In this document: positions 1 to 64,000 of the stretch, piece by piece
Numbering within the stretch: position 1 is the first letter of the stretch
Layout of the letters: every line of letters starts with the position of its first letter
Translations under genes and position numbers: made by a program
The notes under the pieces: generated by a model
Told to the model about the DNA's origin: nothing
Databases searched by the model: none
Seen by the model: only the letters and a program-made list of their open reading frames with translations
DNA from: Ensifer adhaerens
GTDB taxonomy: Bacteria > Pseudomonadota > Alphaproteobacteria > Rhizobiales > Rhizobiaceae
Length of the DNA: 64,000 nucleotides
NCBI RefSeq assembly: GCF_020035535.1
Contig: NZ_CP083349.1
Span: 2,994,501-3,058,500 of the forward strand
Reading direction: 5' to 3'

Positions 1-727
1 TGTGCAGGCAGACGTCGCGCCACATCGTCGGATCAGATGCGGCCAGACGGGTGAAATCGCGGAAGCCCGAAGCGGAATATTTGATGACTTCGGATTCGGT
101 GACCGTCTCCAAATCATCGGCCGTGCCGACGATATTGTAGGCGATGATGTGCGGCAGGTGCGAAACGATCGCCAACACCTTGTCGTGGTGCTCGGCGTCC
201 ATTTCCTCGACCATCGAGCCGAGCGTTTCCCAGAAACGCCGCAGCCGCGCGACCGCTTCGCCGTCAGCCCCTTCCGGCGGCGTGAGGATGCACCAGCGGC
301 CGCGGAAGAGGCCGACGAAGCCTGCATCCGGACCGGAATGTTCGGTACCGGCGATCGGATGCCCCGGCACGAAATGAACGGTCTCCGGCAGATGCGGCGC
401 CATTTGCGCGATCACCGAACCCTTGGTCGAGCCGACGTCGGTGACGATGGCGCCGGGCTTCAGATGCGCGGCAATCTCGGCGGCGACGGCGCCGGACGCG
501 CCGACCGGGACCGAGACGATGACGAGGTCTGCATCGCGAACGGCCTCGGCGGCCGAAAGCGTATAGCGATCGCCGAGCCCGAGTTCCTGCGTGCGCGTCA
601 ACGTCGCCTCGCTGCGCGTGGAAACGACAAGAGTACCGGCAAGCTGCTTCTCGCGGATTTCGCGCGCGAGCGACGAGCCGATGAGACCAATCCCGATGAG
701 GGCGATCGTTTCAAATTGCTGAGCCAT
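1..727 (-). CDS. tyrC: Prephenate/arogenate dehydrogenase, 3' part cut by window edge
   Basis: Reading the minus strand from the ATG at 727 gives an open frame of 242 codons running off the left edge. It begins with a Rossmann NAD(P)-binding loop (GIGLIGSS, residues about 12-19) and carries GHPIAGTEHSG, the histidine-rich active-site stretch of TyrA/TyrC dehydrogenases. The enzyme oxidises and decarboxylates prephenate or arogenate towards tyrosine in the cytoplasm. Its ATG overlaps the hisC stop codon by one base (TAATG), so translation is coupled to hisC, an order common in rhizobia. The C-terminal part is outside the window. Substrate preference (prephenate versus arogenate) cannot be read from this part. 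Confidence 0.9.
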   Translation of the reverse strand, partial: MAQQFETIALIGIGLIGSSLAREIREKQLAGTLVVSTRSEATLTRTQELGLGDRYTLSAAEAVRDADLVIVSVPVGASGAVAAEIAAHLKPGAIVTDVGSTKGSVIAQMAPHLPETVHFVPGHPIAGTEHSGPDAGFVGLFRGRWCILTPPEGADGEAVARLRRFWETLGSMVEEMDAEHHDKVLAIVSHLPHIIAYNIVGTADDLETVTESEVIKYSASGFRDFTRLAASDPTMWRDVCLH

Positions 728-1833
728 TATTTCCGTCCCATGAATTCGGTCAGCGCCGCGATGACGCCTTCGTTGGCCTCTTCGCAGCCGATGGTCATGC
801 GCAACGCATTGGGGAAGCCGTAGCTGCGGACCGCCCTGAGGATATAGCCGCGGCTGGTCAGGAAATCATCGGCTTCCTCGGCCCGCTTGCCGGCTTCTTC
901 CGGAAAGTGGATCAGCACGAAATTCGTGACCGAGGGCGTGATGCGGAGCCCGATCGCCTCGAGCGCTTCGGTGACGCGCGCAAGCCAGGTGAGGTTATGA
1001 TCGACGGCCGTTGCCACGAAGGCCTGGTCACGGATCGCGGCAGCACCCGCCGCAATGGAAGGCGCACTGAGGTTGAAGGGGCCGCGGACACGATCGACCG
1101 CGTCGATCACCTCCGGGGGCGCATACATCCAGCCGATGCGCAGGCCCGCAAGGCCATAGATCTTCGAGAAGGTGCGGGTCATCACCACGTTGCGGCTGGC
1201 CGAGACGAGCTCAAGACCGGCGGCATAGTCGTTGCGGCGCACATATTCGGCATAGGCCGCATCGAGCACCAGCAGCACGCCTTCGGGCAACCCCGCATGC
1301 AACCGGCGAACTTCGTCGACCGGGATGTAGGTGCCGGTCGGGTTGGCGGGATTGGCGAGGAACACGACCTTCGTCCGCTCGGTCACGGCCGAGAGGATCG
1401 CATCGACATCGACGCGCGCATCCTTTTCCTTGACGGTAACGGGCACCGCGCCCGCCGCCAGGATCTGGATCTTGTAGACGAGGAAACCGTGCTCGGTGAT
1501 GATGCCTTCGTCGCCGGGGCCGAGATAAGTGTGGCAAAGCAGCCCGAGAAGTTCATCCGAGCCGTTGCCGCACATGATGTTTGCCGGGTTGAGCCCGTGC
1601 ACGGCACCGATCGCCTCGCGAAGCGCCCGCGCCTGGCCATCCGGGTAGCGTTCCAGCCCGAAGGCCATCGACTGGAATGCCTCGATCGCCTTCGGGCTGG
1701 CGCCGAGCGGCGTCTCGTTCGACGAGAGTTTATGCACCTTGGCGACACCCGGCGCGTGCTCCTTGCCCGGCACATAAGCGGCAATGTCCAGGATGCCGGA
1801 ACGCGGCTCAGGGCTCTTCGAAGCAAGGCTCAT
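727..1833 (-). CDS. hisC: Histidinol-phosphate aminotransferase
   Basis: A 368-residue class I/II PLP aminotransferase, the usual length for HisC. The PLP-lysine motif is [17 protein letters not shown], and the N-terminal [12 protein letters not shown] is typical of this family. It converts imidazole-acetol phosphate and glutamate to histidinol phosphate; in alphaproteobacteria the same enzyme may also transaminate aromatic 2-oxo acids, which fits its translational coupling to tyrC. The ATG at 1833 starts just before [13 protein letters not shown]. No gene is visible in the 145 bases between this start and the end of the upstream methyltransferase. Confidence 0.93.
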
Positions 1834-1978
1834 CGGGTCAGCTTTCTATGGCCATCAAAGCGCCACAGCGACCGATGCGTGCCTTGGGAGGTGCGCGGCG
1901 CTGCAGGCAGGAAAAGAGGTCAAGCCATTAGCGGCGCAAGCGGCTTTTGTCGAGGGTCCGCCGCGGTTCCCGTGCAGC

Positions 1979-2734
1979 TTAGCGTGTGGGATGTGGCCGC
2001 TCGCGTGTGCTCGGCACACCATGCGGCGCCAGCACCGGCACGAAGACGCGGCGGGACGCGCGCGCGGCAACGGGCAGCCCCTGGTAAAGCCGCTTCTGCG
2101 CCTCGACGACGATGACACCGGAAAAGACCGGCCAGAGCCAGCGGCCAAGCCGCTCGAAGCCGCGACGCAGCCGCAGGATCGCCCTGAGCTTCGACGGCGG
2201 GAAGAACAGCGCATCCGCCGTGGCGCCGGGGGTAAAGTTGGTCTCGCGCAAGAGCGCCGTCAGCTGCCCGCGCGAATAGGGCCGGCCGGAGCCGAAGGGC
2301 GTGTGCTCCATGCGCGCCCAGACGCCGCGGCGATTGGGCACGACGATGATTAGGCGCCCCCCCGGCGCCAGCACCCGCCAGATCTCCTTCATGGTTTCTC
2401 GCGGGCTTTCGGCGAACTCCAGCGAATGCACCATCAGCACGCGGTCGATCGAGGCGTCAGGTAGCGGCAATTCCTCGTCGAACACCAGCGCCGTCGAGGA
2501 CAGCTCGGCGACTGGCCAGTTCACGGCCCCCTGCCCCGCCGGCATGAAGGCGAAGGTGCGCTCCGTGTCCTTGCGGAACCGTTCGAGATAGGGAACGGCA
2601 TAGCCGAGCCCGACCAACCGCTCGTCCGGCAGGCGCGCCCAGACGGACGAAAGCGCCATGGTGACGGATTGCTCCGCCATCCGGCCGAGCTCGGAGTGAT
2701 AGAATTCGCGAAGGTCGACAATATCGGTATGCAT
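1979..2734 (-). CDS. SAM-dependent methyltransferase (type 11) divergent from gloB
   Basis: The frame is open further upstream only because it runs antisense to gloB; the likely start is the ATG at 2734 ([12 protein letters not shown]), giving 251 residues, with another ATG three codons upstream at 2743. It looks like a class I methyltransferase of the Methyltransf_11 kind: an acidic loop followed by [19 protein letters not shown] and the post-motif strand [16 protein letters not shown]. The substrate is unknown. A methyltransferase divergent from glyoxalase II is also seen in enterobacteria (yafS/gloB), which suggests a conserved pairing. The gap between the two starts is 90 bases and must hold both promoters. 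Confidence 0.8.
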
Positions 2735-2824
2735 TCGCAACATGTTAGCTTCGAAGCGGTAGACTTCAAGGTAAGGCTCGCTACATTCGGCAGCATTCCC
2801 TCTCTCCTGACCGGAGGACGTGCC

Positions 2825-3595
2825 ATGGCCGCGCTCGAACTCGACCTTTTCCTCTGCCGCACCGACAATTTCGGCGTGCTGATCCACGACCCCGAAACCG
2901 GCCTGACCGCCTCGATCGACGCGCCGGAAGAGGCGCCTATCCTGGAAGCGCTGGAGCGGCGCGGCTGGAAGCTCACCCATATCCTGACAACCCATCACCA
3001 TGGCGACCACGTCGCGGCCAATGACGCCCTGAAGGAACGCTTCGGCGTCACGATCGTCGGTCCCTTCGGCGAAGCCTCGAAAATCCCTGGCCTCGACAAG
3101 ACCGTGCGCCATGGCGAGCGCTTCGATTTTGCCGGCCGCTCCGTCGAGGTAGTCGAGACCCCGGGCCACACGGCCGGTCATATCTGTTTCCACTTCCCGC
3201 AGGATAAGCTGCTCTTTGCCGCCGATACCCTGTTCGCGCTCGGATGTGGCCGCCTGTTCGAGGGGACACCGGCGACCATGTGGCAGTCTCTCAGCCGGCT
3301 GATGGCGTTGCCGGACGACACGGTGGTCTACTTCGGCCACGAATACACGCTCTCCAATGCCCGCTTCGCCGTCACGGTCGACCCTGAGAATGCCGAACTC
3401 AAGGCGCGCGCTGCTGAAATCGAGGAGACGCGTTGCGATGGCGGTTTCACTGCGCCAACGACGATCGGCCTCGAAAAGCGCACGAACCCGTTCCTGCGCG
3501 CCGACGACCCCGGCATCCGCGCCCATCTCGGCATGCAGAACGCCGACGATGCCGCGGTCTTTGCCGAAATCCGCAAGCGCAAGGATAACTTCTAG
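2825..3595 (+). CDS. gloB: Hydroxyacylglutathione hydrolase (glyoxalase II)
   Basis: 256 residues, the normal size of glyoxalase II. The metallo-beta-lactamase signature THHHGDH is at residues 56-62, followed by GHTAGH and a further metal-binding Asp in [15 protein letters not shown] and His in YFGHEYT. It hydrolyses S-D-lactoylglutathione to D-lactate and glutathione in methylglyoxal detoxification. The ATG at 2825 follows a GGAGG-like ribosome site. Its TAG stop overlaps the GTG start of the next gene (TAGTG), so the two are translated together. Confidence 0.95.
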
Positions 3596-4032
3596 TGGCT
3601 GAAGTGCACACGGCGGCAGAGATCATCGCAGCGCTCGGCCTGGCGCGCCACCCGGAGGGCGGGTGGTACATCGAGACCTTCCGCGATACGGCTGGTGCCC
3701 CACGCGGACATTCGACTGCGATCTACTACCTGCTGGAGCGCGGCGAGCGCTCGCACTGGCACCGAGTCCGCGACGCCGTGGAGATCTGGCATTACCACGC
3801 CGGCGCGCCGCTGGAACTCAGCATCGCTGAAGATGGAAAGCCGGCTGAGACGCTGCGGCTCGGGTCCGACATTCTGAATGGAGAACGACCGCAGGGCGTG
3901 GTCCCCGCCGATTGGTGGCAGTCCGCCACCTCGCGCGGTGATTGGACCCTGGTCGGCTGCACGGTCGCCCCGGCATTCGATTTTTCCGCCTTCGAAATGG
4001 CGGCCCCCGACTGGAACCCGCCATCCCGTTAG
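3595..4032 (+). CDS. DUF985 cupin-fold protein
   Basis: 145 residues starting at a GTG that shares its G with the gloB stop. The sequence matches the DUF985/RmlC-like cupin family: HPEGGWYIETFR near the N-terminus, the barrel histidines in RSHWHRV and WHYHAGAP, and a C-terminal GCTVAPAFDFSAFEMA. The biochemical role of DUF985 is not established; metal and small-ligand binding is the family expectation. Coupling to gloB suggests co-expression but does not show a shared pathway. Confidence 0.85.
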   Translation: MAEVHTAAEIIAALGLARHPEGGWYIETFRDTAGAPRGHSTAIYYLLERGERSHWHRVRDAVEIWHYHAGAPLELSIAEDGKPAETLRLGSDILNGERPQGVVPADWWQSATSRGDWTLVGCTVAPAFDFSAFEMAAPDWNPPSR

Positions 4033-4044
4033 TAATTTTCGGAA

Positions 4045-4935
4045 CTATTCCGCCGGCTGTGCGACCGCCCGATTCTTGCGAAGGATCAGATCCTTCGCCG
4101 CGAGTGCCGCACCTCCGGTGACGAACAGGCAGGCAAGCGCGATGCGCCACGACGGCTCGGCAAAGCCGAAGAGGAGCAGGTTTAGTGTCGACAATACGGG
4201 CGCGGCATAGCTCGAAACGCCGAGAAGCTGGATGTTGCCGTTCTTCACGCCGTAATCCCAGGCATAGAAGGCCGCGCCTACCGGCAACAGGCCGAGGCCG
4301 GCGACCGCCAGCCACTGAAAATGCGTCTGGGGCCAGACGGTCGTCTCCAATGCCAGGTGGCAGACAAAAGACAGGAGAGATGTGGCAAGGCAGAAGCCGG
4401 TGACGACATCAGTCGAGACCGCCTCGAAACGTCGGGTGATGAGTGAGTAGCCGGACCAGGTGAAGGCACAGAGGAAGGCGGCGCCATAGCCGACGAGATA
4501 GGCATCGTCAAAAGTGACGCCGTTTCGCGACACGATCAGGATCATGCCGACGAGACCCGACAGGGCGCCGGCGATGTGGTACCAGCGCAGGCGCTCGCCC
4601 GGCAGCAACGCCGAGCCGACGACGATCAGCAGCGGCCAAAGATAGGCGATCAACCCCGCCTCCACCGGCGGCGCGTTGCGAAGCGCTGTAAAATAGAGAA
4701 AGTGGTAGCCAAACAGGCCGGCAATGCCGGTGATCCAGACTTTGGCGGGCTGCTTCAGCAGCGCCAGCCGTTCCGGCCTCATAGCCAGGACCGCCAGCCC
4801 CGGCAGGCTGCCGATCAGGAAACAGATCGCGGTCAGCTGGAACGGTGGCATCTTGCCGGAGGCGGCCGTGAACAGGGCCAGCAGCGACCACATCAGGATA
4901 GCGGAAAAACCGATCAGAGTTGCCTTCAAATTCAT
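4045..4935 (-). CDS. DMT-family exporter, YddG-like (aromatic amino acid exporter)
   Basis: A 296-residue membrane protein with about ten hydrophobic segments and two EamA repeats. The start chosen is the ATG at 4935 (MNLKATLIGF), because it has an AGGGGA ribosome site; the frame extends 18 codons further without one. The N-terminal KATLIGFSAILMWS, the central AYLWPLLIVVGSALL and the C-terminal SSYAAPVLSTLNLLLFG resemble E. coli YddG, which exports aromatic amino acids and other metabolites. The gene converges on the DUF985 gene with only 12 bases between them. Confidence 0.82.
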   Translation of the reverse strand: MNLKATLIGFSAILMWSLLALFTAASGKMPPFQLTAICFLIGSLPGLAVLAMRPERLALLKQPAKVWITGIAGLFGYHFLYFTALRNAPPVEAGLIAYLWPLLIVVGSALLPGERLRWYHIAGALSGLVGMILIVSRNGVTFDDAYLVGYGAAFLCAFTWSGYSLITRRFEAVSTDVVTGFCLATSLLSFVCHLALETTVWPQTHFQWLAVAGLGLLPVGAAFYAWDYGVKNGNIQLLGVSSYAAPVLSTLNLLLFGFAEPSWRIALACLFVTGGAALAAKDLILRKNRAVAQPAE

Positions 4936-5033
4936 AGTCGTCCCCTGGCGCGATTTCTCTGAACGGAAACCTGCGCCGATAAAAATCACCGTGCTTCGCG
5001 GTATTTAACCTTTTAGTTGAGCGCGGCCGCGCG

Positions 5034-5810
5034 TCAACCACCAAATCGTGTCGCCGAGACCGTGACCGGCCCAAGCTTGGTGGGGATGCGGACATAGACG
5101 GGGGCATAGACGTTTACGGCTGGCGCCTTGGCAAACCAGATCTCCATCGTCTGCAGACGGCGCAGATACTCGACATCCTCGCGGCCCTTCTTGTAGCCGG
5201 CCTTCGGAACGAAGCGGATGCCGCAGACAATCACCTCCCCCTCAAAGCCCTTCGTCTTGAAAGGCTTGGTCCCCTTCGGCGAAAGCTTGATATCGAGCCG
5301 CGACTCGCCGTCGAAGATTGGCAACGTGTTGGGGCAGACCCGCGCATCGGCGGGGATGATGAGACCGGAGAGCGGATCGAGCACATTGCGCATGTCGCGC
5401 GAGGTGACGGGCACCCAGTTCTTCGGCAAGGGCGTACGCTTTGGCGTCATGCTTGCATGCACAACGTTGCCGTTGCGATAGGTGACGCTGATCGTCCGCC
5501 CCTTGGAGCCGCTGCGATAGGACATCGAATACTGCGACGCCCGAAGGTGATCCTTGTCGACAATGCCGGAAACCTGAGTCTGGCCCGAGGTGCGGCTGAG
5601 GATATCGAGCAGCCCTGCGGACTTCAGCGTTCCCGAGATCGTGTAGCGATTCTTCTGAAGCTCGGTATGGAAGGAGGCGCGCGCAACCGGCAGACCGGCG
5701 AGCGAGATACTGTAATCCGTCTGATGTTCTACATCCGCGGCCGACGATGCTGTGGAAAACGAGACCGCGGACAGCAGGGCCGCCACGCGAAAGCCATTTC
5801 GCAACTTCAT
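5034..5810 (-). CDS. DUF3108 periplasmic protein
   Basis: 258 residues with a clear Sec signal peptide (about residues 1-24, ending ASSAAD). The body is predicted to be beta-rich and matches the DUF3108 pattern, with YSISLAGLPVARASFH near the N-terminus and a C-terminal VYAPVYVRIPTKLGPVTV. Family members are exported, lipid-handling-like folds of unknown role in Gram-negative envelopes. Nothing in the neighbourhood specifies a partner; it is transcribed away from rpmB. Confidence 0.75.
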   Translation of the reverse strand: MKLRNGFRVAALLSAVSFSTASSAADVEHQTDYSISLAGLPVARASFHTELQKNRYTISGTLKSAGLLDILSRTSGQTQVSGIVDKDHLRASQYSMSYRSGSKGRTISVTYRNGNVVHASMTPKRTPLPKNWVPVTSRDMRNVLDPLSGLIIPADARVCPNTLPIFDGESRLDIKLSPKGTKPFKTKGFEGEVIVCGIRFVPKAGYKKGREDVEYLRRLQTMEIWFAKAPAVNVYAPVYVRIPTKLGPVTVSATRFGG

Positions 5811-6066
5811 GCCTTCAAAAATCCATCGCTTGAATTTCGCCGCAATACCCTGAAATGCAGGCTCTTTGCGGCTTTTCTACGCCCAGTTCGCTGCAGCCGG
5901 TCGCCGGCTGGCGTCTCCACCGCCGCACGTCCTCGCGCAAGAAATAGCGCATAGCAAAAGCGCTTGGAATGGGCCTCGCGAGGCATTATTCTTGCGCCAA
6001 CTCCGCCTCACATCTGAAGAACGGCCGGGAAAAACCGCGGTTTTCCGAGAATGCAAGAGGTTTGGC
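5811..6066. other. Intergenic stretch upstream of rpmB with a palindrome
   Basis: No gene is seen here. The stretch holds the promoter region of the DUF3108 gene (minus strand) and a 14-bp perfect palindrome AAAACCGCGGTTTT at 6031-6044 just upstream of the rpmB promoter, which could be an operator or a transcript-end hairpin. Confidence 0.4.
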
Positions 6067-6095
6067 TTGACGGGCGGGCCGTCTCTGACTATAGA
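6067..6095 (+). promoter_or_regulatory. Sigma70-type promoter of rpmB
   Basis: TTGACG at 6067-6072 and TATAGA at 6090-6095 are separated by 17 bases, a near-consensus housekeeping promoter, 93 bases upstream of the rpmB ATG. Confidence 0.7.
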
Positions 6096-6187
6096 ACCGC
6101 GACTTTCCAATAATGGCCTAGGAACGCGGCCTGGGCTCTGGGCCCGCTACCGCATTGTCCGGCGGCGATAAAGAGAATAGGTGTACC

Positions 6188-6478
6188 ATGTCCCGTAGTT
6201 GCGAATTGACCGGCAAGGGCGTCCAGTCGGGCAACAATGTAAGCCACGCCAACAACAAGACCAAGCGCCGGTTCCTGCCGAACCTGTGCAACGTCACGCT
6301 GATTTCCGATGCTCTCGGCCAGCGCTACCGCCTGCGCGTTTCCGCAGCTGCTCTCCGTTCGGTTGAACACCGTGGCGGCCTCGACGCCTTCCTTCTGAAG
6401 TCGGACGAGAACGAGCTCAGCATGCGCGCTCGCCTGCTGCGTCGCCAGATCGTCAAGAAGGTTGCTGAAGCCGCCTGA
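6188..6478 (+). CDS. rpmB: 50S ribosomal protein L28
   Basis: 96 residues starting [20 protein letters not shown], the conserved L28 N-terminus; this length is normal for alphaproteobacteria. The protein is a basic component of the large ribosomal subunit. The ATG at 6188 is chosen over an upstream in-frame codon because L28 proteins begin at exactly this motif. It stands alone between a strong promoter and a clean intrinsic terminator, as expected for a highly expressed monocistronic gene. Confidence 0.97.
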
Positions 6479-6511
6479 TCGGCGCCAGCGCACCGTCTTT
6501 GACACGCGTTT

Positions 6512-6545
6512 AAAAGGCTTGCGGGTTCATCCGGCAAGCCTTTTT
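6512..6545 (+). terminator. Intrinsic terminator of rpmB
   Basis: An 11-bp perfect stem (AAAAGGCTTGC at 6512-6522 with GCAAGCCTTTT at 6534-6544) and an 11-base loop, ending in a T run. Confidence 0.9.
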
Positions 6546-6623
6546 CTCGTTCGCGCATTTCTTAACCGACACGCGTTTTTGCCCTCATCGGCCGGGTGTA
6601 CTACCCTGCTTTCATCCCTCTAG

Positions 6624-6654
6624 CTGGTGGCATACCCCAGGATAAAAAAATGCT
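6624..6654 (+). promoter_or_regulatory. Possible preQ1-I-like riboswitch covering the start of the VUT transporter gene
   Basis: CTGG (6624-6627) can pair with CCAG (6637-6640) to form P1. The loop GGCA (6629-6632) can pair with TGCT (6651-6654) to form an H-type pseudoknot, with an A-rich strand (6642-6650) between. C6636 would sit where the ligand-binding cytosine of preQ1-I aptamers lies. The fold would hide the AGGA ribosome site and the ATG at 6650. The size and the CTGG...ACCCCAG core resemble the class I preQ1 aptamer, and the gene behind it is a queuosine-precursor transporter. P1 is only 4 bp, so this stays a hypothesis. Confidence 0.5.
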
Positions 6655-7294
6655 GATCAACCGTACGTTCTTCGTCTATGTCGCGCTGATGACCCTTGTG
6701 GTCGTCGCCTCGAATATCCTCGTTCAGTTTCCGCTGCCGGGCTCGCTTGCTGGCATGCAACTTGGCGATCTTCTCACCTGGGGCGCCTTCAGCTATCCCT
6801 TCGCTTTCCTGGTGACCGACCTCACCAACCGCCAGTTCGGACCGCGCATCGCGCGCCGTGTGGTGGTCGCAGGCTTCATCGTCGCCATCCTGCTCTCCTT
6901 CGTCGCCGCCACGCCGCGCATCGCGATTGCCTCGGGCTCCGCCTTCCTGTTCGGCCAGCTTCTGGACATCTCCGTGTTCAACCGCCTGCGCCGTCAGAGC
7001 TGGTGGCATGCGCCGCTGGCCGGCTCACTGATCGGATCGGCGCTCGATACCGCGATGTTCTTCTCTTTCGCCTTCGCGCCGTTCTTCGTGTTCTTCGGGC
7101 CGAACGACAGCTTCGCGCTGGAAACCGCACCGCTCCTCGGCGTACTCTCGGCCGAAGCGCCGCGCTGGATTTCCTGGGCGATTGGTGACTTGAGCGTCAA
7201 GATCCTCTGCGGCCTCGTCATGCTCCTACCCTATGGCGCGCTGATGAGCGTGGTCAAGCCGATGCCGGCAGCAGAGGCCAAGGCACCCGCCTAA
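6650..7294 (+). CDS. VUT family (YhhQ-like) queuosine precursor transporter
   Basis: 214 residues with about six membrane segments, starting MLINRTFFVYVALMTL. The family signs are the early VASNILVQF stretch, the FPFAFLVTDL-like loop (here YPFAFLVTDLTNRQFGP) and SALDTAMFF in the later helices, as in COG1738/YhhQ proteins, which import the queuosine precursors preQ0/preQ1. The ATG at 6650 is preferred to upstream codons because it has an AGGA site 8 bases before it and matches the family N-terminus. The leader may fold as a preQ1 riboswitch. Confidence 0.85.
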   Translation: MLINRTFFVYVALMTLVVVASNILVQFPLPGSLAGMQLGDLLTWGAFSYPFAFLVTDLTNRQFGPRIARRVVVAGFIVAILLSFVAATPRIAIASGSAFLFGQLLDISVFNRLRRQSWWHAPLAGSLIGSALDTAMFFSFAFAPFFVFFGPNDSFALETAPLLGVLSAEAPRWISWAIGDLSVKILCGLVMLLPYGALMSVVKPMPAAEAKAPA

Positions 7295-7312
7295 GCAAGG
7301 CCTGAAAAGATC

Positions 7313-7357
7313 GAGCCGATGATCGCGGTCGAACGACAGCGATCATCGGCTCTTTTC
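7313..7357 (+). terminator. Intrinsic terminator after the VUT transporter
   Basis: A 14-bp perfect stem (7313-7326 with 7339-7352), a 12-base loop, then TTTT. It lies between genes that converge and could act in both directions. Confidence 0.9.
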
Positions 7358-7403
7358 GTTTCACGGGTTTGGGTCGCTCGCCCTTAGGCGAAACAGGGAT
7401 TGC

Positions 7404-8408
7404 TTACTGCGTCAGCGCGGTCGTGAGCCGGAACTCGAGGATCAGGTTGCGCTCCAGGATCGAATGGTTGTCGTCCGAAACGACGATGATCCGGACTTCG
7501 CCGTCCGGCTGCACGACGACGTCGAGCCCTTCCATATTGTCGATCTGATGGCGCATGTCGGCCTCGACGATGACTTCGCCATCGACCACGGCGCCGGGCT
7601 TGATCGTGTCGCCGGCGATGCGCCGGATCTGCATGCCGAGACCAGAACCGAACGAGAAGCGCCGCTCCAGGAGCAGCAGGTCGCCGTTCGGCAGGAAGGC
7701 ACCGTCGGTCACCGCATAGGGGTCCCTGCGCACGACGGCAAAGGCGCCACGCTGCGGCCCGTCGAGAATGCCCGCCAGCAGATTGTCAGCCTTGTCGACG
7801 CTGCGTTCCGCGACCGCAATCGTAGCGCCGGCCAAGGGGCTGTCCTTTGGTGCGACCGCGATGGTTTCGATGCCGCCGTTGTTGCGCAATTCCTTGATCG
7901 GGAACGGCAACGGCAGGCTCCCGATCGGCGTCGACGCCGCAAAGCCCGGGTCCGGGTAAATATCGATGCGGTGGGCCTGCTCGTAGCTGACGACCACCTG
8001 GCCTGCCCGCAGCGCCAGTCCTTCCGAATCCACCTTCCACTTCGCCAGACCGACGTCGCCGCTGCGGTCCGCCATCGGCGTGGCAACAAGATCCGTCAGA
8101 CCGGAAAGCCGGCCGTTCGCATCGCGGATCACGGCGCCCTCAAGCCAATGGCCGGTGTCCATGATCGCGATGAACGATGCTCCATCCGGTCGAAAACGGA
8201 TCGCCGACATGGCGCCGAACAGCGCATTTGGCGAGGTCATTTCCAGTCCGCCGACAAACTCCAGCGCGCCGAACCGGGTGGCGCTCGATCCGACTGCGAA
8301 ACTGCTGATCTGGCGGCTGCGGATCGGCAGGGTCTCACTGTTCGAGGCGGCCCATGCCGAGCCGGTCGACGCCAGAAGCAGGAGGGCTAGAAGTCCGCGG
8401 CCAAGCAT
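7404..8408 (-). CDS. Esterase-like activity of phytase family protein, exported
   Basis: 334 residues from the ATG at 8408 (MLGRGLLALLLLASTGSAWA), which opens with a Sec signal peptide of about 20 residues; the frame extends upstream without a better start. The mature part matches the phytase-like beta-propeller family (PF13449): FVGGLEMTSPN, FIAIMDTGHW, DSEGLAL and the C-terminal MEGLDVVVQPDGEVRIIVVSDDN, acidic loops likely to bind calcium. The substrate is unknown. It lies downstream of cobT on the same strand but 200 bases away, so a shared transcript is uncertain. Confidence 0.8.
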   Translation of the reverse strand: MLGRGLLALLLLASTGSAWAASNSETLPIRSRQISSFAVGSSATRFGALEFVGGLEMTSPNALFGAMSAIRFRPDGASFIAIMDTGHWLEGAVIRDANGRLSGLTDLVATPMADRSGDVGLAKWKVDSEGLALRAGQVVVSYEQAHRIDIYPDPGFAASTPIGSLPLPFPIKELRNNGGIETIAVAPKDSPLAGATIAVAERSVDKADNLLAGILDGPQRGAFAVVRRDPYAVTDGAFLPNGDLLLLERRFSFGSGLGMQIRRIAGDTIKPGAVVDGEVIVEADMRHQIDNMEGLDVVVQPDGEVRIIVVSDDNHSILERNLILEFRLTTALTQ

Positions 8409-8610
8409 AGGGAGAGGTACCTTCAGGGAAAAGCATGGGAATGAAACGAAACACGAGCACGAAAGGCACCCGCCACGGCGCACCGAGATCATCGCTGCAG
8501 CTTGGTAGACTGTAAAACTTTGTCCGTAAATTGACTTCGGCCCAAGGCAGGAATGTGCTGACGCCGACTGGCGTTCGGAAGCGGCAAATGCCACCTCCGA
8601 ACGAAATGGA

Positions 8611-10506
8611 TTATCCAGCGCGACGCAGACGCGAGGAACCGCGGCGCTGGCTTTCATCTTCGAAGAGTGCGGCCAGCTGTTCGGTCATGGCGCCGGCAAG
8701 TTCGTCGGCATCGACGATGGTCACGGCACGGCGATAGTAGCGCGTCACGTCGTGGCCGATACCGATCGCCAGGAGCTCCACCGGCGAGCGGGTTTCGATC
8801 TGTTCGATCACTGCGCGCAGATGCCGCTCCAGATAGTTTCCGGGGTTGACCGAAAGCGTCGAGTCGTCGACCGGCGCACCGTCTGAGATCATCATCAGGA
8901 TGCGGCGCTGCTCGCGGCGGGCCATCAGCCGCTCATGCGCCCACATCAGCGCCTCGCCGTCGATGTTTTCCTTGAGCAGGCCCTCGCGCATCATCAGGCC
9001 GAGGTTCCGGCGCGCCCGGCGCCACGGCGCGTCGGCGGACTTGTAGATGATATGACGCAGATCGTTCAGCCGGCCCGGCGCCTGCGGCTTGCCGCCGGCG
9101 AGCCATTTCTCGCGCGACTGTCCGCCCTTCCACGCCTTGGTGGTGAAGCCGAGAATCTCGACCTTGACGCCGCAACGCTCGAGCGTGCGCGCCAGGATGT
9201 CGGCACAGGTGGCGGCAACCGTGATCGGACGACCGCGCATCGAGCCGGAATTGTCGATCAGCAGCGTTACCACCGTGTCGCGGAAGTTGGTGTCCTTCTC
9301 GCGCTTGAAGGAAAGCGGCTGCATCGGGTCAATGATGATGCGCTGCAGGCGCGCCGTATCGAGATAGCCCTCTTCGAGATCGAACTCCCACGAACGGTTC
9401 TGCTGCGCCATCAGCCGGCGCTGCAAGCGGTTGGCGAGGCGCCCGACCGCGCCCTGGAGATGGGCAAGCTGCTTGTCGAGGAAGGCGCGCAGCCGATCGA
9501 GCTCGGCCTCGTCGCAAAGCTCTTCCGAAGCGGTGGTCTCATCGAACTCACGGGTGAAGACGGCGTAGTCGACCTTCTCGTTGAAGTCGGCAAAAGGCTG
9601 GTTCGGGCGCTTGACCTCACCCGGAGTCTCGCTGTCCTCGTCGCCTTCGTCCTGGAGATCGTCATCGGAGATCTCCGCGCCGTCCATCTCGCCTTCTTCC
9701 ATCTGCTCTTCGGCAGCCTGGTTTTCATCGGCGGGGGCGGCATCGTCGCCGGCTTCCTCGTCGCTGGCGTTCTCGTCCTGTTCCTGGCTGCGCGGCTGGT
9801 CTTCGTCAGTCTCGCTTTCCTGCTCGTCCGGCTCGATGTCGTCGTCGCCATATTTCTCGGCGACATCCATCGACGTCAGCATGTCGCGCACGACACGGGC
9901 AAAGGCCTGTTGGTCGTTGATCGTCGACGACAGGTTCTTGATGTCGCCGGCGGCCTTGTCCTCGATGAACTCGCGCCAGAGGTCGAGCACCTTGCCGGCA
10001 GAAGCGGGCGGCTTCTCGCCGGTGAGCTTCTCACGCACCAGAAGCGCCACGGCTTCGCCGAGCGGTGCGTCCGCCTGTCGTTCGATCGTTGCGAAATTCG
10101 CCTTGGCGTATTTCTCCTCGAGCATGACGTTCAGGTTCTTGGCGACACCCGCCATGCGCAGCGAACCGATCGCTTCGACACGCGCCTGTTCCACCGCGTC
10201 GAAGATCGCGCGGGCATCCGCCCCTTGCGGCGACATGGTCGCGTGGATGCGCGCGTCGTGGCAGGCCTTGCGCAGCGCCATGCTGTCGCCGAGGCCGCGC
10301 GTGACGGCAAGTTCCTGCAGCGTCGGCCGCTTCGAAATCTCCGGCAGGCGGATGCGCTCGCCGGTCATGCCCGGCCGCTCATTGGCGAAGGCGACTTCCA
10401 CTTCGGCATCGCCCGCGATCGATCGGATGCAGCCGGAAAGCGCCCGCTTGAACGGTTCCGCAGCATTCTCGCGCGTGGTTGGCTTTGCCTTCGAGTTCGA
10501 GCTCAC
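8611..10506 (-). CDS. cobT: Aerobic cobaltochelatase subunit CobT
   Basis: 631 residues, the length of the classic CobT. The domains are a conserved N-terminal half, a long acidic Asp/Glu stretch at about residues 221-298, and a C-terminal von Willebrand A domain with the MIDAS motif DNSGSMR (D418, S420, S422) and ISDGAPVDD. With CobS it forms the ATP-driven ring that, with CobN, inserts cobalt into hydrogenobyrinic acid a,c-diamide in aerobic cobalamin synthesis. It lies 107 bases downstream of cobS on the same strand; cobN is not in this window. Confidence 0.97.
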
Positions 10507-10613
10507 GACAGTTCCTTCTTCAGCCAGAGGCGATGACGCCCAGGCAGAGCGTCATCGAGTTTGCCACAGCGTCATGGCCCGCCCTCCCCTTAAGAGGAAG
10601 ACGGACAATGGGA

Positions 10614-11612
10614 TCAGGCGGTAGCTTCGAGCACGATGTTGGCAGCGCTTTCCTTCAGCTCGATGCCGAAGGCGCGCTGGTAATGCTCGGCGACCAGCGC
10701 CCGTTCCAGCTCGTCGCACTTGTTGAGGAAGGTCACGCGGAAGGCGAAGGCGATATCGCCGAAGATATGGGCGTTCTCGGCCCAGGTGATGACCGTACGC
10801 GGGCTCATGACGGTCGACAGATCGCCATTGATGAAGGCGGCGCGCGTGAGATCGGCGACACGCACCATCTTGGAAACCGTTTCGCGGCCCTTGTCGGCGG
10901 TGAAGCCCTTGACCTTGGCGGCGACGATGTCGACTTCCTTGTCATGCGGCAGGTAGTTGAGCGTCGTGACGATCGACCAGCGGTCCATCTGTGCCTGGTT
11001 GATCTGCTGCGTGCCGTGATAGAGGCCGGTCGTGTCACCGAGGCCGACGGTGTTGGCGGTCGCAAACAGGCGGAAGGCCGGGTGCGGACGGATGACGCGG
11101 CTCTGGTCGAGCAGCGTCAGGCGGCCGGAGGACTCCAGAACGCGCTGAATGACGAACATCACGTCCGGACGACCGGCGTCGTATTCGTCGAAGACGAGCG
11201 CGACATTGTGCTGGTAGGCCCAAGGCAGGATGCCGTCCTTGAATTCGGTGATCTGCAGGCCGTCCTTGACGACGATCGCGTCCTTGCCGACGAGGTCGAT
11301 ACGGCTGACGTGGCTATCGAGGTTGACGCGCACGCACGGCCAGTTGAGGCGGGCTGCGACCTGCTCGATATGGGTGGATTTGCCGGTGCCGTGATAGCCC
11401 GACACCATCACGCGTCGGTTGTGGGCAAAGCCTGCGAGAATGGCGAGCGTCGTTTCGCGGTCGAAGAGGTAGTCCGGATCGAGGTCCGGCACATAGGCGT
11501 CGCCCTTCGAATAGGCAGGAACGCGCAAATCCGTATCAATGCCGAAAACCTCCCGGACCGAAACAGTCGTATCGGGGAGGTTGGAAATGTCGAGGTCAAT
11601 CTTGCTCATCAT
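10614..11612 (-). CDS. cobS: Aerobic cobaltochelatase subunit CobS (AAA+ ATPase)
   Basis: 332 residues from the ATG at 11612 ([14 protein letters not shown]); a second ATG directly follows, and the GGAG ribosome site suits either. It is an AAA+/MoxR-type ATPase with Walker A GYHGTGKS at residues 72-79, Walker [11 protein letters not shown] and sensor residues in [10 protein letters not shown]. CobS hexamers with CobT drive cobalt insertion by CobN. A J-domain gene lies directly upstream on the same strand. Confidence 0.97.
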
Positions 11613-11683
11613 GTCTCCAGAGCGGCCGCCGGACGGCACCCGCGCATTCGCCTGCAAAAGTGCTTCTGTAATAATCCGCGTTG

Positions 11684-12319
11684 TTAGCAGAAGCCAGCCT
11701 GTTTTAACAATTGGTAGGCTTGAATAACGGCGCGAAAACGCTCTTCCGATCCTCTGTCTCCGCCATTGGCATCCGGGTGATGCTTTTTGACGAGATCCTT
11801 GTAGGCGGCCTTGATATCCGCAGCCGTCGCCGAAGCGCCGAGGCCGAGGGTTTCGAAGGCTTTCGCCTCGAGCGTCTTCAACTTGCGCTGGCGTGGCTCC
11901 GGTCGGCCGGCGCGCGAGCGCGCTTCGCTGACAAAGCCAAAGGGATCACGCATACGCGCCTGGGCTCCCGCAGTACCGGATCGGGTCTGCGATTGGGTCG
12001 GGCCGTTCTTGGCGTTCTTGTTGACGCCGACGGTCCAGGTCGGCCGGTGCCCGGTCACCGCTTCCTTCTGGTAGCGGGCGACCTCGCTGTCGGACAGTCC
12101 GGAGAAATAATTGTAGCCCTTGTTGTATTCCTTCACGTGCTCGAAGCAGAACATGAAGTACTGCCCTTCGGCGTTGCGGCCGACGGGCGCCCGATGCACG
12201 CCCTTCTGATCGCAACCGTCCCATTGACAGACGGGTGCGGCAGGCTCCACCCGGGGCTCCACCTTGCGCCGGGTGCGAATGCGATCGAAGTATTTTGAAT
12301 CGAGTCTCATGGCGCTCAT
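11684..12319 (-). CDS. J-domain (DnaJ-like) protein
   Basis: About 211 residues from the ATG at 12319 ([11 protein letters not shown]), or 208 from the ATG at 12310. A cysteine-bearing N-terminal part ([15 protein letters not shown]...[10 protein letters not shown]) is followed by a C-terminal J domain of about 60 residues with the diagnostic HPD in [11 protein letters not shown], which should stimulate an Hsp70 ATPase. The J domain sits at the C-terminus, unlike DnaJ itself, so this is a co-chaperone with its own client part. It is 71 bases upstream of cobS on the same strand and divergent from bolA. A role in cobaltochelatase folding is possible but unproven. Confidence 0.85.
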
Positions 12320-12466
12320 TATGGGGTTTGGCCGAGGCCACAACAAGAATTGACAAAGCGGAATGTTGCTGGCTTTGTGCGGGCATTTTGCGCCGCCAGA
12401 CCAGCGATTGCCGGGTACTGCGATCTGCGAGGGGGCGTCAAGCAAACAGCAAATTGGGACGGAAGA

Positions 12467-12748
12467 ATGTCGCTCACGGAAACGATCGAAAAGAAGCTGA
12501 TCGAAGCCTTTCATCCGGAGAGACTGGCGGTCATCAACGAGAGCCACATGCATGCCGGTCACCAGCCGGGTTTCGATGGCGGCGGCGAAACGCACATGCG
12601 GGTCCGCATTGTTTCGAGTGCCTTCACCGGCATGAGCCGCGTCGCCCGTCACCGCGCCATCAACGACCTCCTGAAGCCGGAACTCGATGCCGGCCTGCAC
12701 GCCCTTGCCGTCGAGCCGGCCGCCCCTGGCGAAGCGACCCGCTGGTAG
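12467..12748 (+). CDS. bolA: BolA family protein
   Basis: 93 residues from the ATG at 12467, preceded by GGAAGA. It starts MSLTETIEKKLIEAFHP and contains the BolA signature NESHMHAGHQPGF and the helix GMSRVARHRAINDLLKPEL. BolA proteins bind monothiol glutaredoxins with a 2Fe-2S cluster and act in iron signalling and cluster delivery. The upstream open frame (to 12350) has no ribosome site and is not part of the family. Confidence 0.93.
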   Translation: MSLTETIEKKLIEAFHPERLAVINESHMHAGHQPGFDGGGETHMRVRIVSSAFTGMSRVARHRAINDLLKPELDAGLHALAVEPAAPGEATRW

Positions 12749-12763
12749 CGGTAAGACCGCCGA

Positions 12764-14074
12764 TCAGCCGGAAGGAGCGGCACCGTCTTCCGCCGGGCGG
12801 ATGCGCAGCTTGGTGATCCGGTTCTTCACCCGCTTCATCACGATGAAGCGCTTGCCGTGGAAGGTGAAGGCCTGGCGCTCCTCCGGAATGCTCTTCGACT
12901 CATGGATCACCAGCCCGGCGACCGTCGTTGCCTCCTCATCCGGCAATGACCAGTCGAGCGCTCGGTTGAGGTCGCGGATCGGCACCGAGCCGTCGACGAC
13001 GATCGAACCGTCGGCCTCCTGCCGCACGCCCTGGATATCGAGGTCGTGCTCGTCGGCGATATCGCCGACGATCTCCTCCAGAATGTCCTCCAGCGTCACC
13101 AAACCCTGAACCTGACCATACTCGTCGACGACGATCGCCAGATGCAGCTTGCGGCGCAGGAACGCGTTGAGCTGATCCTTGAGATTGGTCGTGTCGGGCA
13201 CGAACCACGGCTTCTGGGCGATCTTGACGATATCAAGGTTCTCAGGCTCGACGTTCGGTTCCGCAAGCGCTCGCAGCAAATCCTTGGAATGCACGACGCC
13301 GATGATGTTGTCGGTCGAGCCACGCCAGAGCGGCAGTCGCGTAAACGGGCTTTCGAGAATGTCGCGAACGCAGATTTCTGGCGGCTCATCGGCGTTGATC
13401 GCCCGCATGCTGGTGCGATGGATCATGATGTCGGAAATCTCGAGCTCGCCGAGATCGAGCACGCCACCCAACCGGTCGCGGTCGGCCTTGATCACCGAAC
13501 CCTCGCGGTGCAGCAGGTCGACTGCGCCACGCAGTTCCTCCTGCGCCGAGAGCATCGACATATTGGCCGCGTGGTTGATGCCGAAAATGTTGAGCAGGCG
13601 CCGAACGAACCCGTTGACGAGGCTTGAAACCGGCCCAACGATCACGACGAAAAGACGAACGAGCGGCGCCACCGCAATCGCGAAGCGGTCAGGCGAGGCG
13701 ATCGCCCAGCTCTTCGGCAGCACTTCCGAGAAGATGACGAGCAGCACGGTCATGACGAGCGTCGCGATCGCCACGCCGGAGTTGCCGAAAAGGCCGATCA
13801 ACAGGCTGGTCGTCAGCGACGAGGCGAGGATGTTGACGAGATTGTTGCCGATCAACAGCGCGCCGATGAGCCGGTCGCGCCGTTCGATCAGCCGGTTGAC
13901 GATGCCGGCGCGCGCCTCGCCGTTATTCTCCAGCGTGTGCATCCGCGAGCGCGACGCGGCCGTAAGCGCCGTTTCCGACCCGGAGAAGAAGGCAGAAAGC
14001 AGAAGCAGGCAGAAGACCGAAAGGATCGACAGCCAGTGCTCAGCCAGAAAGGCAATGAAGGCTTCGCCGGTCAT
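12764..14074 (-). CDS. CBS-domain membrane protein, CorC/HlyC (CNNM-like) family
   Basis: 436 residues: an N-terminal DUF21/CNNM transmembrane domain (about residues 1-190, with LSAFFSGSETALTAASRSR), two CBS domains (about 200-335) and a C-terminal CorC_HlyC domain ending near RITKLRI. Family members are linked to magnesium/cobalt handling; the old name haemolysin is historical. Its ATG overlaps the aroB stop (ATGA), so it is the third gene of an aroK-aroB-corC operon, an arrangement common in Rhizobiales. Confidence 0.9.
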   Translation of the reverse strand: MTGEAFIAFLAEHWLSILSVFCLLLLSAFFSGSETALTAASRSRMHTLENNGEARAGIVNRLIERRDRLIGALLIGNNLVNILASSLTTSLLIGLFGNSGVAIATLVMTVLLVIFSEVLPKSWAIASPDRFAIAVAPLVRLFVVIVGPVSSLVNGFVRRLLNIFGINHAANMSMLSAQEELRGAVDLLHREGSVIKADRDRLGGVLDLGELEISDIMIHRTSMRAINADEPPEICVRDILESPFTRLPLWRGSTDNIIGVVHSKDLLRALAEPNVEPENLDIVKIAQKPWFVPDTTNLKDQLNAFLRRKLHLAIVVDEYGQVQGLVTLEDILEEIVGDIADEHDLDIQGVRQEADGSIVVDGSVPIRDLNRALDWSLPDEEATTVAGLVIHESKSIPEERQAFTFHGKRFIVMKRVKNRITKLRIRPAEDGAAPSG

Positions 14075-15204
14075 TGCGGATGTTTTTCCCTCAGGAAGCT
14101 CAGAACCTCGGACGCCGGAACGTCATCGGCAACGAAGGACTGTCCGATGCCCTTGGTCAGGATGAAGGTGAGCTTGCCGCCCTTGACCTTCTTGTCCTGG
14201 GCGATCGCATCCATCAGCCTTTCGGCCGGCGGCAATGCGCCCGGGATTTCCGACATGCGCGTTGGCAGACCCACGGTCTTGAGATGCGCCTCGACACGCG
14301 CAGCGTCGTCGGGGCTTGCAAGGTTCATGCGCGCCGAGAACTGATGCGCCAGCACCATGCCGATCGAAACGCCCTCGCCATGCACCAGGCGAGCGCTGTC
14401 GTATTCGGTCGCCGCCTCCAGCGCGTGGCCGAAGGTGTGGCCGAGATTGAGCAGCGCGCGCAAACCGTTCTCGCGCTCGTCCGCCGCCACCACGTCTGCC
14501 TTTGCCTGGCAGCTGATCGCGATCGCCTCGATGCGGGCAGCACCGCCGGCAAAGACCGCCTGCCAGTTCTTTTCGAGCCAGGAGAAGAAGTCCGGCTTAT
14601 CGATCAGACCGTATTTCGCGACTTCCGCATAGCCAGCGCGGAACTCGCGCGGACTCAGCGTGTCGAGCACGTCCGTATCGGCAAGGACGAGATCCGGCTG
14701 GTGGAAGACACCGATCAGGTTCTTGCCGTGCGGGGAATTGATACCGGTCTTGCCACCGACGGAGGAATCGACCTGCGCCAGCAACGATGTCGGGATCTGG
14801 ATGAAGCGCGAGCCGCGCCGCACGATGCCGGCGGCAAAGCCGGTGAGATCGCCGATGACACCGCCGCCAAGAGCGATCACCGCATCGTTGCGCTCGATCC
14901 GGGCGCCGAGCACGGTCTCGCAGACCGGGATCAGGTGCTCGAAGCTCTTGGTCTTCTCGCCGGCCGGCAGCACGAGCGAAACGGCATCGATGTCACGCTC
15001 CTTCAGGCTCGCCATCAGCGGCTCGAGGTAGCGTGGCGCCACGTTCTCGTCGGTGATCACCGCCATCTTGCGCCCCTTGAGGCGGGCGGCGATCTCCTGG
15101 CCGGCGGCGGCAATCAGCCCGGGGCCGATCAGGATGTCATAGGAACGATCGCCGAGATCGACGCGGACCTTGCGTTCGGCAGCGGGCAGCGCATGGCTAT
15201 TCAT
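14071..15204 (-). CDS. aroB: 3-dehydroquinate synthase
   Basis: 377 residues. NAD-binding motif ALGGGVIGDLTGF, phosphate-binding PTSLLAQVDSSVGGKTGIN, and the zinc ligands in GYAEVAKYG, LNLGHTFGHALE and VHGEGVSIGM are all present. It cyclises DAHP to 3-dehydroquinate, the second step of the shikimate pathway. It overlaps the aroK end by 8 bases and the next gene by 4, which implies tight translational coupling. Confidence 0.97.
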   Translation of the reverse strand: MNSHALPAAERKVRVDLGDRSYDILIGPGLIAAAGQEIAARLKGRKMAVITDENVAPRYLEPLMASLKERDIDAVSLVLPAGEKTKSFEHLIPVCETVLGARIERNDAVIALGGGVIGDLTGFAAGIVRRGSRFIQIPTSLLAQVDSSVGGKTGINSPHGKNLIGVFHQPDLVLADTDVLDTLSPREFRAGYAEVAKYGLIDKPDFFSWLEKNWQAVFAGGAARIEAIAISCQAKADVVAADERENGLRALLNLGHTFGHALEAATEYDSARLVHGEGVSIGMVLAHQFSARMNLASPDDAARVEAHLKTVGLPTRMSEIPGALPPAERLMDAIAQDKKVKGGKLTFILTKGIGQSFVADDVPASEVLSFLREKHPQ

Positions 15205-15787
15205 GGTTCTTCTTGTCCTGGTATTCGATGACGGCGGCGAGAACTTCTTCCACCATCGTCTCTTTCTTCACATCACGCGACAGCACGGTCAGATCCGCTT
15301 CCGAATAGATCGGGTAGCGCGCATTCATCAGGTTTTCGAGCGTCTGCTTGGGATTTTCCGTCTTCAGGAGCGGCCGGGTATCGCGCTTGTTGACCCGCTC
15401 CCAAAGCACGTCGAGCTCGGCGTTGAGCCAGACCGTCAGACCGCCCTTCTTGATCTGTCGGCGCGAACGCTCGTTGATATAGGCACCGCCGCCGGTCGAG
15501 ACCACGCGCGGCCCGCTGCGCAGCAGGCGCTTCAAGACCCGTGTTTCGAGTGCCCGGAACTCCTCCTCGCCGTAGCGGGCGAAGAGATCCGTGATCGTCA
15601 TGCGCGAGACGCGCTCGATCTCATGGTCGGAATCGACGAAGGGAATGCCGAGCGCCTGGGCCGTCAATCTTCCGATCGCCGACTTTCCGGCACCCATGAG
15701 GCCGATGAACACGAGATTGCGTTTACCGAGTACAAGCTTCGCCCGCTCGGCAAGCGTTGCGGAAACCGGTTCGATCACGTCGTTCAT
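15197..15787 (-). CDS. aroK: Shikimate kinase
   Basis: 196 residues from the ATG at 15787 (MNDVIEPVSATLAERAK), preceded by a purine-rich site. Walker A GLMGAGKS at residues 29-36, shikimate-binding FVDSDHEIE and STGGGAY, and the lid residues RPLL are present. It phosphorylates shikimate with ATP. The N-terminal extension before the P-loop is typical of rhizobial AroK. It is the first gene of the aroK-aroB-corC transcript. Confidence 0.95.
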   Translation of the reverse strand: MNDVIEPVSATLAERAKLVLGKRNLVFIGLMGAGKSAIGRLTAQALGIPFVDSDHEIERVSRMTITDLFARYGEEEFRALETRVLKRLLRSGPRVVSTGGGAYINERSRRQIKKGGLTVWLNAELDVLWERVNKRDTRPLLKTENPKQTLENLMNARYPIYSEADLTVLSRDVKKETMVEEVLAAVIEYQDKKNHE

Positions 15788-15814
15788 TGGACTTCTTATT
15801 CCCCATTCCCTTTC

Positions 15815-15843
15815 GGTATCGACAAATCGGGGTGTAGCGTCAA
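15815..15843 (-). promoter_or_regulatory. Probable aroK promoter
   Basis: On the minus strand TTGACG (15843-15838) is followed after 17 bases by GATACC (15820-15815). The -35 box is good; the -10 box is weak. Confidence 0.4.
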
Positions 15844-15870
15844 GTCGTCGCGCGCGTCCGCTCACGGTTC

Positions 15871-15899
15871 TTGAACTCGGCCGAAGTGGCGTTCATATA
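15871..15899 (+). promoter_or_regulatory. Possible promoter of the small protein/xerD unit
   Basis: TTGAAC (15871-15876) and CATATA (15894-15899) are 17 bases apart and lie upstream of the 16022 gene, divergent from the aroK promoter. Confidence 0.35.
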
Positions 15900-16021
15900 G
15901 GTCTGGCACCCGCCGTGCGCTGCGCGTTCACTCGAACCCGTGAAACGCACTGGCCGTTTGAACACCTGCATGCGTATCTTGCGTCCGCGTCGCACGAAGG
16001 GCACATGCAGAGGAGATTGAG

Positions 16022-16171
16022 ATGCCGACCCTATTCCGGTTCCTGTTCTTCTGCGCCGTTATCGCCGGAATAGTGTATGGCACGATGGTCTCTCTCGTCA
16101 CCTTCGTCGATCCGGTAGAGCGCGACGTGACCGTGAAGATCCCGTCCGAGCGGGTGAACAAGACCCAATGA
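16022..16171 (+). CDS. 49-residue single-span membrane protein coupled to xerD
   Basis: A short frame starts at the ATG at 16022 behind an AGGAGA ribosome site. It has one hydrophobic segment (about residues 4-27, [20 protein letters not shown]) and a short polar tail ending ERVNKTQ. Its TGA overlaps the xerD ATG (ATGA), and the good ribosome site plus overlap argue that it is real. I recall similar tiny proteins before xerD in other rhizobia, but no function. It most likely sits in the inner membrane, N-terminus in. Confidence 0.65.
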
Positions 16172-17124
16172 GCGATCTTTCCGTAGCCCATGTCGAGGCC
16201 TTTCTCGAAATGATGAGTGCCGAACGCGGCGCTGCGGTCAACACGTTGCAATCCTATGAGCGCGACCTGGAGGATGCTTCTTCGCACCTGCGCACGCTCG
16301 GAGCCGGTCTGACGGGGGCGACGCCAGACGATCTTCGCAGCTACCTCGCTCATCTCGCCAGCCAGGGCTTCAAGCCTTCGTCGCAGGCGCGACGGCTGTC
16401 GGCGCTCCGGCAATTCTACAAGTTCCTCTACGCCGAAGGTATGCGCAGCGACGATCCTACTGGCATTCTCGACGCGCCCAAAAAAGGACGCAGCCTGCCG
16501 AAGACGTTAAGCGTCGACGATGTCTCGCGGCTGATCGGCCAAGCGGAAACCGAAGCTTCAGCCGGAGGGCCTGACCGGCTCGCCAGGCTGCGCATGCATG
16601 CGCTGATCGAACTGCTCTATGCAACCGGCATGCGCGTCAGCGAACTCGTGTCCCTGCCGGCAAGTGTGCTGGCGCAGAACGGCCGCTTCCTGGTCATTCG
16701 CGGCAAAGGCAACAAGGAGCGGCTCGTTCCACTCTCCCACGCCGCGATCCGCGCGATGCGGGCCTATGGCGAAACGCTCGCCGAGGAAGTGGCCAAGGAG
16801 GACGTGGGCAACCGCGAAAGCCCGTGGCTCTTCCCCTCCTCCGGCAAGCACGGCTTCCTGCCGCGCCAGGTCTTTGCGCGGGATCTGAAATCACTCGCCG
16901 CTCGGGCCGGCGTAAGGGTCGCCACGATCTCTCCACACGTGCTGCGGCATGCCTTCGCCAGCCACCTGCTCGCCAATGGCGCAGACCTTCGCGCGGTGCA
17001 GGAACTGCTGGGACATTCGGACATTTCAACGACACAAATCTATACGCATGTGCTGGAAGAACGGCTGCACAACCTCGTGCAAAACCATCACCCTCTTGCC
17101 AAACAGGCGAAAAAACAGGATTAG
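16168..17124 (+). CDS. xerD: Tyrosine recombinase XerD
   Basis: 318 residues with an N-terminal SAM-like core-binding domain (about 1-110) and a C-terminal catalytic domain. All catalytic residues are in place: R156 (ATGMRVSE), K180 (IRGKGNKER), H257 and R260 ([10 protein letters not shown]), H283 (LGHSDI) and the nucleophile Y292 (TQIYTHV). With XerC it resolves chromosome dimers at dif. It is a housekeeping recombinase, not a phage integrase: length, motifs and the accA neighbour fit chromosomal XerD. Confidence 0.95.
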
Positions 17125-17188
17125 GACCGCCGGGCAGGCTGGTTTCGGCCCGCAGACCCTTGTCGCAAAATGATCGGAAACGCATCTC

Positions 17189-18142
17189 ATGCACAACTAT
17201 CTCGATTTCGAAAAGCCCATCTCCGACCTCGAAGGCAAGATTCTCGAATTGAAGAAGCTCGCCGGCGAAGACGAGAGCGTGAACACTTCGGATGAGATCG
17301 AACGCCTGGAGACGCGCGTCCGCGACGCGATGGTCGAGATCTACGCCAAGCTGACGCCCTGGCAGAAGACCCAGGTCGCCCGTCACCCCCAGCGCCCGCA
17401 CTTCCTGGATTATGCCGCCGAGCTCTTCACCGAGTTCACGCCGCTTGCCGGCGATCGCAACTTCGCCAACGACGACGCCATTCAGGCCGGCCTTGCGCGG
17501 TTCCGCGGCATGCCGGTCGCCGTTCTTGGCCAGGAGAAGGGCAACGACACGAAGTCGCGCATCAAGCACAATTTCGGCAGCCCTCGCCCCGAAGGCTACC
17601 GCAAGGCAATCCGCGTCATGGAAATGGCCGATCGCTTCGGCCTGCCGCTGATCACGCTGGTTGATACTGCAGGCGCCTATCCGGGTGTTAACGCCGAGGA
17701 ACGCGGCCAGGCGGAAGCCATCGCCCGCTCGACCGAGATGTGCCTGAACGTCCGCGTGCCGATCGTCACCGTCGTCATCGGCGAAGGCGGCTCCGGCGGC
17801 GCGATTGCGATTGCCACCGGCAACCGCGTCTACATGCTGGAACATGCGATCTACAGCGTCATCTCGCCGGAAGGTGCAGCCTCGATCCTCTGGCGCGATT
17901 CGACCCGCGCCAAGGAGGCCGCCAGCAACATGAAGATCACGTCGGAAGACCTGAAGGCGCTCGGCGTCATCGACGGCATCATTCAGGAGCCGGTCGGCGG
18001 CGCGCACCGCGACCCGGAAGCAGTCATCGGCCGTACCGGAACCGTGATCGCCGACGCGCTGAAGGAACTTTCCGGACGCAATGGCGACCAGTTGCGCACG
18101 GATCGCCGACAAAAGTACCTCAATATCGGCCGCAACCTCTAA
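17189..18142 (+). CDS. accA: Acetyl-CoA carboxylase carboxyltransferase subunit alpha
   Basis: 317 residues, normal for AccA. An N-terminal coiled region starts [18 protein letters not shown]; the carboxyltransferase core carries GRPVAV-like [34 protein letters not shown] and [11 protein letters not shown]. With AccD it transfers the carboxyl group from biotin to acetyl-CoA, the first step of fatty acid synthesis. It lies 64 bases after xerD on the same strand. Confidence 0.97.
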
Positions 18143-18148
18143 GTCGGA

Positions 18149-18172
18149 GCGGGATGCGGGCGGAAATCCCGC
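18149..18172 (+). repeat. Rhizobial palindromic intergenic element, short hairpin after accA
   Basis: GCGGGAT (18149-18155) pairs with ATCCCGC (18166-18172) seven bases after the accA stop. The wording GAGCGGGATGCGGGCGGAAA resembles widespread rhizobial intergenic elements. There is no T run, so termination by it alone is doubtful. The rest of the gap to 18409 shows nothing I can name. Confidence 0.4.
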
Positions 18173-18409
18173 GCCCTCTATCTCTATCCGCCCGGATCGG
18201 GCGCGATTGCGGGAGCAAATTTCGCAACTGCAAAGCGGAGTGTGGCCAAATCTTGGCCATATTCATGAGGTCATGAACAGCGCGTCGGCAGGCGTCCCCT
18301 GCAGGGTTAAGAATTCGTGAAGTATAATCGCTTAGTGATTCTCTGAAGAGCCCACCCCTCGCGGACTTGGGCTTTCCTAGTCGAGTTGGGTTTGAACGGG
18401 CCTCTGCTG

Positions 18410-19858
18410 ATGCGTTTCAGGAACCTTGTAGCCTCCGCCGCCATTGTCGCCGCACTTGCCGGTTGCACCAATGAAACGCTGGATACGACGACGTCAGTCG
18501 ACATCAAGTCCGTCAAGAACAAGACCGACTACCAGCTTTCTGCCCCGATGATCAGAAAGATGAGCGAACTCGGGATGCAGAAGCAGGCCCCGATCGCGCT
18601 GCGCATCTTCAAGGAGGAAGGCACGCTCGAAGTCTGGAAGGCCAACACCGCCAACCGCTTCCAACTCCTGAAGACCTATAAGATCTGCGCCTGGTCCGGC
18701 AAGCTCGGGCCGAAGGTGAAAGAAGGCGACCGCCAGGCGCCGGAAGGCTTCTACCCGCTCTTCCCGCACCAGATGAACCCCAATTCGAACTATTACCTGG
18801 CGATCAACACCGGCTACCCCAACGCCTTCGACAAGGCGAACGGCCGACAGGGTACGCACCTGATGATCCACGGCGCCTGCTCGTCGTCGGGTTGCTACTC
18901 GATGACCGACGAGCAGATGATCGAGATTTTCGCGCTTGCGAGGGATAGCTTCAAGGGTGGCCAGGAAAGCGTTCAGCTCCAGGCCTTCCCCTTCCGCATG
19001 ACCGCGGAAAACATGGCACGCCATCGCAACAATCCGAATATCGATTTCTGGAAGATGCTGAAGGTCGGCTACGACCAGTTCGAGGTCACCAAGCGCCCGC
19101 CTGAAGTCAACGTCTGCGAGAAGAAATACGTCTTCAATCAGCAGGCCTCCGGCGCGTTCAATCCGAGCGGCCAGTGCCCAGCCATGTCGACCCCGCCGGC
19201 GCTGCAGGTCGCCATGTCGACCTTCGAAAAGAGCTACCAGACCGACTACGACAAGGCGATGAAGAAGTATGATGGCATGGTCTGGTACGAGCCGAGCGAA
19301 GCCGAGCGCAAGGCGATCGTCGCCAAGCAGCGCGTCGGCCGCGAACTCGCCTATGCGCCGACCGGCAACTCGCTTGACGCCGGCAAGATGATGAAGGCCA
19401 GCGATCTCGAGAAGAAGCTCGCCGATCAAAAGGAAGCGGAAGAAACGAAGCTGGCCGTCGAGATCCAGAAGAAGGAACTCGAAAAGGCAACCGACGGCGG
19501 CAAGCACGTGCCCGTCCCGGCTGCCAATCCCGTTCCGCAGCCAGTGATGCAGGCAGCCATCGAGCAGCCCAAGAAGTCCTTCTGGAGCCTGTTCTCCAAG
19601 AGCGAGCCTGAGCTTCAGATGCCTGCTCCGGTCGTCATCACACCGGATCAGGCAACAAATGCACAGCAGGCCGCCGTGCCGCCACAGGCTCAGGAGCCAG
19701 CAAAGGCCGAGAAGCAGGCGCGAGCCGCAGCGACCGCCGCTCCGCAGCAGACCGCGGCCGTTGCAACGGCACCCGCGCCCGATGCGGCTGCGGAAACGCC
19801 TTTGCTCACCGAAGAGCCGCCGAAGAAGCGCCCGTTCTGGAAGATCTGGGGCAATTGA
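18410..19858 (+). CDS. YafK-type L,D-transpeptidase-fold lipoprotein
   Basis: 482 residues from the ATG at 18410 (MRFRNLVAS). A lipoprotein signal with lipobox ALAGC ends at about residue 19. The YkuD-fold catalytic motif is MIHGACSSSGCYSMTD, with the histidine and the nucleophilic cysteine of GCYSM. This places it in the YafK/DpaA branch of murein L,D-transpeptidases, which act on peptidoglycan crosslinks or lipoprotein anchors in the periplasm. The C-terminal third (about 330-482) is a low-complexity Ala/Pro/Glu/Lys tail, longer than in enterobacterial YafK. Its TGA overlaps the ATG of the next gene (TGATG). Confidence 0.85.
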   Translation: MRFRNLVASAAIVAALAGCTNETLDTTTSVDIKSVKNKTDYQLSAPMIRKMSELGMQKQAPIALRIFKEEGTLEVWKANTANRFQLLKTYKICAWSGKLGPKVKEGDRQAPEGFYPLFPHQMNPNSNYYLAINTGYPNAFDKANGRQGTHLMIHGACSSSGCYSMTDEQMIEIFALARDSFKGGQESVQLQAFPFRMTAENMARHRNNPNIDFWKMLKVGYDQFEVTKRPPEVNVCEKKYVFNQQASGAFNPSGQCPAMSTPPALQVAMSTFEKSYQTDYDKAMKKYDGMVWYEPSEAERKAIVAKQRVGRELAYAPTGNSLDAGKMMKASDLEKKLADQKEAEETKLAVEIQKKELEKATDGGKHVPVPAANPVPQPVMQAAIEQPKKSFWSLFSKSEPELQMPAPVVITPDQATNAQQAAVPPQAQEPAKAEKQARAAATAAPQQTAAVATAPAPDAAAETPLLTEEPPKKRPFWKIWGN

Positions 19859-20094
19859 TGCCGGACGAACAAAAGATCGTCTACGACCTGAGGGGGCTTA
19901 AATGCCCCCTTCCCGTTTTGAAGACGCGCAAGCGCATGAGCACGCTGGCGCCTGGCGCACTGCTGGAGATCGAAACGACAGATCCTTTGGCGGTGATCGA
20001 TATTCCACACTTCTGCAACGAGGACGGCCACAAGCTCGTGGAAGCGGCTCCCGCCGACGGCGGCCATCGGTTTCTCATCCGCAAGGGTGCCTGA
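19858..20094 (+). CDS. TusA/SirA-like sulfurtransferase family protein
   Basis: 78 residues from the ATG at 19858. The signature DLRGLKCPLPVLKTRKRM contains the CPxP motif whose cysteine carries persulfide sulfur in TusA. Family members relay sulfur for tRNA thiolation and other pathways. The gene is translationally coupled to the YafK-like gene through TGATG; the functional link is not obvious. It faces the CobW gene with the 59-bp repeat array between them. Confidence 0.9.
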   Translation: MPDEQKIVYDLRGLKCPLPVLKTRKRMSTLAPGALLEIETTDPLAVIDIPHFCNEDGHKLVEAAPADGGHRFLIRKGA

Positions 20095-20141
20095 GACGTA
20101 CCAAGCCCGCAACGCGGCTTGGCTTGTGTTATGTGAGCGCG

Positions 20142-20424
20142 ACTCCGGGCGGAAAACGCTTCGCACTTTTCCTGGAGCTTGCTTCAAACCTAAATCGCAA
20201 CTCCGGACGGAAAACCGCTTCGCGCTTTTCCTGGAGCTTGCTTGAAACCTAAATCGCAACTCCGGACAGAAAACCGCTTCGCGCTTTTCCTGGAGCTTGC
20301 TTGAAACCTAAATCGCAACTCCGGTCGGAAAACCGCTTCGCGCTTTTCCTGGAGCTTGCTTGAAACCTAAATCGCAACTCCGGTCGGAAAACCGCTTCGC
20401 GCTTTTCCTGGAGCTTGCTTTAAA
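20142..20424. repeat. Five-copy 59-bp tandem repeat with internal hairpin
   Basis: Copies start (ACTCCGG) at 20142, 20200, 20259, 20318 and 20377, so the period is 58 then 59, 59, 59 bases; the last copy is cut by the CobW stop codon. Each unit contains GGAAAA-C-CGC paired with GCG-C-TTTTCC around a short loop. The first copy is the most diverged (GGGCGGAAAACGC), the later four differ at only a few positions (GGACGG, GGACAG, GGTCGG). The motif belongs to a palindrome family widespread between rhizobial genes, here amplified in tandem between converging genes. Confidence 0.9.
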
Positions 20425-21592
20425 ACCGCATGCCGGGCACGGCGAGTGGGTTGTCCGAAAGCGCCTGGGCGTCCGGCCGGTCGATGCGTGGCTTGCCGGT
20501 GAAGGCGTCGAAGAGGTCGCGGACGAAGGCCTCTTCCAACCCTTTGGTGATCAGCACCATGCGCGTGCGCCGATCATTCGGGTCCGGCCAGGCGGCGAGC
20601 CGCTCCGGCGTATGGAAGACGTTCTGCACCCCATGCAGCACCAGCGGCCGGTCCGGCCTGTCGGCAACCGCGACGATCGCCTTCATCCGAAGCAGCTTCT
20701 CGCCATGCGCCGAGCGCAGGAGATCGATGAACATGTCGAGCGCCATCGGCTCGATCGGACGGTCGTGCACGATGCTGAAGGAACGGATGTCGCCGCCATG
20801 TCGCGTCACATCATGGTGGAGATGATGATCGTGACCATGGTGATGTTCGTGGCCGTGGTGATGGTCCCCGTGATCGTGGTCACCGTGGTCGTGATGATGA
20901 TGGTGGTCGTGGTGCGCCTCGTCCTGCAGCCAGCGCCCCACATCGGCGATCTTTGACGACGGGTCGTAGAGTCCGCAATCGAAAAGCTCGGCGCGTCCCG
21001 CCTCGGCGCTGTCGCCATCGATCAGTGGCGCACGCGGATTGAGCGCGCGAATCCGCGCCGTCAACTCGTCGCGTTGGGCAGCATCGGCGAGGCCGGTCTT
21101 GCTGATGACGATGCGGTCGGCGACGGCAACCTGCTTCAAAGCTTCTTCGTGGTTTGCAATCGTCTGCAGGCCGTTGACGGCATCGACGACGGTGACGACG
21201 CCATCGAGGCGAAAATTCTGCGCGATGATGGGATTGCCGATCACCGACTGCAGCACCGGCGCCGGATCGGCAAGCCCCGTTGTCTCGATGACGACGCGCT
21301 TCAGCGGCTTGATCTTGCCGGTCTGCATGCGATCCATGAGGTCGGCGAGCGTATCGACCAACTCGCCACGCACGGTGCAGCAGAGGCAACCGTCGGAAAG
21401 CTCGATGACGCCATCGCTGGAGGCTTCCACCAGCAGATGGTCGATCGAGACATCGCCGAACTCGTTGATGATGACGGCCGTGTCCGAGAGATCGGGGTCC
21501 TTCAGCAGCCGGTTGAGCAATGTCGTCTTGCCCGCACCGAGAAAGCCGGTGAGGATCGAGACCGGCACCGCCGGCAAGGGGCTAACCATCAT
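20420..21592 (-). CDS. CobW/COG0523 GTPase, probable metal (zinc) chaperone
   Basis: 390 residues. G1/Walker A is GFLGAGKTTLLN, the metal-binding CxCC is GCLCCTV, the guanine specificity motif is ISKTGLAD, and a CobW_C domain lies at about 285-380. Between the domains is a very histidine-rich loop (about residues 225-262, coded by 20808-20922). Such proteins load zinc or other metals into client enzymes. Two ATGs (21592, 21589) follow a GGAG site. The stop codon lies inside the last 59-bp repeat. The gene is 9 bases downstream of the DD-carboxypeptidase on the same strand. It is not the CobW of the cob operon by context. Confidence 0.88.
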   Translation of the reverse strand: MMVSPLPAVPVSILTGFLGAGKTTLLNRLLKDPDLSDTAVIINEFGDVSIDHLLVEASSDGVIELSDGCLCCTVRGELVDTLADLMDRMQTGKIKPLKRVVIETTGLADPAPVLQSVIGNPIIAQNFRLDGVVTVVDAVNGLQTIANHEEALKQVAVADRIVISKTGLADAAQRDELTARIRALNPRAPLIDGDSAEAGRAELFDCGLYDPSSKIADVGRWLQDEAHHDHHHHHDHGDHDHGDHHHGHEHHHGHDHHLHHDVTRHGGDIRSFSIVHDRPIEPMALDMFIDLLRSAHGEKLLRMKAIVAVADRPDRPLVLHGVQNVFHTPERLAAWPDPNDRRTRMVLITKGLEEAFVRDLFDAFTGKPRIDRPDAQALSDNPLAVPGMRF

Positions 21593-21601
21593 GAACTCCG
21601 A

Positions 21602-22720
21602 TCAGAATGTCGGCCGCGGCACGGGGATCGGCACATTGACGGCGTCACCTTGCGCGGTCTCTTCGGCGACGACCTTCGGCGCCTTCTCCCCGCTGCCGGC
21701 AATGAGGCCGGCAAAGGCGAGCTTCAGCGGCCGGTTGATTTCGTGGATATAGGGCGACAGCAGTTTCTGCCGTCCAGCCTCGTCGCGGCCTTCGCTGCGC
21801 ACCTTGGCGGCCGCCTTCGAGCAGATCTGCTTGCTGACATCGGCCACCATGTCGCGCGTTTCGCCATAGGCCGGAATCTGTACCAGCGATGGCTTGCCGT
21901 TGCCGCTCGTCGTCAGCGCCATCTGCAACAGACGCGCGGATTCGTCGGTACGCGCGCCGAGGCTATCTTCGCCGAGCACGACCGATACGACGCTGCGGCC
22001 GTCACGGGTGGCTGACGATACCTGGTTGAAGCCAGAGGCGCAGATGAAGCCGGTCTTCATGCCGTCAGCGCCTTCGAAGCGGCCGATCAGCTTGTTGTAG
22101 TTCGGATAGTCCTTCTTGCCGGTAGTAATGCCCTCCAGCGAGAAATAGGAGGCGTATTGTGGGAATTCACGTTTCAGCGTGATTGCCAGCACCGCGAGAT
22201 CGCGGGCCGTCGTGTACTGGCCGGCACCGGGCAATCCGTTGGGATTGATGAAGTTGGACGAGGTCATGCCGATGCGGCGCGCCTCGGCGTTCATGCGCTC
22301 GATGAAGGCGGGCTCGGAACCACCGACCGTCTCGGCAATCGCGACGGCGACGTCGTTTGCCGATTTGACCAGCATCATCTTCAACGCACTGTCGAGGGTC
22401 ATTGCCTGGCCGGGCTTGTAGAACATCTTGCTCGGCGGCTCGGCCGCCGCATTCTTGGTCATGATGACGGGGCTCTCGAGCGTCAGCTGCCCGGACTTGA
22501 TGGCGCGGAACGTCGTATAGGCCGTCATCAGCTTGGTCAGCGATGCCGGATACCATTTCTGGAAGATATCCTGGTGCTCGTAGACCTTCAGCGAATTGAC
22601 GTCGACGACCAGCCTCGGATTGGCCGCGGCCGGCAGCGCCGCAAGAAGCGTTGCGCAGGCAAGCGCCGTCACTCCCAGTGCCTTCATCTTGCCACGCGTG
22701 AAAAATCCTGCTGTCACCAC
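21602..22720 (-). CDS. D-alanyl-D-alanine carboxypeptidase (penicillin-binding protein 5/6 family)
   Basis: 372 residues from a GTG at 22720 with GAGG seven bases upstream; an ATG at 22687 is the alternative. Signal peptide to about AAANP. The serine peptidase S11 motifs are present: SLTK (S60, K63), SAN (S120, N122) and KTG in DGMKTGFICASG. It removes the terminal D-Ala from peptidoglycan stem peptides in the periplasm. A C-terminal PBP5_C-like part is short. It is probably co-transcribed with the CobW-type gene, which could supply or respond to zinc for envelope enzymes (inference). Confidence 0.9.
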   Translation of the reverse strand: MVTAGFFTRGKMKALGVTALACATLLAALPAAANPRLVVDVNSLKVYEHQDIFQKWYPASLTKLMTAYTTFRAIKSGQLTLESPVIMTKNAAAEPPSKMFYKPGQAMTLDSALKMMLVKSANDVAVAIAETVGGSEPAFIERMNAEARRIGMTSSNFINPNGLPGAGQYTTARDLAVLAITLKREFPQYASYFSLEGITTGKKDYPNYNKLIGRFEGADGMKTGFICASGFNQVSSATRDGRSVVSVVLGEDSLGARTDESARLLQMALTTSGNGKPSLVQIPAYGETRDMVADVSKQICSKAAAKVRSEGRDEAGRQKLLSPYIHEINRPLKLAFAGLIAGSGEKAPKVVAEETAQGDAVNVPIPVPRPTF

Positions 22721-22874
22721 GATAGAACCTCGAAAATCCGCTGTTGCCTCGTCTCGTCCGGCTATTTAGCCTATATGGCGAGGAGATGGCAAAGCCCATT
22801 CACAGGGCCCACTGCCAATCCACCGCAGAGACGCAGATACAATTAGTAATCGAACAGACCGACAGGACGAACCG

Positions 22875-24038
22875 ATGCCGATACTCAACCGTGCCGCCGA
22901 GCTACAGAACGAAGTCACCGAATGGCGGCGCCACCTGCACAAGAACCCCGAGCTCTTGTTCGCGGTGGAGAATACGGCAGCCTTCGTCGAAAAGAAACTG
23001 AAGGAATTCGGCGTTGACGAAGTCGTGACGGGCCTCGGCCGCACCGGCGTCGTCGGCCTGATCCGCGGCAATCTCGGCGCGGGCCGCACCATCGGCCTGC
23101 GCGCCGACATGGATGCGCTGCCGATCACCGAGACAAGCGGCAAGCCCTGGGCGTCGCAAACGTCTGGCAAGATGCATGCCTGCGGCCATGACGGCCACAC
23201 GGCCATGCTCCTTGGAGCAGCGAAGTATCTCGCCGAGACCCGCAATTTCGCCGGCAGCGTCGCGGTCATCTTCCAGCCCGCCGAAGAAGGCGGTGGCGGC
23301 GGCAACGAGATGGTCAAGGACGGCATGATGGAGCGCTTCGCCATCGAAGAAGTCTACGGCATGCACAACATGCCGGGCATGGCCATCGGCCAGTTCGGCA
23401 GCCGCGTCGGTCCGATCATGGCCTCGACCGACGAATTCACCATCACCATCAAGGGCCGCGGCGGCCATGCGGCGCAGCCGCACAGGACGATCGACCCGAT
23501 CATCGTCGGCACCCAGATCGTGACAGCCTTGCAGACGATCGCGTCCCGCACCGTCGATCCGCTCGCCTCGGTCGTCGTCTCCGTCACCAAGTTCAACGCC
23601 GGCTTCGCCCATAACGTCATTCCGGAAGACGCTGTTCTCGGCGGCACCGTGCGCACCCTCGTGCCCGAGGTGCGCGACATCGGCGAGAGCCGCATCCGCA
23701 CGATCGCCGAGGGCGTTGCCCAGATCTACGGCGCGACCGTTACCGTCCAATACAACCGCAACTATCCGGTGACCGTGAACCATGCCGAAGAAACCGGCTA
23801 TGCGCTCAAGGCCGCAGCCGAGATTGCCGGGACAAGCAACGTCAAGCCGTCGCTCGATCCGATGATGGGCGGCGAGGACTTCTCCTACATGCTGCTCGCG
23901 CGTCCCGGCGCCTTCGTCTTCATGGGCAACGGCGATACCGCCGGGCTGCACCACCCCGCCTACGACTTCAATGACGAGGCGATCCCGCACGGCATCTCCT
24001 ACTGGGTGAAGCTCGCGGAAACGCGACTTGCCGCCTGA
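22875..24038 (+). CDS. M20 family amidohydrolase (hippurate hydrolase/N-acyl amino acid hydrolase type)
   Basis: 387 residues. Metal-binding motifs of the M20D amidohydrolases are clear: LRADMDALPI, MHACGHDGHTAMLL, FQPAEEGGGG and, near the C-terminus, MMGGEDFSYML. A dimerisation domain lies at about 190-305 (KGRGGHAAQPH). These enzymes cleave N-acyl or N-benzoyl amino acids in the cytoplasm. The precise substrate is not determined. An Lrp regulator follows 19 bases downstream and may control it. Confidence 0.88.
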   Translation: MPILNRAAELQNEVTEWRRHLHKNPELLFAVENTAAFVEKKLKEFGVDEVVTGLGRTGVVGLIRGNLGAGRTIGLRADMDALPITETSGKPWASQTSGKMHACGHDGHTAMLLGAAKYLAETRNFAGSVAVIFQPAEEGGGGGNEMVKDGMMERFAIEEVYGMHNMPGMAIGQFGSRVGPIMASTDEFTITIKGRGGHAAQPHRTIDPIIVGTQIVTALQTIASRTVDPLASVVVSVTKFNAGFAHNVIPEDAVLGGTVRTLVPEVRDIGESRIRTIAEGVAQIYGATVTVQYNRNYPVTVNHAEETGYALKAAAEIAGTSNVKPSLDPMMGGEDFSYMLLARPGAFVFMGNGDTAGLHHPAYDFNDEAIPHGISYWVKLAETRLAA

Positions 24039-24057
24039 GGCATCGGTGGGAGGAACC

Positions 24058-24522
24058 ATGCATCAGATCGACAAGATTGACCGTAGAATTCTCAACATCC
24101 TCCAGGCGGATGGACGTATCACCAACCTGGAGCTCGCCGATCGCATCGGTCTATCGCCGACGGCGACCAGCGAGCGGCTGCGCCGACTGTTGAAGGAGGG
24201 ATACGTCTCGGGTTTCGGCGCGCGGCTCGATCCGCAGAAGCTCGGCTTCGGCCTGCTCGTATTCATCGAGGTCATGCTCGACAAGACGACGCCCGACGTC
24301 TTCGACCAGTTTGCCGCCGCCGTCAAACAGGCGCCGGCCGTGCTCGAATGTCACATGGTGGCAGGCGGCTTCGACTATCTGGTCAAGACCCGCTTCGAGG
24401 ACATGGCGGCCTACCGCAATTTCCTCGGCCAGGTGCTCTGGACGCTTCCGGGCGTCAAGGAGACCCGCACCTATGCGGTGATGGAGGAGATCAAGAACGA
24501 CGGACCGCTGCCACTGGTGTGA
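24058..24522 (+). CDS. Lrp/AsnC family regulator
   Basis: 154 residues from the ATG at 24058 behind GAGGAA. An N-terminal winged helix (MHQIDKIDRRILNILQADGRI...LSPTATSERLRRL) is followed by an AsnC ligand-binding domain (about 65-150). Lrp proteins sense amino acids and bind DNA as octamers. The sequence after the HTH is closest to the classic Lrp branch (VMLDKTTPDVFDQFAAAV, VMEEIKN), so it may be Lrp itself. It is co-oriented with the M20 gene. Confidence 0.9.
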   Translation: MHQIDKIDRRILNILQADGRITNLELADRIGLSPTATSERLRRLLKEGYVSGFGARLDPQKLGFGLLVFIEVMLDKTTPDVFDQFAAAVKQAPAVLECHMVAGGFDYLVKTRFEDMAAYRNFLGQVLWTLPGVKETRTYAVMEEIKNDGPLPLV

Positions 24523-24546
24523 GCTTCCGTCGCAGGAAGATGGGAA

Positions 24547-24579
24547 ACGGCCCGGGGATCTGCTCAGACCCCGGGCCGT
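24547..24579 (+). terminator. Hairpin between the Lrp and alcohol dehydrogenase genes
   Basis: ACGGCCCGGGG (24547-24557) pairs perfectly with CCCCGGGCCGT (24569-24579) around an 11-base loop between two converging genes. The T tract after it is weak, so it may terminate in both directions with help. Confidence 0.7.
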
Positions 24580-24590
24580 CTGCTTTCAGC

Positions 24591-25643
24591 TTAGGCGGCG
24601 TCGTGCAGCGACGCCATGTCGATCACGAAGCGGTAGCGCACATCGCTCTTCACGACGCGTTCATAGGCTTCGTTGATCTCCTGGATGCGGATCGTTTCGA
24701 TTTCCGAGACGATGTCGTGCTCGCCGCAGAAGTCGAGCATCTCCTGGGTTTCCTTGATCGAGCCGATCATGGAGCCGGAAATGCTGCGGCGGGCCGGCAC
24801 CAGCGAAAACGCATGCACCGGCACGGCGTTTTCCGGAATGCCGACGAGCACGAAGTCGCCATCGACCTTCAGAAGGTTGAGGTAGGCATTCCAGTCGATC
24901 TCGGCGGCAACCGTGCAGATGATGAGATCGAACGTGCCTGCCAGCGCCTTGAAGGTCTCGGGATCGTTGGTGGCATAGTAGTGGTCGGCACCGAGCTTCA
25001 GCCCGTCTTCCTTCTTGGAAAGCGTCTGGCTGAGAACGGTGACATCCGCGCCCATGGCATGCGCCAGCTTGACGCCCATGTGGCCGAGGCCACCCATGCC
25101 GACGATCGCGACCTTCTTGCCGGGACCGGCCTTCCAGTGGCGCAGCGGCGAATAGAGCGTGATGCCGGCGCACAGCAGCGGCGCGGCAGCGTCGAGCGGC
25201 AGGTTTTCCGGGATCGACAGAACGTAGCCTTCCTTGACGACGATGCTGTCGGAATAGCCACCCTGGGTCGGCGTCTTGCCGTCGGCTTCGACGCCGTTAT
25301 AGGTCGCGATCAGCCCGGGCATGTAGTGTTCCAGGTCCAGGTCGCGGGTGGCGCAGGTGGTACAGGAATCGACGAAGCAGCCGACGCCGGCACGATCGCC
25401 GACCTTGAACGTGGTGACCTTAGGGCCGACCGCCGTCACGATGCCGACGATCTCGTGGCCGGGGACCATCGGGAAGGCCGAATTGCCCCATTCATTGCGG
25501 GCCTGGTGAATATCCGAATGGCAGACGCCGCAATACTTGATCTCGATCACCACATCGTCGTCGCGCGGTTCGCGACGCTCGAAGGTGAAAGGCGTAAGCG
25601 GCTTGGATGCATCGGTCGCCGCATATCCTCTTGCAATGGCCAT
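24591..25643 (-). CDS. Zinc-type NAD(P)-dependent alcohol dehydrogenase (YahK/cinnamyl alcohol dehydrogenase type)
   Basis: 350 residues. Catalytic zinc site: [17 protein letters not shown], then the GHE box [10 protein letters not shown] and a cysteine in LLCAGIT. The nucleotide-binding loop is [14 protein letters not shown]. It should reduce aldehydes to alcohols with NADPH. The structural-zinc lobe is altered: [20 protein letters not shown] keeps the early cysteines but lacks the usual last ones. It has no close operon partner; the divergent AraC gene begins 217 bases away. Confidence 0.88.
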
Positions 25644-25860
25644 CAGTCTGTCCTCATTTTGGGAAAGGGTGCAGGTCCGGAGGGAGCCCGGCCTGACGCA
25701 GCCGGACTATGGCGGTACGGACGCCGCAAGCGTTAGAGCGATCCTGCAAAGTTTTTGCACGATCCTGCGAGAATGAGATAAGGCCACTGGAGATAGGACA
25801 CGAAAGGCTTATCTGGTCATCACGTCAGACAATGCTAAGCCGCTGGAAAGACCGTAGATT

Positions 25861-26799
25861 ATGACAATCACGCGACAAACCGCCCGCCACGAGATGATCG
25901 ATATCATTGCCCGGTTCGCCGAAAAGGACGGCGATCGCATGACCGGTATTTCCGGCCTGAGCGTCCATCGCCATGGCGGCGAGGCGCCGGTCAATTGCTC
26001 TGCCTACCGGCCGAGCCTGGCGATTATCGTGCAGGGTGCGAAGCGCGTGGTTCTCGGCGAGGAGACATTGATCTACGGCGCGTCCGACTATCTCCTGACC
26101 TCGATCGACCTGCCGGTTCTCTCGCAGGTTTGCCAATCCTCGGCGGAGGAGCCCTATCTCAGCATGGCCTTCACGCTCGATCCCGGCAAGATCCAGGCGC
26201 TGCTGGCCTCGCTCAGCCAGTGGCCGGCACCCACGGCCTCACCCCGCGGCATGACGGTCAGCAAGATCACCACCGAACTCGAAGATGTGGCCCTTCGGCT
26301 CCTGCGCCTGCTTGAGCGGCCGGATGACGTCCCGGCGCTGCTGCCGCTGATCGAGCAGGAAATCCTCTACCGCCTGCTGACCGGACCGCACGGCCACCGC
26401 CTCGGGCAGATGGCGACCACCGACAGCCAGCCGCATCAGGTGGGGCGCGCCGTCGCCTGGCTGAAGGAACACTACTCTCGGCCGCTCCGGATCGACGACC
26501 TCGCCAACCGCGTGTCAATGAGCGTCTCGTCGCTGCACCATCACTTCAAGGCGATCACCGCCATGAGCCCGCTGCAATACCAGAAGCAGCTTCGGTTGCA
26601 GGAGGCGCGCCGGCTGATGCTGGAGGAGAGCCTCGACGCCGGCGACGCCGGCCATCAGGTCGGCTACGAAAGCCAGTCGCAGTTCAGCCGCGAATATTCC
26701 AGGCATTTTGGAGAGCCGCCGATGCGCGACATCGGCCGCGTGCGCCGCTCGCTGCTCGATCGCTTCGCTGGTGAAACGGAAATGCTCAGCGAAGGCTGA
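25861..26799 (+). CDS. AraC family transcriptional regulator
   Basis: 312 residues: an AraC_N cupin-like sensor domain (about 15-175, with GVSVHRHGG-like LSVHRHGGEAPVNCSAYRPSL) and a C-terminal double HTH (about 205-300, RPLRIDDLANRVSMSVSSLHHHFKAITAMSPLQYQKQLRLQ in part). It is divergent from the alcohol dehydrogenase gene, which is its most likely target, as is common for AraC_N regulators next to oxidoreductases. The effector is unknown. Confidence 0.88.
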   Translation: MTITRQTARHEMIDIIARFAEKDGDRMTGISGLSVHRHGGEAPVNCSAYRPSLAIIVQGAKRVVLGEETLIYGASDYLLTSIDLPVLSQVCQSSAEEPYLSMAFTLDPGKIQALLASLSQWPAPTASPRGMTVSKITTELEDVALRLLRLLERPDDVPALLPLIEQEILYRLLTGPHGHRLGQMATTDSQPHQVGRAVAWLKEHYSRPLRIDDLANRVSMSVSSLHHHFKAITAMSPLQYQKQLRLQEARRLMLEESLDAGDAGHQVGYESQSQFSREYSRHFGEPPMRDIGRVRRSLLDRFAGETEMLSEG

Positions 26800-26852
26800 A
26801 GCGATTCCGTTCAATATCGCCTTGGTATCGGGCAACCAGTATCCCGAGGCTA

Positions 26853-27287
26853 TCAACTCCGCTCGATATCCCGTCGGAGCACGATCGAGGTCGTCAGGTC
26901 CTCGACATTCTCCATCGTCGCCACTTCGTTGCGAAGCTCGTTGAGTGCATTGATCGATCCGACTTCGACCTCGACGACAAGATCCAGTTGGCCACTGACG
27001 GACGACACCTTGCGGACGGCGGAGACGCCGGCGAGCCGGTCGAGCACACCGATCGATGGCGTGCGCTTCAGGGTCACCAGCAGGAAAGCGTGGATGGTGC
27101 CTTCGTCCAGCTGACCGATATCGGCGCGATAGCCCCTGATGATACCGGCCTTCTCCAGCCTGCTCACCCGCTCCGTCGTTGCGCTTCGGGAAAGTCCGAT
27201 CCTGCCCGCCAGCGACTTCATCGGGATGCGCGCCTCGCGCGTCAGGATGCTGAGGATGGTGCGGTCAATCGCGTCTATGTCGTTCAA
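26853..27287 (-). CDS. Lrp/AsnC family regulator divergent from the aminotransferase fusion
   Basis: 144 residues from a TTG at 27287. This start is chosen because a strong GGAGGA site lies 7 bases upstream and the family N-terminus LNDIDAIDRTILSILTREARI begins there; no in-frame ATG is nearby. Winged helix (residues about 2-55, GLSRSATTERVSRLEKAGII) and an AsnC ligand domain. It diverges from the 27414 gene with 126 bases between starts, so it probably regulates that gene and the binding protein after it. Confidence 0.87.
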   Translation of the reverse strand: MNDIDAIDRTILSILTREARIPMKSLAGRIGLSRSATTERVSRLEKAGIIRGYRADIGQLDEGTIHAFLLVTLKRTPSIGVLDRLAGVSAVRKVSSVSGQLDLVVEVEVGSINALNELRNEVATMENVEDLTTSIVLRRDIERS

Positions 27288-27413
27288 GTTTCGTCCTCCG
27301 GCCGCACCGACAAGATGACGGTTATTATAAACAAAGTGCCGGTGCAACCGGCATATTGCCGGATGCATCGTGGCGCAGCCCGTGTAAATCTCCTGGTCGA
27401 GATGAGGATCCCC

Positions 27414-30400
27414 ATGAACGATATGCTGACGACCACGCCTGACTTTTCGACCGAAGCGGCGGCCGCGCTGCTGAAGGAGCACTACGGCCTCTCGGGCGCG
27501 CTCGCGCTTCTTGCCAGCGAACGCGACCAGAACTTCAAGGTCGAGGCTGAAGACGGCAGCACCTCTATCCTGAAGATCATCAATGCCGCCGAACCTGAAG
27601 TCGAAAGCGATTTCCAGACGGCGTTGCTGAAGCATGTCGGCACCCATGCCGCCGATCTGCCTGTGCCACATATTCGTCCGACATTGACCGGAGCGAGCCT
27701 CGCTTCGACGACAAGCGTGCGTGGCGTCAGCCATCGTCTGCGGCTTGTGAGCTGGGTCGAGGGCCTGCCGCTTGCCGAAACCGGGCGTAGCGACGCAGCG
27801 CTACGGTCGCTTGGGCAGATGCTCGGCCGCTTCGATGCCTCGCTCAAGGGTTTCATGCATCCGGGCGCGCTGCGCGACCTCGACTGGGATATCCGCCATG
27901 CCGGCCGCTCGGCCGATCGGCTGCACCATGTCGCTTCCGCCGACGATCGCGCTCTGCTGGAACGCTTCCTTGCCCGCTTCGAAATGACCGTGGCGCCGCG
28001 ACTTGCCACGCTTCGCGCCGCCGTCATCCACAACGATGCCAACGACTGGAACGTGCTGGTTGCCAAGGCCGATCATGACCACATCTCCGGCCTGATCGAT
28101 TTCGGCGACGCGCTGCATGCGCCCGTGATTGCCGAGGTGGCGATTGCGGCTGCCTATGCCGGCCTCGACCATCCCGATCCAATCGGCGCCGCCGCCGCGA
28201 TCGCCCGTGGTTTCCACGCGGAGTATCCGCTGACCGAGGATGAGGTCGACCTCCTCTTCGATCTCATCGCCATGCGCCTCGTCACGTCCGTGACCATTTC
28301 GGCGTCCCGCCGCGCCCATACTGACGACAATCCCTATCTCGCAATCAGCGAACGGCCGGCCTGGACGCTGTTGCGCAAGCTCGACCGGATGAACCCGCGT
28401 TTTGCCACCGCCATCCTGCGCAAGGCCTGCGGCTTCGAGGCAACCCCGGGCGCACACGCGATTGCCGCCTGGATCCGCGAGAACCGCAAGTCGCTGAAGC
28501 CGCTCCTTAAGCGTCCGGCGGCCACCTACCCGGCAGCGCTCGTTCCCTATGGCGACCCGCAGCATCCGATGACGGTGAAATCCGCAGGCGAACGGCCGGA
28601 TGAGGCCCAGGCGATCTGGGAAGACTATTGCCGCGAGCATGGCGTCGAGCTCGGCATCGGCCCCTTTGGCGAAGAACGTACCGTCTATGCCGGCGAAATG
28701 TTCGTCTCGCGCTTCATCGACCACACCCGCCGCACCCGCCATCTCGGGCTCGACCTGTTCATGGCCGCCGGCACCAAGCTCTACACCCCGCTTGCCGCGA
28801 CCGTCGTCAGCGTCGAGATCGAGAAAGACCCGCTCGGCTATGGCTGCCTGATAGCACTTCGCCACGAGCCCGAGGGCTGCCCGCCCTTCGTCACGCTCTG
28901 GGGTCATATGGCGCACGAAGCCATGGGACGCATCAAGGCCGGTGACAGGCTTGTGGCTGGCGCGCTCGTCGGCGAAATGGGGGCTCCAAAGGAGAACGGC
29001 GGCTGGGCGCCGCATCTGCATCTGCAGCTTTCCGCCGATACCAGCCTGACGGCGACCGAAATCCTCGGCGTCGGCGAGCCGCAGTTTCTCGACGTCTGGG
29101 CCGAACTCTTCCCCGATGCCCACACCTTTGCCGGCATTGCCGAGGAGTTCTACGAGAAGAAGGGTCGCTCGCACGAGGAGATCGTCAGAAGGCGCAAGGA
29201 ACTGCTCTTGCCGAACCTTTCGATCTCCTACGACAAGCCGATCAAGTTCGTGCGCGGCGAAGGCGTCTGGCTGATCGACGACAGCGGCCGCGCCTATCTC
29301 GATTGCTTCAACAATGTCTGCCACATCGGCCACGCCCATCCGGCGGTGGTCGAGGCAATGGCCAAGCAGGCGGCGATCCTCAACACCAACACCCGCTACC
29401 TTCACGACAACATCGTCGCCTATGCCGAGCGGCTGACGGCGACGCTGCCGAAAGAGTTGACGGTTGCCGGTTTCGTCAACAGCGGCTCGGAGGCCAATAG
29501 CCTGGCGCTCCGGCTGATGCGCGCCCATACCGGCCGCGAGAACGCGATCACGCTCGACTGGTCCTATCACGGCACGACACAGGAGCTGATCGATATCAGC
29601 CCCTACAAGTTCCGTCGCAAGGGCGGCAAGGGTCCGAAGCCGCATGTCCATGTGGCGACCATTCCCGACAGCTATCATGCGCCGGCGGACTGGCCGGCCG
29701 AGGAACACGGCAAGCGCTTCGCCGAAACCGTCGCCGAACTGATCGCAGCGATGAAGGCCAAGGGCGAAGGTCCGGGCTTCTTCATTGCGGAATCGATCCC
29801 GAGCGTCGCGGGCCAAGTGTTCCTGCCGGAGGGCTACCTGAAGGAAGTCTATCGCCTCGTGCGCGAAGCCGGCGGCGTCTGCATCGCCGACGAAGTGCAG
29901 GTCGGTTTCGGCCGCGTCGGCAGCCATTGGTGGGCCTTCGAGACACAAGGCGTCGTGCCTGACATCGTCACCATGGGCAAGCCGATCGGCGACGGCCATC
30001 CGCTCGCCGCCGTCGTCACGACCCGCGAAGTCACCGACAGCTTCAACAACGGCATGGAATACTTCAACACCTTCGGCGGCAACCCGGTCTCCTGCGCCGT
30101 CGGCCTCGCCGTGCTCGATGTGATCGAGGGACAGGATCTGCGCGGCAACGCGCTTTCGGTCGGCAACTATCTGATGGATGCCTTCCGCGCCATGCAGGCC
30201 CGCTACGAGGTGATCGGCGACGTGCGCGGCATGGGTCTGTTCCTCGGCATCGAGCTTGTCACCGACCGCAAGACCAAGGCGCCCGCGACCGAATTCGCCC
30301 GCGCCGTCTCGAACGGTGCCCGCCGTCGCGGCGTGCTGATGGGCACCGAAGGTCCGCATGACAACATCTTGAAAATGCGTCCGCCGATGATCTTCTCGAA

Positions 30401-30470
30401 ACGCGATGCGGACCATCTCATCGCCGTCCTCGAAGAGACCTTCGCCGACGTGGCAAGCAGACTCGGCTAA
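27414..30470 (+). CDS. Three-domain fusion: APH-type phosphotransferase, M23 domain, class III aminotransferase
   Basis: 1018 residues from the ATG at 27414 (GAGGA ribosome site). Residues about 20-330 form an aminoglycoside-phosphotransferase-like kinase with catalytic loop HNDANDWN (206-213) and metal motif LIDFGDA. Residues about 420-545 resemble an M23 metallopeptidase fold with the zinc pattern HLGLD (H443, D447) and HLH (534-536). Residues about 600-1018 are a class III PLP aminotransferase with [17 protein letters not shown] and PLP lysine K856 (TMGKPIGDG). A phosphorylated amino alcohol or hydroxy amino acid would be a natural two-step substrate (inference from the ethanolamine-phosphate and phospho-hydroxylysine lyases of the same aminotransferase branch). 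A divergent Lrp gene and an amino-acid binding protein flank it. Confidence 0.85.
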
Positions 30471-30574
30471 CGCCGGAGCGAATACAGCAAAACGACAGTC
30501 GATTGGCCGGGATGTGGACACATCCCGGCGGCGAAGACGCATGCCCTAAAAACATCAATGAGGAGAACAGGACA

Positions 30575-31585
30575 ATGAAACTTGGAGTTCTAGCACTGGC
30601 GAGCGCAGCGTTCCTCGCCGGCACCGCCGCCAACGCCGGCATGCTCGACGTGATCAAGGAACGCGGCGAACTTCGCTGCGGCGTCAGCCAGGGCGTGCTC
30701 GGCTTTTCCGCGCCCAACGACAAGGGCGAATGGAGCGGCTTCGACATCGATTTCTGCCGCGCAGTGGCCGCTGCAGCGCTCGGCAATCCCGACAAGGTGA
30801 AGTACATACCGCTCTCCACCAAGGAGCGCTTCACTGCGTTGCAGTCCGGCGAGGCCGACCTGCTTTCGCGCCAGACCACCTGGACGCTGTCGCGCGACAC
30901 CGATCTCGGCATGAGCTTCGTCGGCGTCAACTATTATGACGGCCAGGCCTTCATGGTGCGCAACGACCTTGGCGTGAAGAGCGTCAAGGAACTTTCGGGC
31001 GCCTCCGTTTGCACCGAGACCGGCACGACGACCGAGCAGAACATGGCCGACTATTTCGGCGCCAACAACATCCAGTACCAGGTGGTGGCTTTCGACAAAG
31101 CCGACCAGACGATCCAGGCCTTCAACACGGCACGCTGCGACGTCTATTCGACCGACGCTTCGGCGCTCTACGCCCAGCGCCTGACGCTGAACGATCCCGA
31201 TCGTTTCGTCGTGCTGCCTGAAGTGATCTCCAAGGAGCCGCTCGGTCCGGCCGTCCGCCAGGGCGACGACCAGTGGTTCAAGGTCGTGCGCTGGACGCTG
31301 TTTGCGCTGACCGAAGCGGAAGAGCTCGGCATCACCAAGGACAACGCCGCCAAGCTTCTCGAGAACGGGACGACCGCCCAGAAGCGTTTCCTCGGCATCG
31401 AAAACGAAGCGGGTAAGTCGCTCGGTCTCGATCCGAAATGGGCCTACCAGGCGGTTTCCGCCGTCGGCAACTATGGCGAGATCTTCGAGCGCCACCTCGG
31501 CAAGGATAGCCCGCTCAAAATCGAGCGCGGCCTCAACAAACTCTGGAGCCAGGGCGGCCTGATGTACGCCCCACCGGCACGCTGA
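30575..31585 (+). CDS. AapJ-like amino acid ABC transporter substrate-binding protein, orphan
   Basis: 336 residues from the ATG at 30575 behind AGGAGA. A signal peptide ends ANAGMLD; the SBP_bac_3 domain reads GELRCGVSQGVLGFSAPN, GFDIDFCRAVAAA, TKERFTALQSGEADLLSR. This is the pattern of AapJ, the binding protein of the general L-amino acid ABC system of rhizobia. No permease or ATPase gene follows; a terminator ends the transcript. It may feed the Aap permease coded elsewhere with the substrate of the preceding fusion enzyme (inference). Confidence 0.9.
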   Translation: MKLGVLALASAAFLAGTAANAGMLDVIKERGELRCGVSQGVLGFSAPNDKGEWSGFDIDFCRAVAAAALGNPDKVKYIPLSTKERFTALQSGEADLLSRQTTWTLSRDTDLGMSFVGVNYYDGQAFMVRNDLGVKSVKELSGASVCTETGTTTEQNMADYFGANNIQYQVVAFDKADQTIQAFNTARCDVYSTDASALYAQRLTLNDPDRFVVLPEVISKEPLGPAVRQGDDQWFKVVRWTLFALTEAEELGITKDNAAKLLENGTTAQKRFLGIENEAGKSLGLDPKWAYQAVSAVGNYGEIFERHLGKDSPLKIERGLNKLWSQGGLMYAPPAR

Positions 31586-31591
31586 TCCCGA

Positions 31592-31670
31592 GCAATTTCC
31601 GTCAGGAATTGCGCGAGAGATAAGCGCCAACGAGACGCCGCGGCCCTCCCCGCGACGTCTTTTCGTTTTT
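31592..31670 (+). terminator. Hairpins and intrinsic terminator after the AapJ-like gene
   Basis: A first hairpin (GCAATT... with GGAATTGC, 31592-31612) is followed by AGACG-c-CGCGG (31633-31643) paired with CCGCG-a-CGTCT (31650-31660) and a T-rich run to 31670. Confidence 0.8.
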
Positions 31671-31759
31671 GGTCACCTTGGGAGCAGGCAGGTGCATCGC
31701 GCGATTTTTGGTGACTGAAATACTCACACGATCGGCTCCTCTATCCGCGTCACAATGAC

Positions 31760-31791
31760 AAACGCCGCGACGGGCTTCCATCGCGGCGTTT
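31760..31791 (-). terminator. Hairpin at the end of the liv operon
   Basis: An 11-bp perfect stem (31760-31770 with 31781-31791) and 10-base loop downstream of livH; a second short hairpin (GCGGCC with GGCCGC, about 31806-31825) lies nearer the livH stop. Confidence 0.65.
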
Positions 31792-31832
31792 CTGTCGGCA
31801 TGAAGGCGGCCGATCTCCCGGCCGCTGTGTGC

Positions 31833-32720
31833 TTAGAGCTTGACGATCGTCTTGCGGGCAAGCAGGCCCTGGGGTGCAAAGAGCAACACGCCGATGACAA
31901 GCAGGATGGTGAAGGCATCGCGGTAGCTGAGCAGCCCTTCCGGCAGGTAGGCCTGCAGGAACACCTCGATAAAGCCAAGCAGAAATCCGCCGGCAACGGC
32001 ACCCGACAGGCTGCCGAGTCCCCCGATGATCGCGGCGATGAAGGCTTTGAGCACCGGCAGGAAGCCCATCAGCGGATCGACGCTGCCGCGCTGCGCCACC
32101 CAGAGGATGCCGGCAACACCAGCGAGCAGGCCGGAGATCGCAAAGGCGGTGGCGACCACCGCATTGGCGCGGATGCCCATCAGCCGCACGATGGCGAAAT
32201 CTTCCGAAGCGGCGCGCATGGCGCGACCGAGCACGGTCGTGCGCAGGAAGAGGTTGAGGCCGACGAGCATGATGATCGTGACGAGGATCGACGTGCCCTG
32301 GATGAGGCCGAGATGCAGGCCGCCGATCTCGATCGTGCCGGAAAAACTCTCGGGCATCGGCACTGGCTTCGGCCGAGCGGAGATGAAGTTCTGGAAGAGA
32401 ACGCGCAGGATGGCGCTGACGGCGAAGCTCGTCAGGAGCAGCGTCGTGCCGCTGGCACCGCGCACCGGCCGAAAAGCGATCCGCTCCATCAGCATGGCAA
32501 GCATGATTGCAATCATCAGCGCGGCGCAGACCGCAAGCGGAAATGGTAGCCCCAACAACAGCGCGAAGCAGAGGCCGTAGCCGGCAGCCGTCATCAACTC
32601 GCCGTGAGCGAAGTTGATGAGCCCCATGATCGAGAAGACGACCGCAAGACCGAGCGCCAGAAGCGCATAGGTGCCACCGAGGCTGAGCGCATTGACGAGC
32701 TGCTGCAGGAACATGTCCAT
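31833..32720 (-). CDS. livH: Branched-chain-type amino acid ABC permease (LivH-like)
   Basis: 295 residues, with about eight membrane segments. The ATG at 32720 (MDMFLQQLVNALSLGG) is chosen because GGAGGG lies seven bases upstream. Family motifs: GLINFAHGELMTAAGY, RPVRGASGTTLLLTSFAVS and GGLGSLSGAVAGGFLLG. It forms the inner-membrane channel with the LivM part of the fusion at 34762-36639. It is the last gene of the minus-strand unit 36639 to 31833. Confidence 0.92.
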   Translation of the reverse strand: MDMFLQQLVNALSLGGTYALLALGLAVVFSIMGLINFAHGELMTAAGYGLCFALLLGLPFPLAVCAALMIAIMLAMLMERIAFRPVRGASGTTLLLTSFAVSAILRVLFQNFISARPKPVPMPESFSGTIEIGGLHLGLIQGTSILVTIIMLVGLNLFLRTTVLGRAMRAASEDFAIVRLMGIRANAVVATAFAISGLLAGVAGILWVAQRGSVDPLMGFLPVLKAFIAAIIGGLGSLSGAVAGGFLLGFIEVFLQAYLPEGLLSYRDAFTILLVIGVLLFAPQGLLARKTIVKL

Positions 32721-32744
32721 GAATTGACCCTCCACGCACTCGGC

Positions 32745-33482
32745 TCAGGCGCCGAGATAGGCGCCCTGGATTTCGGTTGAATTGCGAAGCTCGGCAGCCG
32801 TGCCCGAAAGCACGATCCGGCCGTTGGCCATGACGTAGCCGGTATCTGCGATCTCGAGCGAGAGCGACACGTTCTGCTCGACGAGCAGGATCGTCAGGCC
32901 CTTCTGCCGGAGACCGGCGATCAGGTCGAAGATCAGGTCCACCACCTGCGGCGCAAGGCCGAGCGAGGGTTCGTCGAGCAGCAGGAGGTCCGGAGACGAC
33001 ATCATCGAACGCGCGATCGCCAGCATCTGCTGTTCGCCGCCAGAGAGCGATCCGGCCTTCTGGGTGAGCCGCTCCTTCAGGATCGGAAAGCGCGACAGCA
33101 TGTCTTCGCGCACCTCAGCGATCGCCCCGCGCGCCTTGTGCATGGCGCCACCGAGGAGCAGGTGTTCGTCGACCGTCAGGCTCGGAAAGATGCGCCGCCC
33201 CTCGGGCGTCAGCGTCATGCCGAGCCGGACGATCTGTTCCGGCGCAAGGCCCGAAATATCCTGGCCGTTGAACGACACGCGTCCCGCCTTCTTGCCCGCC
33301 AGGCCGACGAGCGAATTCAGCGTCGAACTCTTGCCGGCGCCGTTGGCGCCGAGCAGCGTGACGATCTGCCCCTTGCCGACGGTGAGGTCGACACCCTTCA
33401 GTGCCTCGACCGCGCCATAGGCGACCTTGAGACCGCTGACTTCCAGCAGCGGCTTCGAAACGGGAATTTCACTCATCATCAT
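32745..33482 (-). CDS. livF: Branched-chain-type amino acid ABC ATPase (LivF-like)
   Basis: 245 residues; three consecutive ATGs at the start (33482, 33479, 33476). Walker A GANGAGKSST, signature LSGGEQQMLAIARSM, Walker B LLLLDEPSLGLAP and H-loop region VEQNV are typical of LivF. It powers uptake together with the LivG half of the fusion protein. It is 24 bases upstream of livH on the same strand. Confidence 0.93.
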   Translation of the reverse strand: MMMSEIPVSKPLLEVSGLKVAYGAVEALKGVDLTVGKGQIVTLLGANGAGKSSTLNSLVGLAGKKAGRVSFNGQDISGLAPEQIVRLGMTLTPEGRRIFPSLTVDEHLLLGGAMHKARGAIAEVREDMLSRFPILKERLTQKAGSLSGGEQQMLAIARSMMSSPDLLLLDEPSLGLAPQVVDLIFDLIAGLRQKGLTILLVEQNVSLSLEIADTGYVMANGRIVLSGTAAELRNSTEIQGAYLGA

Positions 33483-33535
33483 CGGGGCAAAGTCCTTGCC
33501 ATGGATTGCGAAGCGCCTGTGGCGGCGACAGCAGA

Positions 33536-33564
33536 GGCAATCCCCGGCAAGACCGGGGATTGCC
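33536..33564 (-). promoter_or_regulatory. Intercistronic hairpin between the binding-protein gene and livF
   Basis: A 12-bp perfect stem (33536-33547 with 33553-33564) and a 5-base loop, with no T run. Such hairpins after binding-protein genes usually protect the upstream mRNA or attenuate read-through, which gives more binding protein than ATPase. Confidence 0.6.
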
Positions 33565-33576
33565 CTCTCCGTTCGA

Positions 33577-34740
33577 TCACGGTGCCGGAATGTCGGCGGC
33601 AGCCGGAACGCCCTGGCTGATCAGTTCGCGGTTGCCGCCTTCGATGCGTACCAGTGACACGGAGCGAAGCGGCATCCCTTGCGTGCCGGCATAGGTGATT
33701 GGGCCGGTCACGCCCTGGACGTTTTCGAGCGAAGCGATGGCATTGCGGATCGCGACCGGATCGATGCTGTTGGCTTCCGTCACCGCCGCGTCGATTACCT
33801 TGCCGAGGTCATAGCCATTGGCGATGTAGACCGTGTCCGGCACCTGGCCGAATTTCTCCTTGTACTTCACGTTGAAGTCGGCGAGCGGGCTGCCTTCGCT
33901 GGCAAAGCCGGCGGTGGTGAAGACGACGCCGTCGACGGTCGCGCCGAGGCCGAACGTCGTCGGCGAGTCGATGCCGTCGCTGCCCAGAATCGGGATCGTC
34001 ACGCCGGCGCCGCGCAACTGGCGGATGAAGGCCGGGAAGTCCGGCTCGTAGGCCGCCGTCATGATGACGTCCGGCGCCGGGTTCATCGCCTTGATCTTGG
34101 TGACCTCGGCGCCGAAGTCCTGCTGGCCCATGCTGAATGTGCCCTCGCCGAGCAACTCGCCGCCCTTGGCGGTGAAGGCTGCAGCGAAATACTCAGGCAG
34201 CTTCAGCGTGTAGGCGCTGTCGGGCGACTTCAGGATGTAGGCTTTCTTGTAGCCCTTCTCGGTGGCGTAGGTTGCAAGCACCGAGGCCTGGACGTTGTCG
34301 GCCGGATAGTTGCCGAACATGTAATCGCCGACGGCGAGCGGCATGGTGGGCGTTGTCGCGCAGAAGGAGAAGGCCGGGATCTGGGCGGCTTGGGTCACCT
34401 GGCCGGCGGCGATCGACGGATCGGCGTCGCAGGGTGTGATCATGATCTTGACGCCCTGGTCGACCAGCTCCTGCGCCACCAGCGCTGTCTGCGCCGCATC
34501 CGAGCGCGTATCCTTGGCAACGAGCTTGATCGGGAACTTGCCGGCAGCACCGCCGGCCGCGTTGATTTCCTCGACAGCCATTTCCAGGCCCTTCAGCGAC
34601 GGCTGGTCATAGGGGGCAAGGCCACCGGTCTGCGCGGTCGCAAGACCGATCACCAGGTCTTCCGCAAACGCCGGCAGAGCCGACAGCGTGAGGCCACCGA
34701 GCATGGTGGTGAGGCACAGGGCCGTTACGTTGTTCTTCAT
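33577..34740 (-). CDS. Branched-chain-type ABC transporter substrate-binding protein (LivK-like)
   Basis: 387 residues with a signal peptide (to about ALPAFAEDL). Peripla_BP_6 type: LVIGLATAQTGGLAPYDQ, KGLEMAVEEINAAGG, and a later LGSDGIDSPTTFG and YDLGKVIDAAV. Proteins of this kind bind branched-chain amino acids but also amides, urea or aromatic compounds, so the ligand is open. The gene lies between the LivM-LivG fusion gene and livF on the same strand. Confidence 0.9.
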   Translation of the reverse strand: MKNNVTALCLTTMLGGLTLSALPAFAEDLVIGLATAQTGGLAPYDQPSLKGLEMAVEEINAAGGAAGKFPIKLVAKDTRSDAAQTALVAQELVDQGVKIMITPCDADPSIAAGQVTQAAQIPAFSFCATTPTMPLAVGDYMFGNYPADNVQASVLATYATEKGYKKAYILKSPDSAYTLKLPEYFAAAFTAKGGELLGEGTFSMGQQDFGAEVTKIKAMNPAPDVIMTAAYEPDFPAFIRQLRGAGVTIPILGSDGIDSPTTFGLGATVDGVVFTTAGFASEGSPLADFNVKYKEKFGQVPDTVYIANGYDLGKVIDAAVTEANSIDPVAIRNAIASLENVQGVTGPITYAGTQGMPLRSVSLVRIEGGNRELISQGVPAAADIPAP

Positions 34741-34761
34741 CTGAAAAGTTCCCTCTCTTGA

Positions 34762-36639
34762 TTATGCAGGATTGTGCAGGCCCGGCGCGCCGGACGGCAG
34801 ACCGGGAACTTCCTCCTCGCCGCTTCGCGCCTGTGCCGATGAGCGGCGGCGGCCGATATAGGCCTCGATGACGGCCTGGTTGGCCTGGATTTCCGCCGGC
34901 GTGCCGATGGCTATCTGCTGACCCTTGTTGAGCACGACGACGACGTCGCAGAGCCGCATGATCAGCTTCAGGTCGTGCTCGACGACGAGCAGGCCGAGGC
35001 GATACTTCGTGCGGATGCGATCGAGGACATGCATCAGCTCCTCGGTCTCGGCTGGGTTCATGCCGGCGGCCGGCTCGTCGAGCAGCAGATAACGCGGCTT
35101 CAGTGCCAGCGCGCGGGCGATCTCCAGCCGTCGCTGCGCCCCATAGGAAAGCGTGCCGGCCAGCCTGTCGGCAAATTCCCCGAGGCCCACTTCCGCGAGC
35201 ACCGTCAGGGCGCGGGCGGCCGGGTCTTCGCCATCGGCCTTCAAGGCGCTTGCCGCAACCGTGACGTTTTCAAGGACGGTCAGGTTCTTGAAAAGACGAA
35301 TGTTCTGGAAGGTGCGAGCGAGACCCGCGACGGGAACGGCATGAACCGCAAGCGACGCAACATCCTGACCGTCGATCAACACGCGACCGCTCGACGGAGG
35401 AACAACGCCGGAAACGCTGTTGATCAGCGTCGACTTGCCGGCGCCGTTCGGACCGATCAGACCGGTGACGAGACCAGGCTTGATCTCGAAGTTGGCGTTC
35501 TCGAGCGCGACGAGACCCGCAAACCGCTTGCCGAGATTTTCGACTCGGAGCGTGCCTTGACCGGTTGCTGCACTGGCATCTGCCGGTACTGGGGTTCCGG
35601 CTTCGCCTTTCGAAGCGGCGCGCTTGAACCAGCCGAAGCGCTCGTCGAGTTCGCGCACGCCGAAAAGGCCGTCCTGCAGGCGGTACATGACGACGAGGAT
35701 CGCGACGCCGATGCCGATATCGGTGAGGCCGAAGACGGTCGGCAGTTTCAGGAAGCCGAGATCGACGCCGCCTTCGAGCTTCCGCAGGAGTTCGACGATC
35801 AGCATGATCACGGCGGCGCCGCCGACGGCACCCGAGACCGTGGTGATGCCGCCGAGGATCAACATCGCCAGCAGCATGAAGGTCAGATTGAAGTAGAAGT
35901 CCTTGGGCGAAAAGGCGCCGAGGAAATGCGCCAGCAAGGCGCCGGCGGCACCAGCGAGTATTGCGCCCAGAACCCAGGCGAAGAAGCGGTGCAGCTTGAC
36001 GTTGACGCCAACGGCGGTCGAGGCGATCTCGTCTTCACGCGACGCCCGAAGCTTCAGGCCGGCGCTCGAATCCCGATAGAGGCGCGCGACCGCGATGGCC
36101 GCAATGGCAAAGGGCAGCGCCACCCAGAGATTGACCGCGCGCGGGATCCCGAAAAACGTCTGGCTGCCGCGGGTGAAATCCGTCGAGGCGACAAGCACGA
36201 CATGCACGATGACGAGGAAGCCGAGCGTCGCGATCGAGGCTGACGAGCCGCCAAGGCGCGCAACCGGAATGCCGATCAGCACCGCGACCAGAGCAACGAC
36301 GACGAGGGCGATGGCAAGCGCCGGCAGGAAAGGCATGCCGATGCCCGCCAGCCATTCAGGCAGATGCGGCAGCGCCGTCTTCTGGATGATCGGGTTGAGT
36401 GTCAACAGGCCAGACGCATAGGCGCCGATCGCCATGAAGCCGACGTGACCGAAGGAAACGATGCCGGAATTGCCGGCGTAGATGCCGATGCCGAGCACGG
36501 CGATGACGTTGATCATGAACAGCGTCACCAGGCGCTCGCCGCTGCCCGGAAAGAACAGCGAGGCGATGACGGCGGCGGCCAAGAGCGGCAGCGACGTTAC
36601 AAGGATACCAAAGACGGTTTCTCGCCTGACGCGCACCAT
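34762..36639 (-). CDS. Fused LivM permease-LivG ATPase
   Basis: 625 residues from the ATG at 36639, with GGGGGAG six bases upstream. Residues about 1-340 are a LivM-type permease with about nine membrane segments (GNSGIVSFGHVGFMAIGAYA; GGITTVSGAVGGA). After a linker (about 345-385) residues about 386-605 are a LivG ATPase: Walker A GPNGAGKSTL, LSYGAQRRLEIARAL as signature, and LLLDEPAAGMNP. The fusion replaces two genes of the usual liv operon, which explains why only one separate ATPase (LivF) is seen. Confidence 0.92.
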   Translation of the reverse strand: MVRVRRETVFGILVTSLPLLAAAVIASLFFPGSGERLVTLFMINVIAVLGIGIYAGNSGIVSFGHVGFMAIGAYASGLLTLNPIIQKTALPHLPEWLAGIGMPFLPALAIALVVVALVAVLIGIPVARLGGSSASIATLGFLVIVHVVLVASTDFTRGSQTFFGIPRAVNLWVALPFAIAAIAVARLYRDSSAGLKLRASREDEIASTAVGVNVKLHRFFAWVLGAILAGAAGALLAHFLGAFSPKDFYFNLTFMLLAMLILGGITTVSGAVGGAAVIMLIVELLRKLEGGVDLGFLKLPTVFGLTDIGIGVAILVVMYRLQDGLFGVRELDERFGWFKRAASKGEAGTPVPADASAATGQGTLRVENLGKRFAGLVALENANFEIKPGLVTGLIGPNGAGKSTLINSVSGVVPPSSGRVLIDGQDVASLAVHAVPVAGLARTFQNIRLFKNLTVLENVTVAASALKADGEDPAARALTVLAEVGLGEFADRLAGTLSYGAQRRLEIARALALKPRYLLLDEPAAGMNPAETEELMHVLDRIRTKYRLGLLVVEHDLKLIMRLCDVVVVLNKGQQIAIGTPAEIQANQAVIEAYIGRRRSSAQARSGEEEVPGLPSGAPGLHNPA

Positions 36640-36732
36640 CCGCACTCCCCCAAATTTTCGGCCCGCCTCGTGTTTTTGGCTCGGGCCCGTTCCCGAAATG
36701 AACGTTATCGCAGATCGATCAAATGTCAATCT

Positions 36733-36746
36733 TGTTTCAAAAAACA
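36733..36746. promoter_or_regulatory. Candidate RpiR operator
   Basis: TGTTT-CAAA-AAACA is a perfect 5+5 dyad in an AT-rich stretch between the divergent liv and rpiR-type genes, where a local regulator should bind. Confidence 0.4.
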
Positions 36747-36818
36747 TTCTCTGCTAGCAATTCTGTAACAAAAAGTAGAAATTGGGGTTCACGCCATCAT
36801 TTTTGGGAGGCAGAAATC

Positions 36819-37700
36819 GTGGCAATCCGGGACCGACTGACAGACGGCGCGATCACCTTCACGCGCTCGGAACTGAAGATCGTGCGGCAGCTGTTGTCGA
36901 ACTATCCGGCAGCCGGGCTGAACACGGTCGCGCATCTCGCCGCCGCCGCCGGCGTCAGCAATCCAACCGTCGTGCGCTTCGCCAACACGCTGGGCTTCGA
37001 GGGCTATCCGGAGTTCCAGAAGGCGCTTCTCAGCGAAGTGCAGGAGCGCATGAGTTCACCGCTCTCCATGCTCGACGAGCGGCGCCCGTCGCTGGAGCAG
37101 GAGAATTTTTACCAGTACTTCCTGCGCGCCAGCATCCATGCGCTGGAATCCTCGATGCAGATGCTGCCTTCGGAAGATTTCGAGGCCGCGGTCGACGCCG
37201 CCGCCGACATGAGCGCCCGCATCCACTGCCTCGGCGGCCGCTTCAGCGGCTTTCTTGCCGGCCTGCTCTGGTCGCACATGAAGCAACTGCGCGGCGATAC
37301 GCGCTGGATCAACGGCAGCCAGGCCGACCAGGTCGACCAGCTCGTCGATCTCGGCAAGCGCGACGTGCTCTTCGTCTACGACTACCGTCGCTACCAGAAC
37401 GACACGATCCGCTTTGCCCGCCAGGCAGCGACGCAGGGCGCGCGCATCGTGCTTTTCACCGACCGCTGGCTCTCGCCGATCGCCGATTTCGCCACCGTGA
37501 CGCTGACGGCACCGGTCGACACGGTCTCGCCCTACGACACGATGGTGCCGGCGATTGCCCAGACGGAGGCGGTGATTGCGGCACTGACTGCCCGCCTTGC
37601 CACGCAATCGCGTGGTCGCATCGAGCGCATGGAGGAACTGCGCCGCGGCTATGCCATCACCGAGGACGCCTTCAATCCAGCCGTTGAAAACGACCGCTGA
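36819..37700 (+). CDS. RpiR/MurR family transcriptional regulator
   Basis: 293 residues from a GTG at 36819 with GGGAGG eight bases upstream; the frame continues upstream without support. An N-terminal RpiR HTH (about 5-80, NTVAHLAAAAGVSNPTVVRFANTLGFEGYPEF) precedes a SIS phosphosugar-type domain (about 115-270). The gene diverges from the liv unit and lies 49 bases upstream of the cysteine hydrolase gene, so it probably controls both. The ligand need not be a sugar phosphate, since all neighbours are nitrogen-compound genes. Confidence 0.88.
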   Translation: MAIRDRLTDGAITFTRSELKIVRQLLSNYPAAGLNTVAHLAAAAGVSNPTVVRFANTLGFEGYPEFQKALLSEVQERMSSPLSMLDERRPSLEQENFYQYFLRASIHALESSMQMLPSEDFEAAVDAAADMSARIHCLGGRFSGFLAGLLWSHMKQLRGDTRWINGSQADQVDQLVDLGKRDVLFVYDYRRYQNDTIRFARQAATQGARIVLFTDRWLSPIADFATVTLTAPVDTVSPYDTMVPAIAQTEAVIAALTARLATQSRGRIERMEELRRGYAITEDAFNPAVENDR

Positions 37701-37749
37701 CCCTTTCCGCCGCCGCCCTGGCGAACCAGACAACCCGAGGAGAATTCGA

Positions 37750-38412
37750 ATGAGTGCAGTCACTGTAAAGGTTGGGGACGATCTCTTGAGGCGCGACAGC
37801 GCCTATGAGGCAGGCCGCACCTCATTGTTGTTCGTCGACATGCAGCGCATCTGGTGCGAGCCGAACCTCGACCCGACCCACCCGCAGGACGCCGACAGCT
37901 ATTACCACAGGCGTCTGCGCCAGACCGTCATCCCCAACCAGGTGCGCATTCTGGAAGCGGCGCGAAAGGCCGGTTGCGAGGTGCTGCACACGATCATCGA
38001 AAGCCTGACGCTCGACGGCCGCGACCGCTCGCTCGACCACAAGCTCTCCGACATGCACGTGCCGAAGGGCTCGCCCGAGGGCCAGGTCATCCAGGAACTT
38101 GCCCCCATCGACAACGAGATCGTGCTGCCGAAGACGTCGTCGGGCGTCTTCAACTCGACCAACATCGACTACATCCTGCGCAATCTCAACACGCGCTATC
38201 TGATCATCGCCGGCGTCATCACCGACCAGTGCGTCGACATGGCCGTGCGTGACGCCGCCGACCGTGGCTACCTCGTCACCGTCGTCAACGACGCCTGCGC
38301 CACCTACAGCGAGCAGCGCCATGACGCGGCCCTTCGTGCCTACTCGGGCTACTGCTGGACGACCGACACGGACACCGTGGTCAGCCGCCTGAACGGCCTG
38401 CGCCAGGCCTAG
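37750..38412 (+). CDS. Isochorismatase-like cysteine hydrolase
   Basis: 220 residues from the ATG at 37750 behind GAGGAG. The catalytic triad of the family is visible: Asp in SLLFVDMQRIW, Lys in VLPKTSSGVF and Cys in AGVITDQCVDMAVRDAADRGY. Relatives hydrolyse amides such as N-carbamoylsarcosine, ureidoacrylate, biuret or nicotinamide. The neighbouring ligase, deformylase and aminotransferase genes point to an amide that yields an amine or amino acid, but the substrate is unknown. Confidence 0.87.
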   Translation: MSAVTVKVGDDLLRRDSAYEAGRTSLLFVDMQRIWCEPNLDPTHPQDADSYYHRRLRQTVIPNQVRILEAARKAGCEVLHTIIESLTLDGRDRSLDHKLSDMHVPKGSPEGQVIQELAPIDNEIVLPKTSSGVFNSTNIDYILRNLNTRYLIIAGVITDQCVDMAVRDAADRGYLVTVVNDACATYSEQRHDAALRAYSGYCWTTDTDTVVSRLNGLRQA

Positions 38413-38444
38413 ACCGCCGCAAAGAACAAGTTGGAGGGGAATCC

Positions 38445-39788
38445 ATGACCGAAACGAACAACGGCAAGGCGGCCGCCGAACTGACGGAACTCGCCACCTT
38501 CGTCACGACAGACATCGCCGGCATCACCCGCGGCCGCAGCTTCGCCGCGACCGAAATCGACAGCTACCTGCGCAAGGGCGTCGGCTGGGTGCCGGCCAAC
38601 CTGGCGCTGACGCCCTTCGACCAGATTGCCGAAAACAATCCCTGGGGCTCGGCCGGCGACCTGCGACTGATGGCGGATCCAAGCAGCAAGGCGCGCGTCA
38701 CCTGCCTGCCCGACGAGACGCCGCTGCATTTCTACCACTCCGACATCACCGACCTTCAGGGCAATGCCTGGGATTGCTGCGTGCGCAGCTTCCTGAAACA
38801 GACACTGAAGGAATATGAAGAGATCGGTCTCAAGGTCATATCGGCCGTCGAGCAGGAGTTCCAGCTTCTCGGCGTCGACTGGCCGGACGCCCCCTCCTTC
38901 GGCCTGCGCGCCCAGCGCCGCGCCGAACCCTTCGGCTCGCTGCTGATGACCGCCTTGCAGGAAGCTGGTGCCGAGCCGGAAATGTTCCTGCCGGAATACG
39001 GCAAGGACCAGTTCGAAATCACCTGCCGCCCTGCTGACGCGCTGACCGCCGCCGACCGCGGCGCCACCATCCGCGCGATCACCAAGGAAGTCGCCGCCCT
39101 CTTCGGCTGGAATGCGAGCTTCGCCCCGAAGACGGCGTCGAATGGCGTCGGCAACGGCGTGCATCTGCATGTGAGCTTCACCGATCTCGACGGCAATCCG
39201 GTGACATTCGACGCCTCGCGTCCCGGCAGGCTTTCCAAGGTCGCCGGCTCCTTTGCCGCCGGCGTCATCAAGCATCTGCCAGCGCTGACCGCGTTTACCG
39301 CTCCGTCGGTGCTTTCCTACATGCGGCTCGTGCCACACCATTGGAGCGCCGCCTACACCTGCCTCGGTGAAAAGAACCGCGAAGCGACGCTGCGCATTTG
39401 CCCGACGCTGGACCTGCCCGGCAGCAATCCGGCCAAACAGTTCAACATGGAGTATCGCGCCGCAGACGCCTGCGCCAGCCCGCACCTGTCTCTGGCCGTG
39501 CTTCTGAAGGCCGGCCTCGAAGGCATCAGGGCCGGGCTCGAACAGCCGCCCCTCATCAATTCCGACCCGTCCGATTTCTCGGCGGCAGAGCAGGAGAAGC
39601 TCGGCATCCGTCGCCTGCCCGCAAGCCTGCCGGAAGCGCTGGACACGCTTGCCGCCGATCCGGTCGTCACCGGCTGGTTCTCACGAGATTTTCTTGCCTG
39701 CTACGAGGCGATGAAGCGCAAGGAGATCGAGATCGTCGATGGGCTCTCGCCAGACGAACTCTGCGCCCGCTATGCAGCGGTCTACTGA
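38445..39788 (+). CDS. Glutamine synthetase-like enzyme (gamma-glutamylation type)
   Basis: 447 residues, ribosome site GGAGGGG. The GS catalytic barrel is recognised by SAVEQEFQLL, GVGNGVHLHVSF, YMRLVPHHWSA and EYRAADACASPHL. The N-terminal beta-grasp part is short. It is not GlnA: it lacks the canonical adenylylation-loop and has the PuuA/FluG-like organisation used to gamma-glutamylate amines. It is 32 bases after the hydrolase gene and just before the N-formylglutamate amidohydrolase gene, so it is likely one step in an amine catabolic route. Confidence 0.85.
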   Translation: MTETNNGKAAAELTELATFVTTDIAGITRGRSFAATEIDSYLRKGVGWVPANLALTPFDQIAENNPWGSAGDLRLMADPSSKARVTCLPDETPLHFYHSDITDLQGNAWDCCVRSFLKQTLKEYEEIGLKVISAVEQEFQLLGVDWPDAPSFGLRAQRRAEPFGSLLMTALQEAGAEPEMFLPEYGKDQFEITCRPADALTAADRGATIRAITKEVAALFGWNASFAPKTASNGVGNGVHLHVSFTDLDGNPVTFDASRPGRLSKVAGSFAAGVIKHLPALTAFTAPSVLSYMRLVPHHWSAAYTCLGEKNREATLRICPTLDLPGSNPAKQFNMEYRAADACASPHLSLAVLLKAGLEGIRAGLEQPPLINSDPSDFSAAEQEKLGIRRLPASLPEALDTLAADPVVTGWFSRDFLACYEAMKRKEIEIVDGLSPDELCARYAAVY

Positions 39789-39806
39789 TTGACGGATGGG
39801 CAGCCC

Positions 39807-40625
39807 ATGACCTCGACAACGGCCATCAAGAGCCTAGAGCCCGGCGCGCGACACGACCCGAGCGCACCGCTGCTGGCGATCGACGAACTGCCGCCCTATG
39901 CGGTCTTCAACCCGGACGGCACCTCGCCGATCCTGCTTCTGTGCGAACACGCATCGAACCGGATGCCACGCGCGCTCGGCGATATGGGGCTGCCGCTGCA
40001 CGAGCGCCAGCGCCACATCGCCTGGGATATCGGCGCCATGGCGCTGGCTCAGCGCTTAAGCCTCAGCCTCGATGCACCATTGTTCTTCACCAACTACTCA
40101 AGGCTGGTGATCGACTGCAACCGGCCGCTTTCCGCCCCTTCGATGATCCCCGAGATCAGCGAGACGACGGAGATCCCCGCCAACCGAAGCCTGAGCGACG
40201 AGGAGCGGCAGCAGCGGATCGATACGCTGTTCACGCCGTTTGCTGAAGCGGTCAGCCGCCGTCTCGACCGGCTCGAGGGCGAAGGCAAGCGGCCCTTCGT
40301 CGTCGGCATCCACAGCTTCACGCCGGTCTATTTCGGCAAGCCGCGCCCCTGGCAGGCCGGCATCCTCTATCGTGACGCGGTCGATTTTGCCGGTTCACTG
40401 ATCGGCGAGTTGGCCAGCGAAAGCCAGCTGACGATCGGCGACAACGAGCCCTACAACATCCATCCCGACGAGGATTATACCGTGCCGGTTCATGCCGACG
40501 CGCGCGGGTTGCCCGGCGTTTTGGTGGAAGTACGCCACGATCTGATCGATACGGATGCGGGCGTCGCCGCCTGGGGCGAGCGTCTCACCCGATGTCTGAA
40601 AGCCAGCATAGGGGGAGCCCGGTGA
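39807..40625 (+). CDS. N-formylglutamate amidohydrolase family protein
   Basis: 272 residues from the ATG at 39807; the frame is open 18 bases further, from a TTG without clear ribosome site. Family signs: LLLCEHASNRMP, HIAWDIGAMALA, VVGIHSFTPVYFGKPRPW and VLVEVRHDLID. HutG-type enzymes release formate from N-formylglutamate, the product of HutF, and hutF lies 5 kb away. The operon context, however, links it to the GS-like ligase, so another N-acyl substrate is possible. Its TGA overlaps the GTG of the next gene. Confidence 0.87.
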   Translation: MTSTTAIKSLEPGARHDPSAPLLAIDELPPYAVFNPDGTSPILLLCEHASNRMPRALGDMGLPLHERQRHIAWDIGAMALAQRLSLSLDAPLFFTNYSRLVIDCNRPLSAPSMIPEISETTEIPANRSLSDEERQQRIDTLFTPFAEAVSRRLDRLEGEGKRPFVVGIHSFTPVYFGKPRPWQAGILYRDAVDFAGSLIGELASESQLTIGDNEPYNIHPDEDYTVPVHADARGLPGVLVEVRHDLIDTDAGVAAWGERLTRCLKASIGGAR

Positions 40626-41932
40626 CCGCACTCTACGAGAGAGACCAAGCGGCAATCGCCAACCTGCAGAAGCTGCGCTTCTTCCCGCTTGCCGTGACCG
40701 GCGGCCGAGGCGCGAAGCTCATGGAGGAAAACGGGCATGAACTGATCGACCTCTCCGGCGCTTGGGGTGCGGCCAGCCTCGGCTATGGCCACCCGGCGCT
40801 GGTCGAGGCGATCTCCCGTGCGGCTACAAATCCCGCCGGCGCCAGCGTTCTTTCTGCCGCCAACGGTCCGGCAACGGCGCTCGCCGAAAAACTGCTCGCG
40901 GCCTTTCCCGGGCCGGGCGGCGACAAGGTCTGGTTCGGTCATTCCGGATCTGACGCCAACGAGGCCATCTTCCGCGCTGTCACCAAGGCGACGGGCCGCA
41001 GCGGTGTCATCGCATTCGTCGGCGCCTATCACGGTTGCACCACCGGTTCGATGGCCTTTTCCGGCCATAGTGTCCAGGCAGGTGCTGCGAAGGCCGACGG
41101 TCTGCTCTTGCTCCCCTACCCCGATCCGTACCGGCCCTACCGTGAGGACCCGACGGGTGGCGCGATCCTCTCCGAACTGCGCCAACACCTGGAAGCGGCG
41201 CCCGAACAGTTCGCGGCCGCCTTCATCGAGCCGATCCAGTCCGACGGCGGCCTGATCGTACCGCCAGCCGGCTTCTTCAGGGCCTTTGCCGAAATCTGCC
41301 GTGAATACGGCGTGCTCGTCGTCTGCGACGAAGTGAAGGTCGGGCTTGGCCGCAGCGGCCGGCTGCATTGCTTCGAGCATGAGGATTTCGTTCCCGACAT
41401 CCTGACCGTTGGCAAGGGGCTCGGCGGCGGCCTGCCGCTCTCCGCCGCCATCGGTCCGGCCAAGGTGCTCGATTGCGCCACCGCCTTTGCCATGCAGACG
41501 CTGCACGGCAACCCGATCTCGGCTGCCGCCGGCCTCGCGGTTCTCGAAACCATCGAGCGCGAGGGACTTGCGCAGGAAGCGGAGCGGAAGGGGCAACGGC
41601 TACGTCAGGGCCTGCGGCGTCTTGCCGAGCACCACGCTGTGATCGGCGACGTTCGCGGACGCGGGCTTGCCTGCGGGGTAGAGTTGATCACCGATCGGCA
41701 GAGCCGGACACCGGCTTCGCGGGAGACGGCCAAGCTCGTCTACCGGGCCTATGAACTCGGCCTCGTCGTCTACTACGTTGGCATGAACTCCAACGTCTTG
41801 GAGATGACGCCGCCGCTGACGATCACCGATCAGGACATCGACGCGGCGCTGGAGATCCTGGAGCAAGCCTTCGACGACGTCACCGCCGGTCGTGTTTCGG
41901 ACACGGTGCTTGTGGACTTCGCCGGCTGGTAA
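40622..41932 (+). CDS. Class III PLP-dependent aminotransferase
   Basis: 436 residues from a GTG at 40622 (AGGGGGAG ribosome site), overlapping the preceding stop by GTGA. Motifs: FGHSGSDANEAIFR, AYHGCTTGS, VVCDEVKVGLGRSGRL and the PLP lysine in LTVGKGLGGGLPLS. The branch includes omega-amino acid and 4-aminobutyrate aminotransferases. It probably deaminates the amine or omega-amino acid freed by the upstream enzymes. It ends the plus-strand operon begun at 37750 and converges on the next gene. Confidence 0.9.
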   Translation: MTALYERDQAAIANLQKLRFFPLAVTGGRGAKLMEENGHELIDLSGAWGAASLGYGHPALVEAISRAATNPAGASVLSAANGPATALAEKLLAAFPGPGGDKVWFGHSGSDANEAIFRAVTKATGRSGVIAFVGAYHGCTTGSMAFSGHSVQAGAAKADGLLLLPYPDPYRPYREDPTGGAILSELRQHLEAAPEQFAAAFIEPIQSDGGLIVPPAGFFRAFAEICREYGVLVVCDEVKVGLGRSGRLHCFEHEDFVPDILTVGKGLGGGLPLSAAIGPAKVLDCATAFAMQTLHGNPISAAAGLAVLETIEREGLAQEAERKGQRLRQGLRRLAEHHAVIGDVRGRGLACGVELITDRQSRTPASRETAKLVYRAYELGLVVYYVGMNSNVLEMTPPLTITDQDIDAALEILEQAFDDVTAGRVSDTVLVDFAGW

Positions 41933-41970
41933 GCCCTCGTCGGTTGCAGCAATGCCGCCGACGATGCCTT

Positions 41971-44895
41971 TTACCAGCCCTCCTCCAGCACCCGCGCCAG
42001 CATGTCGGCGAAGAAGTCGGCGCTCTCCAGGCTGAGGCAGAGCGGCGGCTTGATCTTCAACACATTCAGGTGGTCACCGGTCGGCTGCATGATGACGCCG
42101 AGATCGAGCAGGCGATCGCAGATTGCCGCCGTCTCCTCCGCCGCCGGCAACAGCGTTTCCCGGTCGCGCACGAATTCGACGCCGAGATAAAGCCCCATGC
42201 CGTGTACGGCGCCAATCAGCGGGAAGCGCTGCCCCAGCGCTTCGAGCCGGGCCTTGAGGTGACCGCCGACGACACGGGCATTCTCCGGAAGCCGCTCCTC
42301 CGTCAGGATATCGAGCACGGCCTGGCCGACGACGGAGCTGACGGGACTGCCGCCCGAGGACGAGAAGAAGTACCCCTCCTTCTCCAGCGCGTCGGCGATC
42401 TCGCGGCGGGTGATGACGGCGCCGAGCGGATGGCCGTTGCCCATGCCCTTGGCGACCGTGATGATATCGGGCACGACGCCCTGCTCTTCGAAGCCCCAGA
42501 AATAATCGCCGAGACGGCCGTAGCCGACCTGCACCTCGTCGGCGATGCAAACGCCGCCACGTGCCCGCACCATGGCATAGACCGCGTCGAGATACCCTTT
42601 CGGCAGGGGGATGCCGCCGGCATTGCCGTAAACCGGTTCGCAGATGAAGCCGGCGAGCTTCTCATCCGAAGCGTCCAGTTCGGTCAGCTTGGTGACGACG
42701 GAGCGGACATAGCTGTGCGTCGTATCGGCACCGCGGAACTCGCCGCGATAGGTGTTGGGTGCGGTCACCGGATGCACCCAGGCCGGACGCGTCTCCAACG
42801 CCTGCGGATTGTCGGCGATCGAGGTCGACACCGCATCGCTGGCAACCGTCCAGCCGTGATAGGCCTCGAGCAGGCTCACGACATTGCGGGCGCCGGAATA
42901 GGCCCAGGCAAGCCGGAGTGCCAGGTCGTTTGCCTCCGAGCCGCTGTTGACCAGGAACACGGTATCGAGCCCCTCGGGCGCGAGCGCCGCGAGCCGCGTC
43001 GAGAACTCGGCGACGGACGCGTAATGGAAGCGCGAATTGGTGTTGAGCAGCGACCACTGCCGACCCACGGCAGAGGTCAGGCGCGGATGTCCATGGCCGA
43101 GGATCGTCACGTTGTTGACCATGTCGAGATAGCTGCGGCCCTCGACGTCGAAGAGATATTCCTTCCAGCCGCGTTCGATCTGCGGTGGTTTCAGGTAGTA
43201 GTTCTTCTGCGGCTTGGCGAAGTGCTGCTGCCGACGGGTCAGCAGCGCTTCGCTGTGCAGTTCCGGCGCTTCGCATTCGAAGCCGAGGATGCCGGCCGGC
43301 GACGGGCACAGGGCCTTCCAGGCCTCCGCCTGGTGCGGCATCGCAAAAAGCGGCGGGACGAGACCATGCTCGCGGCAGAGCTGGACACGGATCAGGCCGT
43401 AGGTCTGCTGCTCGCCCGATACGACGCCGAGCACTGCACCAGCTGCGGCGGTGTCCTCGACATCGCCGCTGGCTTCGACGCCTTCGAGGAACAGGCTCGC
43501 CTCGGCCCCTTCCAGAACCAGCAGTCCGTCCTGCCGGATGACGCGTCCCGCAAACGGGGCAACGATCTCGCGGCCCGCCTCCAGGCAGATGTCGACATGC
43601 AGCGCCAGCGTCGCGTCGGGCTTCGGCGACCGCAGTTGCGTTTCGGTCATCCGATATTCGCCGTAGCGGGTGGTCGCGACACCGATCGCATGGGCGGCGT
43701 GCTGCAGCAGCGAGATCGGCAGTCCCTGATGCTGCCAGCGTTCCTCCGGCAACAGCGGGCTGAGGATCGACAGGTCGATCTGGCGCACATCGGTCGGCCC
43801 AAGCCCCTGGATCAGGCTCTCTCCCGTGACAGGCGCCGATGCCGGAGCGAGCCCCGCCGTGGCCAGGATGGCGTGCTCCATCAGTGCCGACGGAACCGAA
43901 GTCGCAACGTCGAAGATCTCCCGCTCATGCGCGGCGTTACCCTCGACGTAAGCGTTGTCAGGCTCGCGGGAGAGCAGATGTTCGGAGCTCGCGACCAATA
44001 CGGCGGCGCGGGCGACGATCAGCGGCCAGAGCGCCCTCAGCTCCACCTCGGTCAGCGGGCACGCGGCATGAAACGCCTTGACCGCCGGCAGGATGAACCA
44101 CGGGTCACCGTCAGCGTGATGCAGCAGCGAGGCGCAGGTCACGGCAAGTTCGGCAACCAGCCACCCCTTGAGGATATCACCGAAATCGATCACCCCGTCC
44201 GGGATCGGCCGGCCGGATGCGTCGGGCTGGCTCACCACATTGTCGTCGGTCACATCGTGATGGATCGCCTGTATGCGCAGTTCCGCGGTGAGCGGCTGCA
44301 GACGCCGCATCGCGCCGACCATGATTTCGGCGATGCGCTTCTTGCGCTGCTGGTCCGGCATGTCGGCCAGGAGGTGAAGGACGACGGGACCGGCTCGGCG
44401 CAGGTCCCATTGCAGTTCGCGGTCAAGCCCGGGATGCTCGAAGTCCCGCAGCGCGGCGGCCAGCCGCCCGGCGAGCGCACCGAGCGCGGAAACGGCCTCA
44501 CGTGAGAGATGCTTGCGCCGAGTCAGCGGTTCACCATCGAGAAAACTCAGCAAGCGGATCCGGTAGTCCTGGTCGCGGACGGTCACGCTCTCGATCGCCT
44601 CGCCCTTGAGCGAAGACACGACTTCCGCAACGCGCGCCGACGTCAGGCGATCGGAAAGATGCTGCAAGGCCGCATTCTGCGCCTCCAGTTCGAGCGGTCC
44701 GTATTCCGCGCGGCAGATTTTCAGCACATAGCGCCGCTCGCCGGTATCGATGCGATAGTTGCGGTCCTGCTGGCTGCCGAGCTCGCTGATCGTGCCTGAC
44801 AGACCGTAGTGCTCGGCCAGCAACGCCCGCGCCTCTTCGGCACTGACATCGGGCCTGGGCAGCTCGGTGCGAAGCTTCAGCGCGTCCTCTACCAT
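41971..44895 (-). CDS. Second APH-M23-aminotransferase fusion, with a degenerate M23 domain
   Basis: 974 residues with the same order as the 27414 protein. The kinase-like part (about 20-345) keeps HHDVTDDN (212-219) and VIDFGD. The middle part (about 425-515) aligns with the M23 fold, but the zinc residues are gone: the HxxxD His is replaced (ALHVD keeps only D435) and HLH has become LIRV (501-504). The aminotransferase part (about 540-974) keeps NSGSEAND, ADEVQVGYGR and the PLP lysine in TVAKGMGNG. It lies downstream of hutC on the same strand, 116 bases away, so it may be under HutC control. Confidence 0.85.
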   Translation of the reverse strand: MVEDALKLRTELPRPDVSAEEARALLAEHYGLSGTISELGSQQDRNYRIDTGERRYVLKICRAEYGPLELEAQNAALQHLSDRLTSARVAEVVSSLKGEAIESVTVRDQDYRIRLLSFLDGEPLTRRKHLSREAVSALGALAGRLAAALRDFEHPGLDRELQWDLRRAGPVVLHLLADMPDQQRKKRIAEIMVGAMRRLQPLTAELRIQAIHHDVTDDNVVSQPDASGRPIPDGVIDFGDILKGWLVAELAVTCASLLHHADGDPWFILPAVKAFHAACPLTEVELRALWPLIVARAAVLVASSEHLLSREPDNAYVEGNAAHEREIFDVATSVPSALMEHAILATAGLAPASAPVTGESLIQGLGPTDVRQIDLSILSPLLPEERWQHQGLPISLLQHAAHAIGVATTRYGEYRMTETQLRSPKPDATLALHVDICLEAGREIVAPFAGRVIRQDGLLVLEGAEASLFLEGVEASGDVEDTAAAGAVLGVVSGEQQTYGLIRVQLCREHGLVPPLFAMPHQAEAWKALCPSPAGILGFECEAPELHSEALLTRRQQHFAKPQKNYYLKPPQIERGWKEYLFDVEGRSYLDMVNNVTILGHGHPRLTSAVGRQWSLLNTNSRFHYASVAEFSTRLAALAPEGLDTVFLVNSGSEANDLALRLAWAYSGARNVVSLLEAYHGWTVASDAVSTSIADNPQALETRPAWVHPVTAPNTYRGEFRGADTTHSYVRSVVTKLTELDASDEKLAGFICEPVYGNAGGIPLPKGYLDAVYAMVRARGGVCIADEVQVGYGRLGDYFWGFEEQGVVPDIITVAKGMGNGHPLGAVITRREIADALEKEGYFFSSSGGSPVSSVVGQAVLDILTEERLPENARVVGGHLKARLEALGQRFPLIGAVHGMGLYLGVEFVRDRETLLPAAEETAAICDRLLDLGVIMQPTGDHLNVLKIKPPLCLSLESADFFADMLARVLEEGW

Positions 44896-44956
44896 GATCT
44901 CGTCATCCTCCCATTCGGCGGTCGATCCCCCGAATCGACCGGAATAATGTCGAGAT

Positions 44957-45010
44957 TAGAGCGGGATGAGGAAAAGATGTGCGGTTTTTCTGCCGAAGCC
45001 CGATCCCGAT
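44957..45010. repeat. Rhizobial palindromic intergenic element
   Basis: A nested dyad: CGGGAT (44962-44967) with ATCCCG (45003-45008) and GAAAA (44971-44975) with TTTTTC (44985-44990). The GAGCGGGATGAGGAAAAG wording is that of a common rhizobial intergenic element. It fills the gap between the hutC stop and the fusion gene. Confidence 0.5.
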
Positions 45011-45754
45011 CTACTGCGACATGCCCTCAAGGCGATAGCGGGTGCCGGGATAGAGCAGACGCGCCGTCGTCACATTGGCCGCCTCCGACCAGGTGCGGCG
45101 CCGGATCATCAGACAGGGTTCATTGCGGTCGATGCCGAGCAGCTTGCATTCCCACAGCTGCGGCGACACCGCCTCGACGATCTGTTCGGTGCGCGTGATC
45201 GGCGCGACCGCGGTGAGATAGGCGTTCGGCGTCATCGTTCGGAAATCCTGCTCCAGATAGCGCGGGCAGGCCGCCGGATTGACGAAACGATCCTCGATCT
45301 GGATCGGCAGGCCGTTCTCCGAATGCACCATGATCGAATGGAAGACGCGCGCGCCGGTGGCAAGGCCAAGCGCATAACCGATCTCCGGCGTCACCACCTC
45401 TTCCTGAAGAAGCGTCATCAGCGACGTGTGGGTATGGCCGCGCTCATGAATTTCGTCGGCGATGTTGCGGACTTCCAGAAGCGCGGTGCTGCCCTTGTGG
45501 GCCGCGACGAAGGAACCAACGCCCTGCACCCGCGTGATCGCGCCCTCGGTTGCAAGCTCCCTGAGCGCCCGATTGGCGGTCATGCGGCTGACGCCGAGGT
45601 CGGCGACGATCTCGTTTTCCGAGGGGATGCGGTGATGGGCGGGCCACTCGCCGCTCTCGATACGGCTGCGGATGAACTGTTTGACCGCCTCGTAGCGCGG
45701 CACCGGACCATCCTCGAAGGCGGCCATATCGTTCCGTTTTCCCAGTGCCGCCAT
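45011..45754 (-). CDS. hutC: GntR-family histidine utilisation repressor HutC
   Basis: 247 residues from the ATG at 45754 (an alternative ATG, MAAFEDG, is at 45727). A GntR winged helix (about 18-85, RIPSENEIVADLGVSRMTANRALRELATEG) precedes a UTRA ligand domain (about 100-240, with IEDRFVNPAACP). HutC binds urocanate and releases hut promoters. It is divergent from hutF with 136 bases between, where a fitting operator lies. Confidence 0.9.
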   Translation of the reverse strand: MAALGKRNDMAAFEDGPVPRYEAVKQFIRSRIESGEWPAHHRIPSENEIVADLGVSRMTANRALRELATEGAITRVQGVGSFVAAHKGSTALLEVRNIADEIHERGHTHTSLMTLLQEEVVTPEIGYALGLATGARVFHSIMVHSENGLPIQIEDRFVNPAACPRYLEQDFRTMTPNAYLTAVAPITRTEQIVEAVSPQLWECKLLGIDRNEPCLMIRRRTWSEAANVTTARLLYPGTRYRLEGMSQ

Positions 45755-45831
45755 CGGTTCAAGCCCCGCCTTTCCAGAATGCCGAACAAATCATGCGCAT
45801 TCGCCCAAGAATCTTTTCGTTCATTTCACGC

Positions 45832-45873
45832 TTGCGCGCCAGCGTAAAATATCTATAGTTCCATATACAACTA
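45832..45873 (+). promoter_or_regulatory. hutF promoter with overlapping HutC-type operator
   Basis: TTGCGC (45832-45837), 16 bases, TATAGT (45854-45859). The 18-base dyad TAGTTCCATATACAACTA (45856-45873) overlaps the -10 box; its AT-rich centre resembles HutC sites with TATATAC-like cores. Binding there would block hutF transcription. Confidence 0.55.
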
Positions 45874-45890
45874 CGTACAGGAAAATGCAC

Positions 45891-47267
45891 ATGGCTAGTT
45901 TTCCCGTCAACCGGATCTTTGCAGAACGGGCGCTCCTGCCCGGCGGCTGGGCCCAAAACGTCGCGATCTCGCTCGACCCATCGGGCCGGATTGCGATCGT
46001 CGAGACCGGCAGCACCGCCGCCGATGGCGACGAGCATGCGGCCGGGCCGCTGATCCCGGCAATCGCCAACCTTCATTCCCACGCCTTCCAGCGCGCGATG
46101 GCCGGCCTTGCCGAAGTGGCGGGCAGCGGCGACGACAGCTTCTGGACCTGGCGTGAGGAAATGTACCGCACCGTCGGGCTGGTAAACCCTGATGATGTCG
46201 AGGCGATCGCCGCCAAGCTCTACATGGAGATGCTGAAGGGCGGTTACGGCCACGTTGCCGAATTCCACTACCTGCACCACCAGGCCGACGGCACCCCCTA
46301 TGCCGACCCGGCCGAGATGTCGCTGCGCATTCTCGCTGCTGCCAGCACGACCGGCATCGGCCTCACCCATCTGCCTGTTTTCTACGCCCACGCCAATTTC
46401 GGCGGCGTGGCGCCGAACGCGGGCCAGCGGCCGTTCCTGCATGATCCCGATCGCTTCCTGGCGCTGCTTGAGCGCCTCGAGCCGCTCTGCCGCGAAGCCG
46501 GCAACACGCTCGGCTACGCCATCCATTCGCTGCGCGCGGCGACGCCAGAGGAAATGCGCATCATCCTCGATGCCGCACCCGTTGCCGGCCCGATCCATAT
46601 CCATGTGGCCGAACAGACCAAGGAAGTCGACGACAGCCTCGCCTGGAGCGGCCGCCGCCCGGTCGAGTGGCTGCTTGATGAAATGCCCGTCGACGAACGC
46701 TGGTGCGCGATCCACGCAACGCATCTGACGGAAACCGAACGGCAGCGCCTGGCCCGTTCCGGCGCGGTTGCCGGCCTCTGCCCCGCAACCGAAGCCAATC
46801 TCGGTGACGGCATTTTCCCGGCGGTCGATTTCATGGCCGAAGGCGGGGTTATCGGCGTCGGCACCGACAGCCATGTGGCGACCAGCGTTGCCGAGGAGTT
46901 GCGCCTGCTCGAATACGGCCAGCGCCTGCGCGACCGCCGCCGCAATCGGCTTGCCGCCGGGCCGGGCGCCTCGATCGGCCGAACCGTGTTCGACGCGGCG
47001 CTCAAGGGCGGCGCCCAGGCGGCCGGTCAGAAGGCTGCCGGCATCACCGTCGGCGCGCGCGCCGATTTCGTCGTGCTTGACGGCAGCAATCCCTACATCG
47101 CCGCCGCCACCGACAACCAGATCCTCGACCGCTGGCTCTTTGCGCTCGGCGGCGAGACTGTCCGCGACGTCATGGTCGCGGGCACGTGGAAGATCCGGAA
47201 CGGACGCCACGACCGGGAGGACGATATCGACCGCGCCTTTGCGCGGGTGCTGATGAAACTGAAGTAA
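45891..47267 (+). CDS. hutF: Formimidoylglutamate deiminase
   Basis: 458 residues from the ATG at 45891, chosen over 45885 because AGGA is eight bases upstream of it and adjacent to the other. Amidohydrolase metal residues: NLHSHAFQRAMAG (H62, H64), HIHVAEQTKEV, IHATHLTETE and GVGTDSHVA. HutF converts N-formimidoyl-L-glutamate to N-formyl-L-glutamate and ammonia, the five-step branch of histidine breakdown, whose last step is an N-formylglutamate amidohydrolase such as the one at 39807. hutU and hutI are not in this window. Confidence 0.93.
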   Translation: MASFPVNRIFAERALLPGGWAQNVAISLDPSGRIAIVETGSTAADGDEHAAGPLIPAIANLHSHAFQRAMAGLAEVAGSGDDSFWTWREEMYRTVGLVNPDDVEAIAAKLYMEMLKGGYGHVAEFHYLHHQADGTPYADPAEMSLRILAAASTTGIGLTHLPVFYAHANFGGVAPNAGQRPFLHDPDRFLALLERLEPLCREAGNTLGYAIHSLRAATPEEMRIILDAAPVAGPIHIHVAEQTKEVDDSLAWSGRRPVEWLLDEMPVDERWCAIHATHLTETERQRLARSGAVAGLCPATEANLGDGIFPAVDFMAEGGVIGVGTDSHVATSVAEELRLLEYGQRLRDRRRNRLAAGPGASIGRTVFDAALKGGAQAAGQKAAGITVGARADFVVLDGSNPYIAAATDNQILDRWLFALGGETVRDVMVAGTWKIRNGRHDREDDIDRAFARVLMKLK

Positions 47268-47303
47268 TCGTCAAAGCCAAAAATCAAATCAGGGAACAGC
47301 TTA

Positions 47304-48338
47304 ATGTCGATCAACAAACTGAAACTCACGCTAGCCGCAACCGGCCTCGTGCTCGCGGCCTCCACCGGCAACGCCAGCGCGTCCTATTGCGGCGACGGCA
47401 AAACCGTTATGTTCGCCGGCATCGACTGGGAAAGCGGTGCATTCATCACCGAAGTGATGAAGACCATTCTTTCCAAGGGCTACGATTGCCAGGTGGATTC
47501 GATCCCCGGCAACTCGGTGACGCTGGAACAGGCAACCGCCAACAACGACGTGCAGATCTTCGCCGAAGAATGGCTTGGCCGCTCGGACGTCTGGAACAAG
47601 GCGGTGGAAGAAAAGAAGGTCGTCGCGGTCGGCAAGACCTTCGTCGGCGCCAGCGAAGGCTGGTTCGTGCCGGAATACGTCATCAAGGGAGACGCCGCCC
47701 GCAATATCGAGGCCAAGGCGCCGGACCTGAAGAACGTCTCGCAGCTTTCCGATCCGAAGATCGTCGAGCTCTTCGCCGATCCGGAAGAGCCGAGCAAGGG
47801 CCGCTTCCTCAACTGCCCGTCGGGCTGGACCTGCGAGGGCGTCAGCTCCGCCAAGCTCGAAGCCTACAAACTCGGCGAAACCTATGTGAACTTCCGTCCG
47901 GGCACCGGCACGGCGCTCGATTCCGCCATCACGTCGGCCTACCTCCAGGGCGAGCCGATCCTCTTCTATTACTGGTCGCCGACCGCGATCATGGGCAAGT
48001 TCAAGCTCGTGCAGCTCGAGGAGCCGGCCTATAGCGAGGAATGCTGGAAGGAGCTTTCGAGCGCCAACGGCAAGCGCGAACAGGGCTGCGCCTTCCCGTC
48101 GGTCGACGTTTCCTACGGCGTCAACAGCACCTTCGCGCAGGAAGCCCCTGAAATCATCGCCATCCTCGAAAAGGCGACCTTCCCGCTCGAAGCCGTCAAC
48201 GGCAGCCTCGCCTACATGGCCGACAACAAGGTCGATGCGACGGCAGCCGCCGCCGAATTCCTGAAGACCAAGGCCGACGTCTGGGGCAAGTGGGTTTCGG
48301 ACGAAGCCCGCGGCAAGATCGAAGCCAGCCTGAAGTAA
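47304..48338 (+). CDS. hutX: Quaternary-amine/histidine ABC transporter binding protein (HutX-like)
   Basis: 344 residues, signal peptide ending SASASYCGDG, mature OpuAC-type domain (VMFAGIDWESGAFITEVMKTIL; QIFAEEWLGRSDVWNKAVEEKK). In Sinorhizobium meliloti the HutXWV system of this family takes up histidine and also proline betaine-type compounds, and the neighbours here (hutF, hutH homologue, hutD) fit. It starts 37 bases after hutF and is likely induced with it. Confidence 0.88.
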   Translation: MSINKLKLTLAATGLVLAASTGNASASYCGDGKTVMFAGIDWESGAFITEVMKTILSKGYDCQVDSIPGNSVTLEQATANNDVQIFAEEWLGRSDVWNKAVEEKKVVAVGKTFVGASEGWFVPEYVIKGDAARNIEAKAPDLKNVSQLSDPKIVELFADPEEPSKGRFLNCPSGWTCEGVSSAKLEAYKLGETYVNFRPGTGTALDSAITSAYLQGEPILFYYWSPTAIMGKFKLVQLEEPAYSEECWKELSSANGKREQGCAFPSVDVSYGVNSTFAQEAPEIIAILEKATFPLEAVNGSLAYMADNKVDATAAAAEFLKTKADVWGKWVSDEARGKIEASLK

Positions 48339-48481
48339 TCGCGACATATCCCCGGCTCAGGCCTCGTCATCGCGTCCAACGCGACGCGTGAGCCTGAGCT
48401 GGCGAATGGCCACAATACCCGAGGCAAGCGCCGTCGGCGGCTCACCATGTCTGCTGGCAGCCCGAGCAAGGAACGCGTCCG

Positions 48482-49339
48482 ATGTTTCCGGATTCTCTCA
48501 ATCTCTCCATTCGCGGGCCGGTGAACGATTTCATCCAGGCGCTGGTCAGCGGTTATGGCTGGGTCTTCAAGGCGATCAGCGCCGTCATTCTGAAAGCCGT
48601 TCTGTTCATCGAATGGATCCTGCGCGGCCTGCCCTGGTGGGTCGTCATCCTCATCTTCATGGCACTTGCCTGGCAGAGCTCCAAGCGCTGGGGCCTGACG
48701 GTTGCCGTCGGCGTGCTTCTGTTCTTCGTCGGCGTGCTCGGCCTCTGGGATCTGACGATGCAGACGCTGGCCCTGATGCTGATGGCAACGATCGTCTCGG
48801 TCGTCATCGGCGTGCCGATGGGCATCTTCGTCGCCAAGAGCCGGACCGTGCGCAGCATCACCCTGCCGGTGCTCGACGTCATGCAGACGATGCCGAGCTT
48901 CGTCTACCTGATCCCGGCGCTGATGCTCTTTGGCCTCGGCAAGGTGCCGGCGATCCTCGCCACCATCATCTACGCCGTGCCACCGCTCATCCGCCTCACC
49001 GATCTCGGCATCCGCCAGGTCGATCATGAGGTTGTGGAAGCGGCGACCGCCTTTGGCGGCAGCCCCAACCAGATCCTCTTCGGCGTCGAGCTGCCACTCG
49101 CCACGCCGACAATCATGGCCGGCCTCAACCAGACGATCATGATGGCACTCTCGATGGTGGTCGTCGCGTCGATGATCGGCGCCCGCGGCCTCGGCGAGCA
49201 GGTGCTGAACGGCATCCAGACGCTCGACGTCGGCAAGGGGCTGGAAGCCGGCATCGGCATCGTCATTCTCGCGATCGTACTCGACCGCATCACGCAAGGC
49301 TTCGGCAAGAGCCGGACGGAGGATCCCCGCAATGGCTGA
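48482..49339 (+). CDS. hutW: Quaternary-amine/histidine ABC permease (HutW-like)
   Basis: 285 residues with six to seven membrane segments (LPWWVVILIFMALAWQSS first). The BPD_transp_1 region carries VIGVPMGIFVAKS and the coupling loop EAATAFGGSPNQILFGVELPLA. It pairs with hutV, whose start overlaps its end by 8 bases. The 143-base gap after hutX has no gene and may hold an mRNA-stabilising structure. Confidence 0.9.
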   Translation: MFPDSLNLSIRGPVNDFIQALVSGYGWVFKAISAVILKAVLFIEWILRGLPWWVVILIFMALAWQSSKRWGLTVAVGVLLFFVGVLGLWDLTMQTLALMLMATIVSVVIGVPMGIFVAKSRTVRSITLPVLDVMQTMPSFVYLIPALMLFGLGKVPAILATIIYAVPPLIRLTDLGIRQVDHEVVEAATAFGGSPNQILFGVELPLATPTIMAGLNQTIMMALSMVVVASMIGARGLGEQVLNGIQTLDVGKGLEAGIGIVILAIVLDRITQGFGKSRTEDPRNG

Positions 49340-50159
49340 TATCGAGATCCGCAACGTCTACAAGATCTTCGGGCAGGACGCGAAAGCCGCACTCGCCATG
49401 GCAAAAGAAGGGCTGAACAAGTCCGAGATTCTCGCCCGCTCCGGCTGCAGCATTGGCCTCAACAATGTCAGTCTCACCATCGGCGCCGGCAAGATCTTCG
49501 TGATCATGGGCCTTTCCGGCTCCGGCAAGTCGACCCTGGTGCGCCACATCAACCGGCTGATCGAGCCGACCAGCGGCGAGGTCATGTTCGACGGCAGCAA
49601 CATCCTGACGCTGGATGCCAAGGCACTGCGCACTTTCCGCATGCACCGCGTCAGCATGGTGTTCCAGAGCTTCGCGCTGATGCCGCATCGCACCGTGCTG
49701 CAGAACGTCGTCTACGGCCAGCGCGTACGCGGCCTGCCCAAGACTGAGGCTCGCGACATCGGCATGAAATGGATCGAGACCGTGGGGCTCGCCGGCTACG
49801 ACGCCAAATTTCCGCACCAGCTATCGGGCGGCATGAAGCAGCGCGTCGGCCTTGCCCGGGCGCTTGCAGCCGACACCGACGTGATCCTGATGGACGAGGC
49901 TTTCTCTGCGCTCGACCCGCTTATCCGCGCCGACATGCAGGACCAGTTGCTGCAACTGCAGCAGAACCTTTCAAAGACCATCGTCTTCATCACCCACGAT
50001 CTCGACGAGGCGCTGCGCATCGGTTCGGAAATAGCCATCCTCAAGGACGGCCAGGTGGTGCAGGTCGGCACGCCGGACGATATTCTGGAACGGCCGGCCA
50101 ACGATTATGTTGCCCGCTTCGTGCAACGCCGACAGGGACGACCGGAAGCCCATGAATGA
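49332..50159 (+). CDS. hutV: Quaternary-amine/histidine ABC ATPase (HutV-like)
   Basis: 275 residues. Walker A MGLSGSGKSTLVRHIN, signature LSGGMKQRVGLARAL, Walker B VILMDEAFSALDP, and H-loop VFITHDLDEA. It belongs to the ProV/OpuAA branch but ends soon after the ATPase core, so it lacks the C-terminal CBS domains that sense osmotic stress in OpuA. That fits a catabolic rather than osmoprotective transporter. Confidence 0.92.
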   Translation: MADIEIRNVYKIFGQDAKAALAMAKEGLNKSEILARSGCSIGLNNVSLTIGAGKIFVIMGLSGSGKSTLVRHINRLIEPTSGEVMFDGSNILTLDAKALRTFRMHRVSMVFQSFALMPHRTVLQNVVYGQRVRGLPKTEARDIGMKWIETVGLAGYDAKFPHQLSGGMKQRVGLARALAADTDVILMDEAFSALDPLIRADMQDQLLQLQQNLSKTIVFITHDLDEALRIGSEIAILKDGQVVQVGTPDDILERPANDYVARFVQRRQGRPEAHE

Positions 50160-51633
50160 TAATGTAACCCTCGATGCGCCGCTGACCTGGAGGCAAATCG
50201 CGGCGGTGGCCAATGGCGCACCGCTCGCACTTTCCGACGCCGCACGGCAGCGCATCGTCCATGCCCGCAAGGTCGTCGATGCGCTCGTCGAGCGCGGTAT
50301 CCGCGGTTACGGCATCAATACAGGCGTCGGCGCACTCTGCGACGTCGTCATCGACCGCGAAAACCAGCAGGCGCTGTCGCGCAACATCATCTTGAGCCAC
50401 GCCTGCGGCGTCGGCTCGCCGCTCGCCCGGCCGGAGGCCCGCGCGGTGATGGCTGCCCAGATCGCCAACTTCGCCCACGGCTATTCCGGCGTGCGCGTCG
50501 AAACGGTCGAGGCACTGCTTGCGCTCCTGAACGCCAACCTCATTCCCGACATCCCCTCGCGCGGCTCCGTCGGGTACCTCACCCATGCGGCGGCGATCGG
50601 CCTCGTGCTGATCGGCCACGGCACCGTCGATGACGGCAAAAGCAAGATCGGCGGCGCCGAGGCGCTGGCGCGAGTTAGGCTAAAGCCGCTCACGCTTGAG
50701 GCCAAGGAAGGCCTGAGCCTCGTCAACGGCACGCCCTGCGCGACCGGACTTGCGGCGCTGGCGCTGTCGCGCGCCGCCCGCCTGTTCGACTGGGCGGATG
50801 CGGCAGCGGCCATGACCTACGAAAACCTCGGCAGCCAGGCCAACGCCTTTGCCGCCGCCCCGCTGGCGCTTCGCCGCTCGAAGGGTCTCGAAGAGGTCGG
50901 AGCCTCGCTGCGCGATTTTCTCGCCGGCAGCCCGATGCTGGCAGAAACCGCCGGCACCCGCACGCAGGATCCCTTGAGCCTTCGCGCCGTGCCGCATGTG
51001 CATGGCGCTGCACGCGATGCGTTCGCCCAGGTCGCCGAAGTGGTCGATCGCGAACTTGCAAGCCTCACCGACAATCCGGCCGTGTCCGGCACGCCTGAGG
51101 CGCCGGAGGTGCATTCACAGGCGCACGCGGTGGGTGCTGCCCTTGGCCTTGCCATGGACAGCCTGGCGGTCGCCGTCGCCGAGGTCGCGGCCATTTCCGA
51201 GCGCCGGATCGACCGGCTGGTCAATCCGCTGGTAAGCCGCCTGCCGGCCTTTCTCGCCGGCGACAGCGGCGTTTCCTCCGGCTTCATGATCGCACAATAC
51301 ACGGCAGCTTCCCTTGCCGCCGAAAACCGGCGGCTGGCCGCACCCGCAAGCCTCGACGGCGGTATCACCTCGGCGCTGCAGGAGGATATCCTCACCCATG
51401 CGACGCCGGCGGCTTGGAAGACGCTTGCGATCGCCGACAATCTCGAAACGATCCTTTCGATCGAACTGCTCGCCGCGGCGCAAGCCTACGACCTGCAGCC
51501 AAGAGGTCGCGCGGCGCGCACCGATACGCTCTACCAGCGCATCCGCTCGAAAATCCCCGCTTATGCCGACGACCGTCCACTGAACGGTGATTTCGCCCGC
51601 ATGCGCACCTTGATCGAAGAAAGCACGCCATGA
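50152..51633 (+). CDS. Histidine ammonia-lyase homologue without the MIO triad
   Basis: 493 residues from the ATG at 50152, overlapping hutV by 8 bases. It is full-length in the aromatic amino acid lyase family: YGINTGVG (Tyr53 region), VNGTPCATGLA, and RTQDPLSLRAVPHVHG. The cofactor loop, however, reads GSVGYLTHAAAIGLVLIG at residues 138-155, where canonical enzymes have GSVGASGDLAPLAH. Alignment needs an exact three-residue gap at Ala-Ser-Gly, the residues that cyclise to MIO. It therefore should not work by normal MIO chemistry. It sits in the hut operon and is followed by hutD, so it keeps a role there, perhaps in ligand binding or as a partner of a true HutH. Confidence 0.88.
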   Translation: MNDNVTLDAPLTWRQIAAVANGAPLALSDAARQRIVHARKVVDALVERGIRGYGINTGVGALCDVVIDRENQQALSRNIILSHACGVGSPLARPEARAVMAAQIANFAHGYSGVRVETVEALLALLNANLIPDIPSRGSVGYLTHAAAIGLVLIGHGTVDDGKSKIGGAEALARVRLKPLTLEAKEGLSLVNGTPCATGLAALALSRAARLFDWADAAAAMTYENLGSQANAFAAAPLALRRSKGLEEVGASLRDFLAGSPMLAETAGTRTQDPLSLRAVPHVHGAARDAFAQVAEVVDRELASLTDNPAVSGTPEAPEVHSQAHAVGAALGLAMDSLAVAVAEVAAISERRIDRLVNPLVSRLPAFLAGDSGVSSGFMIAQYTAASLAAENRRLAAPASLDGGITSALQEDILTHATPAAWKTLAIADNLETILSIELLAAAQAYDLQPRGRAARTDTLYQRIRSKIPAYADDRPLNGDFARMRTLIEESTP

Positions 51634-52205
51634 AGATTCTGCGCGCCAGCAACCACAAGCGCATGCCCTGGAAGAACGGTGGCGGCGAGACGGTGGAGAT
51701 CGCCGTCTTTCCTGAGAGAGCTTTGCTCGGCGATTTCGACTGGCGTGTGAGCATGGCGACGGTCGCCAGCGACGGCCCCTTCTCCAGTTTCCCCGGCATC
51801 GACCGTACGCTCGCGATCCTTGAGGGCAAGGGCATGCGGCTGATGATCGAGGGCCGCGAACCGGTCCTGATGACCGGCGAGACCGCGCCGCTCCCCTTCC
51901 CGGCCGACGTGGCAACCTCGGCGACGCTCGTCGACGGTCCGATCGTCGATCTCAATGTCATGACAAGGCGCGGCAAGCTCGCGCATGAGGTCCAGCGCCT
52001 GACGATCGACGCCCCCGGTACGATCGAGGGCTCCGTAGAAACGACGCTGCTTCTCTGCCACGCCGGCGCGCTGCGGCTGACCGTGGCCGGCGAAGAAAGC
52101 GATCTCGCACCGGGTGACGCGGCGACCCTTCAGGGCCCGGCCGCTATCACCGTCGAGCCGGCATCGACGTCCATTCTCTTCGTGATCCGCATCGACGAGG
52201 CCTGA
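51630..52205 (+). CDS. hutD: HutD family protein
   Basis: 191 residues; the ATG overlaps the preceding stop (ATGA). A bicupin-like HutD: RMPWKNGGGETVEIAVFP at the N-terminus, FSSFPGIDRTLAILEGKGM, and DLNVMTRRG. HutD occurs in many hut operons and is thought to act as a governor that sets the upper limit of hut expression by binding a pathway metabolite; its ligand is not settled. It ends the plus-strand hut unit and faces the acetyltransferase gene at 21 bases. Confidence 0.92.
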   Translation: MKILRASNHKRMPWKNGGGETVEIAVFPERALLGDFDWRVSMATVASDGPFSSFPGIDRTLAILEGKGMRLMIEGREPVLMTGETAPLPFPADVATSATLVDGPIVDLNVMTRRGKLAHEVQRLTIDAPGTIEGSVETTLLLCHAGALRLTVAGEESDLAPGDAATLQGPAAITVEPASTSILFVIRIDEA

Positions 52206-52226
52206 TCCGCCGTCGGTGCATCGGCC

Positions 52227-52667
52227 TTATCCGCGGCTGAGATGCAGCAATGGATAGGGCCGGCCGGCGTCGTCGACCGGCGAGCGTCCCACGATTTCAA
52301 ACCTCAGGCGCTGGTAGAACCCGACGCCGGACGCGTTCTGCTCGTTGACGTCGACCGTCAACACCGGATGCAGCGATATCGCATGTTCGACGAGCCGCCG
52401 GCCGACGCCACGGCCGCGCGCATCGGCATGGACGAACAGCGAGTCGATCTGTGCCCCGCTCATACCCATGAAACCGAGCGACTGATCGTTCTCGTCAGCC
52501 GCAATCCAGAACTCGGCAGCCGGCAGATACTGGTCGCGAACCATCACCTCGATGGCAGCGAAGTCCTCCGGCGTCAGGAAATCATGGGTGGCGAGAACGG
52601 CGCTGCGCCAAATCTCGAAGGTGCGCGGAAAATCGTCGGGACGAGAGGGGCGAATGGAAATGGTCAT
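52227..52667 (-). CDS. GNAT acetyltransferase, YjaB-like
   Basis: 146 residues from the ATG at 52667 (MTISIRPSRPDDF). The acetyl-CoA-binding motif is DARGRGVGRRLVEHA, followed by LTVDVNEQNASGVGFYQR and a C-terminal GRSPVDDAGRPYPLLHL that matches E. coli YjaB closely by eye. The substrate is unknown. It is not part of the hut unit, being on the other strand. Confidence 0.87.
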   Translation of the reverse strand: MTISIRPSRPDDFPRTFEIWRSAVLATHDFLTPEDFAAIEVMVRDQYLPAAEFWIAADENDQSLGFMGMSGAQIDSLFVHADARGRGVGRRLVEHAISLHPVLTVDVNEQNASGVGFYQRLRFEIVGRSPVDDAGRPYPLLHLSRG

Positions 52668-52980
52668 GCAACAATCACTTTGGAAATGGGACGCCGATGG
52701 GAATGGCGGCACTTCAGGTTCGGCCGAAGCAGTGCGTGGGGCGCGCCAGAGGTGAGAATGTCCGAACTTGAATCCCGTCCGGCAACAAGCGCGCACCTTA
52801 ATCGAGAGCGCGCCGATCGCAAGCCATTTGGCCAGTCGTGCTTTTGAGGCAACCCGGTTAAGTTTTCGGTAACCATATCTCATGTTCCCCGGGGAACAGC
52901 ACAATTGACGCCACACGATAGTCTGCATGTCACGGTTCTTAACCACACATCAACGAACGCAGGGACTGGAGGACAAGGAC
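52668..52980. other. Intergenic region with a CtrA-like box and a 16-bp palindrome
   Basis: No gene is seen. TTAA-N7-GTAA at 52858-52872 is one base from a CtrA box, and TGTTCCCCGGGGAACA at 52883-52898 is a perfect palindrome. Both lie upstream of the small membrane protein gene at 52981 and may regulate it. Confidence 0.4.
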
Positions 52981-53139
52981 ATGATCAAAACCGCTTTCGG
53001 CGTCAACGTCACCGTACTGGTCTTCTCGATCACCGTGATCGCCATCATGCACTTCGCCCTGTCCCAATATCGCGCAGCCGAAATCGCCAACATCGACCTG
53101 CCGGACTACACGACGATCACGTCTTCGATCAGCAGGTAA
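52981..53139 (+). CDS. 52-residue single-span membrane protein
   Basis: From the ATG at 52981, with GGAGGA about eight bases upstream. One hydrophobic helix covers about residues 6-27 (FGVNVTVLVFSITVIAIMHF), followed by a polar tail SQYRAAEIANIDLPDYTTI. I do not recognise a family. The ribosome site and the distinct promoter-like region make it a likely real gene; the upstream frame to 52927 has no such support. Confidence 0.6.
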   Translation: MIKTAFGVNVTVLVFSITVIAIMHFALSQYRAAEIANIDLPDYTTITSSISR

Positions 53140-53223
53140 TCGTTTCGGTTTCCGACAGTTGCTTCGGGAAACGGCTCTCAACCCGTTGCGATGAGCGCCA
53201 GCTTCCGACCGCTACCGCAAAGC

Positions 53224-54165
53224 TCAATTTCCGCCGACGCAATCCCAGAGCCTTGCAACCGCGGCCGGCGCGCCTTTCAAGTCGACCCTGACCTCAGCGT
53301 TACCGAGACGGAGCATGAGTTGGACGCTTTGCTCGATTGGCGCCTGGAAGCCACCTTCCTCACTCCCGCTTCGCACGACCAGTTGCTGCGGCGTGAGAAC
53401 CTCGACACTGACTGCGGAATAAGGCTTGCCATCGAAAAGCAATTCGGCGTTCGGAGGCGTCTCAGTCTTGAATGACCAGGCTTCGTTGTAAAATCCAAGA
53501 TCAAATGCCTCGTTGACGTTCGCATAGACCATGAAGGTCGTCGCTCCATCGGTGTCTCGCGACATCACGCAGCCATTTGCGCTGTCGCCCTTCAGGCGCG
53601 CACCACTCCAAACGCCGAACTTGAAAGCGCGATCCGCGTCCTTGGCAGTCTCCTCGATCCCATAGTTCAGGAGCTTCGGCGGCGTGCCATCCGTCCTGAA
53701 TTGCAGGACGTAGGCACCTTTCTCGGCATCAATACCTTCGCATTTGGTCGTCGCCGGCCCTTTAAACGGATTCTCGTAGAAACATCCACCGCTCACCTCT
53801 TTCGAGCTTATGGGCTCGCCGTCCTTGCCGCGGTTCACGATGACCTTGTCGACACTCTGCAGCTGGCTGTCGGCATTCGGCTTTTCACCTTCGATGCCGC
53901 TAAAGGTAATGGCGCCGCCAGAGCCGATATTCACGGTGAAGCCCGTCCGGCCAGTGCGGTAGATAGACTGGATAAGCCGACCGACGCAGGTTGCCGTCAG
54001 GTCTTCGCCGGCAACGACCAAACGCTCGCAGGTGCCGGTCACCGTCGCCACGCCAGTCAGGTCGCCCATGCCTTGCGCGGCGGCCGGCAGACCGACTAGG
54101 CCGCCCGCCATCACGGTTGCGGCCATCAGACCGGAACGGAGGCTGGCCGTCGCACGCATTCTCAT
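53224..54165 (-). CDS. Hypothetical exported protein
   Basis: 313 residues from the ATG at 54165 (MRMRATASLRSGLM); ATGs at 54171 and 54159 are alternatives. A signal peptide ends near GLPAAAQGM. The mature part has cysteines at several places (TGTCERL, TATCVGRL, GGCFYEN, TTKCEG, NGCVMS, LWDCVGG), so disulfides are likely. No known domain is recognised; the beta-rich, cysteine-bearing periplasmic type occurs in other rhizobia. It converges on the small membrane protein gene. Confidence 0.6.
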   Translation of the reverse strand: MRMRATASLRSGLMAATVMAGGLVGLPAAAQGMGDLTGVATVTGTCERLVVAGEDLTATCVGRLIQSIYRTGRTGFTVNIGSGGAITFSGIEGEKPNADSQLQSVDKVIVNRGKDGEPISSKEVSGGCFYENPFKGPATTKCEGIDAEKGAYVLQFRTDGTPPKLLNYGIEETAKDADRAFKFGVWSGARLKGDSANGCVMSRDTDGATTFMVYANVNEAFDLGFYNEAWSFKTETPPNAELLFDGKPYSAVSVEVLTPQQLVVRSGSEEGGFQAPIEQSVQLMLRLGNAEVRVDLKGAPAAVARLWDCVGGN

Positions 54166-54345
54166 CTCCATAAATCGCTCGAATATCCACGGTTGCAATT
54201 CAAGCTATAAAGCATTTGGCTGATCCGCCAGTGCCGTCAGCGCCCGTATGAAGTGGATTGAGCGATGGATTATGATACGGAACGCTGATCGATGAACCCG
54301 TGCTCGGAAGAAGCGCGAGCAGAACGTGCAGAAAGGCCAGACAAA

Positions 54346-54705
54346 ATGACGGATCCGCAAAGCGAGCTGAAGCTCAGTGCCTTCAAGTTCCACGAACAGG
54401 CGGTCCGCGCATCCGTCGGCAGCAAACAGCTGACACTCGACGCCCTCGAACTCGGCGGAGAAATCTTGGTCGTTCTGACATGGCTCGGCAATTCCGAGAA
54501 GGGCATGCGCAAACCCGAATATGTCCTGCCCTTGAGCGCGGTGGCCCATCAGGAACTGGGCAACGACCCGGACGCAAAATACAAATGGGCCATCGCCACG
54601 CCGTTGCCCCAATCGCTTTTCGACGGCACCGCATCACGGCCGTTCAGAAGGCAGTTCGGAGTCAAGAGCGGGCCGGCTCTGACATTGCCGCTGGAAATCA
54701 AGTAA
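54346..54705 (+). CDS. Hypothetical protein
   Basis: 119 residues from the ATG at 54346 (MTDPQSELKLSAFKFH); the frame starts 18 codons upstream but with a worse site. It is soluble, with no signal or membrane segment: ELGGEILVVLTWLGNSEKG and KPEYVLPLSAVAHQEL are the best ordered parts. No family recognised. It lies at the edge where typical chromosomal genes give way to accessory genes. Confidence 0.5.
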   Translation: MTDPQSELKLSAFKFHEQAVRASVGSKQLTLDALELGGEILVVLTWLGNSEKGMRKPEYVLPLSAVAHQELGNDPDAKYKWAIATPLPQSLFDGTASRPFRRQFGVKSGPALTLPLEIK

Positions 54706-54751
54706 CCGTGAAGTGGCACCAAAGCTGCCGGCATCGATGATTCTGAAGGCC

Positions 54752-54964
54752 CTATCTCGCCTTGGGTACGTCATTCGGGAATATGGCGTGAGCAAGAGGG
54801 ATAAGCCATGCATCGACCAATGCCTCGCCTGTCTTCGTCATTTGCCATCGGTCGTTTTGCCAGATGAGATGACCTTCCGCTTCGAGAGCTTCCGATATGG
54901 TGCATCTGCGGCAAACCAAGCGCTTGAAGTAGATGTCGATTAGTCGGGAGAGTTGTGCTGTCAT
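54752..54964 (-). CDS. Small hypothetical protein, possible DNA-binding
   Basis: 70 residues from the ATG at 54964, with GGAGG five bases upstream. The sequence ISEALEAEGHLIWQNDRWQMTKTGEALVDAW resembles part of a winged-helix domain. CRRC near the middle is noteworthy. An imperfect dyad (ACCTCCAG with CTGGAAGGT, 54969-54991) covers the ribosome site and could be an autoregulatory site. No family assigned. Confidence 0.45.
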   Translation of the reverse strand: MTAQLSRLIDIYFKRLVCRRCTISEALEAEGHLIWQNDRWQMTKTGEALVDAWLIPLAHAIFPNDVPKAR

Positions 54965-55271
54965 TTAGACCTCCAGTGTTGTCTGGAAGGTCTGATAGCG
55001 CTTGAAAGGTTGCCGTCGCCAATCGACGCCGAGGATCGCTTTTTTGTAGATCGAAAATTCTAAAAGCCGGTGTCAAAAAATCAGAAACGCGTGGCGCGCT
55101 ACAGCGGCAACAATCAGAGGAAGAAATGGTAGCGGAGGACCGTCTCACGCCATCCCCCCGTTTCTCAATCAGGCGATTGGTCGCATGATTGGCGGTCCCG
55201 AGCGCGGCTTGAGTACCGGTACCGATTTCTGATAACTGGTGCCCAGTTGAGGCAACTCTGGGGAGGTACCG
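54965..55271. other. Gene-free stretch at the island edge
   Basis: About 300 bases without a supportable gene or tRNA. It holds the dyad upstream of the 54964 gene and the GGGGAGG ribosome site of the TIR gene. No attachment repeat could be recognised by eye. Confidence 0.4.
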
Positions 55272-56090
55272 TTGACCGGCAAAGTGATTTTTCTATCCCA
55301 TATTCATCAAGAGAGTAAGTTGGCAGTCGAATTCAAGACAGCCATCGAGGATGAATTCAGCGGGTTCGTAGACGTCTTTGTCTCTTCTGACGGCACATCG
55401 ATTCCCGCGGGAGCAAATTTTCTCAATCGAATTGAGCAGGGTCTAGTTGCTTGCGTCGGCGCGATCTATCTTATCAGCCCGAATTCGGTAAATCGAAACT
55501 GGATAAACTTTGAACTTGGGGCAGTATGGATCCGGAATGCTATTGATATTGCCTCGGGGAAACAGCCAATTCCTGCAATACCGATCTGCCACTCTGGTAT
55601 CAAACCTTCCGCTCTACCGATCCCCTTGAACAACCTCAACGCTATCGTTGGAACCGAAGCCTCCCAAATCGAAAGCGCATTTCGCTCACTACAGACAGCA
55701 GTTGGCGCCAAGGGAAGACTGAAAACCGACTTCGACGCGCTGGCCGCTGCGGCAATCTTGTTCGAGCGCAATTACACCCTTGGCGACAACATTGCGAAGA
55801 TGATGGCGTTGGGAGTGGAGAAAAATCAGCGCAATGTTGCTATCGACTTCGCGAGATCCAACGCAAATTCTTCATCCATTACAATGAACTTTGCCGACCT
55901 GGATATGCCGAGCGTCGACGAGATAATCAGAATGGAAAAAGGCGTTCTCAAGGGTATTATTTCTACTAAGATTAATGGATCCGGGATCGGCTTTGGCTCG
56001 GCAGGAACACGTAATATCGCGAACTTAGAAGTATCGGTCGATCCGAAATTGATCATTGAATTTGCTGAGATGATCAGAAACGCAGCATAG
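55272..56090 (+). CDS. TIR-domain protein
   Basis: 272 residues from a TTG at 55272, six bases after GGGGAGG. Residues about 3-140 form a TIR domain: KVIFLSHIHQESKLA (first strand and alpha A), DVFVSSDGTSIPAGANF (BB loop region) and SVNRNWINFELGAVW with E81 at the position of the catalytic glutamate of NAD-cleaving TIRs. Residues about 185-272 are a separate C-terminal part with no recognised domain. Bacterial TIR proteins of this build act in abortive phage defence by depleting NAD or making cyclic ADP-ribose signals. Base composition is visibly more AT-rich than in the hut genes, consistent with transfer. Confidence 0.8.
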   Translation: MTGKVIFLSHIHQESKLAVEFKTAIEDEFSGFVDVFVSSDGTSIPAGANFLNRIEQGLVACVGAIYLISPNSVNRNWINFELGAVWIRNAIDIASGKQPIPAIPICHSGIKPSALPIPLNNLNAIVGTEASQIESAFRSLQTAVGAKGRLKTDFDALAAAAILFERNYTLGDNIAKMMALGVEKNQRNVAIDFARSNANSSSITMNFADLDMPSVDEIIRMEKGVLKGIISTKINGSGIGFGSAGTRNIANLEVSVDPKLIIEFAEMIRNAA

Positions 56091-56159
56091 GTAGCGTGGA
56101 CCGCCATACGCGATCCCCCATATATTTCATTTGGCCGTTTCGACGCCTAGCTGACCAAC

Positions 56160-56822
56160 TTACGGTGCGACTTGGATGGACCACTGATCCATCAGCGTAA
56201 ACATGTTCGGACCCTCAATCCTGCGACGTAACGGCCGCTTGTTACGCCGATGAATCATTATGAGGTCGAGAGGAAAGCCTACCTCGATGGGATAGCTTGC
56301 CATCTTCTTAAGAGTCGTCTGGAACGCCCAAAGGTCAGCAGGAAGTCGATTGCCTTGAATTAGTGCTTGCGCTGTTTCAGTTGCGATCGCTTGCGCTACC
56401 TCGGTATTCGTACCGAGCCCTGTGACAAAGCCGGGCTCATCTTTAACTAGATACTGATCGAGCCCAGGGGCATTTACAAAATATGTCGGTCGCCTAGACT
56501 TGAACCCGGCGGCCAGGCTGAAGACGTTTTGTGGGGTGATACGCTCTGCAAGCGCCTGCGCAATGTAGCGCTCATTCACCTCTATCGAACCCTTGACGAT
56601 AGCGTCATTTAGATCCTTCAGGTCACCAACCCGGGGCAACTTGGGCTCAATTTCATCATTCGCAGTCGAATACCCTCCAGTCGCCCATGCCGCACGATCT
56701 CGCCAGATGCGAATTTTGTCTACTGGCACTGATTTGATCTGCCGAGTCGCGACCGTGTGCGAGCGCGTATCGGCCGCCAAAACAACGGCATCGACACCCG
56801 TTACAGCCAATAGAATTGTCAT
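56160..56822 (-). CDS. Stand-alone proteasome/HslV-like Ntn hydrolase
   Basis: 220 residues from the ATG at 56822. After removal of Met1 the N-terminus is TILLAVTGVDAVVLAADTRS, the pattern of proteasome beta subunits: T2 as nucleophile, D18 at the Asp17 position, K36 (VDKIRI) near the Lys33 position, and ATGGYSTAND at the conserved Gly47/Ala49 strand. The C-terminal half (GLGTNTEVAQAIATETAQALI) also fits the fold. No partner ATPase (HslU, Mpa) is nearby, so it is not HslV. It lies between a TIR gene and a HEPN-like gene. A role in a defence system is inference from that context. Confidence 0.72.
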   Translation of the reverse strand: MTILLAVTGVDAVVLAADTRSHTVATRQIKSVPVDKIRIWRDRAAWATGGYSTANDEIEPKLPRVGDLKDLNDAIVKGSIEVNERYIAQALAERITPQNVFSLAAGFKSRRPTYFVNAPGLDQYLVKDEPGFVTGLGTNTEVAQAIATETAQALIQGNRLPADLWAFQTTLKKMASYPIEVGFPLDLIMIHRRNKRPLRRRIEGPNMFTLMDQWSIQVAP

Positions 56823-56993
56823 CTTGTTCCTAAACTGCGCTGGTAACCGAAAGAAGCGTGCAACGCGACGCCTCAATCAGTCACCTTATATTTCTAGCCG
56901 GCAACCGTGCAAGGCGGAGCATGTCCCACATTGTCGTGCGGATGAGCTGATGGCAATGTACGCCTAACCAAAACAAAGTGGAGCGCGATAGCA

Positions 56994-57749
56994 ATGCTGT
57001 TGGAATGGACGCGTCCAGGTACCTTCATCGGAAGCAGGCTCCGTCAAAAGACCGATATGGAGCACCGTCAGGATCGCGAAGCGCAGCAACACTTCCGTCG
57101 CATAGAAGAAAGCCTCATTGACGCGAATATTTGTATGAACTTTTACAAAGAAGCGGAGAGAAATAGCTGGGGGTCTGAAGCGGAAGCAGACCAACCGGCA
57201 GCCTCAAACGAGTTCGACGCCGAGCATGGTCCGGTCGCGTCTCACACTCAGGCGGGAAGTGAGCGATATGCCGAAGTACTCGCGGCATCAACACGGCGAC
57301 GATGGGACGAAGGTCAGCTTCCTGATAGTCACAAGAATAGATTGGTCCATATTTATGCCCAAGCTTTCATATCCGCTATCGATATGTTCGGTCGACTCTT
57401 GGAGCAGACCATACCTCCAGACGGCAAGGAACAAGCGCTTTCTGAAATCGTGGACGAATTTAGGTCGAATCATCCTCACGTTCGTGGTGTTCGAAATACC
57501 ATCCAGCACATGGATGAACGGTACAAAGGACTGAAGCGCGAAAGAGGTAGACTGTCGCCAATAAATCTTCAGGAGGGAATGCTAATGCTTTCTATGCCGA
57601 CAAGCGAGACCTATGGTGGAACGATGGACAACGGCGCCTATGGTCAAGTGGAGATTTCCTTCTACACTCTTCTATCGATGCGTGACGCATTGATCAAACT
57701 GTACGACCTATACGAATGGGATCTACAGCCGCACCCTATGCCAGACTAA
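56994..57749 (+). CDS. Hypothetical protein with HEPN-like RNxxxH motif
   Basis: 251 residues from the ATG at 56994 (ATG 57057 is an alternative start). The N-terminal third is charged and probably helical (MEHRQDREAQQHFRRIEESL). Residues about 110-185 look all-helical and contain RNTIQH (R167-H172), the Rx4-6H motif of HEPN ribonucleases with the usual Asn after Arg. The C-terminus is a mixed region (SFYTLLSMRDALIKLYDLYEW). The gene diverges from the proteasome-like gene with 171 bases between, and may share regulation with it. The HEPN assignment rests on the motif and helical context only. Confidence 0.55.
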   Translation: MLLEWTRPGTFIGSRLRQKTDMEHRQDREAQQHFRRIEESLIDANICMNFYKEAERNSWGSEAEADQPAASNEFDAEHGPVASHTQAGSERYAEVLAASTRRRWDEGQLPDSHKNRLVHIYAQAFISAIDMFGRLLEQTIPPDGKEQALSEIVDEFRSNHPHVRGVRNTIQHMDERYKGLKRERGRLSPINLQEGMLMLSMPTSETYGGTMDNGAYGQVEISFYTLLSMRDALIKLYDLYEWDLQPHPMPD

Positions 57750-57840
57750 TTGGCAAGCGATGTCATTGGCATAAATCTACACTAAGAATGGCAACCGGAG
57801 GCGGGCCACCTGAAGTGGCCGAAATCAATTACTTACGCGA

Positions 57841-57870
57841 AGGCTGGACACTCACATGTCCAGCCTTTTC
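57841..57870 (+). terminator. Intrinsic terminator between the HEPN-like and ligase genes
   Basis: AGGCTGGACA (57841-57850) pairs with TGTCCAGCCT (57857-57866) around a 6-base loop, followed by TTTC. The arm sequence recurs at 57891-57900 inside the ligase gene end. Confidence 0.8.
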
Positions 57871-57883
57871 ATTATGTTTTTTC

Positions 57884-58879
57884 TCAAGAGTGTCCAGCCT
57901 CCGCGACCCTGATTTCATAGACTTCAGCCGGCCCTTCCATCTCCCGCACGCCCTTGAACGAAGGATGCCGGAGCTTTCCGTCTTGCGTCCACGCGCGATA
58001 CTCGATGTCTGCGACGAGCATGGGCCGACAGAAGAACGGTCCCTTGCGAGCCAGCGTGACCGCCGGCTTGTCGGCAGGGATCGAATTGAGAACTTCGCGA
58101 AGCATCGCCGACTCCTGATAGGTCCAGCCTGTTCCGCACCCACCGACGTAGACGAACCCATCTTCCTTTCTCGCCGCCAGCAGCAGCCTGCCGATCGCTC
58201 CAGGCAAAGATGACGGCTCGTAACCGACGATCAGAAATGCATCTCGACGTACGCATTTGATCTTGAGCCACTCTGGCCGGCGACCTGACCGATAGGGCGC
58301 ATCCCGACGCTTGGCGATGATGCCTTCGAGGCCGAGATCGCAAGCAACGCGGAAGAATTCCGCGCCATCGGCGTCGACCTCCTCAGAAAGGCGGATCGCC
58401 CCGTCGCGGCCGACCAGAAGCTGCTCGAGATGATGCCGGCGTTCGGCGTAAGGCAGCCTGCGCAGGTCGCGGCCGTCGAGATAGAGGAGATCGAAAGCGA
58501 AGAGGAGGATTTCGCCGGGGCCGTGCACACCCGGCCGGCGCCCGAGGGCGCGCTGCAGCAAGCCGAAGTCGGATCGGCCCTTCTCGTCGAGCACGACGGC
58601 CTCGCCGTCAATGATCGCAGTGGTGGCGCCAAGGGTTGGCGCATCTGCTGCAATGGAGGGGAAGCGGTCAGTCCAGTCATGGCCGCCGCGCGTCAGGATG
58701 TGGATCCGACCGGGCTCGATATGGAGCGCTGCGCGATAGCCGTCCCATTTCACCTCGAAAGCCCAAGCGGGGCCCGCGGGCGGCTTGTCGACCAGCGTTG
58801 CGACACAAGGATCTACGCGGATCGGCATCGGATCTGCCGTCAGCGCTGGAGGCGGTTTCTGCTTCACGGTTCTGGCCAT
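57884..58879 (-). CDS. Stand-alone ATP-dependent DNA ligase (LigC/LigD ligase-domain type)
   Basis: 331 residues. Adenylation motif I is EVKWDGYRA (Lys nucleophile), motif III is LFAFDLLYLDG, motif IV LEGIIAKRRDAPYRSG and motif V EWLKIKC; an OB-fold follows (about 215-325). It seals nicks using ATP. It lacks the polymerase and nuclease domains of full LigD, so it is a LigC-like enzyme; such genes often travel with Ku genes or on plasmids and prophages in rhizobia. No Ku gene is in this window. Confidence 0.88.
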   Translation of the reverse strand: MARTVKQKPPPALTADPMPIRVDPCVATLVDKPPAGPAWAFEVKWDGYRAALHIEPGRIHILTRGGHDWTDRFPSIAADAPTLGATTAIIDGEAVVLDEKGRSDFGLLQRALGRRPGVHGPGEILLFAFDLLYLDGRDLRRLPYAERRHHLEQLLVGRDGAIRLSEEVDADGAEFFRVACDLGLEGIIAKRRDAPYRSGRRPEWLKIKCVRRDAFLIVGYEPSSLPGAIGRLLLAARKEDGFVYVGGCGTGWTYQESAMLREVLNSIPADKPAVTLARKGPFFCRPMLVADIEYRAWTQDGKLRHPSFKGVREMEGPAEVYEIRVAEAGHS

Positions 58880-58972
58880 GCGGCCATTAACGCACAGTTC
58901 CGCGAAATCGTCTCATTGACTCTTGCGCCAATGAGAACACATTAGGAACAAAATCCCATCGGAGCGGAGACC

Positions 58973-59359
58973 GTGACAGAAAAGATCGAACTCAAATATC
59001 GCTGGCGACGGCTGCCGGATGACCCGGAAACCCTCTTCCATGGCGACGACGGCGACCGTCGCATGGGCCGCGTCGAGAAAGGCGTCACTGGAAGCCACTA
59101 TCTGTGGTTCATGAACTTCCAGCATGGTGTCAACGATCCCGCCATCGCCGTTACCTTGAACGGCGCCGCCGAGAGCGCGAGAGAAGCCGCAGCAGCCTGC
59201 GAGCGCTGCTATGAGGCCGTATTGAATGCCACATGGCCAGGAATGACGGTGGCACTGCGCGACCGCCTTCTGGGGCACGAGCAGGACATGAAGGATCGCA
59301 AGGCGCAGTGGGAAAGAGAGAAGCGCCGAGAGGAGATCGGCTTGACGGTTATCCGCTAG
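58973..59359 (+). CDS. Hypothetical protein
   Basis: 128 residues from a GTG at 58973 just after CGGAGA. No signal or membrane segment. The sequence has an aromatic-rich core (KYRWRRLPDDPETLFHGDDGDRRMGRV; GSHYLWFMNFQHGV) and a charged C-terminus (HEQDMKDRKAQWEREKRREE). No family recognised; single genes of this kind are frequent next to rhizobial prophages. Confidence 0.5.
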   Translation: MTEKIELKYRWRRLPDDPETLFHGDDGDRRMGRVEKGVTGSHYLWFMNFQHGVNDPAIAVTLNGAAESAREAAAACERCYEAVLNATWPGMTVALRDRLLGHEQDMKDRKAQWEREKRREEIGLTVIR

Positions 59360-59365
59360 AAACGG

Positions 59366-59737
59366 TCAGACCTTTCCGATGATGACGAACACGATCCGCC
59401 GGATGGCCTCGGCGAAACTCACGCCCAGCGCCATAGCGGCAATACCGGTGACGCCGAGCGCGCCGATACCCATCAACTTCCAGCGCTTCACGTCGTCGGT
59501 AACTGGCTTCATCTCCGAGACGTCTTCCCCGATCGTGGCAACTGATGCCTCGACGTGTCCGACACGGTCGACAAGCTGATCCATGCGCTGATGCACGGCG
59601 GCGCGGCTGGTCGCCGCCTTGTCTTCCGCCCGCATCGATCCTTCTTCTAAACGCCGAATAGATTCCTGCAGGCTCCGCATGCCTGCCACCAGCTCGCCGA
59701 GCTGGCGATGTACTGCCGCATCTTCAGATGGCGCCAT
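59366..59737 (-). CDS. DUF1515 family phage-type membrane protein
   Basis: 123 residues. The first 85 residues are a coiled-coil-like helix (VHRQLGELVAGMRSLQESIRRLEEG, QRMDQLVDRVGHVEASVA), followed by one or two membrane segments (LMGIGALGVTGIAAMALGVSF). This matches DUF1515, found in rhizobial prophages near the lysis genes. A holin-like or lysis-accessory role is inferred. Its ATG overlaps the previous stop (TAATG), so it is translated with the spanin-like pair. Confidence 0.7.
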   Translation of the reverse strand: MAPSEDAAVHRQLGELVAGMRSLQESIRRLEEGSMRAEDKAATSRAAVHQRMDQLVDRVGHVEASVATIGEDVSEMKPVTDDVKRWKLMGIGALGVTGIAAMALGVSFAEAIRRIVFVIIGKV

Positions 59738-59976
59738 TAGCCCCGTACCCCGTGCCTCTCACATTCCGCCTTTGTCCAAACCGTCGCGGCGCAAACGCCG
59801 ACGACGGTCCGGTCAATCTTCCGCTGATCTTCCGGCGTCGCCCCTCGCGCACCGATTAGATCAGTGCCGACCACCCGCCGCAGGCCGTCGACACTTGCCG
59901 GCGCGGAAGTCCCACAGCCCTGGAGGGCAAAGGTCAAAGCGAGAGCGGACATCGTCCGCAGTGCGACCAGCTTCAT
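59737..59976 (-). CDS. Small lipoprotein, putative outer-membrane spanin subunit
   Basis: 79 residues from the ATG at 59976. A lipoprotein signal with ALQGC (Cys21) is followed by a short polar domain with two cysteines (VGVCAATV, AECERHG). The gene starts inside the preceding gene in another frame (overlap 59861-59976), which is the classic Rz/Rz1 arrangement. Together they would bridge inner and outer membranes in the last step of phage lysis. Sequence similarity to known Rz1 is not obvious; the claim rests on architecture. Confidence 0.6.
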   Translation of the reverse strand: MKLVALRTMSALALTFALQGCGTSAPASVDGLRRVVGTDLIGARGATPEDQRKIDRTVVGVCAATVWTKAECERHGVRG

Positions 59977-60097
59977 TGTTCTGCCTTTCGATGGAGGTTC
60001 TGACATCGTCGCCGCCTCGCCAGTAGATCCAGAGGAGAAAGCTGGCGACGGTTGCAAGCGCGGCTACAGCCGCAATAGCGCGTGGCGTAGTGAACAT
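59861..60097 (-). CDS. Small membrane protein, putative inner-membrane spanin subunit
   Basis: 78 residues from the ATG at 60097, which overlaps the DUF6527 stop (ATGA). One N-terminal membrane anchor (RAIAAVAALATVASFLLWIYW) is followed by a periplasmic segment (GGDDVRTSIERQNNEAGRT, then two cysteines in FDLCPPGLWDFRAGKC). The anchor, the embedded lipoprotein gene and its place in the lysis cassette suggest an i-spanin, though it is shorter than the usual 120-160 residues. Confidence 0.55.
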   Translation of the reverse strand: MFTTPRAIAAVAALATVASFLLWIYWRGGDDVRTSIERQNNEAGRTADDVRSRFDLCPPGLWDFRAGKCRRPAAGGRH

Positions 60098-60468
60098 CAC
60101 GCATCCTCCCAATCCGGGATCTCGACAGTCTGGCCGGCCAGTTCATGCGTGCAGTCGCCAAGAAACTGGATGCGGCCATCCGTCACGAAAGAGTGGCAGA
60201 CCGAGCACTTGAATGGGGCCAGGCCATCAGGATGTTCGGCGTTGTAGGTACACCAGCAACTCTTGCCTTCCTGACCGGGCACATAGTGTCCGGAGCGGAC
60301 CAAGACAGACGGCGTGAACGTCGGAAGTTCCGGGTCTCCGTTGTAACCCCAGCGTGGCCCAGGCCCTTCGCCGATACAGACCTGATGAGCGCCGTCGCAG
60401 CCAGGACACCAAAACATGAGCCGGCCGCCTTCGACGCTTCGGAGCTTTTTTGAGAGAGCAGCCATCAC
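60097..60468 (-). CDS. DUF6527 family phage protein
   Basis: 123 residues starting MMAALSKKLR. Two CxxC-type clusters, MFWCPGCDGAHQV and FKCSVCHSFVTDGRIQFL, suggest a small zinc-ribbon-like fold, and the end THELAGQTVEIPDW is the usual DUF6527 C-terminus. The function is unknown; the family is common in tailed-phage genomes. The ATG overlaps the endolysin stop by four bases. Confidence 0.75.
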   Translation of the reverse strand: MMAALSKKLRSVEGGRLMFWCPGCDGAHQVCIGEGPGPRWGYNGDPELPTFTPSVLVRSGHYVPGQEGKSCWCTYNAEHPDGLAPFKCSVCHSFVTDGRIQFLGDCTHELAGQTVEIPDWEDA

Positions 60469-61439
60469 GCCATCCTCTCAACCTGTTTCGCGACCGCCTT
60501 CCGGTCGGCGTTCTTCCGCCAATAAAGGAAGCCGGCGATGCCGCCGAGAGCGAGGAGAAGGATCAGCAGGTTCTGCCAGGGAATCCCACCGATCGCGGTG
60601 AGGATCGACGCGCCGCCGCCGCTGACGGCCGGGACGATGACCTCTTTCGACTTCCACCACGGCGCATCGAGGCTCGGCGGCGTCACCGGGACGGGAACCG
60701 GTACCGGCTTCTCCTCGGTCACCGGCGCTACCTTAACCTCCGGCCTGGCAGCCTCGCCCGGTGTGAGCGCTACAAGCGCCTTGTGCATGGCGGATCGCGT
60801 CTTCGGGCCAACGTCGCCGTCAACATCGAGGCGCTGATCAGCCTGGAACTGCCGAACATTGTCGGCGCGATAACCGAGAAGGACGAGCGAGATCCGCGCG
60901 AGTCGGTCGAAGCGGTCGGCCAGACCATTCTTCCCACCGTTGATCTTCTTCGTGATCGTCTCGGCGTCGCCCTCATCGGCCCAACGGTTCAGTCCACGGG
61001 TGTCCCAGTAAAACAAGGGGACGAGCCCTTCCCAAGGGTCGGTGTTGACCGCTTCCGGATCCTTAACGAAGTCCGGGCAGGCCAAACCGGCAGCGCAGCA
61101 CCAATCTCGGAACTGGCGATAGTTGTCCTTGCCGGTCAACTGCATGCCGGTACGGCCGCGATAGAGATAGCCGTCGCCATCCTTTTCCGGCGTGTTGCCG
61201 AGATCAGGGCGAGTGTCGTAACGCTGCTGCGCCGGCGTCGGCCCCCAGATTTCGCGATCGTACCTGAAGTCGCCGCTTTCGTGCATCAACTGCGCGAAGT
61301 ACTGGGCGAGCCGGTGCGGTCGATCCATCCCGAACTTGCTGCCGTATTTGTCCAGAGCCACAAGCACGGACGCAAGGTTGCTCTCGTTCACTTTGCCCTT
61401 CGAGGCATCGCGAACCTGCTGAGCGGTGATGACATTCAT
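60465..61439 (-). CDS. GH19-type phage endolysin with peptidoglycan-binding domain and membrane tail
   Basis: 324 residues. Residues about 1-180 are a GH19 chitinase-like lysozyme domain: E54 in LMHESGDF is the probable acid, with YRGRTGMQLTGKDNYRQF and VPLFYWDTRGLNRWAD. Residues about 185-222 resemble a PG_binding_1 domain (RQFQADQRLDVDGDVGPKT). A Pro/Val linker (PVPVPVPVTPP) leads to a membrane segment or two (about 265-305, LLILLLALGGIAGFLYW). It cleaves peptidoglycan in host lysis. The membrane tail is unusual for an endolysin and could tether it or act as a holin. Confidence 0.85.
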   Translation of the reverse strand: MNVITAQQVRDASKGKVNESNLASVLVALDKYGSKFGMDRPHRLAQYFAQLMHESGDFRYDREIWGPTPAQQRYDTRPDLGNTPEKDGDGYLYRGRTGMQLTGKDNYRQFRDWCCAAGLACPDFVKDPEAVNTDPWEGLVPLFYWDTRGLNRWADEGDAETITKKINGGKNGLADRFDRLARISLVLLGYRADNVRQFQADQRLDVDGDVGPKTRSAMHKALVALTPGEAARPEVKVAPVTEEKPVPVPVPVTPPSLDAPWWKSKEVIVPAVSGGGASILTAIGGIPWQNLLILLLALGGIAGFLYWRKNADRKAVAKQVERMA

Positions 61440-61602
61440 CGGTTACTCCTGATTGTTGTTGGGGGGGGGTGGCAGGCAACGAGATTAGGCGACGGGAAGA
61501 GTTTTCCCCGGCCACGTGGCTCACCTTTGTTGTTTGAGATAGGCTCGTTGCCTACGGATTGAGGTCCGTGCTACGGGACAACCAGCCAAGGGAGGGAAAG
61601 AG
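61440..61602. other. Divergent promoter gap with a G9 run
   Basis: 163 bases between the endolysin and the plus-strand cargo genes. It holds a run of nine G at 61461-61469, close to the endolysin start, and the GGAGGG ribosome site of the next gene. Confidence 0.5.
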
Positions 61603-61854
61603 ATGTACGTAAAAGCACTCACACCTGAGGAAGAGGGCATGGAGCTAATCAACGAGACGCCGGAAGCTTTGCGCTACCGCGGCGCTGACGGACGAACTGC
61701 TACCGTGTTCAAGAGCCACGACATGGGGCCGTCTGAATACGACTATGATCCGAATAAGGCCGAAACCGCTCGCACTGCCTCTCCAAGCGATCAGCCGATC
61801 GTTTACGAAAATCACGACATGGGCCCATCGGCCGGAGACTATGATGCAAACTGA
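61603..61854 (+). CDS. Small protein with two HDMGPSxxDYD repeats
   Basis: 83 residues from the ATG at 61603 behind GGAGGG. The motif KSHDMGPSEYDYDPN (about 37-51) recurs as ENHDMGPSAGDYDAN at the very C-terminus. The N-terminal half (EGMELINETPEALRYRGADGR) may be a small beta domain. No family recognised. Its stop overlaps the start of the methyltransferase gene (61844), so the two are co-translated. The repeat tail may be a docking or metal-binding peptide (inference). Confidence 0.6.
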   Translation: MYVKALTPEEEGMELINETPEALRYRGADGRTATVFKSHDMGPSEYDYDPNKAETARTASPSDQPIVYENHDMGPSAGDYDAN

Positions 61855-62659
61855 ATTTTCTAAGCTTACGGATGACCAGTGGTTTGACAAAGTCATCGGC
61901 AAGGATGGCCCTGCCCTGTTCGGCCTTCCTGAAGATCGCATTCAGATCAGCACCACCGGGCGAGCCGGAGAACCAGTTCTCCGTGATGGTTTTCGGTTCT
62001 ATCAGTTCGCCCGCAGGATGCTGCAGGAACATGGCAACGGTCTGAGTGAGGACACTGCCGTTATGGACTTTGGCTGCGCCTGGGGCCGTATCCTTCGGTT
62101 CTGGCCCCGCGATATCCAGGCGAAGAACCTCTTCGGCTTTGAAGTTCAAGAGCGCTTGCTGGACTACGCCCGCCAGCAAGTGCCGGCTGCAACGTACCGT
62201 GTCAGCCAGACGCGGCCGCCGCTTCCGAACAACGGCCAGAAATTTGACCTGATCTATGCGTTCTCGGTCTTTTCCCATCTGCCGGAAGCGCTGACCAACG
62301 AGTGGATCGAAGAGTTTTCCAAGGTGTTGAAGCCGGGCGGCATCGCATGCCTCACCACCCGACCGCGTGCTCACATCGAGATAGCCGGGACGGCTGCAAG
62401 CAAGGGCGCCCATTCGAGTTTCTATGCTGGCCTGATCACTGACAAAGACGAAGCTCTCGCCAGCTACGACAAGGGAAACTTCATCTTCTATCCGGCAGAT
62501 GGTGGCGGCTCCCTCAGTGCTGCCGATTATGGCGAAGCCATCATCCCGCTAGCCTATGCCGAAGCCAACTGGTCTCAGCACCTTGAGGTATTGGGGTTCT
62601 TTGAGAGGTATTCGGAAACCTACCTCCAACCGTGCTTCGTGCTCAGAAAGCCGCGTTGA
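61844..62659 (+). CDS. SAM-dependent methyltransferase, prophage cargo
   Basis: 271 residues from the ATG at 61844 (61841 also possible), GGAG six bases upstream. Motif I is AVMDFGCAWGRILRF, motif post-I FGFEVQERLLDYAR, and VLKPGGIACLTTRPR is the usual late strand. The front segment (GRAGEPVLRDGFRFYQFARRML) recalls methyltransferases of surface-polysaccharide clusters. With the acyltransferase 10 bases downstream it may modify a cell-surface glycan of the host, or a phage structure (inference). Confidence 0.8.
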   Translation: MQTEFSKLTDDQWFDKVIGKDGPALFGLPEDRIQISTTGRAGEPVLRDGFRFYQFARRMLQEHGNGLSEDTAVMDFGCAWGRILRFWPRDIQAKNLFGFEVQERLLDYARQQVPAATYRVSQTRPPLPNNGQKFDLIYAFSVFSHLPEALTNEWIEEFSKVLKPGGIACLTTRPRAHIEIAGTAASKGAHSSFYAGLITDKDEALASYDKGNFIFYPADGGGSLSAADYGEAIIPLAYAEANWSQHLEVLGFFERYSETYLQPCFVLRKPR

Positions 62660-62669
62660 GTTTGTGTAA

Positions 62670-63299
62670 ATGACCCCGAAAGCAGTATTCCCCGCCCACG
62701 CGGCAACCAAACTCCAGCTCGCCAAGGTTATCCCGCCCTACATGAAATTCGTGTGCGGCGATTACACATATGGAGCCCCGCGGCTCCTGACCACGAAGGA
62801 CGACGCGCCCCGCATTCTGTCCATAGGCAACTACTGCAGCATTGCTGAGGAAGTGACGATGTTCGTCGGCCGATTTGGCATCCACAAGATGGAAACCCTG
62901 ACAACGTTCCCGTTGGGAATGTCCCTGCCAGGCCATGATCTGAAGGCGCTCGGCGGACTGAACACCCAGAAGCTTCCCGACAACCTGGACCTGATCATCG
63001 GCAACGATGTCTGGATAGGCTATCGAGCGATCATAAAGGCAGGTGTTACGATCGGAACCGGCGCTGTGATTGGCGCCGGCGCCATCGTGACGAAGGACGT
63101 TGCCCCTTACTCGGTCGTTGCCGGCTCGCCAGCCCGCCACATCAAATATCGGCATGAGGAGCATATCCGAGCAGGTTTACTGGAGAGCGGATGGTGGGAA
63201 TACACGCCTGACGAATTGGCCGGTATTTTGGGCGATGTAACCCTGAGCACCGACATGGAAAAGATAGTCAAGCGTTTGCGCGATCACAAAAACCCATAG
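62670..63299 (+). CDS. Hexapeptide-repeat acyltransferase (CatB/xenobiotic acetyltransferase type)
   Basis: 209 residues. A left-handed beta-helix is shown by [35 protein letters not shown] and [26 protein letters not shown], and the end [11 protein letters not shown] is the XAT signature. It transfers an acetyl or similar group, in glycan-modifying relatives to a sugar. It is probably co-transcribed with the methyltransferase and runs against the phage late genes, as phage cargo (moron) genes often do. Confidence 0.85.
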
Positions 63300-63305
63300 G
63301 TAGGT

Positions 63306-63596
63306 CTATGCGCTTGGCGAAAACTCGCGGGTGAAGGCGTCGGGCTTGATCATTACCGGCTCCGCATTATCGCCAACAACGATCCAATCGTTGGGGCAGA
63401 CGGTGGCAACGCCTTCCTTAGTGGAAATGTTGCCGTGATAGTGCATCGGCTTTCCGCACTGCGCGCAAGGCCACTCGCCGACAATCGCTGGGTTTCTGAA
63501 CGGCAAAACTTCAACGCCACCTGGCGTTTCGTCGCCGACTTTAAACCAAGGCAGCGCATCAAAGACGCTGCTAGCTTTGTTTTGAAATTTCGCCAT
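63306..63596 (-). CDS. Small hypothetical phage protein with CxxC motif
   Basis: 96 residues from the ATG at 63596 (MAKFQNKASSVFDAL). A zinc-ribbon-like pattern is suggested by WPCAQCGKPMHYHG followed by ATVCPNDW. It follows the tail-type gene by 13 bases on the same strand, so it belongs to the late operon. No function known. Confidence 0.6.
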   Translation of the reverse strand: MAKFQNKASSVFDALPWFKVGDETPGGVEVLPFRNPAIVGEWPCAQCGKPMHYHGNISTKEGVATVCPNDWIVVGDNAEPVMIKPDAFTREFSPSA

Positions 63597-63609
63597 TGTC
63601 TTCCGTCCT

Positions 63610-64000
63610 TTAGAGGTTCTTAACGGCAACTTCGGCCGTAACTTGTAACGTGAGAGCGGCAGCTCCGGCGACCACGACGCGGAGTTCGCCGGAGATCTGC
63701 GAAGAAGACGTTGCAGTGACCATCAGACTATCCCACTGCAAGTTTGCGTCGAAAGCAATTCTGACGGCCTGAAACTGCACGTCCTTGACATCCGGCGTGA
63801 ACGGCAGGCCGTGATTGAACGTAAACGTCTTCCGCCCTGTCGAAGCCACGTCAACCGCAGTCCCCAACGCGATCTTATTGTATGTTACTAAACCGAGAAC
63901 ATCGCGAACGCCGGTTCCAGTGCCGCTATCGACAAGGGCAGTTGTGACGGATAGCGCTTCCCCGCCAAGGATCTTGGCGGCAGTTACCCCGCCATCAACT
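63610..64000 (-). CDS. Phage tail-type structural protein, 5' part cut by window edge
   Basis: The minus-strand frame stays open from the right edge of the window to the TAA at 63610, about 129 residues. It reads DGGVTAAKILGGEALSVTT early and later GRKTFTFNHGLPFTPDVKDV and GELRVVVAGAAALTLQV, a beta-rich Ser/Thr/Ala-rich pattern like tail fibre or tail accessory proteins. A TTG at 63867 is inside the frame and is not taken as the start. The name rests on position and composition only. Confidence 0.55.
   Translation of the reverse strand, partial: VDGGVTAAKILGGEALSVTTALVDSGTGTGVRDVLGLVTYNKIALGTAVDVASTGRKTFTFNHGLPFTPDVKDVQFQAVRIAFDANLQWDSLMVTATSSSQISGELRVVVAGAAALTLQVTAEVAVKNL

Follow-up and report, generated by a model that had tools for sequence, protein, structure and literature searches.

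Genes at the locus and the surrounding prophage

The window (the whole stretch of 64 000 nucleotides of Ensifer adhaerens DNA analysed here) encodes a proteasome-like Ntn hydrolase, which lies between a TIR-domain gene and an orphan ORF at the left end of a prophage (Table 1).

Table 1. Features of the locus. Positions are those of the window unless preceded by L014.
Feature	Position	Strand	Evidence or remark
Window part of a myovirus-like prophage of about 44.8 kb	55126..64000	.	structural genes, borders; genome 3049626-3094383
attL core, 14 bp	55126..55139	.	same sequence as the tRNA-Met 3' end at the right border of the prophage
TIR-domain protein, 272 aa	55272..56090	+	Pfam TIR_2, E 1.3e-7; phrog_29177, E 3.5e-21
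Proteasome-like Ntn hydrolase gene, 220 aa	56160..56822	-	ORF, alignments, AF2 model, fold and profile matches
Orphan ORF, 251 aa, divergent from the Ntn gene	56994..57749	+	ORF list; contains RNTIQH
LigD-type ATP-dependent DNA ligase	57884..58879	-	NCBIfam TIGR02779, E 1.4e-91
Endolysin/chitinase-like lysis gene	60465..61439	-	DNA 89% identical to the chitinase-like gene of phiLM21; PG_binding_1
Serine recombinase, other prophage end	L014:14801-16414

Among the 43 prophage ORFs scanned, the matches listed included terminase, portal, capsid, sheath, baseplate, tape measure, endolysin and integrase families, as well as a head maturation protease and a serine recombinase. The second copy of the 14 bp core lies at the right end (L014:16370-16383; genome 3094370-3094383), where the tRNA-Met gene occupies L014:16371-16447. 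The flanks of the prophage are only 184 bp apart in the relative G001 and 231 bp in G008, with larger spacings of approximately 1.1 kb in G010, 2.4-2.7 kb in G002, G005 and G009, 17 kb in G012 and 52 kb in G007; in the remaining relatives the left-flank query matches only in small part and hence gives no distance. Homology on the right side starts at L014:16370-16371 in most relatives (11 of 15), whereas in the other four its start is displaced by 8-76 bases towards the prophage interior. Homology on the left ends at 54693, 432 bp before the attL core. The serine recombinase ORF runs through the attR core and the prophage sits at the 3' end of the tRNA gene, a site more usual for tyrosine integrases than for serine recombinases. 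The original prediction had placed the Ntn gene in an accessory island and proposed its use by a mobile element: the supposed island proves to be a prophage end, and the mobile element is borne out by the prophage borders, the phage genes and the phage or recombinase genes found beside five of six relatives.

The lysis-ligase end of the prophage is related to phi3LM21, phiLM21 and phi2LM21. The ligase is the last shared phage gene before a variable cargo slot, and a homologous ligase lies towards the same end in these three phages and in L003, a viral contig. Beyond the ligase the slot is empty in phiLM21 and holds two hypothetical genes, or a methyltransferase and others, in phi3LM21/phi2LM21. 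The GC content of the cargo stretch (49-54%) is lower than that of the phage part at 58-61.5 kb (60-66%) and of the chromosome at 50-52.2 kb (63-70%), although it differs less from that of 52.5-55 kb (53-61%) and 61.5-64 kb (54-58%). In L003, too, the Ntn gene comes after the ligase, and between the two genes lies a second copy, 91% identical, of a 112 bp stretch from near the 3' end of the ligase, a repeat that suggests that cargo may be exchanged at the ligase end. The two repeat copies (9204-9315 and 9784-9895) bracket an ORF of 92 aa.

The TIR gene, just inside attL, encodes a protein with weak matches to the PADLOC Thoeris ThsB models (best E 5.5e-5). Proteins of Streptococcus phages, e.g. 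that of Javan47, share 35.7% identity with it over 51% of its length. On the other side of the Ntn gene, the product of the orphan ORF matched no Pfam family above the cut-off and had no relatives in 246 other family-level genomes, phage records or viral contigs, and its single-sequence structure model was uninformative (pLDDT 40). Its RNTIQH stretch, which is not a database match, resembles the HEPN Rx4-6H motif.

The Ntn hydrolase and its predicted catalytic residues

The ORF reads from an ATG at 56822 to a stop at 56160, and the features originally described for it are all present on the minus strand: an N-terminus MTILLAVTG with Thr as residue 2, Asp18 (+17 with Thr = 1), Lys36 (+35) and a GGxS strand (GGYS, residues 49-52). 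An in-frame stop lies immediately 5' of the ATG in L003 and one codon earlier in L002 (from Shinella), so no propeptide is possible in these two relatives; the gene in the window has a TTG start 18 codons upstream that is usable in principle. No sigma-70-like promoter match was found just upstream of the gene on its own strand. Between the window and L003, the Ntn codons differ with pN 0.18 (dN 0.21) and pS 0.76 (saturated), and from this codon comparison they appear to be under purifying selection.

As had been predicted, the presumed catalytic residues are conserved. In the core-family alignment Asp18, Lys36 and Gly49-Gly50 are kept in all six rows and Thr2 in five, the exception being P0006, which comes from a 900-base contig and is missing its N-terminus. 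The wider alignment, in which the L005 row was entered from the Thr onwards, after a GTG start, keeps Asp18 and Lys36 in all 11 rows and Thr2 in 10 of them, P0006 again being the exception. These residues are the equivalents of the Thr or Ser at the mature N-terminus, Asp17 and Lys33 that mark the superfamily, with Thr2 becoming the N-terminus if Met1 is removed.

The proteasome-type Ntn fold gained support from the AF2 model, from its fold matches and from the match of the family profile to proteasome chains in the PDB, in which Thr2 is paired with the mature Thr1 of yeast beta1. The model has the alpha-beta-beta-alpha arrangement of proteasome beta-like subunits, with four flanking helices (residues 54-61, 68-92, 140-154 and 162-176), no long insertion and only short elements beyond residue 202; its confidence is low in the loop 26-28 (pLDDT < 50; mean of 53 for block 21-30). 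Anbu (5lox and 5nyw) is among the best structural matches; in some alignments, such as those with 8cvt_N and 8adn_J, the first residue pair is other than 2-to-1. A single-sequence phmmer search of the PDB gave unrelated cellulases only (E 0.17).

The 20S proteasome offers GSG, Asp166 and Ser169 as reference residues. Judged by eye in the core-family alignment, LGTNT stands at about the position of GSG and there is no obvious counterpart of the Asp166/Ser169 pair, and catalysis may therefore differ from that of a protease.

Relatives and their genomic contexts

The protein has no family in Pfam, NCBIfam, PADLOC or PHROGs, and none of the six core-family members reaches the cut-off of PF00227 (Proteasome). 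A database of 5.8 billion proteins in 90% clusters, reached by shared words, returned four proteins with the single sequence and six with the alignment (the window protein counted in both). These are P0002 from Sinorhizobium meliloti (74% identity; the protein encoded on L003), P0003 from S. medicae, P0004 from Shinella (45%), P0005 (43%) and P0006 (36%). P0003 is 177 aa long and its sequence diverges past about residue 164; such an early end with an unrelated tail may reflect gene decay. A search with the wider alignment, whose listed matches did not include P0005 and P0006, found at least nine proteins at E < 0.001 among the best 8000 candidates and added P0007 to P0011. Precomputed annotations assign PF00227 to P0007, P0009 and P0010.

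The family is equally sparse in genomes: one of 151 had a match, namely the source genome itself, and a profile search at E 0.01 matched eight of 346 family-level genomes, i.e. our own, G301, G316, G179 and four carrying the loci L008-L011. The last four were rejected as relatives and represent another stand-alone proteasome-like family, with an MTVVLAT start, in genomes of the same bacterial family. Of these four, the one that was scanned matches PF00227, an alignment of three showed 87-88% identity to the first of them, and L010 was assigned by inspection. Order-wide, with no more than 7 candidates scored per genome, the wider alignment found matches in at least eight of 397 genomes, our own included. 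Two unnamed PHROGs were hit by relatives (P0006 vs phrog_5267, E 0.0023; P0002 vs phrog_34751, E 0.36). No tblastn match was obtained in phage records for the Ntn protein or three relatives, nor in plasmids for the protein or one relative. Viral contigs yielded one locus with alignment A1 and one contig with P0010, the latter again with alignment A7, and no contig matched P0008. A tree of 15 sequences was set aside, as only three of 12 inner branches were well supported and long branches meet.

The surroundings look phage-borne or mobile in five of six relatives, less surely so for L016 and L017. Besides L003, the viral contig described above, the relative in L015 (G301) lies upstream of terminase and connector genes and that in L029 (P0010) has the major capsid gene on one side and tail genes on the other. 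The relative in L017 (P0007, Aquibium) adjoins an integrase. The sixth, in L002, lies near an S24-type repressor match and is not counted among the mobile ones. L016 (P0008) has integrase-like and resolvase-like ORFs on one side by our reading (at least one of them with a resolvase match), and transport genes further off. The expectation that TIR and HEPN genes would recur beside homologues failed: TIR (PF13676) was found near the relative in none of six records, two of them core-family (L002 and L003) and two of them viral contigs that are possibly fragments, and the HEPN-like neighbour is without relatives. The sole TIR match in those six records lies in G179, about 1.5 Mb from the Ntn relative. 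Neighbours are thus not conserved, and genomic context therefore names no function.

Unfoldases and comparison with known proteasome homologues

In agreement with the absence of a nearby unfoldase gene noted at the outset, none of the 13 AAA_2 and at least 32 AAA matches of the genome falls within the prophage (AAA: best 150 of 361 candidates). The only PF00227 match of the genome, at 3848314, is a putative HslV gene by our reading of its sequence, and the AAA_2 match 0.7 kb downstream is presumably HslU. No significant alignment was obtained when the Ntn family profile was compared by hhalign with the host HslV sequence alone.

Proteasome homologues borne by phages were described as a class in 2021, in a study that reports 22 new families, including the phage-located PPH and AAH, and that found for these families neither a genomic context suggesting function nor a co-occurring AAA+ partner (PMC8665760). 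What had been called an uncharacterised branch is therefore not new as a class, and the subgroup is not matchable to a named 2021 cluster from the available text; those clusters required at least 10 members, and our core family comprises six cluster representatives in the database searched (PMC8665760).

From the published descriptions, the protein is not PPH, Anbu or HslV, AAH standing outside this comparison. It shares with PPH the proteasome-like fold, a Thr1/Asp17/Lys33-type centre, a location in tailed phages or phage-derived regions (here inside a prophage) and the lack of a known unfoldase, but PPH are described as about 140 residues long and without helix H2 (PMC8665760), whereas our protein, at 220 residues, is modelled with four flanking helices. 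Like HslV it is a short, single-type beta-like subunit with an N-terminal Thr; unlike HslV, its gene is not paired with an HslU-like unfoldase neighbour, and the HslV gene of the host lies elsewhere. Anbu is described with a long C-terminal helix H5 (PMC8665760), whereas none is predicted here. AAH resemble the protein in that the host class fits. BPH, too, are stand-alone with no known partner unfoldase in the parts of the source available (PMC5777263), but their heptameric double ring has been solved (PMC5777263; PMC8665760), whereas our protein is prophage cargo known from its sequence and a model. It is a rare, Pfam-invisible addition to the proteasome-like superfamily, part of which Pfam and NCBIfam miss in prophages. 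No published report of this protein was found in the available portions of the literature on phage proteasome homologues and of papers on Sinorhizobium prophages, and the word 'proteasome' is absent from the main text, as available, of three of the latter (PMC12429752, PMC11476347 and PMC5537653).

Proposed function and alternatives

We consider that the gene probably encodes a compact, propeptide-less, proteasome-beta-like N-terminal-threonine hydrolase subunit, which a Sinorhizobium-type prophage carries at its attL end as cargo for lysogenic conversion. Methionine aminopeptidase would remove Met1, upon which Thr2 would act as the nucleophile, partnered by Lys36 and Asp18, and Gly49/Gly50 would form the oxyanion hole, by analogy with the chemistry of the family and in keeping with the conservation observed. 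The subunit might assemble into a ring like HslV or BPH, since four flanking helices are modelled, with neither a long insertion nor a C-terminal helix. Because no AAA+ unfoldase was found in the prophage, the enzyme would most likely cleave unfolded or flexible proteins of the host or the phage by itself, or else work with housekeeping chaperones of the host. Its most likely benefit, and the weakest step of this scheme, would be a host-modifying or phage-competition function in lysogeny or late infection. A bolder version, which we hold to be doubtful, would have the temperate phage arm its lysogen with a stand-alone, propeptide-free threonine protease chamber without an AAA+ unfoldase, a weapon of lysogenic conversion or phage competition representing an independent and very rare phage-evolved branch that profile libraries have missed.

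The main rival is a connectase-like role, in which the proteasome fold would serve a monomeric or small-oligomer transpeptidase, ligase or processing enzyme that acts on one protein and is not degradative. Phage cargo without an unfoldase match (AAA: best 150 of 361 candidates) and the departures seen by eye around the 20S Ser129/Asp166/Ser169 network would suit such an enzyme, and archaeal connectase is a precedent for a Thr1 fold acting as a ligase (PMC8665760). However, connectase is described as lacking H1-H2 and bearing a two-helix insertion (PMC8665760), unlike our model with its four helices and no such insertion, and we regard this role as unlikely.

We find it improbable that the enzyme is a protease of virion morphogenesis or late infection, processing scaffold, tail or host-takeover proteins. 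The gene does lie downstream of the lysis genes and ligase in the same direction, and relatives occur among structural genes in L015 and L029, but phi3LM21, phiLM21 and phi2LM21 keep the ligase and then end or carry other genes, no tblastn relative occurs in phage records and the position is not fixed. The prophage also has its own head maturation protease families, and the Ntn enzyme is therefore probably not needed for head maturation; a role in capsid maturation was likewise thought unlikely. About as improbable, and unlikely on the recurrence test, is an abortive-infection module of TIR/HEPN type in the cargo slot with the Ntn enzyme as effector or activating protease, a reading invited by the position of the gene between the TIR gene and the ORF with the HEPN-like motif in cargo of 49-54% GC, but opposed by the convergent TIR gene and divergent orphan ORF, which make no operon, by the failure of either neighbour to recur and by PADLOC, which found nothing in the Ntn protein.

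For proteasome homologues that lack unfoldases, the 2021 survey found no context or partner that would point to a function (PMC8665760). The threonine hydrolase subunit that we favour, being a single-gene, propeptide-free and prophage-borne version in a rhizobium-like host, would offer a small system for probing their function. A second, different proteasome-like family is encoded on another viral contig, at L029:3847-4539 (P0010, PF00227-positive, source S. medicae).
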